Source: Myxococcales bacterium (GTDB taxonomy: Bacteria; Lernaellota; Lernaellaia; Lernaellales; Lernaellaceae). From it: a DNA stretch of 34,018 nt. The stretch covers positions 73,665-107,682 of the forward strand of contig JAAYVF010000132.1 in the NCBI GenBank assembly GCA_012517325.1, written 5' to 3'. This document shows, in pieces, positions 1-34,018 of this stretch (within the stretch, counting starts at the first letter, position 1; each line of letters starts with the position of its first letter). The notes under the pieces are model-generated. The model ran no database searches. It had not been told where the DNA came from and worked only from the letters and a program-made list of their open reading frames with translations. The position numbers and the translations under genes were made by a program.

Positions 1-65
1 TTTTTCTTGTCTTCCATAATCCGCCGCACGCGCAGCAGCGCGGCCAGCTTGAATTTTTTTGCCAT
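1..65 (-). CDS. fliJ: FliJ, N-terminal fragment (cut by window edge)
   Basis: An ATG at 65 reading leftward opens a frame beginning MAKKFKLAALLRVRRIMEDK, which runs off the window after 21 codons. FliJ is a small coiled-coil chaperone and escort protein of the flagellar type III export ATPase complex. Its N-terminus typically starts with a basic F-x-L-x-x-L-L-x-x-R pattern like this one. The gene lies 26 bp after the fliI stop, which is the usual fliH-fliI-fliJ order. The call depends on the short N-terminus and on context. Confidence 0.75.
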   Translation of the reverse strand, partial: MAKKFKLAALLRVRRIMEDKK

Positions 66-91
66 CGCCCTTCACCCGGCCTTCCGGCGGC

Positions 92-1489
92 TCAGCCGCG
101 CGCCGGCGGCTGGTTTTCCTTCCCGGTTTTCTTGACCCATGGGGGCGGATTCTGGCGAAAGATCTGCGCCATGCCCATCAAGGTATCCTGCATCGTGACG
201 CGGTCGGTGATGCCTTGCCGCAGGAAACCGCGCACCGCGTCGATGACGGTGATCGCGTAATCGATCCGCGGATTGGCGCCTTTTTGGTACGCGCCGATGT
301 TGATCAAATCCTCGGCCTCGGTGTAAACGGCCAGGAGTTCGCGAATCCACGCCGCCCACTCCATCTGTTGCCGCGAAACGATGTCGCCCATCACGCGGCT
401 CGTGCTGTTGAGAATGTCGATCGCCGGAAAATGGTTGCGCGCCGCCAGTTCGCGGCTGAGAAACACGTGGCCGTCGAGGATCGACCGCGCGGCGTCGCCG
501 ATCGGGTCGTTGATGTCGTCGGCCTCGACCAGGACGGTATAGATGCCGGTAAGCGAGCCGCCCCGTTCGTCGTTGCCGATCCGCTCCAACAGGCTGGGCA
601 GCAGGGCGAACACGCTGGGCGTATACCCCTTGTTGGTGGGGGGCTCGCCGATCGCCAGGCCGATTTCCCGCCGCGCCATGGCCAAACGGGTCAGGCTGTC
701 CATCATGAACAGCACCTTGGCGCCTTGGGAGCGGAAATACTCCGCCATCGTGGTGGCCAGGTAGCCGGCGCGAAGGCGTTCGAGCGCGGTGCGATCGGAG
801 GTGGCGCAGACTACCACGCTGTGCTTCAGGCCCTCCAGGCTCAGATCGCGATCGAGGAATTCCCGCACCTCGCGGCCGCGTTCGCCGATCAGCGCGATCA
901 CGTTGACGTCGGCCTCGGTATTGCGCGCGATCATGCCCAACAGCACGCTTTTGCCCACGCCCGAACCGGCGAAGATACCGATTTTCTGCCCCTGCCCGAC
1001 CGTCAGAATCCCGTTCATCGAACGGACGCCCAGATCGAGCGATTTGGTGATGCGCTGGCGGTTGACGGGATTGAGCGGCTGGCCGTAGATCGGCAGCCGT
1101 TTGCTGCCCTGCGGCGCCGGTTTGCCGTCCATCGGCTGGCCCAACCCGTTGACGATCCGGCCCAGAAAGGCGTCGCCGACCGGCACGGTCGGACTGCGGC
1201 GCGCCTTTTCCACGCGGCTTCCCGGGCTGACGTTGTAGACGTGCTGCAGCGGCATGAGTTGCACCGACCGCTCGTCGAAACCGACGATTTCGGCGATGAT
1301 CGGCGCGGCTTCCCGGCCGTCCGGCTGCCGGGGATAAATGCGGCAGATGCCGCCGACCGGCGCGCGCGGGCCGGTGGCTTCGATCAGCAGGCCGACGATC
1401 CGTTCGACGTAGCCGTTGACGCTGATCACCTCCGCCGCGTCCACGGATTGCTGAAACGGCGACCAGTCGTATGGCGGCCGCGGAATCAT
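92..1489 (-). CDS. fliI: Flagellar type III export ATPase FliI
   Basis: This 465-residue protein is full length for FliI, the cytoplasmic hexameric ATPase that energises unfolding and release of flagellar export substrates. It is related to the F1 beta subunit. An N-terminal beta-barrel region (about 20-95) precedes a Walker A GSGVGKS at 175-181. The central segment carries the Walker B hydrophobic stretch ending MMDS, the family-typical MARREIGLAIGEPP stretch, and the DDINDPIGDAARSILDGH block. Its ATG immediately follows the fliH stop codon (TAAATG), so translation is probably coupled. It belongs to the flgC-to-fliJ operon. The identity is unambiguous. Confidence 0.97.
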   Translation of the reverse strand: MIPRPPYDWSPFQQSVDAAEVISVNGYVERIVGLLIEATGPRAPVGGICRIYPRQPDGREAAPIIAEIVGFDERSVQLMPLQHVYNVSPGSRVEKARRSPTVPVGDAFLGRIVNGLGQPMDGKPAPQGSKRLPIYGQPLNPVNRQRITKSLDLGVRSMNGILTVGQGQKIGIFAGSGVGKSVLLGMIARNTEADVNVIALIGERGREVREFLDRDLSLEGLKHSVVVCATSDRTALERLRAGYLATTMAEYFRSQGAKVLFMMDSLTRLAMARREIGLAIGEPPTNKGYTPSVFALLPSLLERIGNDERGGSLTGIYTVLVEADDINDPIGDAARSILDGHVFLSRELAARNHFPAIDILNSTSRVMGDIVSRQQMEWAAWIRELLAVYTEAEDLINIGAYQKGANPRIDYAITVIDAVRGFLRQGITDRVTMQDTLMGMAQIFRQNPPPWVKKTGKENQPPARG

Positions 1490-2098
1490 TTAAAGATCCT
1501 CGGCGCGGAAGAGTTCGTCGAGCGCGTGTTCGAGCGACGCCCCGACGAAACCCTGCGGATATTCGACCCGGCACCCGCCGGAAGGAACGCCCGGGTCGGC
1601 GACGATCGTCACCTTTTGCATCTCGCGAATCCGGGTGAATTCGTCGCCGAACCGCGAGACGGTGTCGTATTCCTGCGGATTGATCCGGATCGTCACCTCC
1701 CATTTTTTATCGACTTCGGCCATGGCGGCGCGCACGATTTTGACCAGGATTTCGTTATCCTGCGCCAAGACCGTGTGCAGCACCTTCGCCGCGATGGCGC
1801 GCACCAGCTCGACGATGTCCGGCTCCATCGCCTCGAGCGTCGTTAAAAGCAGGCGATTGAATTCCTCGACCGCGGCGACCATCCCGTCGACGTTCGGCTG
1901 GGCTTTCGCCATGCCCATTTTCACGCCGGCCTGTTCGCCCTGGGCGAACCCCTGCTCGTAGGCGACTTGCTCAATCTTGTCGGCGTTGCGCTTGGCTTCG
2001 TCGATCATCCGCTTGGCTTCGGCGCGGGCCCGTTCGAGGATGGACTCGGCCGTTTCGCGACCGCCGAAGTCCTGGAAGGTGACTTTCTTTAAGCTCAT
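1490..2098 (-). CDS. fliH: Flagellar export ATPase regulator FliH
   Basis: This 202-residue protein is the predicted FliH, the stator-like partner that holds FliI at the export gate and C-ring. It has a charged helical N-terminal half (about 15-60, rich in A/E/R/K) with a G-x-x-x-G-like stretch near 50-62. The C-terminal half ends in the FliH/YscL signature DPGVPSGGCRVEYPQGFVGA, followed by a terminal helix. It sits between fliG and fliI, 24 bp after the fliG stop and directly abutting fliI. Length, motif and position agree. FliH diverges strongly between phyla, so the call leans partly on synteny. Confidence 0.92.
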   Translation of the reverse strand: MSLKKVTFQDFGGRETAESILERARAEAKRMIDEAKRNADKIEQVAYEQGFAQGEQAGVKMGMAKAQPNVDGMVAAVEEFNRLLLTTLEAMEPDIVELVRAIAAKVLHTVLAQDNEILVKIVRAAMAEVDKKWEVTIRINPQEYDTVSRFGDEFTRIREMQKVTIVADPGVPSGGCRVEYPQGFVGASLEHALDELFRAEDL

Positions 2099-2122
2099 CG
2101 GCGTTTGGTCCTATCCCCCCTG

Positions 2123-3121
2123 CTAAACGAACATATCCTCGCCGCCGCGGCCGGTGACGACGATCTTGCCTTCGGTTTCGAGGCGGCGCGCGACGCGCAC
2201 GACCATCGATTGCGCTTTCTCCACGTCGGCGATCCGCACCGGACCGCGCGCCTCCATGTCTTCCTGGATCATCTCGGCGGCGCGGGTGGAGATGTTGCGG
2301 AAGATCTTGTTCTTGACCTCCTCGCTGGCCATCTTCAGCGCCACCGCCAGGTCGTCGTTCGAGGTTTCCTTCAAAATGGCCTGGATGCCGCGATCGTCGA
2401 CGTTGAGCAGATCCTCGAACACGAACATGTGCTGGCCGATCTGTTCGGCCAGGTCGGGATCTTCCTCTTCCAGCTTGCGCATGATCTCGTTCGCCGCGCT
2501 CTTTTTCATCTGGTTGAGGATTTCCGCCGCCGGCTTGACGCCGCCCGAACTCTCGGCGACGTCGATCGAGAAGGTGGACAGCTCGCGCCCCAGCGCGTCG
2601 ACCACTTCCTCCAAGGCGCCGGGGAGCACCGAGTCCATGCGGGCGACGCGGCGCAGCACCTCGAATTGCATGTCCTCGGGCAGGTTGGCGACGATTTCCG
2701 CGGTGGTCGTGGACGGCAACTGCGAAAGGATGAAGGCGATGGTCTGCGGGTGTTCCTTTTTGATCAGGTTGAAAATCGCCTTCGGGTCGTAGCGGCGGAT
2801 CTGCTCCAACTGCTGCTCGATGACCAGGCGCTGCAAAATCGTCTGGGCCTTGGCGGGTTCGAGGGCTTGGTGCACGACGTTTTCGATGAACTCCTTGCCC
2901 GACTTGCTGATGTAGCCTTCCGACGCCAGCCGCTCGCTGAACTCGTCGAGCACCTTCTGCATGTCGTCCGGCGTGATGTCGCCCAGCTTGGGCACCGCCG
3001 AAATGACCAGGCGGATTTCGTCCTCCGCCAACCGTTTGAAAACGTCGGCCGCGATCTCCTCGCCCAGGAACATGAGCAAGGCCGCCGCCTTTTCCACGCC
3101 GGTCAGCTTTCGGTCAAGCAT
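2123..3121 (-). CDS. fliG: Flagellar motor switch protein FliG
   Basis: This 332-residue protein has the normal FliG length. FliG forms the torque-generating upper part of the C-ring, binding FliF through its N-terminus, FliM through the middle domain and MotA through the C-terminus. It starts MLDRKLTGVEKAAALLMFLG and carries the middle-domain EHPQTIAFILSQL block (about 130-143). The C-terminal charged torque helix region includes DDRGIQAILKE and the RGPVRIADVEKAQ segment. The start ATG overlaps the fliF stop region by 8 bp (3114-3121), so translation is coupled. Identification is secure from motif content and neighbours. Confidence 0.97.
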   Translation of the reverse strand: MLDRKLTGVEKAAALLMFLGEEIAADVFKRLAEDEIRLVISAVPKLGDITPDDMQKVLDEFSERLASEGYISKSGKEFIENVVHQALEPAKAQTILQRLVIEQQLEQIRRYDPKAIFNLIKKEHPQTIAFILSQLPSTTTAEIVANLPEDMQFEVLRRVARMDSVLPGALEEVVDALGRELSTFSIDVAESSGGVKPAAEILNQMKKSAANEIMRKLEEEDPDLAEQIGQHMFVFEDLLNVDDRGIQAILKETSNDDLAVALKMASEEVKNKIFRNISTRAAEMIQEDMEARGPVRIADVEKAQSMVVRVARRLETEGKIVVTGRGGEDMFV

Positions 3122-4787
3122 TGCGTTCCCCCTCCTTGATCCAGCGACGAATCATCAGGGTCACCGCCTCGCTGTCGCGGGAGGCCGTTTCGAGCAGATC
3201 GGCTTTCTGCCGGTTCAGCCGGCCCATGCGCTCGGCCATGGTGATTTCCTTCGGTCCGGCTTCCTCGGCCGGCACGGCTTCCTCGGCGGCGACGCCCGGC
3301 CCCAGTCGGCCGGCCAGCCGGGCTTCGATTTCGCCGACGGTGGCGCCGGCCAGCAATTCGGCGGGCATGCCCAACTGCGATTCGAGCGACGGTTCGGTGG
3401 TCAGCCAGCGCAGGAGCGGCCGGACGATGAAGAGCAGGAACAACACCACGCCGAGCACCGCCAGGCCGTAATTGACGAAGCGGATGATGTAATCCATTTT
3501 TTCATAGGGCGATTCCAACGCGCCGGCTTCCTCGGTGACGAAGGGAATGTTGGCCACCTCGATCTGGTCGCCGCGCTGCTCGTTGTAGCCGACGACCTTC
3601 TTGACGATCTCGGTGAACGTCGCCATTTCCTCCTCGGAGCGCGGCACGAATTCCATTTTCTTCTTGCCTTCCCCCTCGACTTCCTTGTAGGTGCCGTCGA
3701 TCAGCACCGCGACCGACAGCTTCTTGATCGCGCCGCCCGCCTGGCTGATCGTCGAGGTCGTGCGGCTGATTTCGTAGTTGACGGTTTCCTGCTTTTTATT
3801 CGATTTGGACTGGTTCTGCGCGCCTTCGGCGTAGTTGGTTTCGGGCACGTTCGACTCGGCGCCCGGGAACGAGGAGGTGTTGGTTTCGCTGGCGGTGTTG
3901 TCGGCGACCACGGTCTGCTGGCTGCGCACGACCTGTTCGTCGGGGTTGTAGCGTTCCTCGACTTTCTGCACGTTCTCGCGGTCGAGCACCACGTGCACCC
4001 GCGCCGCCACCTTTTCCGGCCCGACGCTCCGGGCCAGCAGCGTTTCGATGTTCTGCTCGGTCTGCTTTTCCAGCTTGCGGGTCTTGTCTTCCAGGTCGCC
4101 CGCGCCGCCCATCGCGTCGTCCTTGGGCTTGGACAAGACGTGGCCCTTCTGGTCGATGATGGTCACGTTGTTGCTGTCCAGGCCCTCGACGCTGGAGGAA
4201 ACGAGAAAGACGATGCCGCTGATCTGCTCGTCGGTGAGCTTCGCGTTGGCGGCCAGCGTCAGCACGACCGAGGCCGTCGCCTGCTTTTTATCCTCGATGA
4301 ACAAGGTTTCTTCCGGCAGCGCCAGGTGAACGCGGCAGGCCTCGACGGGGCTGAGTTCCTTGATCGTGCGCGCCAATTCGCCCTGCAAGGCGCGCAGCTT
4401 GGCGATCTTCAATTGGGCGTCGGTCAGACCCAGGCCCTTGCGGTCGAACAGTTCGTAGCCGACGACGCCGCCGGAGGGCAGGCCGGCGTTGGCCAGCGAC
4501 ATTTTCGCCTCGTAATAGTTTTTATCGGGGACGCTGATCGAGGTGCCGTCGCGGTCCAACTTGTAGGGAATCCGGTTTTCCTTCAGGTGACTGACCACGG
4601 CATTGGCGTCTTCCACGGCCAGGTCGGCGTACAGGGTCTTGTACTCGGCGCGGCCGGCCCACCAGACCAGGAAGGAAAAAATCGCGGTCATCAGCAGGAA
4701 AATCAGGATGAAGCTGATTTTTTTGCCGGTGGACAGTTGTGTCCAGAGATTCTTCAACTGGCCGGGAATCTCGCGGAGAGAAGCCAT
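3114..4787 (-). CDS. fliF: Flagellar MS-ring protein FliF
   Basis: This 557-residue protein is full length for FliF, which builds the membrane-embedded MS ring on which the basal body assembles. A first membrane helix lies at about 24-45 and a second at about 433-457. Between them is the large periplasmic region with the YscJ/FliF-type ring-building domain (SVPDKNYYEAKMSLANAGLP, VEACRVHLALPE). The C-terminal cytoplasmic tail ends in the helical FliG-binding segment (MIRRWIKEGERN). It is preceded by fliE with a 44-bp gap and overlaps fliG by 8 bp. The identity is secure. Confidence 0.97.
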   Translation of the reverse strand: MASLREIPGQLKNLWTQLSTGKKISFILIFLLMTAIFSFLVWWAGRAEYKTLYADLAVEDANAVVSHLKENRIPYKLDRDGTSISVPDKNYYEAKMSLANAGLPSGGVVGYELFDRKGLGLTDAQLKIAKLRALQGELARTIKELSPVEACRVHLALPEETLFIEDKKQATASVVLTLAANAKLTDEQISGIVFLVSSSVEGLDSNNVTIIDQKGHVLSKPKDDAMGGAGDLEDKTRKLEKQTEQNIETLLARSVGPEKVAARVHVVLDRENVQKVEERYNPDEQVVRSQQTVVADNTASETNTSSFPGAESNVPETNYAEGAQNQSKSNKKQETVNYEISRTTSTISQAGGAIKKLSVAVLIDGTYKEVEGEGKKKMEFVPRSEEEMATFTEIVKKVVGYNEQRGDQIEVANIPFVTEEAGALESPYEKMDYIIRFVNYGLAVLGVVLFLLFIVRPLLRWLTTEPSLESQLGMPAELLAGATVGEIEARLAGRLGPGVAAEEAVPAEEAGPKEITMAERMGRLNRQKADLLETASRDSEAVTLMIRRWIKEGERNA

Positions 4788-4831
4788 CTGTGCAACCCTT
4801 TAAATGTTAGACGGACGACGTTTTCGGTCGC

Positions 4832-5149
4832 TCAGACCGACAGGCGCATCACCTCCCGATACGCCTCAATCAATTTATCGCGAATCGCCATTAACGTCCG
4901 GAAGCTGATGTCGGCCTTTTGCAGGGCCAGCATCGCGTCCTGCAGGTTGTCGGCGCGTCCGGTGGCCAATTCGATGATCTGTCGATCGGCCTCTTTTTCC
5001 AGACCGCTGACCTCGGCGATGGCCTTCTTCAACACGTCGTTGAAGTTGACACCCTCGCCTTCGCCCGCCTTGAGGTCGGTTTTCGGGGTCTGCTGCAGTT
5101 GCGGACCGCCGAGCGCTTTGAGTTTGGCGTCCAGGGTGATGTCTTTCAT
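4832..5149 (-). CDS. fliE: Flagellar hook-basal body protein FliE
   Basis: This 105-residue protein matches FliE, the adaptor between the MS ring and the proximal rod, secreted by the flagellar export system. The second half shows the family pattern VNFNDVLKKAIAEVSGLEKE, then LATGRADNLQDAMLALQKAD and a C-terminal helix resembling FlgC and rod proteins (LIEAYREVMRL). No Sec signal peptide is present, as expected. A GGGAG ribosome-binding site precedes the ATG at 5149, 15 bp after the flgC stop. The flgC-fliE-fliF order is canonical. Confidence 0.95.
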   Translation of the reverse strand: MKDITLDAKLKALGGPQLQQTPKTDLKAGEGEGVNFNDVLKKAIAEVSGLEKEADRQIIELATGRADNLQDAMLALQKADISFRTLMAIRDKLIEAYREVMRLSV

Positions 5150-5164
5150 CGATTCATCTCCCTA

Positions 5165-5596
5165 TCAACTCTTGCCCAGATCCAAGGCTTGCTTGTCGAG
5201 GTTCCGGGCGGTTTGCAAGGACGCCAGATTCGCCTCGTAGCTCCGGGCCGCGTTGAGCATGTCGGTCATCTCCTCCACGAGGTTGATGTTCGGCATGGAC
5301 ACGTAGCCCTGCTCGTCGGCGTCGGGATGGCCGGGGTCGTAAACCCACAGCGGCTCCCGATCGGCTCCTTTCACCTGCTCGACCCGAACGGCATACAGTT
5401 TGCGTTGCTGGTCCAATTCGACCTCGAACTCGTTCCCGACGGGAACCGCGGTCAGAATCGGCACCTGGCGCTGGTACGGTTTGCCGTTCGGACCATGGGT
5501 AGTCTGGATGTTAGCCAGGTTCGCGCTGATGACCTGCATGCGGATTCGCTGCGCCTGCAAGCCACTTGCCGCGATGGCCGTTACATTCACCCCCAT
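5165..5596 (-). CDS. flgC: Proximal rod protein FlgC
   Basis: The 143-residue protein starts MGVNVTAIAASGLQAQRIRM and contains the rod-family SANLANIQTTHGPNGKPYQR block. The C-terminal helix NLVEEMTDMLNAARSYEAN is shared by rod and hook proteins. I chose the ATG at 5596 because AAAAGGAGAAGG lies just upstream. The longer possible frame (to 5683) would start inside or before a sigma-54 promoter and adds a hydrophobic extension foreign to FlgC. FlgC forms part of the proximal rod and is exported through the flagellar T3SS. No flgB precedes it, which is unusual because flgB normally leads flgC-fliE. Confidence 0.94.
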   Translation of the reverse strand: MGVNVTAIAASGLQAQRIRMQVISANLANIQTTHGPNGKPYQRQVPILTAVPVGNEFEVELDQQRKLYAVRVEQVKGADREPLWVYDPGHPDADEQGYVSMPNINLVEEMTDMLNAARSYEANLASLQTARNLDKQALDLGKS

Positions 5597-5767
5597 GTCC
5601 TTCTCCTTTTGGGTGCACAGAAAATACGTCCGTCTGGTACCCAGAAGTAGCAAACCGGATGCCAACCCCATCGACCCGAACAAAATGGCGATATCTCTTT
5701 GAATATACTGTATATTTCTAAAACCACCCGCTCCCCGCGGAGCCGAATGGCCGGAAAATATTTCCGC
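5597..5767 (-). promoter_or_regulatory. Intergenic region between the FlrC-like gene and flgC
   Basis: These 171 bp hold the sigma-54 promoter at 5649-5665 and the flgC ribosome-binding site. They also hold a short GC-rich hairpin (GCTCC/GGAGC, about 5729-5742) just after the regulator gene, without a good T-run. An AT-rich block lies around 5697-5717. No flgB-like frame is visible here. Confidence 0.5.
5649..5665 (-). promoter_or_regulatory. Sigma-54 promoter of the flgC-fliE-fliFGHIJ operon
   Basis: TTGGCATCCGGTTTGCT on the minus strand has the invariant GG and GC separated by exactly 10 bp, and it matches most of the consensus TGGCAC-N5-TTGCW. The GC lies about 54 nt upstream of the flgC ATG, which gives a leader of about 40 nt. 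The next gene upstream encodes an FlrC/FleR-like sigma-54 activator, the expected regulator of such a class III promoter. Confidence 0.82.
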
Positions 5768-7138
5768 TTAATCGGCAGCATTGGGCCCTCCCTTGGGCAC
5801 ATCGAAGCCTTCCAGGGCGTATTCCTTCAGCTTGTTGCGCAGGGTCCGGATACTGATGCCCAGCACCTCGGCGGTCTGGGTCCGGTTGCCCCCCAGTTCG
5901 GCCAGGGTCGCCAGGATGGTCCGCCGCTCGATTTCGCGCAGGTTGCGGGAATCCCCGTTGGTCGCCGGCAGGCCGGGTTCGACCTCGCGGCCGCCGATCG
6001 CGCCGTCGAGCACCAGGTCGCCCAGGTCGATCAGCCGTTCGCCGGCCAGCAGCGCCGCCCGCTCCATGACGTTGCGCAATTCGCGGACGTTGCCCTTCCA
6101 GGGATTGGCCAGCAGCATCTGCCGCGCGGCGGGCGTGATCCCGGCGGCGGAGAAAAGTTCGAGGTAAAAATCGGTGAGGGCGACGACGTCCTCGGGGCGT
6201 TCGCGCAGTGGCGGCAGTTCGAGCGGGATGACGGCCAGCCGGTAGTAGAGATCCTCGCGGAATTCGCCGGCCTCGACCTTCTTACGCAGATCGGCGTTGG
6301 TGGTGGCGATGACCCGGATGTTGATCGGCAGCGGCATCGCCCCGCCGACGCGGTCGATTTTGCGCTCTTGCAGGGCCCGGAGCAGCTTGGCTTGCAGCGA
6401 CAGCGACATTTCGCCGATTTCGTCGAGCAGAATGGTGCCGAAATTGGCCAGTTCGAACTTGCCGACCTTCTTCTGCGTGGCGCCGGTGAACGACCCCTTC
6501 TCGTGGCCGAACAGTTCGGATTCCAGCAATTGCTCGGGCAGCGCGGCGCAATTGACCGCCACGAACGGTCCGCGGAAACGCGGGCTTTCGGCATGAATCA
6601 GCCGGGCGACCAGCTCCTTGCCGGTGCCGGACTCGCCGCAGATCAGGATCGTCGCGTCGGCCTTGGCGACCTTGGCGGCGATGACCAGCAGTTTTTGCAG
6701 GCGCGGGTTGCGGGTGATGATCGGCATCGCGCCGTCCTCGGCCACCACCGCCTGCGGCACGGAAAATTTCGCGTCCAGCACGTCGGTGACCGCTTTTTCC
6801 AGCACTTCGACGCTGAACGGCTTGACGATGTAGTCGGAGGCGCCGTTCTTCATCGCCTCGACCGCGCCGCCGATGGTGCCGAAGCCGGTGATGATCAGGA
6901 TCGGCAGATCGGCGTTGCGCTGCCGCGTCTTGAGCAACAAAGTCATGCCGTCCATCCGCGGCATTTTCACGTCGGTGACCATCAGCCGGTACGCCCGCCG
7001 GTCCAGCAATTCCAGGGCCATCTGGCCGTCGACCGCTAAATCCACGCCGAAACCCATGCGGCCCAGCGACAGGCCGAGGGCCTCCCGCATATCGGCATCG
7101 TCATCGACCACCAAGACCCACGCTTTTTCTGCCGTCAT
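5768..7138 (-). CDS. flrC: FlrC/FleR-like sigma-54 response regulator
   Basis: This 456-residue NtrC-family activator has an N-terminal receiver (about 6-120) with the acidic pair at 12-13, phospho-acceptor D56 in MVTDVKMP and conserved K106. The AAA+ domain has Walker A GESGTGKE (168-175), the sigma-54 contact loop GSFTGA (215-220) and a Walker B ending LLDE. The C-terminal Fis-type helix-turn-helix is NRTQTAEVLGISIRTLRNKL. The cognate kinase gene ends 6 bp upstream. Flagellar genes with a sigma-54 promoter follow directly, so the likely role is class III activation like Vibrio FlrC or Pseudomonas FleR. All catalytic residues are intact. The symbol is by analogy. Confidence 0.88.
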   Translation of the reverse strand: MTAEKAWVLVVDDDADMREALGLSLGRMGFGVDLAVDGQMALELLDRRAYRLMVTDVKMPRMDGMTLLLKTRQRNADLPILIITGFGTIGGAVEAMKNGASDYIVKPFSVEVLEKAVTDVLDAKFSVPQAVVAEDGAMPIITRNPRLQKLLVIAAKVAKADATILICGESGTGKELVARLIHAESPRFRGPFVAVNCAALPEQLLESELFGHEKGSFTGATQKKVGKFELANFGTILLDEIGEMSLSLQAKLLRALQERKIDRVGGAMPLPINIRVIATTNADLRKKVEAGEFREDLYYRLAVIPLELPPLRERPEDVVALTDFYLELFSAAGITPAARQMLLANPWKGNVRELRNVMERAALLAGERLIDLGDLVLDGAIGGREVEPGLPATNGDSRNLREIERRTILATLAELGGNRTQTAEVLGISIRTLRNKLKEYALEGFDVPKGGPNAAD

Positions 7139-7144
7139 TGTTCG

Positions 7145-8386
7145 TTAACCCGGTATCGTTATGGTGAATGTGGCCCCCTGGCCTTCCACGCTGTCGACCT
7201 CGATCGCGCCGTTGTGCGCCTTGACGATATTGTGCACCAGCGCCAGCCCCAGGCCGGTGCCGCGCTCCTTCGTGGTGAAAAACGGATTGAAAATCCGTTC
7301 GCGCACCGCGACGGAAATGCCCGGCCCGGTATCGCTGACCGCCACCCGCCACCACGGCGCCTCGCCGGCGGCCGCGCGACAAGCCGCGATCCGCAACACG
7401 CCGCCGCTCTTCATCGCCTGCACGGCGTTGATCATCAGGTTCAGCATCGCCTGCCGCCACAGCTCGGGATCGACGTAGACGACCTCGGCGCCCGGCTGCA
7501 GATCGACGATCACCTCGACCCCGTGCCGCGCGAATTGCTGATCCAGATCGGCGACGGCGTCGGCCATCAACCGCTGAAAATCGACCGGCTGAATCACCGG
7601 ATCGGCGCCCTTGGCGAACGACAGCAGGTTCCCGATGATCAGGTTCAGGCTCTTGATGCCCTGCTGCACCTTGCCGGCCAATTCGGCCTTGTCAGGCAGA
7701 TCCTGCAGATCGCGCTTGAGCAGCGACGCGAACAATTCGATGCTGCCCATCGGGTTGCGGATCTGGTGCACGATCTGCACCGCCATCTCGCCCATCGCCG
7801 CCAGGCGCTGGTTGCGTTCGGCCGCCTGCCGCCGCTGCACCGTTTCGGTGACGTCGTCGGCCAACAGAATCCGGCCTTCGCCCGCGCCGACCCCGCGCAT
7901 CGGGTGGGTGGAAACGCGTAACACCCGGCCGGTGGGATCGTCGGGATCGCCGATTTCCGTTTCGGCCAGCAGCGTCGCGTGGTTGCGCAAAACCTCCAGG
8001 CCGGACAGATCGCGGAAGCGAACCGCGAACAACTCCACCATGGTCATGCCGGCGGCCTGGGACTCGTCGATCCCGAACAGTTCCTCGCCGGATTGATTCA
8101 GGCGGGCCAGCCGGCCTTGTTCGTCGAACACCGCGACCGCGACGCCCAGGCTGGCCAGGACGTCGGCCAGTTGCCCGCGCGCCCGTTCGGTAGCCACCAA
8201 CTGCGCCGAAAGCTCCCGGTTTTTTTCCTCCAATTCGAGATTGAGCATCTCGACCTTGGCCTGCAGTTCGCCGTAAGCCTTCTCCATCGCCTTGCTGGTG
8301 AGCATGAACTGCTCGAAGGCTTCCTGCAGCAGGTGCGGATCCACCTGTTCCTCGGGACGAACTTTCAGCAACGGCTTCTCCGTCAC
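7145..8386 (-). CDS. flrB: FlrB/FleS-like soluble sensor histidine kinase
   Basis: This 413-residue cytoplasmic kinase has no membrane helix. A coiled-coil segment (about 33-75) leads into a PAS domain (about 72-185). HisKA follows with the phospho-acceptor in QIVHQIRNPMGS (H207). The HATPase domain has N-box residues N316/N320, DTGPG at 352-356 and GTGLGLAL at 376-383. I set the start at a GTG at 8386 that overlaps the upstream gene's TGA (GTGA, 4 bp). Longer frames run 315 bp back into the TPR gene and look like noise. PAS plus HisKA without transmembrane segments, next to an FlrC-like regulator, matches FlrB/FleS. Confidence 0.87.
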   Translation of the reverse strand: MTEKPLLKVRPEEQVDPHLLQEAFEQFMLTSKAMEKAYGELQAKVEMLNLELEEKNRELSAQLVATERARGQLADVLASLGVAVAVFDEQGRLARLNQSGEELFGIDESQAAGMTMVELFAVRFRDLSGLEVLRNHATLLAETEIGDPDDPTGRVLRVSTHPMRGVGAGEGRILLADDVTETVQRRQAAERNQRLAAMGEMAVQIVHQIRNPMGSIELFASLLKRDLQDLPDKAELAGKVQQGIKSLNLIIGNLLSFAKGADPVIQPVDFQRLMADAVADLDQQFARHGVEVIVDLQPGAEVVYVDPELWRQAMLNLMINAVQAMKSGGVLRIAACRAAAGEAPWWRVAVSDTGPGISVAVRERIFNPFFTTKERGTGLGLALVHNIVKAHNGAIEVDSVEGQGATFTITIPG

Positions 8387-10500
8387 GGCAACGTCTCCCA
8401 CGCGGGTTCGTCGCCGAACCGTTTTTCGTTGACTTCCAGCCACTGCAAATGACGGTTCAGATTCCAGGCGGCGGCCGGCCAGAAATCCGCCGGCGGCGTC
8501 GTTTCCGGTTTGGCGTCCGGGCCCGGAAGAATGCTGGTGCCATCGGACAGCAAGATCTGGGCGAGGCGCCAGCGCGCCAGGGAAAGCCAGTACGGCCGCG
8601 CCGGCCTTTCCAGCAACGCCTGGAAAGCGTTTTTCGCGTCGCCGTTTCGTTGGGTCCGGTACAAAGCGTCTCCCAGGGCGAAAAGCGCCTGATCCTGCCA
8701 TTCCCGTACCGGTTGCGCCTCGGTGACGGGCCCCAGCAGTTTCAAGGCGCTGGTCAGGCGATCGGCGGCGGCCTGCGGTTCGTTCCGCGCCAGCAGCAGC
8801 GATCCGGCCATCAATTCCAGGCGCCCTTCCTCTATTGTATCACTCGCGTCGACGCGGGCCAAAACCAGTTGTTCCAACGCCTGCTTCGGCCGGTCGAGAT
8901 CCTTGGCGATTTGCGCGCTCAGCACCCGGCCCTCGTAACGCAATGGATCGGGACCGGATTTTTTCTTGCCCGCCCCCGCGGGGCTGGGCAGTCCGGTCAG
9001 TTTGTCGAGGTACTTTTGCGCGGCGGCCAGATCGTTGCGCAAGTATTCGGCCAGGGCGGCGTAGAACGCGGACTGGCGCGGATACCGATCGGCGAGTGGC
9101 GTCTTGGTGGCCAGTTCGAGCAGCGTGTCGGGTTGCAGGTTTTCGTAAAACAATTGCGCCAACTGGTCGTAGGTGGCCGGCGGCAGCGCGGAAAGCGCCA
9201 GGTATTTGCGGTACTGGTTGAAGACCTGGGCGACCAGCATGGGATTGTCGGTGTTGCCGGCGACGAATTGCGCGAAGGCTTTGAGGATGTGCTCGACGGC
9301 GCGCGTCGCGTTGCCGAGGTTCAGCGGGGTGTCGTAGATGCCGGCGCCCAGCACGATCGTCGTCAGCGGCTCCCCGGTCCGCAGGTAGTATTCCGCCAGT
9401 AGGAGCGCCGCTTCCTGGCTCAAATCGGGCGAAGCATTCTGGTTGTAAACGGTCAGCAGCAGCTTTTCGGTGATGGGGTCCGCCGAATCCGGGAAGGCCT
9501 GCAGGCGGATTTTGGCCAGTTCCAATTCCGCGTGCAGCCCCGCCGGATGGTCGCGGTACTGGCTGATCAGGTAACGGTAGCCGATGACGGCGTCGCCGTA
9601 ATTCTGCTGCGTGCGGGCGATTTCGGCGAGGTAGAACACCGCCAGCGGCCGATCCTCGCCCAGCGGATAATCCTGCAGATAGGCGAGCGCGGCGTCGCCG
9701 GCGAGGTTGAAATCTCCGGCGGCGTACATCGTCTCGGCATAGGCGAAAAGTTCGAACTCGACCAACAGCGACCGGTCCTCCGGCCATTTGACCACGCTAC
9801 GGAAATCGGCGACGGCCTCGGCGTCCCGTCCCAGGCGATGGCGGGCGATGCCGAGGCACAGCGCGGCATGGAACCGCACCTGGGCGTCTTTCGATTTGGC
9901 GAGCACTTCCTTGGCCTGGGATTCGGTGTCCTCCAGGAGGTTTTCGCGCAGGCTGACCATGATCAACCCGAGTTGCGCCTTGTCGGCCAGCGGATCGTTG
10001 GGATACCAATCGACCAAAAGGCCGTAATGCGCGATCGCCTCCGAAGCGAAGCCCTGGCGATCGTAAATGGTCGCCAGGCGAAAGGCGACGAGCGGTTGGT
10101 TTTCGTCGAGCGGATAGCGCCGCATCAGGCGCTCCAAGATCGGCTTGGCCATTTTGTACTGCACCGCCGGATCGTTGATGCCCAGACGGAAATACAGCTC
10201 GGCGATCAGCAACTGGTATTCCGGCAGGTCCCACAGCGCCGGCGCGCGAATGCCCATCAGGTAGGCGTCGTGAATGCCTTCGACCAGTTGATTGTTTTCG
10301 ATCAAAACGATGATGCGCTCGAAGCCCAATTCGCGCAGCGTCGGCGCGTCCTTGGTGTTCAACTGGATCGGATGGGAAACAATTTCGAAGGGCAGCAATT
10401 CGCGGGGGGCCGGCAAGGAATAAGGCGCGGCTTGGGCCCAAGCCGCCGCGAGAAGGGCCAGCAGCACCAGAAAAATCGTTTCGGGCAGACGTGTCTTCAT
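8383..10500 (-). CDS. Periplasmic TPR protein in the flagellar regulator operon
   Basis: This 705-residue protein has a clear Sec signal peptide (hydrophobic 8-24, cleavage near AQA). Helical TPR-like pairs fill nearly the whole length, for example PLVAFRLATIYDRQGFASEAIAHYG and PLAVFYLAEIARTQQNYGDAVIGY. No membrane anchor, lipobox or catalytic motif is visible. It is the first gene of the sigma-54-driven operon with the FlrB/FlrC-like pair and overlaps the kinase start by 4 bp. A role in motor or envelope assembly, loosely like the periplasmic TPR protein PflA of epsilonproteobacteria, is possible but only inferred from context. I do not recognise a named family. Confidence 0.75.
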   Translation of the reverse strand: MKTRLPETIFLVLLALLAAAWAQAAPYSLPAPRELLPFEIVSHPIQLNTKDAPTLRELGFERIIVLIENNQLVEGIHDAYLMGIRAPALWDLPEYQLLIAELYFRLGINDPAVQYKMAKPILERLMRRYPLDENQPLVAFRLATIYDRQGFASEAIAHYGLLVDWYPNDPLADKAQLGLIMVSLRENLLEDTESQAKEVLAKSKDAQVRFHAALCLGIARHRLGRDAEAVADFRSVVKWPEDRSLLVEFELFAYAETMYAAGDFNLAGDAALAYLQDYPLGEDRPLAVFYLAEIARTQQNYGDAVIGYRYLISQYRDHPAGLHAELELAKIRLQAFPDSADPITEKLLLTVYNQNASPDLSQEAALLLAEYYLRTGEPLTTIVLGAGIYDTPLNLGNATRAVEHILKAFAQFVAGNTDNPMLVAQVFNQYRKYLALSALPPATYDQLAQLFYENLQPDTLLELATKTPLADRYPRQSAFYAALAEYLRNDLAAAQKYLDKLTGLPSPAGAGKKKSGPDPLRYEGRVLSAQIAKDLDRPKQALEQLVLARVDASDTIEEGRLELMAGSLLLARNEPQAAADRLTSALKLLGPVTEAQPVREWQDQALFALGDALYRTQRNGDAKNAFQALLERPARPYWLSLARWRLAQILLSDGTSILPGPDAKPETTPPADFWPAAAWNLNRHLQWLEVNEKRFGDEPAWETLP

Positions 10501-10538
10501 CGCATGTTTGTATCGGACACCCTTTCAGAACAGATGAC

Positions 10539-10556
10539 AAGCAAGGCTCATGCCGA
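10539..10556 (-). promoter_or_regulatory. Sigma-54 promoter of the TPR-flrB-flrC operon
   Basis: TCGGCATGAGCCTTGCTT on the minus strand has GG and GC exactly 10 bp apart and the TTGC core. It lies about 40 nt upstream of the TPR gene ATG. This suggests a class II flagellar promoter driven by the FlrA-like activator encoded just upstream. The ribosome-binding site of the first gene is weak. Confidence 0.78.
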
Positions 10557-10797
10557 AGTTATTCATTTTCAACCCATTGTTTTAATTGGCTTTTTTTGCA
10601 ACTAAATCGACTGCCAGACCAGGGTCGTCAACATTTTGGCGAAAACTAGACAATTAGGCAATCGGCGCAAGACAATTTTTGACACCCGGAGGCGTTCGGC
10701 CAGCAATCCCTTTCGGCAACCGAGAAATGGCCACAACGAAAAAATTTTTATGCAGTTGCAGCGGGAATTGGCGGAACAGCCATCGACGCCGGAGCGA
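10557..10797. promoter_or_regulatory. Upstream activating region of the TPR-flrB-flrC operon
   Basis: This AT-richer intergenic stretch holds no gene. It contains the 16-bp element TCGTCAACATTTTGGC (10625-10640), also found at 13005-13020, and two AGACAATT direct repeats (10648-10655 and 10670-10677) spaced 22 bp, about two helical turns. The position, roughly 95-150 bp upstream of the expected sigma-54 start, fits enhancer sites for a bacterial enhancer-binding protein. That function is inferred. Confidence 0.5.
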
Positions 10798-12198
10798 TCA
10801 TCCGAACTCGGCCATCATGCCCTTTTTTTTCAATTTTTCGACGAGGGTGGTGCGCTTGAGGCCGAGGAGTTGGGCGGCCAGGTTTTTGTTGCCGCGCGCC
10901 TTGGACATGGCGGTGACGATCAGCCGGTTCTCGAATTCCTCGACCATGCGGTTGAATTCGATGCCGTCGTCGGGGATTTCCAGGGCGTCGCCCGCCACCT
11001 TGACCTTGCCGTTCAGGAATTTTTCGGGCAGGTCGTCGAGGGTGAGGCGCTCGTTCTCGGCCAAAATCACCAGGCGTTCGATCAGGTTTTCGAGTTCGCG
11101 CACGTTACCCGGCCATTCGTACCGCGTCAGGGCGTCCAGGACGTCCGGCCCGAGCGGCTTCAGCTTCCGCTTTTTCGCCTTGCAGAAATTTTCGAGGAAG
11201 TAGTTGGCCAGCAGCGGGATGTCCTCGGCGCGTTCGCGCAACGGCGGAATGAACACCGGGATGACCGAGAGGCGGTAGAACAGGTCTTCGCGGAATTTGC
11301 CCTGCGCGACGAGGTCTTCGAGCTTGCGGTTGGTCGCGGCGATGATGCGCACGTCGACCTTTTTGGTTTTGGTGGAGCCGACCGGCTCGAATTCGTGCTC
11401 TTGAATGACCCGCAGCATCTTTACCTGCAGGGCCGGGCTCATGTCGCCGATTTCGTCGAGGAACAGCGTGCCGCCGTTGGCCGCCTCGAACCGCCCGATG
11501 CGGTTGGTGGTGGCGCCAGTGAACGATCCCTTCAGGTGGCCGAACAATTCGGATTCGAGCAGCGTCTCGGGAATCGCGCCGCAATTGACCGGAATCAGGT
11601 AGCGTTCGCGGCGCTTGGAATTGTAGTGCAGCGCGCGGGCGATCAGCTCCTTGCCGGTGCCCGATTCGCCTTCGATCAGCACCGTGGAGTCGGAATCGGC
11701 CACCTTTTCGATCAGGCGGAACACCTCCTGAATCGGCTTGGAATCGCCGACGATGTTCTCGAAGCGGTACTTCTGGCGGAGCTGTCCCTTGAGGCTGACG
11801 TTTTCGCTGACCAGGTTGCGATATTGCAGCGCGCGGTGAATGACGATCAGCAGTTCGTCGAAGCGGATCGGGCGCGACACGTAATCGAACGCGCCCCACC
11901 GCATCGCCTCCACCGCCTCTTCCACCGAGCCGTCGTTGGCGATCATCACGCCCATCGTGCGCGGCGAGGCGGCGCGGATTTCGCGCAGCAGGCTCAGGCC
12001 GTCCACCGCCGGCGAATTCAATTCGGCGATCACCAGGTCGAACGGCTCGTTCTGAAAGGTTTCCAGGCCCGCCGCGCCGTTGTCGGCGACGCTGACGCGA
12101 AAGCCCTTCGCGCTCAGCCGGCGTTGCAATTCCTGGCGGGAATCCGTCGCCTGGTCGATGAGTAAAATGCCGGAACCGTCGAAGCGCTCGTCGGCCAT
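10798..12198 (-). CDS. flrA: FlrA/FleQ-like sigma-54 activator with degenerate receiver
   Basis: This 466-residue protein has an N-terminal receiver-like domain (about 10-125), an AAA+ sigma-54 domain and a C-terminal Fis helix-turn-helix ([20 protein letters not shown]). Walker A is GESGTGKE (177-184), the sigma-54 loop is GSFTGA (224-229) and Walker B is LFLDE. The receiver lacks the usual acidic pair (D15-Q16), has glutamate E59 in place of the phospho-accepting Asp, and R109 in place of the conserved Lys. It is therefore unlikely to be controlled by phosphorylation, as in FlrA/FleQ. It overlaps the upstream PilZ gene by 1 bp (TAATG). It is probably the master flagellar regulator; the symbol is by analogy. 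Confidence 0.82.
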
Positions 12199-12854
12199 TA
12201 ACGCTTTTTCTCCTCGCCGGCGCCGCCTAGCGGCTTTTTCGGGGCGACGGGATCGATCTCATGGGTGCGCCGCAGCATCATGCGCTGAACCTCGAAAATC
12301 CGCTTGACGAGCCGGTCCTTGTCCTCGGGGTCCATGTCGATGAAGCGGGCCGCGACGACATACGGCGCATCCACGCCGAGCGCGGGATCCGGCACGTCCG
12401 ACCGGACGGCCTCGGCCAGGCAGATGATGGCGCGCGGCGGCATGGTCTGCATGAGGATTTCCAGGCGCAGCAGAGCGCCGGGTTTTATTTCCTCTTTGTA
12501 GGGCACCAGGATGCCGCCGGCGCTGATGTTGACCAGTTGCGGCGCGCCCCACTTGGCTTCCATATCTTTTTGGGCCAGGTACATCATCAAGGCGTCGAGC
12601 TTCGCCTCGATCGCCGATAGCCGCCCCATGACCTGGGTGTTGGGGATGTCGAAACGGTTTTTCATTTCCCGATCGATCCGTTGCGCGTGCTGTAGCGGCT
12701 CGTCCAGGTTGGTGGTCAGGCGTTCCAAGGCGATGCGATCCAACAACGCTTGTTTGGCCTTTTCGTCGACCGGCACGACTCGTAGGCGAACCATGTCGCG
12801 AACGCGAACATCTTGCCGATCCGGCTTCTGTTCCTGGAGATTGCTACCGGCCAT
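12198..12854 (-). CDS. PilZ-domain protein (probable c-di-GMP receptor)
   Basis: This 218-residue soluble protein has a PilZ-type R-x-x-x-R (R19-R23) followed by a helical insertion (about 30-100) and the second PilZ motif NISAGGI (109-115), then a beta-rich tail. PilZ domains bind cyclic di-GMP. The helical segment between the two motifs is unusual, because they are normally about 20-30 residues apart. The ATG at 12854 is chosen because GCGAGG lies 6 nt upstream; a TTG five codons earlier has no comparable site. The gene is translationally coupled to the FlrA-like gene, which suggests c-di-GMP input into flagellar control. The c-di-GMP binding is inferred. Confidence 0.82.
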   Translation of the reverse strand: MAGSNLQEQKPDRQDVRVRDMVRLRVVPVDEKAKQALLDRIALERLTTNLDEPLQHAQRIDREMKNRFDIPNTQVMGRLSAIEAKLDALMMYLAQKDMEAKWGAPQLVNISAGGILVPYKEEIKPGALLRLEILMQTMPPRAIICLAEAVRSDVPDPALGVDAPYVVAARFIDMDPEDKDRLVKRIFEVQRMMLRRTHEIDPVAPKKPLGGAGEEKKR

Positions 12855-12895
12855 GGTAACCTCGCACAATCGTAGAGGGTGGAAAGTTCGCGTTT

Positions 12896-12924
12896 AAATT
12901 ATCAAAGTGACGAAAGTTTGACAA
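12896..12924 (-). promoter_or_regulatory. Sigma-70-type promoter of pilZ-flrA
   Basis: On the minus strand TTGTCA and TAATTT are separated by exactly 17 bp and sit about 42 nt upstream of the PilZ start. This is consistent with a housekeeping promoter for the top tier of the flagellar cascade. Confidence 0.65.
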
Positions 12925-13004
12925 GCGAAAACCGTCCATGCTTCAACTTGTTGGCGGTTTCCCAACTTCGCGTAGGCACTTTTGCCTGATAACAAACGTT
13001 TACA

Positions 13005-13020
13005 TCGTCAACATTTTGGC
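13005..13020 (-). promoter_or_regulatory. 16-bp element shared with the flagellar operon upstream region
   Basis: TCGTCAACATTTTGGC occurs here and again at 10625-10640, each time in an upstream regulatory region on the same strand. The core GTCAACATTTTGGC is an imperfect palindrome. It resembles the FleQ box as I recall it (GTCAATAAATTGAC, 10 of 14 positions). It may be a binding site for the FlrA-like protein, giving autoregulation at this locus. It could also serve the divergent selenoprotein gene. Confidence 0.5.
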
Positions 13021-13049
13021 AACCTTTTGCGGTTTTTTTTAAAAGTGGC

Positions 13050-13077
13050 TTGACTCTCGGCAAGAATGTAGTAATAT
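13050..13077 (+). promoter_or_regulatory. Sigma-70-type promoter of the HesB-like selenoprotein gene
   Basis: TTGACT at 13050-13055 is followed after 16 bp by TAATAT (13072-13077) in a very AT-rich TATATATAAT stretch, so more than one -10 register is possible. The gene starts about 50 nt downstream. Confidence 0.6.
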
Positions 13078-13128
13078 ATATAATACGATACATAAGCGGC
13101 CGGTAAGCCGCCGTGAAAAGGGGCATGA

Positions 13129-13455
13129 ATGAACACCGATCTGGTTTTGTTGACCGATTCCGCCCGCGCCGAATTGAAAAAAATCGCCACGGCGCCCGAG
13201 CATCACGACAAGGTCGTCCGCCTGATTTTCGCCGGCTGGGGCTGAGGCGGGCCCAAACTGGGCCTGGCTCTGGACGAGCCGAACGACAAGGAAATCCTCT
13301 ACTTCGAAGAAGGCCTGACCATCGTCGGCGACGGCCGCGTCCGGCAGCAAATCAACATGAGCGGCAGCGTCCGCATCGATCATCTGTCGGATCTGCATCG
13401 CGGCACGGGCTTTCTGATTTCCATGGGCGACGATTCCGGTTCCTGCGATTGTTGA
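13129..13455 (+). CDS. HesB/IscA-like selenoprotein (in-frame TGA at codon 39)
   Basis: A 108-codon frame starts at ATG 13129, preceded by AAGGGG. It is interrupted only by TGA at 13243-13245 and ends at TGA 13453-13455. Read as selenocysteine (U), the site is GWGUGGPKLGLALDEP. This is the HesB/IscA-family signature with U in place of the conserved Cys, a substitution I recall from described HesB-like selenoproteins. The region after the TGA keeps the family pattern (FEEGLTIVGDG, then IDHLSDLHRGTGFLISM) and ends SCDC. A SECIS-like hairpin follows the TGA. IscA-type proteins bind or carry Fe-S; the Sec form's role is unknown. The alternative is a nonsense pseudogene, which the intact downstream frame disfavours. 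Confidence 0.88.
13266..13280 (+). promoter_or_regulatory. Candidate bacterial SECIS element
   Basis: GGCTC-TGGAC-GAGCC forms a perfect 5-bp stem with a 5-nt loop containing GG, starting 20 nt after the TGA. The apical loop begins 25 nt after the TGA. This meets the bacterial SECIS rules as I recall them: a G in the first two loop bases and a UGA-to-loop distance of 16-37 nt. A second overlapping hairpin (13250-13264, stem GGCCCA/TGGGCC, loop AAC) is more stable but lies too close and lacks loop guanines. Confidence 0.65.
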
Positions 13456-13562
13456 TCGTCCGCCTCCCGCAATTTCCACTATAGGCACATCGCCACTTTT
13501 CTATTAAGCTACGGCTCGCCGAACAGGTTTATTCGCATTGGTCCGGCGAAAGGATCTCCCCG

Positions 13563-14936
13563 ATGAAACAGAAGCTTTTCCTCTATTGCCTGCTGGCGCT
13601 GCTCGGCGGCCTGTTCTCACTCGCCGCCGGTTGCGGCAACGGCGATGACGACGACAACGACGACGAGGCGACGGACGACGACACCGGCGGCGACGACGAC
13701 GATGACGACGACAACGATGATTCCGGAGACGATGATGACGATAACGACGACAACGACGACTCCGGGGACGACGACGATGACGACGATGACGACGACAACG
13801 ACGACGACACCACCCCCGCCTGCGATTACGACGCCTACAATCCGCTGATCGACGCGGGCAAGGCCTTCCTGGCGGAACGCGACGCCAACTCGGCCTACGA
13901 TCAGTTTTTCGACGCGCAACTGCTCTGCCCGGGCGAGCCCGCGGGCCAGGTCGGCATTCTGTTGTCCGACACCCAGTGGACGCTAGGCTGGTATCAGACG
14001 CTGTACGAATCGCTGGTCGGCTTCGATCCGTCGCCGAAGGAAAAAAGTTTCGCGACCAATTTCCAACACATGATCCGCGATCATTTTCTGCCGGTGAACG
14101 AGGAGATGATGGCCCTGATCGACGACCTGTCGGCCAACCATCCCGAGGTGGAGTTCGAAATCGAAACCCTGCCCCTGTGGACGACGGACGACGTCGTCAC
14201 CCTGGACCTCGGCGGCCAATGGGACGCGGCGGATTTGCTGAACCTGCGCGCCCTGACTCAGTTGTCGAGCGGGTTGGAGCGCTTTTTGCTGGCCTTCGAT
14301 CTGACCTTCAATTACAACACCTACGCGTTCTGGGCGTTTCCCGCGTCGGGCGCGCCGATGGATGAACTCATCCACGCGATCACCGGGCTGATCATCGCCC
14401 TGATCGAAGACCCCGATTACCCGAATCTCCTGCAATTCCTCGACGGCGGCGAAAGCGACCTGTCGCAATCCGGTGTGCAATTCGGCTTCGGTTGCCTGGA
14501 CGCCGGCGACGCCTTCGCGGCCATCCGCGCGGAAACCGACGATCAGACCGACGACGTCTTCGGCTACTACGACGAAAACGCCAACGGCCAATGGGACGAA
14601 GGGGAAAATTACACGCTGCCGATGCTCGGCCCGTTGGACGACGAGACCGAGTTCGTGCTCGAGGAATTTCTGGCGCTGCTGGCCGATCTGGGCCCCGCCC
14701 TGCTCGACTCCGGGCCGGAAGATCTGCGGCCGGCCCTGCCGGATTGGCTGCCGTTGTCGGACCTGAACGTGATTCTGGATTTGTTCGGCGCCGGCTTCGA
14801 ACTGCCGGGCATCCCGATTCCGGTCGGCCGCTGGTTCTACAACCCCGCCGCGGACGGCATCCGTTCGCTGGTCTACACCGTGGCGCAATATCTCTACGAT
14901 GCCACCGCGCCCGATCGGCTGGAGGTGCAGCCATGA
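13563..14936 (+). CDS. Asp-rich-linker lipoprotein of unknown function
   Basis: This 457-residue protein has a type II signal peptide with lipobox LAAGC (C24), then an Asp/Asn/Ser/Gly linker (about 28-82) of nearly uninterrupted acidic residues. A mostly helical globular domain follows. It contains a calcium-site-like DENANGQWDEGE segment (EF-hand- or thrombospondin-repeat-like), which may bind Ca2+. The residue after the lipidated Cys is Gly, not Asp, so an outer-membrane destination is plausible. It is the first gene of a four-gene operon and overlaps the next gene by 4 bp (ATGA). I do not recognise the domain and assign no enzymatic role. Confidence 0.75.
   Translation: MKQKLFLYCLLALLGGLFSLAAGCGNGDDDDNDDEATDDDTGGDDDDDDDNDDSGDDDDDNDDNDDSGDDDDDDDDDDNDDDTTPACDYDAYNPLIDAGKAFLAERDANSAYDQFFDAQLLCPGEPAGQVGILLSDTQWTLGWYQTLYESLVGFDPSPKEKSFATNFQHMIRDHFLPVNEEMMALIDDLSANHPEVEFEIETLPLWTTDDVVTLDLGGQWDAADLLNLRALTQLSSGLERFLLAFDLTFNYNTYAFWAFPASGAPMDELIHAITGLIIALIEDPDYPNLLQFLDGGESDLSQSGVQFGFGCLDAGDAFAAIRAETDDQTDDVFGYYDENANGQWDEGENYTLPMLGPLDDETEFVLEEFLALLADLGPALLDSGPEDLRPALPDWLPLSDLNVILDLFGAGFELPGIPIPVGRWFYNPAADGIRSLVYTVAQYLYDATAPDRLEVQP
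13644..13808 (+). repeat. Asp/Asn codon tandem repeat (lipoprotein linker)
   Basis: A run of GAC/GAT with interspersed AAC codons encodes the acidic linker. Similar runs occur at 16368-16496, 17635-17730, 19548-19745, 20541-20678 and 21544-21684, and in reverse at about 25604-25705. They produce long spurious Ser-, Thr- and Val-rich frames in other phases. Confidence 0.9.
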
Positions 14937-16273
14937 AACGCCATGCCTGTCTGATTTTCCTGTCGCTTGTGTTGCTCGTATTCGTCGGCTGCAACACCGC
15001 TTCGACTTCCGGCGGTTCGACCGCGTTCAGCGATCAGGACGGCGTCGCCGCTGGTGACGACGACGGTCCGGGAGCGCCGGCCGGCGCGACCGCCGGCGAC
15101 CGGGACGACGACTCGAACGACGGCGGCCACGGCGATCGCGACTGCGAACCCGTCGCCCCGCCCGTCTGGCCGGAACCCGACATCGAGGACCCGGCGGTCG
15201 TTTCCTTCGACGAGGATCTGTTCTTCACCATCGACGGGCAGCGCTTCTTCCCGCTCGGCTTTTACGGCGTGCCGCAGGACCCCGATTCGCTCGCCCAATA
15301 CAAGAGCGAAGGCTTCAACCTGGCGCTGACGGGTCCGGGTTGCTGCGGCGGCGGCACGGGACCACAGGTGGACTTCCTGCGCACGGCGCAGGAACAGGGC
15401 GTGTTCATCGTCACGCATCCCTGGTCCGATCCGAACGACGTGCTCAATCGGCCGGAAGAGGAACTGGCGGCGGAACTGGCCGACCGCACGGCGATCGGCA
15501 GCCTGTTCGGCTGGTACACGTTCGACGAGCCGGCGCTCTGGCGGCCGTCGAAAGAGCTGACGTCGCGGATGCACGAAGTGCTGACGACCTATTCGCCGAC
15601 CAATCCCGACGGCCTCGTCGAGCAGACGATGGACGACTTCAACCTGTACGAGGACGACTGCTCGTTCTTCATGATCGATCCCTACCCAGTGCCGAAAATG
15701 TTCATCACCAACGTCAAGGATGGGATGAAGGAAGCGATCGAGGCGACCGAGGGCGAAAAGCCGATCGTCGGCGTCACGCAGGCGTTCAGTTGGGATTGGA
15801 TTTACGGCAACTACGACCAGCCGTTCCGGCCCACCGGGCTCGAGGTCCGCAACATGACCTGGCAGTTCATCATCATGGGCGCGCGCGGCCTGATCCCCTT
15901 CATTTACGCCACCGACTACTCCATTCACGCCGTCCCGGAAATCTGGGAAGCGTACCTGGACGTGATCGCGGAAATCAACGAACTGATGAGCGTCGTGCTG
16001 GCCGACGACGCGGCGATCGACCTGGCCGCCGAAACGACCTTCCCGACCACCTTCGATTACCTGGTCAAGCAAAACGAAACCGCCACCTGGGTGTTCTCGG
16101 TTTCGACGAACGACCACTCGCTTTACGTCACCTTCGATTTGAACGCGATCGGCGACGATCTGTGCGTGGTCGATTACACCACCGGCGAAATCTTCACCCC
16201 GGGCGGCGACGGCAAGGTGACCGTCCCTTACGCGCGGTTGCAGGTGCGTTTGCTGGAAGTGCGTGAAAATTAG
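14933..16273 (+). CDS. Lipoprotein with glycosidase-like TIM-barrel domain
   Basis: This 446-residue protein starts MKRHACLIFLSLVLLVFVGC, with the lipobox Cys at 20, then a mixed Gly/Ala/Asp linker to about 70. The rest resembles secreted (beta/alpha)8 glycoside hydrolases. It has an N-terminal strand FFPLGFYGVPQDP, a 'GFNLAL' strand, GWYTFDEPALW, whose Glu is a candidate acid/base, and a later strand with FMIDPYPVP. A small C-terminal beta domain follows. The ATG at 14933 overlaps the previous stop, and longer frames run into the upstream gene. It sits before a PNGase F-like gene, consistent with glycan processing. The exact GH family and substrate are not assigned. Confidence 0.72.
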   Translation: MKRHACLIFLSLVLLVFVGCNTASTSGGSTAFSDQDGVAAGDDDGPGAPAGATAGDRDDDSNDGGHGDRDCEPVAPPVWPEPDIEDPAVVSFDEDLFFTIDGQRFFPLGFYGVPQDPDSLAQYKSEGFNLALTGPGCCGGGTGPQVDFLRTAQEQGVFIVTHPWSDPNDVLNRPEEELAAELADRTAIGSLFGWYTFDEPALWRPSKELTSRMHEVLTTYSPTNPDGLVEQTMDDFNLYEDDCSFFMIDPYPVPKMFITNVKDGMKEAIEATEGEKPIVGVTQAFSWDWIYGNYDQPFRPTGLEVRNMTWQFIIMGARGLIPFIYATDYSIHAVPEIWEAYLDVIAEINELMSVVLADDAAIDLAAETTFPTTFDYLVKQNETATWVFSVSTNDHSLYVTFDLNAIGDDLCVVDYTTGEIFTPGGDGKVTVPYARLQVRLLEVREN

Positions 16274-16301
16274 CCGGCCTCGCCGGCCGAGGGAGAACTC
16301 C

Positions 16302-17558
16302 ATGAACCAGCGGCTTCTTTTTATCGTCCTGGCTTTGCTTTTGCTCTGCCTGCCCGCCTGTTCCACGAACGACGACGACGACGATTCCGCCGACGGCGCG
16401 GCCGATGACGACGACGATTCCGGCGGCGAACCGGACGACGACAACGACAGCGCGGACGACGACGACGCGTCGCCCGCCGACGATGACGACGACGACACCA
16501 CGCCGGGCGAATGGCCGGGCGATCCCTGGTACGGCTGCACCGACGAGGACATCCCGGCGGACGCGACGGTCGTGACGGCCTTCGATCTGGCCGATCAATA
16601 CTACGACGGCGCGGACGACCGGCGGACCATCGAGGCGGCGGTGGAATTTCCCGCGGCCGCCGATTGGTCGCAGGTGACGCTGCGCCTAGAGTTGTCGTGC
16701 CCGGCCGACGGCGATTGCGACAATTGGGACCGGTTCGCCAATCTGTCGTTGGTGGAAAACGCCGGCGCCAAGGACGAGACGGCCTTCGAGCTTTGGCGGT
16801 ATATCACGCCGTATAACGTCGGCATGTGCATGCTGGGCGACATCACGCCTTTCGCGGCCAAACTGACGGGCACGAAAACCATCCGCTCGTTCGTCGACAC
16901 CTGGGTCGGTCCGAACTCGTCGGGCAACGGCCACGGCTGGCGCGTCACGGCCAAGTTCATCTTTCATCCGGCCGTCAAATCAGAAGTGCCGGATCAAATC
17001 GTCAACGTCTGGCCCTATCATTCGATCGAGGTCGGCAACCCCGACAACCCGATCGACACCCAGATCGGCGAACAGAATCTCGCGCTGCCGGCGACGCTCT
17101 CGCGGGCCGAATTGCGGGTGCTGGTGACCGGCCACGGCCAGGGCAACCGCGACAATTGCGCGGAATTCTGCCACCTGCAGCAGGTCATCCAGGTCAACGG
17201 CCAGTCGTTTCCCTTCGATCCCTGGCGCAGCGATTGCGGCTTCAATCCGCTCGGTCCCGAGCAAAGCGGCACCTGGAAGTACCAGCGCAACGGCTGGTGC
17301 CCCGGCGCGGTGGTGATTCCGCAGGTCATCGACGTGCTCGCGGCCCTCACCGCGGGAACCGACAACACCTTCGCCTATCAGGTCTGGAACGAGGAAAGCG
17401 CGCTGTACGAAAACACCTGCCGGCCCGGCGCGGGCGACGAGAACAACGTTTGCACCGAATGCGCCTTCAGCAGCGATCCGGGCAATTGCGATTACGACGG
17501 CGGCATGCACACCATGCCGGTCGATAACCTGACGGTGCAGCTTCTGCTTTGGGAGTAG
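16302..17558 (+). CDS. PNGase F-like peptide-N-glycosidase lipoprotein
   Basis: This 418-residue lipoprotein (lipobox LPAC, C20) has an acidic linker to about 65 and then two domains that match the N- and C-terminal halves of PNGase F. The enzyme cleaves N-glycans from asparagine in glycoproteins. Recognisable blocks are CDNWDRFANLSLV (139-151), ITPYNVG (168-174), VTGHGQGNRDNCAEFC (275-290, candidate catalytic E288) and GTWKYQRNGWCPG. The Asp in the CDNWDR block and Glu in the CAEFC block correspond to catalytic positions in PNGase F as I recall them. The start at 16302 has GGGAG upstream. It is the third gene of the operon, 28 bp after the previous stop. Confidence 0.87.
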   Translation: MNQRLLFIVLALLLLCLPACSTNDDDDDSADGAADDDDDSGGEPDDDNDSADDDDASPADDDDDDTTPGEWPGDPWYGCTDEDIPADATVVTAFDLADQYYDGADDRRTIEAAVEFPAAADWSQVTLRLELSCPADGDCDNWDRFANLSLVENAGAKDETAFELWRYITPYNVGMCMLGDITPFAAKLTGTKTIRSFVDTWVGPNSSGNGHGWRVTAKFIFHPAVKSEVPDQIVNVWPYHSIEVGNPDNPIDTQIGEQNLALPATLSRAELRVLVTGHGQGNRDNCAEFCHLQQVIQVNGQSFPFDPWRSDCGFNPLGPEQSGTWKYQRNGWCPGAVVIPQVIDVLAALTAGTDNTFAYQVWNEESALYENTCRPGAGDENNVCTECAFSSDPGNCDYDGGMHTMPVDNLTVQLLLWE

Positions 17559-17565
17559 CGCAGCC

Positions 17566-19305
17566 ATGACGAAAGTACATTGGTCGATCTTCGCACTGCT
17601 GCTTTTCTTGTCCGGCCTCGCCGCCTGCGGCGCGAATGACGACGATGACCCCGGATCAGGTCCGGGGCAGGCTCAAGATGATGACGATGATGATTCAACC
17701 GCCGACGATGCCGGCGACGATGACGACGACGTGACGCCGCCGGCCATCGATTGGGGAAGCTGCCCCGACTACATCCAACTCGACGCCACCATGGACGCCG
17801 AATGCGCGACCGCGCGGTTGCCGCTTGATTACGAAAAGAAAAACAGCAAGACCATTCCCGTTTTCCTGTATCGCGTTTCCGGTTCGGCCGCGACGAAACG
17901 GGGGCAAGTCTGGTTCTTACAGGGCGGCCCCGGCGGCAGCGGCGCCGATTTCGCCCAGTTGTTCCAGGTGTACGCCGCGGTTTACCCCGACCTGGATTTC
18001 TATTCGCTCGATCACCGCGGTGTCGGCAACTCGGCGCGCCTCACCTGCCCGCAGGAAGAAGTCGAGCCGTTCGATTACCAGGGCTGCGCGGCCTCGCTGC
18101 GCGACCAATGGGGCGACGACCTGATGGCCTTCAGCACGACGAATGCCGCTTACGACGTCAGCGTGCTGATCGAGGCCGTCCGCGAGTCAGGCGTGCCGGT
18201 TTACGTCTACGGCGGATCCTACGGCACCTATTGGTTGCAACGACTGCTGCAACTTTCGCCGCAACGGATCGACGGCGCGATTCTGGATTCCATCTGCTCG
18301 CCGGGTTTCACCAAACTGGACGAATACGACCCGCACTTCAACGAAATCGGCCACCAGATCATGGACACCTGCGCCACGGACGCGACCTGCGCCGAAAAAC
18401 TGGGAACGATCGATGCGGATCCCTGGACCGCGCTCGGCAAGGTGTACGAAAAAATCGACGCCGGCGACCTCTGCCTCGCACTCGGCGATGTCGACCGGAC
18501 CTTGCTGCGCGAAGGCCTGGGATTGTTGGAAACCGACTACTTTCTGCGCGTGGTGATCCCCTCGGTGATTTACCGGCTCAACCGTTGCGCCCCGAAAGAC
18601 GTGCTGGCCTTGAACAATCTGCTGACGATTCTGGAGGGGAAAAAGAAAATCATCACCGATCCCGACAAGCTGGCCAGCGATTACACGCTGGGTACCAGCA
18701 TCATTCTGGCGGAGTTGTACGGCGACACGACCTATGCCGAGGCGCTGAACTTCGTCAATCAGGCTTATTTTTCGGTCGATGCCGGCCTCCTCATCGGCGA
18801 AATTTTCGATTGGGGGCAGTGGCCGATCTATCCGGACGACGGCTATATGAACCGCTGGGCCGACACCGACGTGCCGCTGCTGATGCTGAACGGCGATTTC
18901 GATCCCCAGACCACCCTGTCGATGGCGACGCCGGCCGGAGAACACTTTACCGGATCGGCGCAAACCTTCGTCACGGTCCCCTATTCGCCGCACGGCGTCA
19001 TCACGGGTTCGCCGACTCCGACCGCCATCGCGGCCTACTTTGAAAACGACCTCGAAACGTTTCTCACTTCAACCTGCGGCGCGCAAATGATTTTCGATTT
19101 CCTGGCCGACCCGACCGGGCCGGTGGATACCGAATGTCTGGCCGCGATTCCGCCGTTGGAGTTCAGCGGCGATTCGCTGGTCAATCAATACATGAGCCTG
19201 GCGCTGTACGGCACCACCGACATGTGGGAAGGAATTCCGGCCGGCAAGCGCACGGCGGTTCCCCATTTTCTTCCCAATCCCTTCGCGCCTCGCCGGTGGC
19301 GCTGA
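17566..19305 (+). CDS. TAP/SlpE-like alpha/beta hydrolase lipoprotein
   Basis: This 579-residue lipoprotein (lipobox LAAC, C21) has an acidic linker to about 55. The catalytic domain matches the tripeptidyl-aminopeptidase/proline-iminopeptidase-like hydrolases. It has an oxyanion region LQGGPGGSG (118-126), SLDHRGVGNS, nucleophile elbow YGGSYGT with Ser218, a C-terminal Asp in LNGDFDPQTT and a His in YSPHG. Cys pairs suggest disulfides. It probably cleaves short peptides or peptide esters outside the inner membrane. It follows the PNGase F-like gene by 7 bp. The linker contains an in-frame palindrome (17649-17667) not seen in its relatives. Confidence 0.85.
   Translation: MTKVHWSIFALLLFLSGLAACGANDDDDPGSGPGQAQDDDDDDSTADDAGDDDDDVTPPAIDWGSCPDYIQLDATMDAECATARLPLDYEKKNSKTIPVFLYRVSGSAATKRGQVWFLQGGPGGSGADFAQLFQVYAAVYPDLDFYSLDHRGVGNSARLTCPQEEVEPFDYQGCAASLRDQWGDDLMAFSTTNAAYDVSVLIEAVRESGVPVYVYGGSYGTYWLQRLLQLSPQRIDGAILDSICSPGFTKLDEYDPHFNEIGHQIMDTCATDATCAEKLGTIDADPWTALGKVYEKIDAGDLCLALGDVDRTLLREGLGLLETDYFLRVVIPSVIYRLNRCAPKDVLALNNLLTILEGKKKIITDPDKLASDYTLGTSIILAELYGDTTYAEALNFVNQAYFSVDAGLLIGEIFDWGQWPIYPDDGYMNRWADTDVPLLMLNGDFDPQTTLSMATPAGEHFTGSAQTFVTVPYSPHGVITGSPTPTAIAAYFENDLETFLTSTCGAQMIFDFLADPTGPVDTECLAAIPPLEFSGDSLVNQYMSLALYGTTDMWEGIPAGKRTAVPHFLPNPFAPRRWR
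17649..17667. repeat. Palindrome inserted in a coding linker (REP-like)
   Basis: CCCCGGA-TCAGG-TCCGGGG is a perfect 7-bp inverted repeat with a 5-bp loop. It resembles dispersed intergenic palindromes common in GC-rich proteobacteria. It encodes part of the PGSGPGQ interruption within the Asp-rich linker of the alpha/beta hydrolase. Codon choice around it (GAT-rich) differs from the GAC-rich linkers of the neighbours. Confidence 0.55.
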
Positions 19306-19385
19306 AATCGCTCAACCCGGGCCGTTTTTGAACAACCGCGCGGTGATGGCGGTTGCCGAAAAATGAAGCCGACACAAATATTCGA

Positions 19386-19413
19386 TTGTTTTCTCCCTCA
19401 AAAGTAGTACAAA
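19386..19413 (+). promoter_or_regulatory. Weak candidate promoter of the first NGGFETG lipoprotein gene
   Basis: TTGTTT and TACAAA are spaced by 16 bp in an AT-rich intergenic stretch, about 63 nt before the start codon. This is a modest match only. The 19306-19475 region holds no gene. A 7-bp inverted repeat CAACCGC/GCGGTTG (about 19333-19356) without a T-run may be a weak terminator of the upstream operon. Confidence 0.35.
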
Positions 19414-19448
19414 TATTCCCAATCCTACAGAAAACAACCCGGGTTCAT

Positions 19449-19474
19449 GTACAAAACGAGGAGGAGGTTTGTAC
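19449..19474 (+). promoter_or_regulatory. Inverted repeat displaying the ribosome-binding site in its loop
   Basis: GTACAAA and TTTGTAC form a perfect 7-bp inverted repeat around the 12-nt loop ACGAGGAGGAGG. The loop is the Shine-Dalgarno region of the next gene, and the repeat ends 1 nt before its ATG. It could be an RNA hairpin presenting or gating the RBS, or a DNA operator. Confidence 0.55.
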
Positions 19475-19475
19475 G

Positions 19476-20294
19476 ATGAAATCATTTAAATTTTTCTTTT
19501 TCCTGTTTCTGTTGACCGGCATTCTCATCGCCTTCAGTTGCTCGGGCGACGACGATGACGACGACAACGACGATAACAACGACGATAACGACGACAACGG
19601 CGATGACGATGTGGCCGACGACGACGCGGCGGACGACGATTCCGGCGACGACGACAACGATTCGAGCGATGACGACGATTCCAGCGACGACGACAATGAC
19701 TCGGGCGACGACGACGACGATTCGGGCGATGACGACGACGACAACACTCCCGGCACCGCCGACTTGATCGAAAACGGCGGATTTGAAACCGGTGACGCCA
19801 CTGGTTGGACCGGCGAATGGCCCTACGATGAATTGGTTCACTCCGAGGATCTCGGCGACGACGATACGTCTCCCGACACGACCTGGTACATTCTTCCCCA
19901 CACCGGGTCGTACGCGGTCTGGTTCGGCCAGACCCATTCGCAGCACACCGCCTGGTTGGGACAGACGGTAACGGTGCCCAACGACATCACGACGGCCGAA
20001 GTCCGCGCCTGGCACTATTTGTACAAATTCGGCTCCTGCTCTTTCACCTTGACCCTCAAGCTGGTGAATCCGAACAATCCCAACAATGTCCTGCTCGACC
20101 TCGGCTCGTGGACGCAGGCGGATGCCTCGTTCATCGCCAACTACAAGGAATTCATGCACCAACTGTCCACCGCCGAACTGTCGAGCCTGCAGGGCGAAGA
20201 GGTCATGTTGCGGTACGAATATACGGGCCAGGGCGCGTTGATCTCCGGCTGCTATGTGTACCTGGACGACGTCAGTTTCGACGCAACCTGGTAA
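19476..20294 (+). CDS. Asp-rich-linker lipoprotein with NGGFETG beta-sandwich domain (copy 1)
   Basis: This 272-residue lipoprotein (MKSFKF..., lipobox FSC, C22) has the longest acidic linker here (about 25-90). A single domain follows that starts DLIENGGFETGDATGWTGEW and ends YVYLDDVSFDATW. This N-GGFE-x-G...W and terminal LDDVSF pattern is typical of secreted carbohydrate-binding-type jelly-roll modules, so glycan or surface binding is plausible but unproven. The ATG at 19476 has a strong GAGGAGG site; earlier in-frame codons lack a signal peptide. It is a tandem paralogue of the next gene. Confidence 0.75.
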   Translation: MKSFKFFFFLFLLTGILIAFSCSGDDDDDDNDDNNDDNDDNGDDDVADDDAADDDSGDDDNDSSDDDDSSDDDNDSGDDDDDSGDDDDDNTPGTADLIENGGFETGDATGWTGEWPYDELVHSEDLGDDDTSPDTTWYILPHTGSYAVWFGQTHSQHTAWLGQTVTVPNDITTAEVRAWHYLYKFGSCSFTLTLKLVNPNNPNNVLLDLGSWTQADASFIANYKEFMHQLSTAELSSLQGEEVMLRYEYTGQGALISGCYVYLDDVSFDATW

Positions 20295-20324
20295 AACGGA
20301 TTTCGTCAACGATATTGACTGGTC

Positions 20325-20360
20325 GGGCGCGGTGGAACATTCGCCGCGCCCTTCTGATTT
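20325..20360 (+). terminator. Probable terminator after copy 1
   Basis: GGGCGCGG and CCGCGCCC form an 8-bp GC stem with an 11-nt loop, followed by the T-rich TTCTGATTT. It lies 30 bp after the stop codon and before the promoter of copy 2. Confidence 0.55.
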
Positions 20361-20385
20361 CAGGCGGTTCCCGACCGGTTTTGCT

Positions 20386-20414
20386 TTGACCTTTCCCTAA
20401 AAAAGTCAGATAAT
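20386..20414 (+). promoter_or_regulatory. Promoter of NGGFETG lipoprotein copy 2
   Basis: TTGACC, a 17-bp spacer and GATAAT. The same hexamers and spacing recur at 21394-21422 before the next lipoprotein gene, with similar flanking bases, which supports the assignment. Confidence 0.72.
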
Positions 20415-20459
20415 TTTGCCATCTCAAGCAAAATCCGAATTTTAGAGAGGAGTGGGCAG

Positions 20460-21230
20460 ATGAATCCAAGGTATTTGTGGATACTAACGATTTTTGCGCT
20501 CTTCTTCGCCGCGATCGCGCTCAATTGCTCCAGTTCGGGCGATGACGACGACAATGACGATAACGACGACAACAACGACGGCGCCGACGACGACACCTCG
20601 GACGACGATGCCGGGACCGACGACGACGACAACGACGATAACGACAATGACACCGGCGATGACGACGACAATGACGACGCCTCGCCCGGCTCCGGCGATC
20701 TGATCCAGAACGGCGGATTCGAGACCGGCGACACCACCAACTGGGACGGCGAATGGCCCTACGACCAGTTGGTCTATTCCGAAAACCCCGACGACGACAC
20801 CTCGCCCGACGACGACGAATGGTACGTGACGCCGCACAGCGGCGCTTACGCGGCCTGGTTCGGCCAGACCTTCCAGCAGCATACCGCCTGGTTGGGACAA
20901 ACGGTGTCGATTCCCGAATCGCTGTCCGCCGGAACGATCGACTTCTGGTACTACATGTCCAAGTTCGGTTCCTGCACGTTTACCTTCACCGCCCGGGTCG
21001 TCGAGGCGGCCAATCCCGACAACACGTTGATCGACTTGGGCACCTGGACCGAGGCGGACGCCGCGTTCCTCGCCAAATACAAGGAACTGAACCGCGTGCT
21101 GACCACCGATGAAATGTCGGCGCTGCAAGGCGAGAATGCCGTCCTGCGCTTCGATTACACGGGATCGGGCGCCTTGATTTCGGCCTGCTATATTTACCTG
21201 GACGACGTCAGCCTCCAGGCGACCTGGTAA
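20460..21230 (+). CDS. Asp-rich-linker lipoprotein with NGGFETG beta-sandwich domain (copy 2)
   Basis: This 256-residue lipoprotein starts MNPRYLWILTIFALFF with lipidated C23 and an acidic linker (about 28-73). Its ectodomain (LIQNGGFETGDTTNWDGEWPY to YIYLDDVSLQATW) is clearly homologous to that of the preceding gene, sharing WFGQT, QHTAWLGQTV, KFGSC and the terminal LDDVS-x-x-ATW. Function is unknown; the fold is probably a jelly roll as found in carbohydrate-binding modules. GAGGAG precedes the ATG. The signal peptide matches the next gene (MNPRYLW) rather than its own paralogue, which suggests module exchange. Confidence 0.76.
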   Translation: MNPRYLWILTIFALFFAAIALNCSSSGDDDDNDDNDDNNDGADDDTSDDDAGTDDDDNDDNDNDTGDDDDNDDASPGSGDLIQNGGFETGDTTNWDGEWPYDQLVYSENPDDDTSPDDDEWYVTPHSGAYAAWFGQTFQQHTAWLGQTVSIPESLSAGTIDFWYYMSKFGSCTFTFTARVVEAANPDNTLIDLGTWTEADAAFLAKYKELNRVLTTDEMSALQGENAVLRFDYTGSGALISACYIYLDDVSLQATW

Positions 21231-21250
21231 TAAACAAACCGGCACCGACG

Positions 21251-21290
21251 AACGGGGAGAACACCGCATGGTTTTCTCCCCGTTTTCTTT
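21251..21290 (+). terminator. Intrinsic terminator after copy 2
   Basis: AACGGGGAGAA and TTCTCCCCGTT form a perfect 11-bp stem with a 12-nt loop, followed by TTCTTTC. It lies about 20 bp after the stop codon. Confidence 0.75.
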
Positions 21291-21393
21291 CTCGTCAAGA
21301 CTTTTTATTCCTGCGAAGACCGATTCATCGAAATCAAAGCCCAGTTGCCGGAGCCGGATTGCGCCTGACGTTCGGTCGCGCGCCTGCCGCCTT

Positions 21394-21422
21394 TTGACCT
21401 TTACCGGAAAATTTCCGATAAT
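21394..21422 (+). promoter_or_regulatory. Promoter of the carboxypeptidase-regulatory-like lipoprotein gene
   Basis: TTGACC, a 17-bp spacer and GATAAT, matching the promoter at 20386-20414. The bases after -35 (TTT-x-CC) and the A-rich spacer are also shared, suggesting common ancestry or regulation. Confidence 0.72.
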
Positions 21423-21465
21423 CCCCTCGTCTCACCTACCAACGGAAGAAAAGAGGAGTGCGCCG

Positions 21466-23280
21466 ATGAATCCAAGATATTTGTGGATGCTGGCTGTTTT
21501 TGCGCTCATTTTCCCGCTGCTTGCGCTGGGTTGCGCTAGTTCGGACGACGATGACGACGACAGCAACAACCTGCCCCCTTATGGGGACGACGACGATAAC
21601 GACGATACCGCCGATGACGACGACGACAACGACGACAACGATGACAACGACGACAACGACGACAACGACGACAACGACGACGACACCACGCCGCCCGACA
21701 ACGATACCGAGTACGATCCGCTGTCCTGCGCCCTGCCCGATCCGGAAGGCATCGGCAACGATTTGACGATTGGCGGCGGCCCGGTGACCACGACGATCAC
21801 CGTGTACGTTTACGACGACAAGACCTGCGCACCGCTCGAAAACGCCTCGGTTATTTACGGCGGCGCCCACCTGACGGATGCCGACGGCAAGGTGGTCCTG
21901 ACGGTGGCCAAGGATCAGGCGCTGGTCAGCGCGTACAAAACCGGCTATCAGTCCTGGTCCTATCAGGCCGATGCCGCGGTGATGTATTTCCGCCTGCGGC
22001 CCTCGACCTACGGTTACACCTACAACAACACCACCCAGGGCGTTTATACGCTGGACGACACGCCGCTCGCCCTGGACAACCCGACGATCAACAACCTCGG
22101 CGAGCTGATCGGCCTGATCAACAACCCGCTCTACATCGGCATCACCCTGCCGAATTTCTCGCGCCAGACCTGGTTGCAGACCGATCTCTCCGGTGTGCTG
22201 ACCGAGCAGACCTACCAGATCGACATCGATCTGCCCGACGCCGGGTATTACCTGCTTCTCTATCACAACGTGTTCCTGCCGGAACTGGACATCAACAACG
22301 TCATGGGCATCACGGTCGCCTGCCCGGATCATCCCTATTACCAGATGCCGATTCGCTCCGACGCGACCGAGCTGCCGTACGCCGGGATCGTCGGCGAACT
22401 CGACCTGGGCGCGATTCTCGACCTGCAGACCCTGACCGACCTGCTGACCGCGATCATCAACGGCGAGGACATCACCACCGTGCTGTTGACGCTCGTCGGG
22501 CCGCTGCTGCAGGACGGCTTCACCCTGCCCTACGTCGGCGCCGAACCCGCCTGGGATACGACCGGCGCGCCGGACCTGGCCATGGTGGAAGTCGGGGCCG
22601 AGAAAGAATCGTTCGACGTCACGATCACCAATCCGGACGCCGGGGCGGATTATCTCGGCGCATTGATTGCCGAGATTCCCAATCGGACGCTCATTCCGAT
22701 GGATCTCAACCTCGCCGACGCCGGCTCGCTGACGCTGGATTACGCCGACATCACCGATGCCGATTACGCCCTGACCATGGTAAAGACCAACTTCCTGGAT
22801 TCCACCTTCGAATCCAGCGATTTCTCCCTCGCGCTTAAATACGGTTGGTTCGCCGACACCTGGGCCGACGGCGCGACCTTTGACGATGCCGATTTCCTGC
22901 CCTACTTCGACAGCGCGAATACCAGCTACACCCCCGGCACGCACACCGTGGCTTGGGAAATGGAAGGCGGCAAGGCGACGCCCGACCTGTACTACGTCTA
23001 CATCCTGCCGGCCTGCATCGATTCCGGTTGTCCTACGATCATGGCCGTGGTGCCCGGCACCGCCACCGGCTTTACGGTGCCGTCCGAAATTTCCTACACC
23101 GGTTCGGCGGAAGACATCGTGGTTGTCGCGGCGATCGACCTGCCCGACGGCGTGACCATCGACGAGTACAACCCGACCAAGTTCCTCGGCTACGACAACT
23201 CGGCCATCTCGATCTGGATGAACTACAACCTGGTCGACCTGCTGATGTACCTCTTCGATCAAAACGTCGTGAAAAAATAA
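21466..23280 (+). CDS. Asp-rich-linker lipoprotein with carboxypeptidase-regulatory-like domain
   Basis: This 604-residue lipoprotein starts MNPRYLWMLAVFALIFPLLALGC (C23) and has an acidic linker with a nearly perfect Asp-Asp-Asn repeat (about 54-73). Residues about 100-170 form a beta-sandwich like carboxypeptidase regulatory or Cna-B-type domains (TITVYVYDDKTCAPLENASV, then LTDADGKVVLTV). The rest is beta-rich with no motif that I recognise. I chose ATG 21466 because AGAGGAG and the promoter lie just upstream; the longer frame has no signal peptide. A surface-exposed structural or binding role is plausible. Confidence 0.74.
   Translation: MNPRYLWMLAVFALIFPLLALGCASSDDDDDDSNNLPPYGDDDDNDDTADDDDDNDDNDDNDDNDDNDDNDDDTTPPDNDTEYDPLSCALPDPEGIGNDLTIGGGPVTTTITVYVYDDKTCAPLENASVIYGGAHLTDADGKVVLTVAKDQALVSAYKTGYQSWSYQADAAVMYFRLRPSTYGYTYNNTTQGVYTLDDTPLALDNPTINNLGELIGLINNPLYIGITLPNFSRQTWLQTDLSGVLTEQTYQIDIDLPDAGYYLLLYHNVFLPELDINNVMGITVACPDHPYYQMPIRSDATELPYAGIVGELDLGAILDLQTLTDLLTAIINGEDITTVLLTLVGPLLQDGFTLPYVGAEPAWDTTGAPDLAMVEVGAEKESFDVTITNPDAGADYLGALIAEIPNRTLIPMDLNLADAGSLTLDYADITDADYALTMVKTNFLDSTFESSDFSLALKYGWFADTWADGATFDDADFLPYFDSANTSYTPGTHTVAWEMEGGKATPDLYYVYILPACIDSGCPTIMAVVPGTATGFTVPSEISYTGSAEDIVVVAAIDLPDGVTIDEYNPTKFLGYDNSAISIWMNYNLVDLLMYLFDQNVVKK
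21625..21687 (+). repeat. (GACGACAAC)n 9-bp tandem repeat
   Basis: About six near-identical units of the Asp-Asp-Asn codons, the most regular acidic repeat in the window. Slippage would change linker length in frame. Confidence 0.8.
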
Positions 23281-23299
23281 AAACGGCGCGGTTGGACGA

Positions 23300-23329
23300 G
23301 CCCGCCCCCCGCAAGGGGCGGGCTTTTTT
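23300..23329 (+). terminator. Intrinsic terminator
   Basis: GCCCGCCCC and GGGGCGGGC form a perfect 9-bp GC stem with loop CCGCAA and six T residues. It ends the lipoprotein gene about 20 bp after its stop and separates it from the barrel gene. Confidence 0.93.
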
Positions 23330-23392
23330 ATCGATCATTCCGGCCCTACAATACGGCCGAATTTCTCCTGATCCGGACGGAGGTGAACGGTA

Positions 23393-24886
23393 ATGAAGCG
23401 CCTGGCGCAAATCCTGGTGATCGCCCTCCTGCCGCTGCTCGGCTGGACCTTCGCGGCGCGCGCGGAAAACGAATACCCGCTCATCTCGACCGACCTTTAT
23501 CTGCAGATGCTTTACGTCAAACAGGAAAATTTCCGCGTGGAAAACGGCATTTTCGGCAGCTCGTACGCCGAAGCCGGCGGCAACTTCAACAGCCAACTCG
23601 ACCAGGAAGCCTATCGCAACCTTTTTGAAAGCTGTTTTCGCCTGGGCACGACCCTGTCGTTCGCGGATCACATCAAGGGCCGCTTCGCCATCGAGATCAA
23701 TCCACGCGACGCCCGCGAACAAGGTTTCGGCGACGGCGCGGCCGACCTGGGCGTCAGTCGCACTTCCGTTTTGCGGCTGAAAAACTACTACCTGGAAGCC
23801 GAGCACGCCGTCGGCGGTTTTTTGGGTTATCGCGTCGGCCGGCAGAATTTCGACACGCCGCGCGCCCTGGTGGTCGGCAATGCGGACGCCGAAGGTCTGG
23901 CATTGTGGTATCGAGGCGCGGAGGTCGGTCAATTCCTGCTGGCCGGGGCGCTGCTCGACGCCCGCAATACGCGCGAACTGGAAGACCTGTATTCGCATTT
24001 CATTTATCAATTTCCGCCCAGCGGCGGCTTCACCGGATCGCTCTACCTCTCCAGCCTGCTCTATCGCGACCGCACTTCCGGCGAATACAACCTGCCGCCG
24101 GAAATTTCCCTGGGCGGCGGCAGCGACATCGGCAAATGGCTGATCGGCGTGGACCCGGTCGATCCGTCCAACGCCTCGATGTCCCGCGGGCAGCTTTATT
24201 GGGCGGGCGTCGAACTGGGCTATACCGATTCCGGGTTCGTCCTGGGCATCGACGCCGTCATGAACTTCGGCAACCTCGACCCCGGCTTCCGTTCTGAAGC
24301 CAACATCGACACCGTGCAAAGTTCGATGGCCATGCTGGACACCAATTACGGCCGCGGCTTCTGGCGCGTGGGCGCCGCGGGCGCTTACGTTTCCGGCCAC
24401 GATCCCGATCCGAGCGCGAACCGCTACACCGGATTTCTGGACATCAACGCCAACTTCGGCTTCACCCGCTTCTTTTTCGACGGCGGCCCGTACATGGTCG
24501 CGCAAGGTTTCGCCTCGCCGGCGGTGCAAGGCAGCGGCCTTTTCGGCGGCAAGGTCTATACCGAAATGACGCCGTTGGATTGGCTGTCGATCAACCTGCA
24601 GGTGGCCGGGCTTTCCGCGCAGTACGACCGGCCGCAGTTGGCGAATAACGAGGATGGCGCCGTTTATAACTCGGTGGCCGACAACGCCGGCAGCTATTAC
24701 GGGACGGAAGCGGATTTCTGGTTGGAATTTCGCCCGGCCAAGCAGCTTCATTGGCTGACCGAGGTGGATTATTTCCAACCCGGCAATTACTTCAAAGGCA
24801 CCGCCGTCGACAAGAAGAATCCGACCGGCTTCCTGGAAAGTCCGGACCCGGCGTGGCGCATTTCCGGCGGTTTTTTATTTTATTAG
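23393..24886 (+). CDS. Outer-membrane beta-barrel (porin-like) protein
   Basis: This 497-residue protein has a Sec signal peptide (MKRLAQILVIALLPLLGWTFAARA, cleavage after ARA). Many alternating hydrophobic strands with aromatic girdles follow (for example GFLGYRVGRQNFDTPRALV). It ends in an aromatic residue (GGFLFY), the usual signal for BAM-mediated barrel insertion. The pattern resembles alginate-export/OprD-like or general porins; the exact family is not clear. GGAGGTG precedes the ATG. A -10-like TACAAT lies at 23346-23351 but the -35 is weak. It is transcribed alone between a strong terminator and the MITE-like element, whose left end starts at the base after its stop. Confidence 0.78.
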   Translation: MKRLAQILVIALLPLLGWTFAARAENEYPLISTDLYLQMLYVKQENFRVENGIFGSSYAEAGGNFNSQLDQEAYRNLFESCFRLGTTLSFADHIKGRFAIEINPRDAREQGFGDGAADLGVSRTSVLRLKNYYLEAEHAVGGFLGYRVGRQNFDTPRALVVGNADAEGLALWYRGAEVGQFLLAGALLDARNTRELEDLYSHFIYQFPPSGGFTGSLYLSSLLYRDRTSGEYNLPPEISLGGGSDIGKWLIGVDPVDPSNASMSRGQLYWAGVELGYTDSGFVLGIDAVMNFGNLDPGFRSEANIDTVQSSMAMLDTNYGRGFWRVGAAGAYVSGHDPDPSANRYTGFLDINANFGFTRFFFDGGPYMVAQGFASPAVQGSGLFGGKVYTEMTPLDWLSINLQVAGLSAQYDRPQLANNEDGAVYNSVADNAGSYYGTEADFWLEFRPAKQLHWLTEVDYFQPGNYFKGTAVDKKNPTGFLESPDPAWRISGGFLFY

Positions 24887-25036
24887 CAGGGTGTTGAAAA
24901 ACACCCGGCGTGTGATCCAGGGATGGATCGCCATTTTCGGCACCTTCCGAAGTTGCCGAAAATGAAGCGAAATAAAAACCACGCTTTTTATTGAGCGCGG
25001 TTGAAAAAGGCCAGGACGGCCTTTTTCAACAGCCTG
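24887..25036. mobile_element. MITE-like palindromic element with terminal inverted repeats
   Basis: A 150-bp non-coding unit is bounded by CAGGGTGTTGAAAAA (24887-24901) and TTTTTCAACAGCCTG (25022-25036). These are inverted repeats identical at 14 of 15 positions. Inside are an 11-bp inverted repeat CATTTTCGGCA/TGCCGAAAATG (24932-24964) and a long terminator-like stem at the right end. No transposase is encoded. No clear target duplication is visible. It abuts the barrel gene stop on the left and supplies the last codons and stop of the GrpB-family gene on the right. Confidence 0.65.
25000..25030. terminator. Bidirectional terminator between convergent genes
   Basis: GTTGAAAAAGGCC and GGCCTTTTTCAAC form a perfect 13-bp stem with loop AGGAC, with A-tract and T-tract in the stem arms. 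It lies within the MITE-like element, between the plus-strand barrel gene and the minus-strand GrpB-family gene. Confidence 0.65.
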
Positions 25037-25574
25037 TCAGACCGCGCGAACGCTCCGCTGCCGCTGCTATTTCCAACGCGCGAATGAATTCGTTTTTCCC
25101 GTCCGTGTAAGCCCGGCGATCGTGGCGAAAGCGTTTCGCCAGGTCTTCCTTCAAGCGCGCATAGGCGGCGCAGGCTTCTGGGTGAATCAACAAATAATCA
25201 CGAAACAGCAAATGCCTTTGACGGAAATCGGAATCGGTCCGCACCAGGTGCACATGGCACGCCCATGGCTGTCGGCGGTAGAAAAACAGCCGCTCGGGAA
25301 GTGTTTCCTCGTACTCCGGGACATAGGCGTAACCCGCCGCGACTAAAGGAGAAATAATAGATGAGCGGTCGCTCATATCGCCGACACAGAGCAGAATGTC
25401 GATGATCGGTTTCGCGCTCAGACCCGGGACGGCCGTACTTCCGATATGTTCGATGGACGCGGCGCGCGATCCAAGAATAATGAGCAGTCGCTCACGTTCC
25501 GCCGTAAACCACATCGCCCATTCCGGATCGTACGGCACGATGAAAACCGGCTCGCGCTCCAGATCCGCGATCAT
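25026..25574 (-). CDS. GrpB-family (UPF0157) nucleotidyltransferase-like protein
   Basis: This 182-residue soluble protein has the GrpB/UPF0157 signature IEHIGSTAVPGLSAKPIIDI (about 41-60). It also has a PYDPEW N-terminal motif and HVHLVRTDSDF, with a C-terminal RDYLLIHPEACAAYARLK helix. The family belongs to the nucleotidyltransferase superfamily but its substrate is not established. The last residues (TGC and the TGA stop) lie inside the terminal repeat of the MITE-like element, so the original C-terminus may have been altered. It is downstream of the FG-GAP protein gene on the same strand, 26 bp after its stop, and may be co-transcribed. Confidence 0.87.
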   Translation of the reverse strand: MIADLEREPVFIVPYDPEWAMWFTAERERLLIILGSRAASIEHIGSTAVPGLSAKPIIDILLCVGDMSDRSSIISPLVAAGYAYVPEYEETLPERLFFYRRQPWACHVHLVRTDSDFRQRHLLFRDYLLIHPEACAAYARLKEDLAKRFRHDRRAYTDGKNEFIRALEIAAAAERSRGLTGC

Positions 25575-25600
25575 CTTTCACATCACCCTTGCCGGCGGCT

Positions 25601-27709
25601 TCAACAACCGCAACCGGAATCGTCGTCGTCGTTGTCGTCATCGTCACCGGACGGGCCGGGGCTTTGATCGTCGTCGTGGCTGTCGTTGTCGTCGTCGTCA
25701 TCGGCGTCCGGCGCGGCCGTATCGGTCACCGTGATGGTTTGATTGACGGGGATGTCTTCCAGCACTTCGGTGCTGCCGCCGGGGAAAGCCACCGTCAACC
25801 GGTCGACCACGGTCGCCTCGTTCAAGCCGAAGTGCGCAATCAAGTCGTCTTGGGTGGTGGTGCCGCTGCCGGCCTGGATTTCGCGCAAATAGGTTTTGCC
25901 GTTCGCCTCCAGGGTCAGGCGCGCGCCGATGGCCGCCCGGTTCGCCTTCTGCCCCACCGCCTTGACCTTTAGCCAGTTGCCGGCCGGAAAATCGTTGCGC
26001 CAGAGGCCGTAGGAGTACAAATCCAGGTCGCCGTCGCCGTCGTAATCGGCCCAGGCGCTGCCCCAGCCGTTGTCGACCAGAATGCCGCCCTGGTAGTTGT
26101 ACAATTCGAAACGCAACGATCCTTCCTCGACGAGGCGGTTCAAATACAACTGGCTTTTGTAGCCCACGTAAACGTCGGTGATGTACAGGTCGAGGTCGCC
26201 GTCGTTGTCCACGTCGATCAGGTTCGGGTTGGAGTGGGTTTCGATGTAGCGGACGCCGACATCTCCGCGTACGTCGGCGAAGCCGAAGTCGGGCGCGCCG
26301 TTCGACAGCAGCACCTGGGTCTTATCGGAAAAATCGATGAACCGCGGATGCGCCAGGTTGGCGTCGACGACGTCGAAATCGCCGTCGAGGTCCAGGTCGC
26401 CCCAGGCCGAACCGATCGTGTGGCCGTAATAAACCGGATCGCCCGTGGTGTCGCCGGCCAACCCGCGTTCCTCGGCCTCGTTGACGAACTTGCCGCCGTC
26501 GCCCGGATTGACCCACAGGAAATTCGGATCGAGCCGGTAGTTGCTCACGTGGATGTCCGCGTCGCCGTCGTTGTCGAAGTCGATCCATTGCACGCCGCGC
26601 GCGCACTGGAACATGTCGTCCTTGAAACCCAGGTCGGCCGTGCGATCGACGAACGTCAGATCGCCATTGTTGCGGAAAAATTTGTCGAAGGGGCACGCGC
26701 CCAGGCTTTCCCGCTCGTAGGCGCCGGCGTAGACGTCCACGTAGCCGTCGCGGTCGTAGTCGCCCAGCCCGAGGCCCTCGGTCGATTCGTAATTCAGCAG
26801 TTCCTCGCCGCCGAAGGCCGTCAACGTGATGTCGGCAAAGGTGCCGTCGCCGTTGTTGCGCAGGATGTGGTTGTAATAGACCTCGTAGGCGGAAGTGGCC
26901 ACGTAAATGTCCAGGTTGCCGTCGTTGTCGAAATCGGCCCACAGGCCGCCGCTGCCGGGCAGGCCCGCCAACCCGGCGGCCTCGGTTACGTCGGTGAAGG
27001 TACCGTCACCGTTGTTGCGATACAGCAGGCTGCCGGCGAGCAGCAGATCGGGATCGCCGTCGTTGTCGTAGTCGGCCCAGGCCGGCCGGGCGTTGGTGCG
27101 CGGCAACCCCGCGGCGTCGGTGTCATCCTGAAACGGCTTGTCGGCCGGGTCGATCTGGTCGTGATAGTCGACCACGGCGCGAATCATATAGGCGTAGGAG
27201 CCCGCGTCGGTGCCGGCGTAATACCAGGTGTCGTCGGCGACGCTGTAGTACTCGGTGCGGATTTCCGGAGTGATGGTGTCGGTGTCCAACGGCACCAGCG
27301 GTTCGCCGTCCTGCAGATGCACGATGCCGACATGGAAATTCCACCAGGGCTCGATTTCGATCGCCGCGGCGGAAACGTCGAACTCGTACCAGTCGACGCC
27401 CGGTGCGACGGACAGGGCGATCGGCGTGATCAGATCGCCGTCGAGGTCGAGGTTGTTGCCGCCGTACTCGCTCCAAAGATGCACTTCCGTATCGCCGCCG
27501 AGGTCGCCGCCGTCCAGTTGCAATTGCAGGCGCAGCAGCGTGGCGGGGTGGTCGGTCGACAGTCGGAAGGCCTCGATGTCGCCGGTGACAAGGCCCTGCA
27601 ATTGCCCCTCGGCGGTGCCGTCGTCGTACTGAATGGTGACTTCATCCGCCGACGCCGACGCGCCGAGCAGCAGGAAAATGACACCGATTGCCAGGGTGAA
27701 AAGCCGCAT
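25601..27709 (-). CDS. Secreted FG-GAP/VCBS repeat protein with ASPIC-like and Asp-rich C-termini
   Basis: This 702-residue protein has a Sec signal peptide (MRLFTLAIGVIFLLLGASASA). A beta-rich N-terminal domain (about 22-190) is followed by several FG-GAP/VCBS units with Ca-binding cores such as DYDNDGDPDLL, DFDNDGNLDIY, DYDRDGYVDVY and DVDNDGDLDLY. An ASPIC/UnbV-like segment follows (ANRAAIGARLTLEANGKTYLREIQAGSG). The C-terminus is an Asp-rich tail ending SGCGC at the stop. The ATG at 27709 has GGGGAGG upstream; longer frames extend into the dynamin gene. Integrin-like repeats suggest Ca2+-dependent extracellular binding. The terminal acidic-CGC tail mirrors the neighbours' N-terminal linkers and may be a sorting tag. 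Confidence 0.85.
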   Translation of the reverse strand: MRLFTLAIGVIFLLLGASASADEVTIQYDDGTAEGQLQGLVTGDIEAFRLSTDHPATLLRLQLQLDGGDLGGDTEVHLWSEYGGNNLDLDGDLITPIALSVAPGVDWYEFDVSAAAIEIEPWWNFHVGIVHLQDGEPLVPLDTDTITPEIRTEYYSVADDTWYYAGTDAGSYAYMIRAVVDYHDQIDPADKPFQDDTDAAGLPRTNARPAWADYDNDGDPDLLLAGSLLYRNNGDGTFTDVTEAAGLAGLPGSGGLWADFDNDGNLDIYVATSAYEVYYNHILRNNGDGTFADITLTAFGGEELLNYESTEGLGLGDYDRDGYVDVYAGAYERESLGACPFDKFFRNNGDLTFVDRTADLGFKDDMFQCARGVQWIDFDNDGDADIHVSNYRLDPNFLWVNPGDGGKFVNEAEERGLAGDTTGDPVYYGHTIGSAWGDLDLDGDFDVVDANLAHPRFIDFSDKTQVLLSNGAPDFGFADVRGDVGVRYIETHSNPNLIDVDNDGDLDLYITDVYVGYKSQLYLNRLVEEGSLRFELYNYQGGILVDNGWGSAWADYDGDGDLDLYSYGLWRNDFPAGNWLKVKAVGQKANRAAIGARLTLEANGKTYLREIQAGSGTTTQDDLIAHFGLNEATVVDRLTVAFPGGSTEVLEDIPVNQTITVTDTAAPDADDDDDNDSHDDDQSPGPSGDDDDNDDDDSGCGC

Positions 27710-27803
27710 CGTCCGCCTCCCCTTGTTGGATGGAGGCAGTTTATCATTATCGTGATGGGAAAACGAATCCCGGCGGAACGGCTGGGAGGGGGGCAGCGAA
27801 AAT
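27710..27803 (-). promoter_or_regulatory. Intergenic region upstream of the FG-GAP gene
   Basis: This 94-bp gap between the dynamin stop and the FG-GAP start has a -10-like GATAAT on the minus strand but no convincing -35 and no clear terminator. Whether the FG-GAP gene has its own promoter is open. Confidence 0.3.
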
Positions 27804-29477
27804 CTAGCCGCGGGAAAAATCCGCCCGAGACACATCCGGACCATCGGTAAGCGTCGCCAATTCCCGTAATGCGTCTTGGACATTTTTACCTTGCGCGGGC
27901 AGATCCCCAACCAACCGTTCAATGACGGCCAGTTCATGGCGGATGAATTCCATGGCCTGCTTGGCAAGATCGTCGATGCAACGGTTGGTCGCACCGGCCC
28001 ACTGGGCGCTGAGGCGGGAAAGGTTCTTCTCAACCTCCCACGGTATTTGTTTCTGGAGGTGTCGGTTAACAAGGGGCCGGAAGATGAGCATCGGGATGAT
28101 GAACCAGAGCAGGTCGAGCGGGATATCGAACGTCTTGCCGACGCGCACATCCGGACGCGCCGGTTCTTCGATCTCGCCCTGGAACTGAGCGCCGGTCAAT
28201 GTCGTTTTCAGAGCCTTCTGGATTGCCTGGGCTAATCGATCCTGAAAGGCTCGTACTGAACGGGCGATGGCCGCTTGGGATTGCGTCAGATAGGGCGCAA
28301 GAAAGTCCTCGCCTTGCATGGAGAGGGTTTTCATCTCGATTTCCAACGTCGATTCCAACCATGCCTTGTAAGCGGTGGAGGTTTTAGAGAGGTGACCTTT
28401 CCATTCCGGCGCTTTGATTTTCAACTCGGCAAGGAGCTTCTCGGTCAATTCACCCCGGTAAACTCTGAACCGTTCGAATGAGGCGTTCTGCACCTTTGTT
28501 TTATGGTCATTGGCGACAAGCCAGACCTCATTGCGAATCTGGTCGAAGTCGTCCTTTTCCCGGCTTAGGAGACCGCGCAATTCTCGCAGCGCCTCCTCGT
28601 CGGCTGACGCAGCCTGCAAAGCAACCGTCAGGTATTCCCGGCACGATCCGACAAGCGCACGGACTTTGTGGGACATGATCTCGCTGAACCGAGTTTCGTG
28701 GTTCTCGACCACGCGGCTGATCAGAAACTCGCGGAGTGCGTCACGCTGATTTTCGAATGAGGGGCGGATCGAGAAAGGGAACACGGGAATCGTGCGGCCA
28801 AAATACTTGTCGAGTTGCTCGCGGGTAAAATCGATGATCTTCTCGGTTTGCCCCGACGTTACGATGTCAGCCTTTGACAAGAGGACTAGAATTTCCGGCG
28901 TGTGCCGCGCCAACTCGTCGAGAAGCTGAAGGTCCTGCTCGGAAAGCGGATGGTCGATGCTCACGGCGACGATAGCCGCTCCCACGCGCGGCAACCAGTC
29001 CAACGACGCCTGAGTATTGTGTCGAAACAGGCTGCCCAGGCCGGGTGTATCGACGAAGCGGACACCCTGGAATTTCGCCAGTGTCGGACTTTCAACTTCG
29101 ACCATGGCGACCTGTTTGCGATTGTCGGGATTTTCGCTTTCGGTCACGTACTCCGCAACGGAGCCGGACGAAACGTCCTCACTTTTTCCGGAAAGGTAAC
29201 GCACGACGGCGTGGGCGGTGGGGCCGTAGCCGATGCGCGTCACCACTGCCGTCGTCGGCAGTACATCCACCGGGACGATCTCACGGCCAAAAAGGCTGTT
29301 GAGGAAGGAACTCTTGCCCGATTTGAATTGCCCGAAAATCGCCACGTCCACAATGCCGCCGTCAGATAGCGCGTCGGTCGCGGCTTTGATCTGCGGCGAT
29401 AACGAGACGATCCCAAAAGTCGTGCAAACGGCCTCGATCTTTTTCAGGGAATGCAACAGAGCCTCGGGTGTAGTCAT
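27804..29477 (-). CDS. Bacterial dynamin-like GTPase
   Basis: This 557-residue protein has a dynamin-family G domain: P-loop GQFKSGKSS (49-57), switch I threonines in LPTTAVVT (73-80), DTPGLGS (143-149) and SKAD (201-204). A long helical region (about 250-440) follows, then a hydrophobic paddle or membrane segment DIPLDLLWFIIPMLIFRPLV (about 455-475) and more helix. This is the layout of bacterial dynamin-like proteins that bind or remodel the inner membrane. The ATG overlaps the preceding small gene by 4 bp (ATGA). It is the last gene of the operon led by a fluoride riboswitch. Its codon choice looks less GC-biased than the flagellar region, hinting at transfer. The specific function is unknown. 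Confidence 0.88.
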   Translation of the reverse strand: MTTPEALLHSLKKIEAVCTTFGIVSLSPQIKAATDALSDGGIVDVAIFGQFKSGKSSFLNSLFGREIVPVDVLPTTAVVTRIGYGPTAHAVVRYLSGKSEDVSSGSVAEYVTESENPDNRKQVAMVEVESPTLAKFQGVRFVDTPGLGSLFRHNTQASLDWLPRVGAAIVAVSIDHPLSEQDLQLLDELARHTPEILVLLSKADIVTSGQTEKIIDFTREQLDKYFGRTIPVFPFSIRPSFENQRDALREFLISRVVENHETRFSEIMSHKVRALVGSCREYLTVALQAASADEEALRELRGLLSREKDDFDQIRNEVWLVANDHKTKVQNASFERFRVYRGELTEKLLAELKIKAPEWKGHLSKTSTAYKAWLESTLEIEMKTLSMQGEDFLAPYLTQSQAAIARSVRAFQDRLAQAIQKALKTTLTGAQFQGEIEEPARPDVRVGKTFDIPLDLLWFIIPMLIFRPLVNRHLQKQIPWEVEKNLSRLSAQWAGATNRCIDDLAKQAMEFIRHELAVIERLVGDLPAQGKNVQDALRELATLTDGPDVSRADFSRG

Positions 29478-29917
29478 CTGTTCACTCCTTCGGTCGCATC
29501 ACTTTCTTTATTCACGATATCGCCAATATGCTGAACACCTTGCAACAACTCTCGTACCCGAGGATCAAGGAACGCCAGCAGTTCCGGAGACGGATCGCCG
29601 TAGCCCCGCAGGTACTTGCCGCCCAGTTCGACCAAATAAAGCCACAGGCTCGTGGCATGAGACCGGATCGACTCCGTAGCCCTGACGGCATGGCCTTCCA
29701 ACTGCAGGGCGTTTTGCACTTCGCGTAGGCGAGCCTGCAAATACTCCACTTCCTTCAGAAGGGCGTCTCTCCGTTCGGGGCCAAGGTTATTGACCTCTTC
29801 GTAAAACACGGACTTGTATTCCCGGCCTTCCGCCCAGGAACGGAATTCGCAGAGCGCCTGGTCCAGAAGCTGGAATGTGATGGAGATGTTCCTCCTATGT
29901 CCCTCTGTCATGTCCAT
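29474..29917 (-). CDS. Small helical protein between AAA ATPase and dynamin genes
   Basis: This 147-residue, Leu/Glu/Arg-rich, predicted all-helical soluble protein has a coiled-coil-like centre (RRDALLKEVEYLQARLREVQNAL). It has no signal peptide, membrane segment or known motif. Its ATG directly follows the TGA of the AAA ATPase gene (TGAATG) and its stop overlaps the dynamin start by 4 bp, so the three are almost certainly translated together. It is plausibly an adaptor linking the ATPase and the GTPase, which is inferred from coupling alone. I do not recognise a family. Confidence 0.7.
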   Translation of the reverse strand: MDMTEGHRRNISITFQLLDQALCEFRSWAEGREYKSVFYEEVNNLGPERRDALLKEVEYLQARLREVQNALQLEGHAVRATESIRSHATSLWLYLVELGGKYLRGYGDPSPELLAFLDPRVRELLQGVQHIGDIVNKESDATEGVNR

Positions 29918-30688
29918 TCAGACTGGCCCTCTCTCCACTTTGGCCGGGGGCGCCGAACTTCGCGGATCGAGTTTAGGGAACGAAATCCCAAGGTACTGCC
30001 CGGCAATATCCGACGAGACATCGATACGCAACAACCCCGTCAGCAAACGACCATCGTTCCAGTAGCGAGGTTTCCCGGCTCTTTGCCCCATCATCTTGAT
30101 CCACCCCGGGCGACCATTGGCGTTACGCAGTATTGCGCGCCGTTCCTTATCGTCCGGAGGACGAGGCAAGGGGTGCTCGCCTGCGGCTGTCTCGAAAATC
30201 GTCATCATAGAATCCTTGTCGAGCGGCGGAACCTCAATCCTCTTGTCCGTCATTTTCAGCGAGCGGAATCGCGCCGCGTCACGCGGGAATTCCACATCGA
30301 CGGCCGCCAGGATTCCGATTTTCAAGGTCCAGAGCTGTTTGAGAAAACCCTTGGAGGCCGTGCCGATGTCCTGAAAATGATCCAGCAGCAAGACACCTGC
30401 CCGATTCTCGGCGGCGATTTTCATGCGACCCCGTATTCGTTGTTGCGACCATTCTTCAATGTCGTATTCGGGATAAACCTGAAGCAGCGCCCTCGTGATG
30501 TCATGAAGTGTCGCGGTTGACGAAGCTAAGCCGTAGGGGCAACCAATGGTGCGGAGCCGTTTCGCGACTTCATGGAGAATCGCACTCTTTCCGATGCCGA
30601 TCGGACCATACAGGACTACCCGCTTGCCGCCCGTCAGTGGGGGAAGCAACGACTTCACAAATTTATCTCGTCCTACGACTTCAACCAT
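29918..30688 (-). CDS. AAA-type ATPase coupled to enolase and dynamin genes
   Basis: This 256-residue soluble P-loop ATPase has Walker A GPIGIGKS (28-35), Walker B VLLLDHFQD (99-107) and a downstream NANGRPGWIKMM block, as in small AAA/ORC- or TniB-like ATPases. I chose the ATG at 30688, one base after the enolase stop, with AAAGG in the enolase end as ribosome-binding site; longer frames run into enolase and read as noise. It may act as a switch or recruiter for the dynamin-like protein. It also resembles transposition-helper ATPases, but no transposase is adjacent. The role is inferred only. Confidence 0.78.
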   Translation of the reverse strand: MVEVVGRDKFVKSLLPPLTGGKRVVLYGPIGIGKSAILHEVAKRLRTIGCPYGLASSTATLHDITRALLQVYPEYDIEEWSQQRIRGRMKIAAENRAGVLLLDHFQDIGTASKGFLKQLWTLKIGILAAVDVEFPRDAARFRSLKMTDKRIEVPPLDKDSMMTIFETAAGEHPLPRPPDDKERRAILRNANGRPGWIKMMGQRAGKPRYWNDGRLLTGLLRIDVSSDIAGQYLGISFPKLDPRSSAPPAKVERGPV

Positions 30689-30689
30689 T

Positions 30690-32407
<1,718 letters not shown>

Positions 32408-32415
<8 letters not shown>

Positions 32416-33637
32416 TTTCTCCCCCCTTGGAAGAATGATGGACAATTCCTTGCTTGTTTTTAACGAAACCTTGCATCGACGGGTTGACCTGACTCAACAG
32501 ATGGCGCGGTAAAAACGCAAAATTGGCGACCAAGGTCGGCACAACCGCGCTGGCGATGACGACCGCCACCAGGAGAGAATACTGTGCTTGGGTGATGATT
32601 TCATGCGACAACCCGTACATGGCGGAGATTGTACCAAAAGTAAGTCCGGTGGACATCAACAACGTATAATACCAACGTTCCTTGCGGTTTCTCTTAAACT
32701 GATTGAGTACTGGATAGAGCCCGAAAATTTTCGAAAATACCTTGCCGCCGAACAGCAACAAAAAAACGATCGGCGCGGCAAGTAGGGCAGGCAGCGACAC
32801 CAATGATCCGGCCCGTAAAAAATAAAACGGCGTTAAAAAGCCAACGGTCAGGGTCCGAAATCTTCGGGCAAAGAACTCATCGCGACCGACCGCGTTCGCG
32901 AGGATCATTCCGACAAGATAGGCCGGCAGCACGGCCTCGCTGCCCGACCACAAGGCCAATGCCCCAAGCCCGAACAGAACAAACAAGACCCATTTGGTCC
33001 GAATCGCAGCGGTCCGATGCGCATACAACGCGGTCAGTTTCGCGGTCAGGAACGGCAACAGGCCAAGGACGACGACGCAGGCCATCACAAAAATGACGGT
33101 CCGAAAGGTAAAGGGGGCGAACAACAGCCCGAGCATGATGACCGTCCCCAGATCGTTGATAAAACAGGCGCCCAGGACGCCTTTCCCAAAATCGGTTTTG
33201 TTGAAGCCATATTCCAGCATGACGGCATAGACAACCGCCATGGAGGTTGTTGAGAGAGCCACGCCTGCAAGCAAGCTCGGACGCACATCCCAACCGACCA
33301 GCCAGTAAGCGACGGCGCTGCAGCCGAGAAACGGCGCGAGAAATCCCACCATGCCGACAATCCATACTTCCTTCCATTTCGTGCGCAACGTGGCCGGATC
33401 AAGTTCGGCTCCGGCGAGAAAAGTCAGAAGGATTGCCCCCGAGCTGGCGATAAATTTGAGCCATGGCTGATTCGCGCCCATGGTTTCGTCGCCGAAAGTA
33501 CCGTTGATCAAGAAAGCCGCGAGAACGCCAACGACGATTTCAATGAGGGCGATGGAGATGCGAAGGCGATTGGCGATAATGGTGGCGACAATGGCCAGAC
33601 CCAACCAAAGCGCTGCGACGGCAAACGCTTGTTCCAC
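32408..33637 (-). CDS. CPA2-type cation/proton antiporter
   Basis: This 409-residue inner-membrane protein has about 11-12 hydrophobic segments and the CPA2 (Kef/NapA-like) pattern. Markers are the N-terminal ALIEIVVGVLAAFLI segment, FLAGAELDPATLRTKW, VALSTTSMAVVYAVM and FINDLGTVIMLGLLF, where the N-D pair is a candidate transport site. No C-terminal TrkA domain is present. The start is a GTG at 33637 with GGAGAG upstream; the longer frame covers the riboswitch leader and lacks membrane-protein character at its N-terminus. As the first gene of the fluoride-riboswitch operon it probably helps ion homeostasis under fluoride. Substrate is inferred. Confidence 0.88.
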
Positions 33638-33757
33638 AAAGCTCTCCGGACAGGGCAAAAAAGGGTTATCCGTCGCCGGCCGACGATCAGCCCTGTTTCT
33701 CTTGACGGGAGATAAGGTTACCGCTTTTGCGGTGCGACTCCCGCCACTCGTCGATAC
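33638..33757 (-). promoter_or_regulatory. Expression platform of the fluoride riboswitch
   Basis: This 120-nt leader lies between aptamer and GTG start. GACTC-ctg-CCGCC in the 3' end of the aptamer can pair with downstream GGCGGGAGTC (33736-33745), a mutually exclusive alternative to the aptamer pseudoknot. A CGTCG/CGACG hairpin is followed after about 8 nt by TTTTTT. CAGGGC and GCCCTG form an outer stem ending just before the GGAGAG ribosome-binding site. The mechanism (termination or RBS gating) is inferred. Confidence 0.55.
33686..33698 (-). repeat. 13-nt duplicate of the riboswitch core
   Basis: AAACAGGGCTGAT occurs in the aptamer (33771-33783) and again here, 85 nt downstream in the same orientation. 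In the downstream copy the CAGGGC can pair with GCCCTG beside the RBS. Confidence 0.8.
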
Positions 33758-33814
33758 GGCGGCAGGAGTCATCAGCCCTGTTTGGCGGGCGGTTTGAAGG
33801 GGGACTCCATCCCC
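33758..33814 (-). ncRNA. Fluoride riboswitch (crcB motif)
   Basis: The minus-strand leader reads GGGGATGGAGTCCCCC, then TTCAAACC, then GCCCGCCAAACAGGGC, then TGATGACTCCTGC. It has every hallmark of the crcB aptamer: a GGGG/CCCC stem with AUGGAGUC loop, an AAAC linker, a GCCC/GGGC stem and the conserved GCUGAUG. The 3' GACUCC (33765-33770) is complementary to the loop GGAGUC (33803-33808), forming the pseudoknot. The first downstream genes (CPA2 antiporter, UspA, enolase) are classic members of fluoride regulons. No crcB/fluc or clcF gene lies in the window. Confidence 0.93.
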
Positions 33815-33824
33815 TGCTCAAAGT

Positions 33825-33853
33825 TGTTTAACATGATTGCGATGATTCGACAA
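33825..33853 (-). promoter_or_regulatory. Promoter of the fluoride-riboswitch operon
   Basis: TTGTCG, a 17-bp spacer and TAAACA on the minus strand place the start of transcription a few bases before the aptamer's first stem. This is a moderate match. Confidence 0.5.
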
Positions 33854-33896
33854 GCAAGTTTGGCGTGACATTTTCCTATGTTTATACTTAGGCAAT

Positions 33897-34018
33897 ATGT
33901 CCCCTTAACTGTGCAGCAAAAATGTCCCCTTGGTTACGTAGAGTTCGGAGCCGAGGCCTGATAGACCCACGTCCAGTTGGTTGTTCCCTTTCGATTTTCC
34001 GTTTTGCATCGGGCTTTG
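33897..34018. mobile_element. Possible insertion-sequence end (partial)
   Basis: Two direct copies of ATGTCCCCTT (33897-33906 and 33922-33931) are 25 bp apart. They resemble the terminal repeats I associate with integrase-type insertion sequences whose ends begin TGTCC. The sequence continues to the window edge. On the minus strand a frame enters from the right and stops near 33941 (ending TNWTWVYQASAPNST), which could be a transposase C-terminus. No diagnostic transposase motif is visible. Confidence 0.3.

Follow-up and report, generated by a model that had tools for sequence, protein, structure and literature searches.

The window, by which we mean the whole 34,018-nucleotide stretch of DNA analysed here, very probably contains a gene for a HesB-like selenoprotein, at 13129-13455 on the forward strand. 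We put the probability of this reading at about 95%, a figure that covers the identity of the protein and not its function. We infer, with very strong comparative support, that the internal TGA of this gene is decoded as selenocysteine (Sec).

HesB-like proteins were one of 25 bacterial selenoprotein families in 2006, with 11 members (PMC1794560), and a review from 2026 places them under TIGR01911 with the motif UxGP (PMC13188914). In Methanococcus maripaludis, mutagenesis together with 75Se labelling identified the HesB-like member as a selenoprotein, its function being unclear (PMC11097638).

In the mechanism that we propose, UGA codon 39 would sit in the ribosomal A site while SelB with Sec-tRNA binds a hairpin in the mRNA, the UGGAC loop of which lies 25 nt downstream of the UGA. 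Sec would then be put in at codon 39 instead of termination. The product is predicted to have the IscA/HesB fold, in which Sec39 would stand in for the first ligand cysteine of three, the remaining two being Cys106 and Cys108. The features are as follows.

13050..13084, + strand: candidate sigma-70-like promoter, TTGACT...TAATAT or TCGGCA...TATAAT; weak, from a consensus scan
13116..13123, + strand: ribosome-binding site AAAAGGGG, purine-rich and 5 nt upstream of the ATG, as read from the sequence
13129..13455, + strand: predicted gene of a HesB-like selenoprotein, 108 aa and a TGA stop, from its translation, profile matches, tree and IscA fold
13243..13245, + strand: in-frame TGA for U39 (predicted selenocysteine), in the alignment column of the invariant HesB/IscA Cys; a TGA in 43 homologues, the window gene and the same-family genome included
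13265..13281, + strand: predicted bacterial SECIS hairpin U-GGCUC-[UGGAC]-GAGCC-G, with its loop starting 25 nt past the TGA, register kept in 41 of 43 Sec homologues
13444..13452, + strand: C106-D-C108 at the C-terminus, corresponding to ligand cysteines two and three of A-type proteins, in columns that are at least 90% conserved

The reading frame and its internal TGA

The frame has a single internal TGA (13243-13245, codon 39) before its terminal TGA at 13453-13455. Translation of 13129-13455 (+) gives a protein that runs from MNTDL to GSCDC, with GWG-U-GGPKLGLALDEPNDK around the Sec and C-D-C at the C-terminus. Another in-frame TGA (13126-13128) lies immediately 5′ of the ATG, therefore 13129 is the only plausible start. 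The original prediction, which was made from the letters alone, had described one continuous frame through the TGA at the position of the HesB Cys, with family-like sequence up to a natural stop. The translation and an invariant alignment column agree with the former, and conservation that extends through the CxC tail bears out the latter. The Sec39 column is invariant across an alignment of 45 proteins, and UGGP fits the UxGP motif.

The original prediction also held that standard ORF callers would split or miss the gene. A program-made list of open reading frames holds no plain ORF in this frame, and a Pfam search gave no match for the HesB-like protein or for two overlapping spurious ORFs. 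The gene had also been credited with its own promoter and ribosome-binding site. The purine-rich ribosome-binding site is there, but the claim of an AT-rich promoter is weak, with three sigma-70-like sites in the region (two of them upstream of the HesB gene) against 0.5 expected in shuffled sequence.

The internal TGA is widely shared. The comparison with Cys and Sec homologues that had been proposed covered 55 homologues, 43 with TGA and 12 with TGC or TGT at the Sec codon. In the genome G002, which belongs to the same family, the homologue is 42% identical and also carries a TGA at this codon. TGA is likewise present in homologues from several other lineages, from Desulfovibrionaceae and other Desulfobacterota, and from Bacillota plasmids. 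In the phylum of another genome, G029 (Desulfovibrionaceae-like by its homologues), 71 of 148 genomes have a match to the family, and most of the above-cut-off matches in those 148 carry exactly one in-frame TGA. An assembly error is very unlikely, because the TGA also occurs in the same-family genome and in homologues of several lineages.

The predicted SECIS hairpin and selenocysteine decoding

A hairpin with GG in its loop had been placed at 13266-13280, 25 nt from the TGA, and these coordinates are exact: the core GGCUC-UGGAC-GAGCC fills this interval, and an extra U-G pair extends it to 13265-13281. On its own this hairpin is only mildly unusual: when the peptide is recoded synonymously, 4.5-5.8% of the versions do as well.

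We regard a family-wide comparison as decisive for the predicted bacterial SECIS. Five or more stem pairs around a loop of 5 nt, placed exactly 25 nt past the TGA, are found in 41 of the 43 Sec homologues (2.6 expected) and in none of the 12 Cys homologues (0.2 expected), where the expected counts come from GC3-matched synonymous codon sampling and the sequences are related, so that neither count is one of independent events. The loops are UGGAU, UGGAC or, once, UGGAG, and the stem pairs vary on both sides (GGCUC/GAGCC, GGUUC/GAACC, GUCUC/GAGAC, GGUCC/GGACC). A good example is a Pseudodesulfovibrio genome (L040), whose Sec and Cys copies both encode LALDEPNDKD, yet the pairing codons occur in the Sec copy only. 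The hairpin of a copy on a Cytobacillus plasmid reads CUGGCUC-UGGAU-GAGCCAG. Two Sec homologues, L023 and L026, have no register-matched hairpin; in L023, from the same-family genome, a six-pair stem is broken by one A-C mismatch.

In isolated folding, a competing hairpin at about 13244-13270 is more stable than the SECIS hairpin. We considered this lowest-energy hairpin as the SECIS and rejected it, as its distance from the TGA is shorter than that of the conserved hairpin and it is out of the conserved register. With the UGA in the A site this part of the mRNA would probably be largely inside the ribosome, and the competing hairpin melted. An Rfam search of 13100-13460 was empty even with E values up to 10 allowed.

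The genome is a draft assembly of 5.25 Mb in 134 contigs, and is 97% complete. Its Sec trait is complete, with at least one further client. The presence of selA, selB, selC and selD had been named as a check on the original prediction, with the absence of selA/selB/selC as a refutation, and all four are present: a tRNA-Sec (72.7 bits, above the Rfam cut-off, anticodon TCA), and selA (593 bits), selB (339 bits) and selD (339 bits), each above its cut-off. The selD gene (L018:1501-2424) is a selenoprotein gene too, with an in-frame TGA and the context HGSG-U-ACKL.

The window does come from one contig of a draft assembly, but the notion of an ordinary Cys HesB gene with a misread TGC or TGT, or of a decayed copy, is barely tenable when the TGA is common to the same-family genome and 41 further homologues, the protein is conserved to its natural stop, CxC tail included, the SECIS is present with a conserved register and the genome decodes Sec; on these comparisons sequencing error and pseudogene appear effectively excluded. 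Some points do weigh against the selenoprotein identity, namely family scores below the cut-offs, the absence of a Pfam match, the competing 5′ hairpin and the mismatch in L023. Furthermore, selA was not found in the genome of the same-family relative, which is 84% complete.

Placement among HesB and IscA proteins

Among NCBIfam profiles the protein ranks NF038090 first (E 5.2e-12, 46 bits, curated cut-off 85), then TIGR01911 (E 1.9e-8, 34.8 bits, curated cut-off 66.35), with TIGR00049 (31 bits, cut-off 58.8) and ErpA weaker. Each of these three scores is under its cut-off, and those of NF038090 and TIGR01911 are annotation thresholds rather than biological features. Other TGA-bearing members among the 148 genomes also score below 85 bits, and below-cut-off scores may be a reason why annotation would miss this divergent member.

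A maximum-likelihood tree sets the Sec group apart from canonical Cys IscA/ErpA (98/89), and in it the window protein pairs with that of G002 (96/92); the tree rests on few columns, and deep branching within the Sec clade is poorly supported. It requires six or more Sec/Cys changes. The Cys rows within the Sec clade look like Sec-to-Cys reversions, and several of these rows belong to tandem duplicates. In several genomes Sec and Cys HesB genes stand as tandem pairs, at L025, L049, L073, L032/L038 and L040, where the Cys copies have no SECIS hairpin. It is possible that such pairs form a selenium-responsive isoform switch.

An AlphaFold2 model built from the alignment (pLDDT 88) predicts the fold of IscA/SufA, and its best Foldseek matches in the PDB are 2apn (HI1723), IscA (1x0g and 1r94) and SufA (2d2a). 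HI1723, the best structural match, shares the HesB/IscA fold with 25% identity over the aligned region; unlike the window protein it is not a selenoprotein, and its Cys is, as far as known, of the ordinary IscA type. Canonical IscA/SufA/ErpA (TIGR00049; PDB 1x0g, 1r94, 2d2a) have the same fold and the same three ligand positions. That said, theirs are Cys, with a GGCSG motif and a CGCG tail, whereas the window protein has a predicted Sec and falls in a separate clade (98/89). Of the A-type pattern C-x(n)-C-x-C the three positions are kept, as U39, C106 and C108, but the first of them is a predicted Sec and not a Cys.

With the TIGR01911 (HesB_rel_seleno) and NF038090 (IscA_HesB_Se) family the protein shares Sec where HesB proteins conserve a Cys, the UxGP-LALDEP motif, a SECIS hairpin just 3′ of the TGA, the IscA fold and C-terminal Cys residues. 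It differs in being divergent, under both curated cut-offs, and in coming from a sparsely sampled lineage. Most Desulfobacterota members have a Cys/Gly-rich tail, in contrast to the short CDC tail seen here.

Candidate functions and genomic context

The gene is solitary, with a PilZ-domain protein on the opposite strand on one side and an Asp-rich lipoprotein-like gene on the other. The latter side continues as a run of consecutive lipoprotein-like genes (13563-23280, +) in which long Asp/Asn-rich (DDDDDN) linkers follow the signal Cys; two of these genes (19353-20294 and 20460-21230) look like tandem paralogues. Elsewhere in the window, 92-5683 (-) holds what by eye are flagellar/type III export-like genes (FliI, FliH, FliG, FliF, FliE and FlgC-like). 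We dropped an operon-based approach to function: apart from a few ferredoxin and methyltransferase domains, no partner recurs in the neighbourhoods of 20 Sec homologues, and the neighbours of the HesB gene in the same-family relative are unrelated to those in the window.

Two plasmids carry related loci. In Cytobacillus oceanisediminis (NZ_CP062791.1, L086:3001-3276) a HesB-like gene without a listed feature has an in-frame TGA (GFG-U-GQPKVGLALDEP) and the same SECIS-like hairpin; it is part of an arsenic operon, flanked by arsA/trxB/phosphatase on one side and arsR on the other. An Alicyclobacillus plasmid (L087:2501-2782) has a Cys copy, annotated 'adhesin', that adjoins arsC/arsI/trxB. These copies suggest a metalloid or thioredoxin link.

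Is the protein a carrier of Fe-S clusters? No canonical IscA/SufA/ErpA was detected in its genome or in the sister genomes G001 and G003. An A-type carrier (IscA/ErpA-like) with Sec as the first cluster ligand is a tentative possibility, for which the IscA fold with U39, C106 and C108 argues, as does the fact that this is the only HesB/IscA-domain protein detected in a 97%-complete genome. However, in the two sister genomes (96-98% complete) not a single A-type protein was detected, therefore the A-type function is not obligatory in the phylum; three other genomes of the phylum have a canonical A-type carrier. Also against a carrier, a disruption mutant exists in Methanococcus maripaludis, and its nitrogen fixation is not impaired (unpublished observation quoted in PMC11097638).

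A selenoprotein that is not a carrier is a possibility we hold with similar reserve. Here the HesB scaffold would serve selenol/thiol redox or metal(loid) binding, e.g. in arsenic or metal stress, in keeping with most selenoproteins being redox proteins (PMC13188914), with the Bacillota plasmid relatives in arsenic operons (the Cytobacillus TGA copy and the Alicyclobacillus Cys copy) and with a copy in G082 close to a thioredoxin gene. Such a partner is not recurrent across 20 other neighbourhoods, however, all three A-type ligand positions are retained, and the neighbours in the window are the PilZ-domain protein and the Asp-rich lipoprotein.

We consider a redox or metalloid role, for which the copies in arsenic operons of Bacillota plasmids are a lead, and a carrier role about equally likely. 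Being the only detected HesB-domain protein allows, without showing, a role as sole A-type carrier. It is improbable that the Sec HesB is the sole A-type carrier of its genome, with Fe-S maturation through a selenium ligand and dependent on selenium supply. The HesB-like protein would most likely be a stand-alone accessory protein with a Sec/Cys/Cys site for a metal or Fe-S cluster, or for selenol redox, and most likely not an indispensable Fe-S assembly factor, both tentative readings.

In summary, the window gene is a divergent addition to an established selenoprotein family, from a sparsely sampled phylum, and adds a selenoprotein that is probably under-annotated. The fixed register and loop of the SECIS (25 nt, UGGAU/C) across phyla are a usable signature for finding members missed by profile cut-offs. 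Finally, a genome with one detected HesB-domain protein is a cleaner setting for the question of what this family does.

Follow-up and report, generated by a model that had tools for sequence, protein, structure and literature searches.

A fluoride riboswitch heads a probable six-gene fluoride-tolerance operon that ends in a dynamin-like GTPase gene

What does a fluoride riboswitch control in a bacterium in whose genome no known fluoride exporter is seen? The question is raised by one end of a 34,018-nt stretch, hereafter the window, of contig JAAYVF010000132.1 (GCA_012517325.1), assigned to Lernaellota. Regulons of this riboswitch are usually read as made up of exporters and antiporters together with extra copies of enzymes that fluoride inhibits. 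We suggest that here a real fluoride riboswitch probably turns on a six-gene fluoride-tolerance operon that combines pH and ion handling, a spare enolase and membrane maintenance. The features are collected in Table 1.

Table 1. Features of the riboswitch leader and the downstream genes (window coordinates)
Feature	Position	Strand	Evidence
Fluoride riboswitch aptamer (RF01734)	33756..33823	-	cmscan; pairs conserved in 22 relatives
Predicted anti-aptamer hairpin	33736..33770	-	aptamer 3' pseudoknot strand GACUCCUGCC pairs with GGCGGGAGUC; ViennaRNA
Predicted alternative hairpin GGCGGGAG/CUCCCGUC	33704..33745	-	predicted to form when the aptamer retains its strand
Terminator-like hairpin GGGCUGAUCGUCGGCCGGCGACGGAUAACCC, then UUUUUU	33657..33693	-	sequence and folding calculations
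CPA2-type cation/proton antiporter, 409 aa, GTG start	32408..33637	-	PF00999, 1.3e-35
Universal stress protein (UspA-like)	31990..32415	-	PF00582, 5.4e-27
Enolase, second copy of the genome	30690..31970	-	TIGR01060; riboswitch-linked clade
AAA-type ATPase	29918..30688	-	AAA_16/AAA_22/AAA matches
147-aa protein	29474..29917	-	relatives in other riboswitch loci
Dynamin-like GTPase, 557 aa	27804..29477	-	PF00350, 1.1e-20

When the whole window was searched with cmscan, the fluoride riboswitch (crcB motif, RF01734) was the sole Rfam match over the gathering score, with 55.3 bits (E 7.2e-13; gathering cut-off 34 bits) on the minus strand and over the full model (1-64). This bears out the original prediction, which had called the riboswitch from a stem, a loop, pseudoknot partners and a conserved motif: the aptamer contains P2 (GGGG/CCCC), the loop GGAGU together with the ACUCC strand that is its pseudoknot partner, and GGGCUGAUGACUCC. 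The predicted extent, 33758-33814, covered the core and fell slightly short at both ends. Invariant blocks including GCUGAUGACU, common to 22 aptamers preceding antiporter relatives, are kept in the window aptamer. In these 22 sequences, 99.0% of the cells in P2 and the pseudoknot are standard pairs, against 92.3% in shuffles and 56-73% with the partners slid, and double-sided changes number 11 against 2.9 in shuffles. The aptamer is genuine, its match being far beyond chance.

The riboswitch belongs to a known class and is ordinary within it. It shares with the crcB motif the aptamer sequence, P2, the pseudoknot and a place in the 5' UTR of fluoride-response genes, and differs in a long leader carrying an anti-aptamer hairpin plus a separate terminator-like hairpin, and in an operon whose last gene encodes a dynamin-like GTPase. 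It sits in the leader of the antiporter, uspA and eno genes, a context with counterparts at other loci, and an RF01734 search found no other copy in the 5.25-Mb assembly. The sequence AAACAGGGCUGAU occurs twice on the minus strand, at 33782-33770 in the aptamer and at 33697-33685 in the 5' arm of the terminator-like hairpin, and GCCCUGU after the U-tract is able to pair with either copy. This recurrence gave rise to the idea of a tandem aptamer; a permissive Rfam search of the leader returned RF01734 alone, and a second aptamer or another RNA class there was rejected. A 454-aa reading frame with its start inside the aptamer is a mechanical artefact.

Six genes follow on the same strand. The original prediction had named an antiporter-UspA-enolase operon; all three genes do follow the aptamer (PF00999, PF00582 and PF00113/PF03952), while three more tightly packed genes had been missed. 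The likely start of the antiporter is the GTG at 33637, preceded by CCGGAGAGC; the protein scores 123.4 bits with PF00999 (cut-off 26.2) and matches TIGR00932 under that model's cut-off. Its gene overlaps that of UspA by 8 nt, a gap of 19 nt precedes the enolase, and from the enolase through the dynamin-like GTPase neighbouring genes touch or overlap throughout, with ATGA shared by the last two. This spacing suggests co-transcription of all six. About 95 nt past the dynamin stop lies a further gene of the same strand (25601-27709), which we excluded from the operon. It encodes a large, probably secreted protein with a signal peptide, FG-GAP-like repeats and an aspartate-rich tail ending in SGCGC.

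A proven parallel exists in Enterobacter cloacae FRM, whose ppaC-uspA-eno-gpmA-crcB operon is induced by fluoride (PMC5533749); there, too, one fluoride riboswitch heads several genes, uspA and a spare enolase among them. The FRM operon differs in having crcB, a pyrophosphatase and a phosphoglycerate mutase, and its description names no CPA2 antiporter, AAA ATPase or dynamin.

The first gene of the operon belongs to a family that is dedicated to the fluoride riboswitch. A scan of genome contigs gave 46 antiporter relatives with 54-69% identity, distributed over many phyla. Using an aptamer model built in this analysis and counting same-strand matches up to 300 nt upstream, we found a riboswitch at 42 of these 46 loci; one of the remaining four begins inside the gene. 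As an unselected sample we took all 155 genomes of one class (including Syntrophus and Smithella), in which the antiporter profile and RF01734 were searched separately. Of 31 antiporter places, 30 are preceded by an aptamer at a distance of 18-99 nt, and the riboswitch occurs in 28 of the 29 genomes with the antiporter against 42 of the other 126 (Fisher p ~1e-10). At many antiporter loci no close co-directional gene follows, so that the antiporter often stands alone behind its switch. VTNL replaces INDL at the ion site of one relative, from a Thiotrichales MAG (L034:1097-2248), whose genome gave no riboswitch match.

The family also has 38 plasmid records. The aptamer is directly upstream at 8 of 10 plasmid loci examined (Klebsiella twice, Salmonella, Enterobacter, Caulobacter, Methylocystis MJC1, Rubrobacter and Rhizobium); in one of the other two it is at the start of the run, several genes upstream, and in the other none was found within 3.5 kb. 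UspA is usually the next gene, and in enterobacteria MutS-like genes follow, as on the conjugative or mobilizable plasmids of L160, L161, L163 and L168, where they stand behind riboswitch, antiporter and UspA. In Methylocystis MJC1, riboswitch, antiporter, UspA and crcB form one row.

The original prediction had noted that neither Fluc nor CLC-F is present, and this extends to the whole assembly (96.75% complete), where CrcB/Fluc (PF02537) and CLC (PF00654) gave no match; as positive controls, the two profiles matched in 10 and 12 of 14 genomes. Its further suggestion, an exporter elsewhere, finds nothing in the assembled sequence. The one fluoride riboswitch of this genome thus precedes no exporter of a known kind; the rest of the assembly shows none either, although the unassembled few percent might carry such a gene. 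It is conceivable, though we hold it rather unlikely, that the CPA2 antiporter exports fluoride itself; it would then be this genome's sole fluoride exporter and would represent a third exporter family in addition to Fluc and CLC-F. Besides the missing CrcB and CLC, the occurrence of Fluc in just 2 of the 46 genomes of antiporter relatives would agree with such a role (CLC is over the cut-off in 11 of them), as would the frequent solitary position of the antiporter with a riboswitch of its own. The fold model (pLDDT 87.9) is nearest to NapA and KefC, with a TM-score up to 0.74. N161-D162 take the place of the NapA aspartate pair, K303 is invariant, and so is an Arg in TPFYFLRAG where the aligned NapA has none; these residues could suit an anion.

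Other observations weigh against an exporter. The modelled fold is that of an ordinary cation/proton antiporter. In the 155-genome class, Fluc is rare both with the antiporter (1 of 29 genomes) and without it (4 of 126), so its absence is lineage background there. In Methylocystis the antiporter gene and crcB are part of one row, and the family also occurs in enterobacteria, whose chromosomes carry crcB. We have therefore rejected strict mutual exclusion of Fluc and antiporter as proof of export, Fluc being rare either way in the class and one plasmid run having both; the data show that the family is dedicated to fluoride, and they do not show that it takes the place of Fluc. According to a 2024 review, Na+/H+ antiporters rank second in frequency among riboswitch-linked classes and are interpreted as serving pH homeostasis (PMC11139923). 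The window protein agrees with these in being a CPA-type antiporter behind a fluoride riboswitch, and differs in belonging to one well-defined CPA2 subfamily, marked by the N-D core, the invariant Arg and a switch that it often has to itself. The antiporter may plausibly carry the ion-handling load, as originally proposed. A genome that has the riboswitch and no known exporter makes the exporter question directly testable for this family.

The enolase scores 651.7 bits with TIGR01060 (equivalog cut-off 300) and also matches PF00113 and PF03952. The other enolase of the genome, on contig C105, is 62% identical to it, while enolases of riboswitch loci from this genome, Spirochaetota and the class form one group with 66-80% identity to the window enolase. 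Across these three lineages, the riboswitch-linked enolases are one clade (support 100/99) apart from the other enolase, and some other riboswitch-linked ones (L009, L014, L159) fall outside it. The clade would fit a gene passed between lineages along with the switch. By eye, the main active-site motifs are kept, and the window protein could possibly be a fluoride-tolerant enzyme.

The AAA ATPase, the 147-aa protein and the dynamin-like GTPase are the less expected part of the operon. The GTPase scores 74.8 bits with PF00350 (Dynamin_N; cut-off 27), and its family is frequently linked to the fluoride riboswitch in other bacteria. Behind riboswitches without an antiporter, a Dynamin_N GTPase is the first gene at 8 of 10 sampled loci, two of them in Goldbacteria and Bacteroidota genomes (L061 and L069) and the rest in the class. 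Among the 112 fluoride riboswitches of the 155-genome class, the first gene is an orthologue of the window GTPase at 56, the antiporter at 32, an AAA ATPase at 3 and an enolase at 2; the remainder are others or contig ends, including MutS_V (three), crcB (one) and an H+-pyrophosphatase. Two Spirochaetes (L008, L047) have riboswitch, antiporter, enolase and dynamin in one run.

Some further genes were seen at these loci. The class MutS_V proteins (L148, L153, L156) have about 510-560 aa and lie directly behind the riboswitch. A membrane H+-pyrophosphatase (PF03030) stands behind the riboswitch at L134:256-2334, which fits the inhibition of soluble pyrophosphatase by fluoride. In some class genomes, a GGGtGRT-family protein (PF14057; L025:4782-5777, L019:4101-5096) lies between a riboswitch-dynamin and a riboswitch-antiporter unit.

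The motifs GQFK-GKSS (P-loop) and DTPGLGS are invariant in 31 sequences of the GTPase family. The fold of the window GTPase was modelled with moderate confidence (pLDDT 78.5), IniA and BDLP being the closest structures. With IniA, BDLP, the CjDLP pair and LeoA, the protein shares a dynamin GTPase domain in which P-loop and DTPG are intact, a long helical stalk and a hydrophobic segment; it differs in an identity of 12-18% (structural comparison) and in being a distinct subfamily behind fluoride riboswitches. The 2010 description of the motif named mutS, K+ or Cl- transport and formate hydrogen lyase. Our literature search, whose reach did not extend to the gene list of Baker et al. 2012, returned no paper treating fluoride, riboswitch and dynamin together.

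These three genes could instead be a chance neighbour unit, the riboswitch controlling only antiporter, UspA and enolase. Most antiporter loci elsewhere are without them, and six-gene co-transcription rests on spacing, which leaves this reading some room; we nevertheless judge it improbable, since the genes from enolase to dynamin touch or overlap and relatives of all three stand behind fluoride riboswitches elsewhere. Beyond the dynamin counts given above, relatives of the AAA ATPase are the first gene behind three riboswitches, and those of the 147-aa protein, which has no Pfam or NCBIfam match, occur at the riboswitch loci L021, L112, L151 and L158.

In the leader, folding calculations give two mutually exclusive hairpins. 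The anti-aptamer hairpin has 15 bp and -27.2 kcal/mol (ViennaRNA), with a pair probability of 1.00 in the ligand-free calculation and 0.00 when the pseudoknot strands are held unpaired. In the latter, bound-state calculation, GGCGGGAG shifts to CUCCCGUC, and this pairing goes from 0.00 to 0.82-0.99. The terminator-like hairpin, which is absent from the pattern-scan output, forms in the free and the bound state alike, unlike what a plain switch between terminator and aptamer would have. Leaders of the 155-genome class have a simpler layout, in which GGAGGAGUUUUUUU, resembling a Shine-Dalgarno sequence and immediately ahead of the start codon, complements the aptamer ACUCC strand; a GGAG-plus-T element is found in 50 of 88 of them. 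Such complementarity would join ribosome-site masking and termination. A pattern scan found no promoter on the operon strand in the window, which reaches 195 nt upstream of the aptamer; since the contig itself ends there, the promoter region may be incomplete. It is very improbable that the aptamer has decayed to a remnant without function or has ceased to drive the operon, as the terminator-like hairpin common to both calculated states, which might be taken that way, is set against a match of 55.3 bits with its invariant positions kept, the presence of the alternative hairpins, and an antiporter family found behind the aptamer in many phyla.

We return to the riboswitch-driven six-gene operon as the preferred reading. 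Intracellular fluoride, as a Mg2+-fluoride complex, would stabilise the aptamer, and the 3' strand (GACUCC) would stay in the pseudoknot; without fluoride, GGCGGGAGUC would capture this strand in the anti-aptamer hairpin and expression would be low. We infer the ligand response and its ON direction, and the alternative hairpins presumably act on the terminator or the ribosome site. In the ON state, the antiporter would support proton and cation homeostasis against HF entry, and perhaps export fluoride itself; UspA would be made and the extra enolase would replace the inhibited enzyme. The AAA ATPase, the 147-aa protein and the dynamin most likely protect or remodel the membrane, like IniA and DynA. 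These roles under fluoride are proposed from family membership and gene context.

The interest of the locus lies in an antiporter family dedicated to the riboswitch in genomes that lack known exporters and, still more, in the recurrent dynamin under a fluoride riboswitch. Taken together, the GTPase subfamily might be a dedicated, so far unrecognised arm of riboswitch-induced fluoride resistance that serves membranes, acting in the absence of Fluc and CLC beside a fluoride-exporting CPA2 antiporter, a combination that we offer tentatively and think doubtful as a whole. To our knowledge, the triggers of bacterial dynamins are mostly unknown, and the link to the fluoride riboswitch gives them a defined inducer. 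As the most frequent riboswitch gene of the class, the dynamin-like GTPase points to membrane damage as a target of fluoride.
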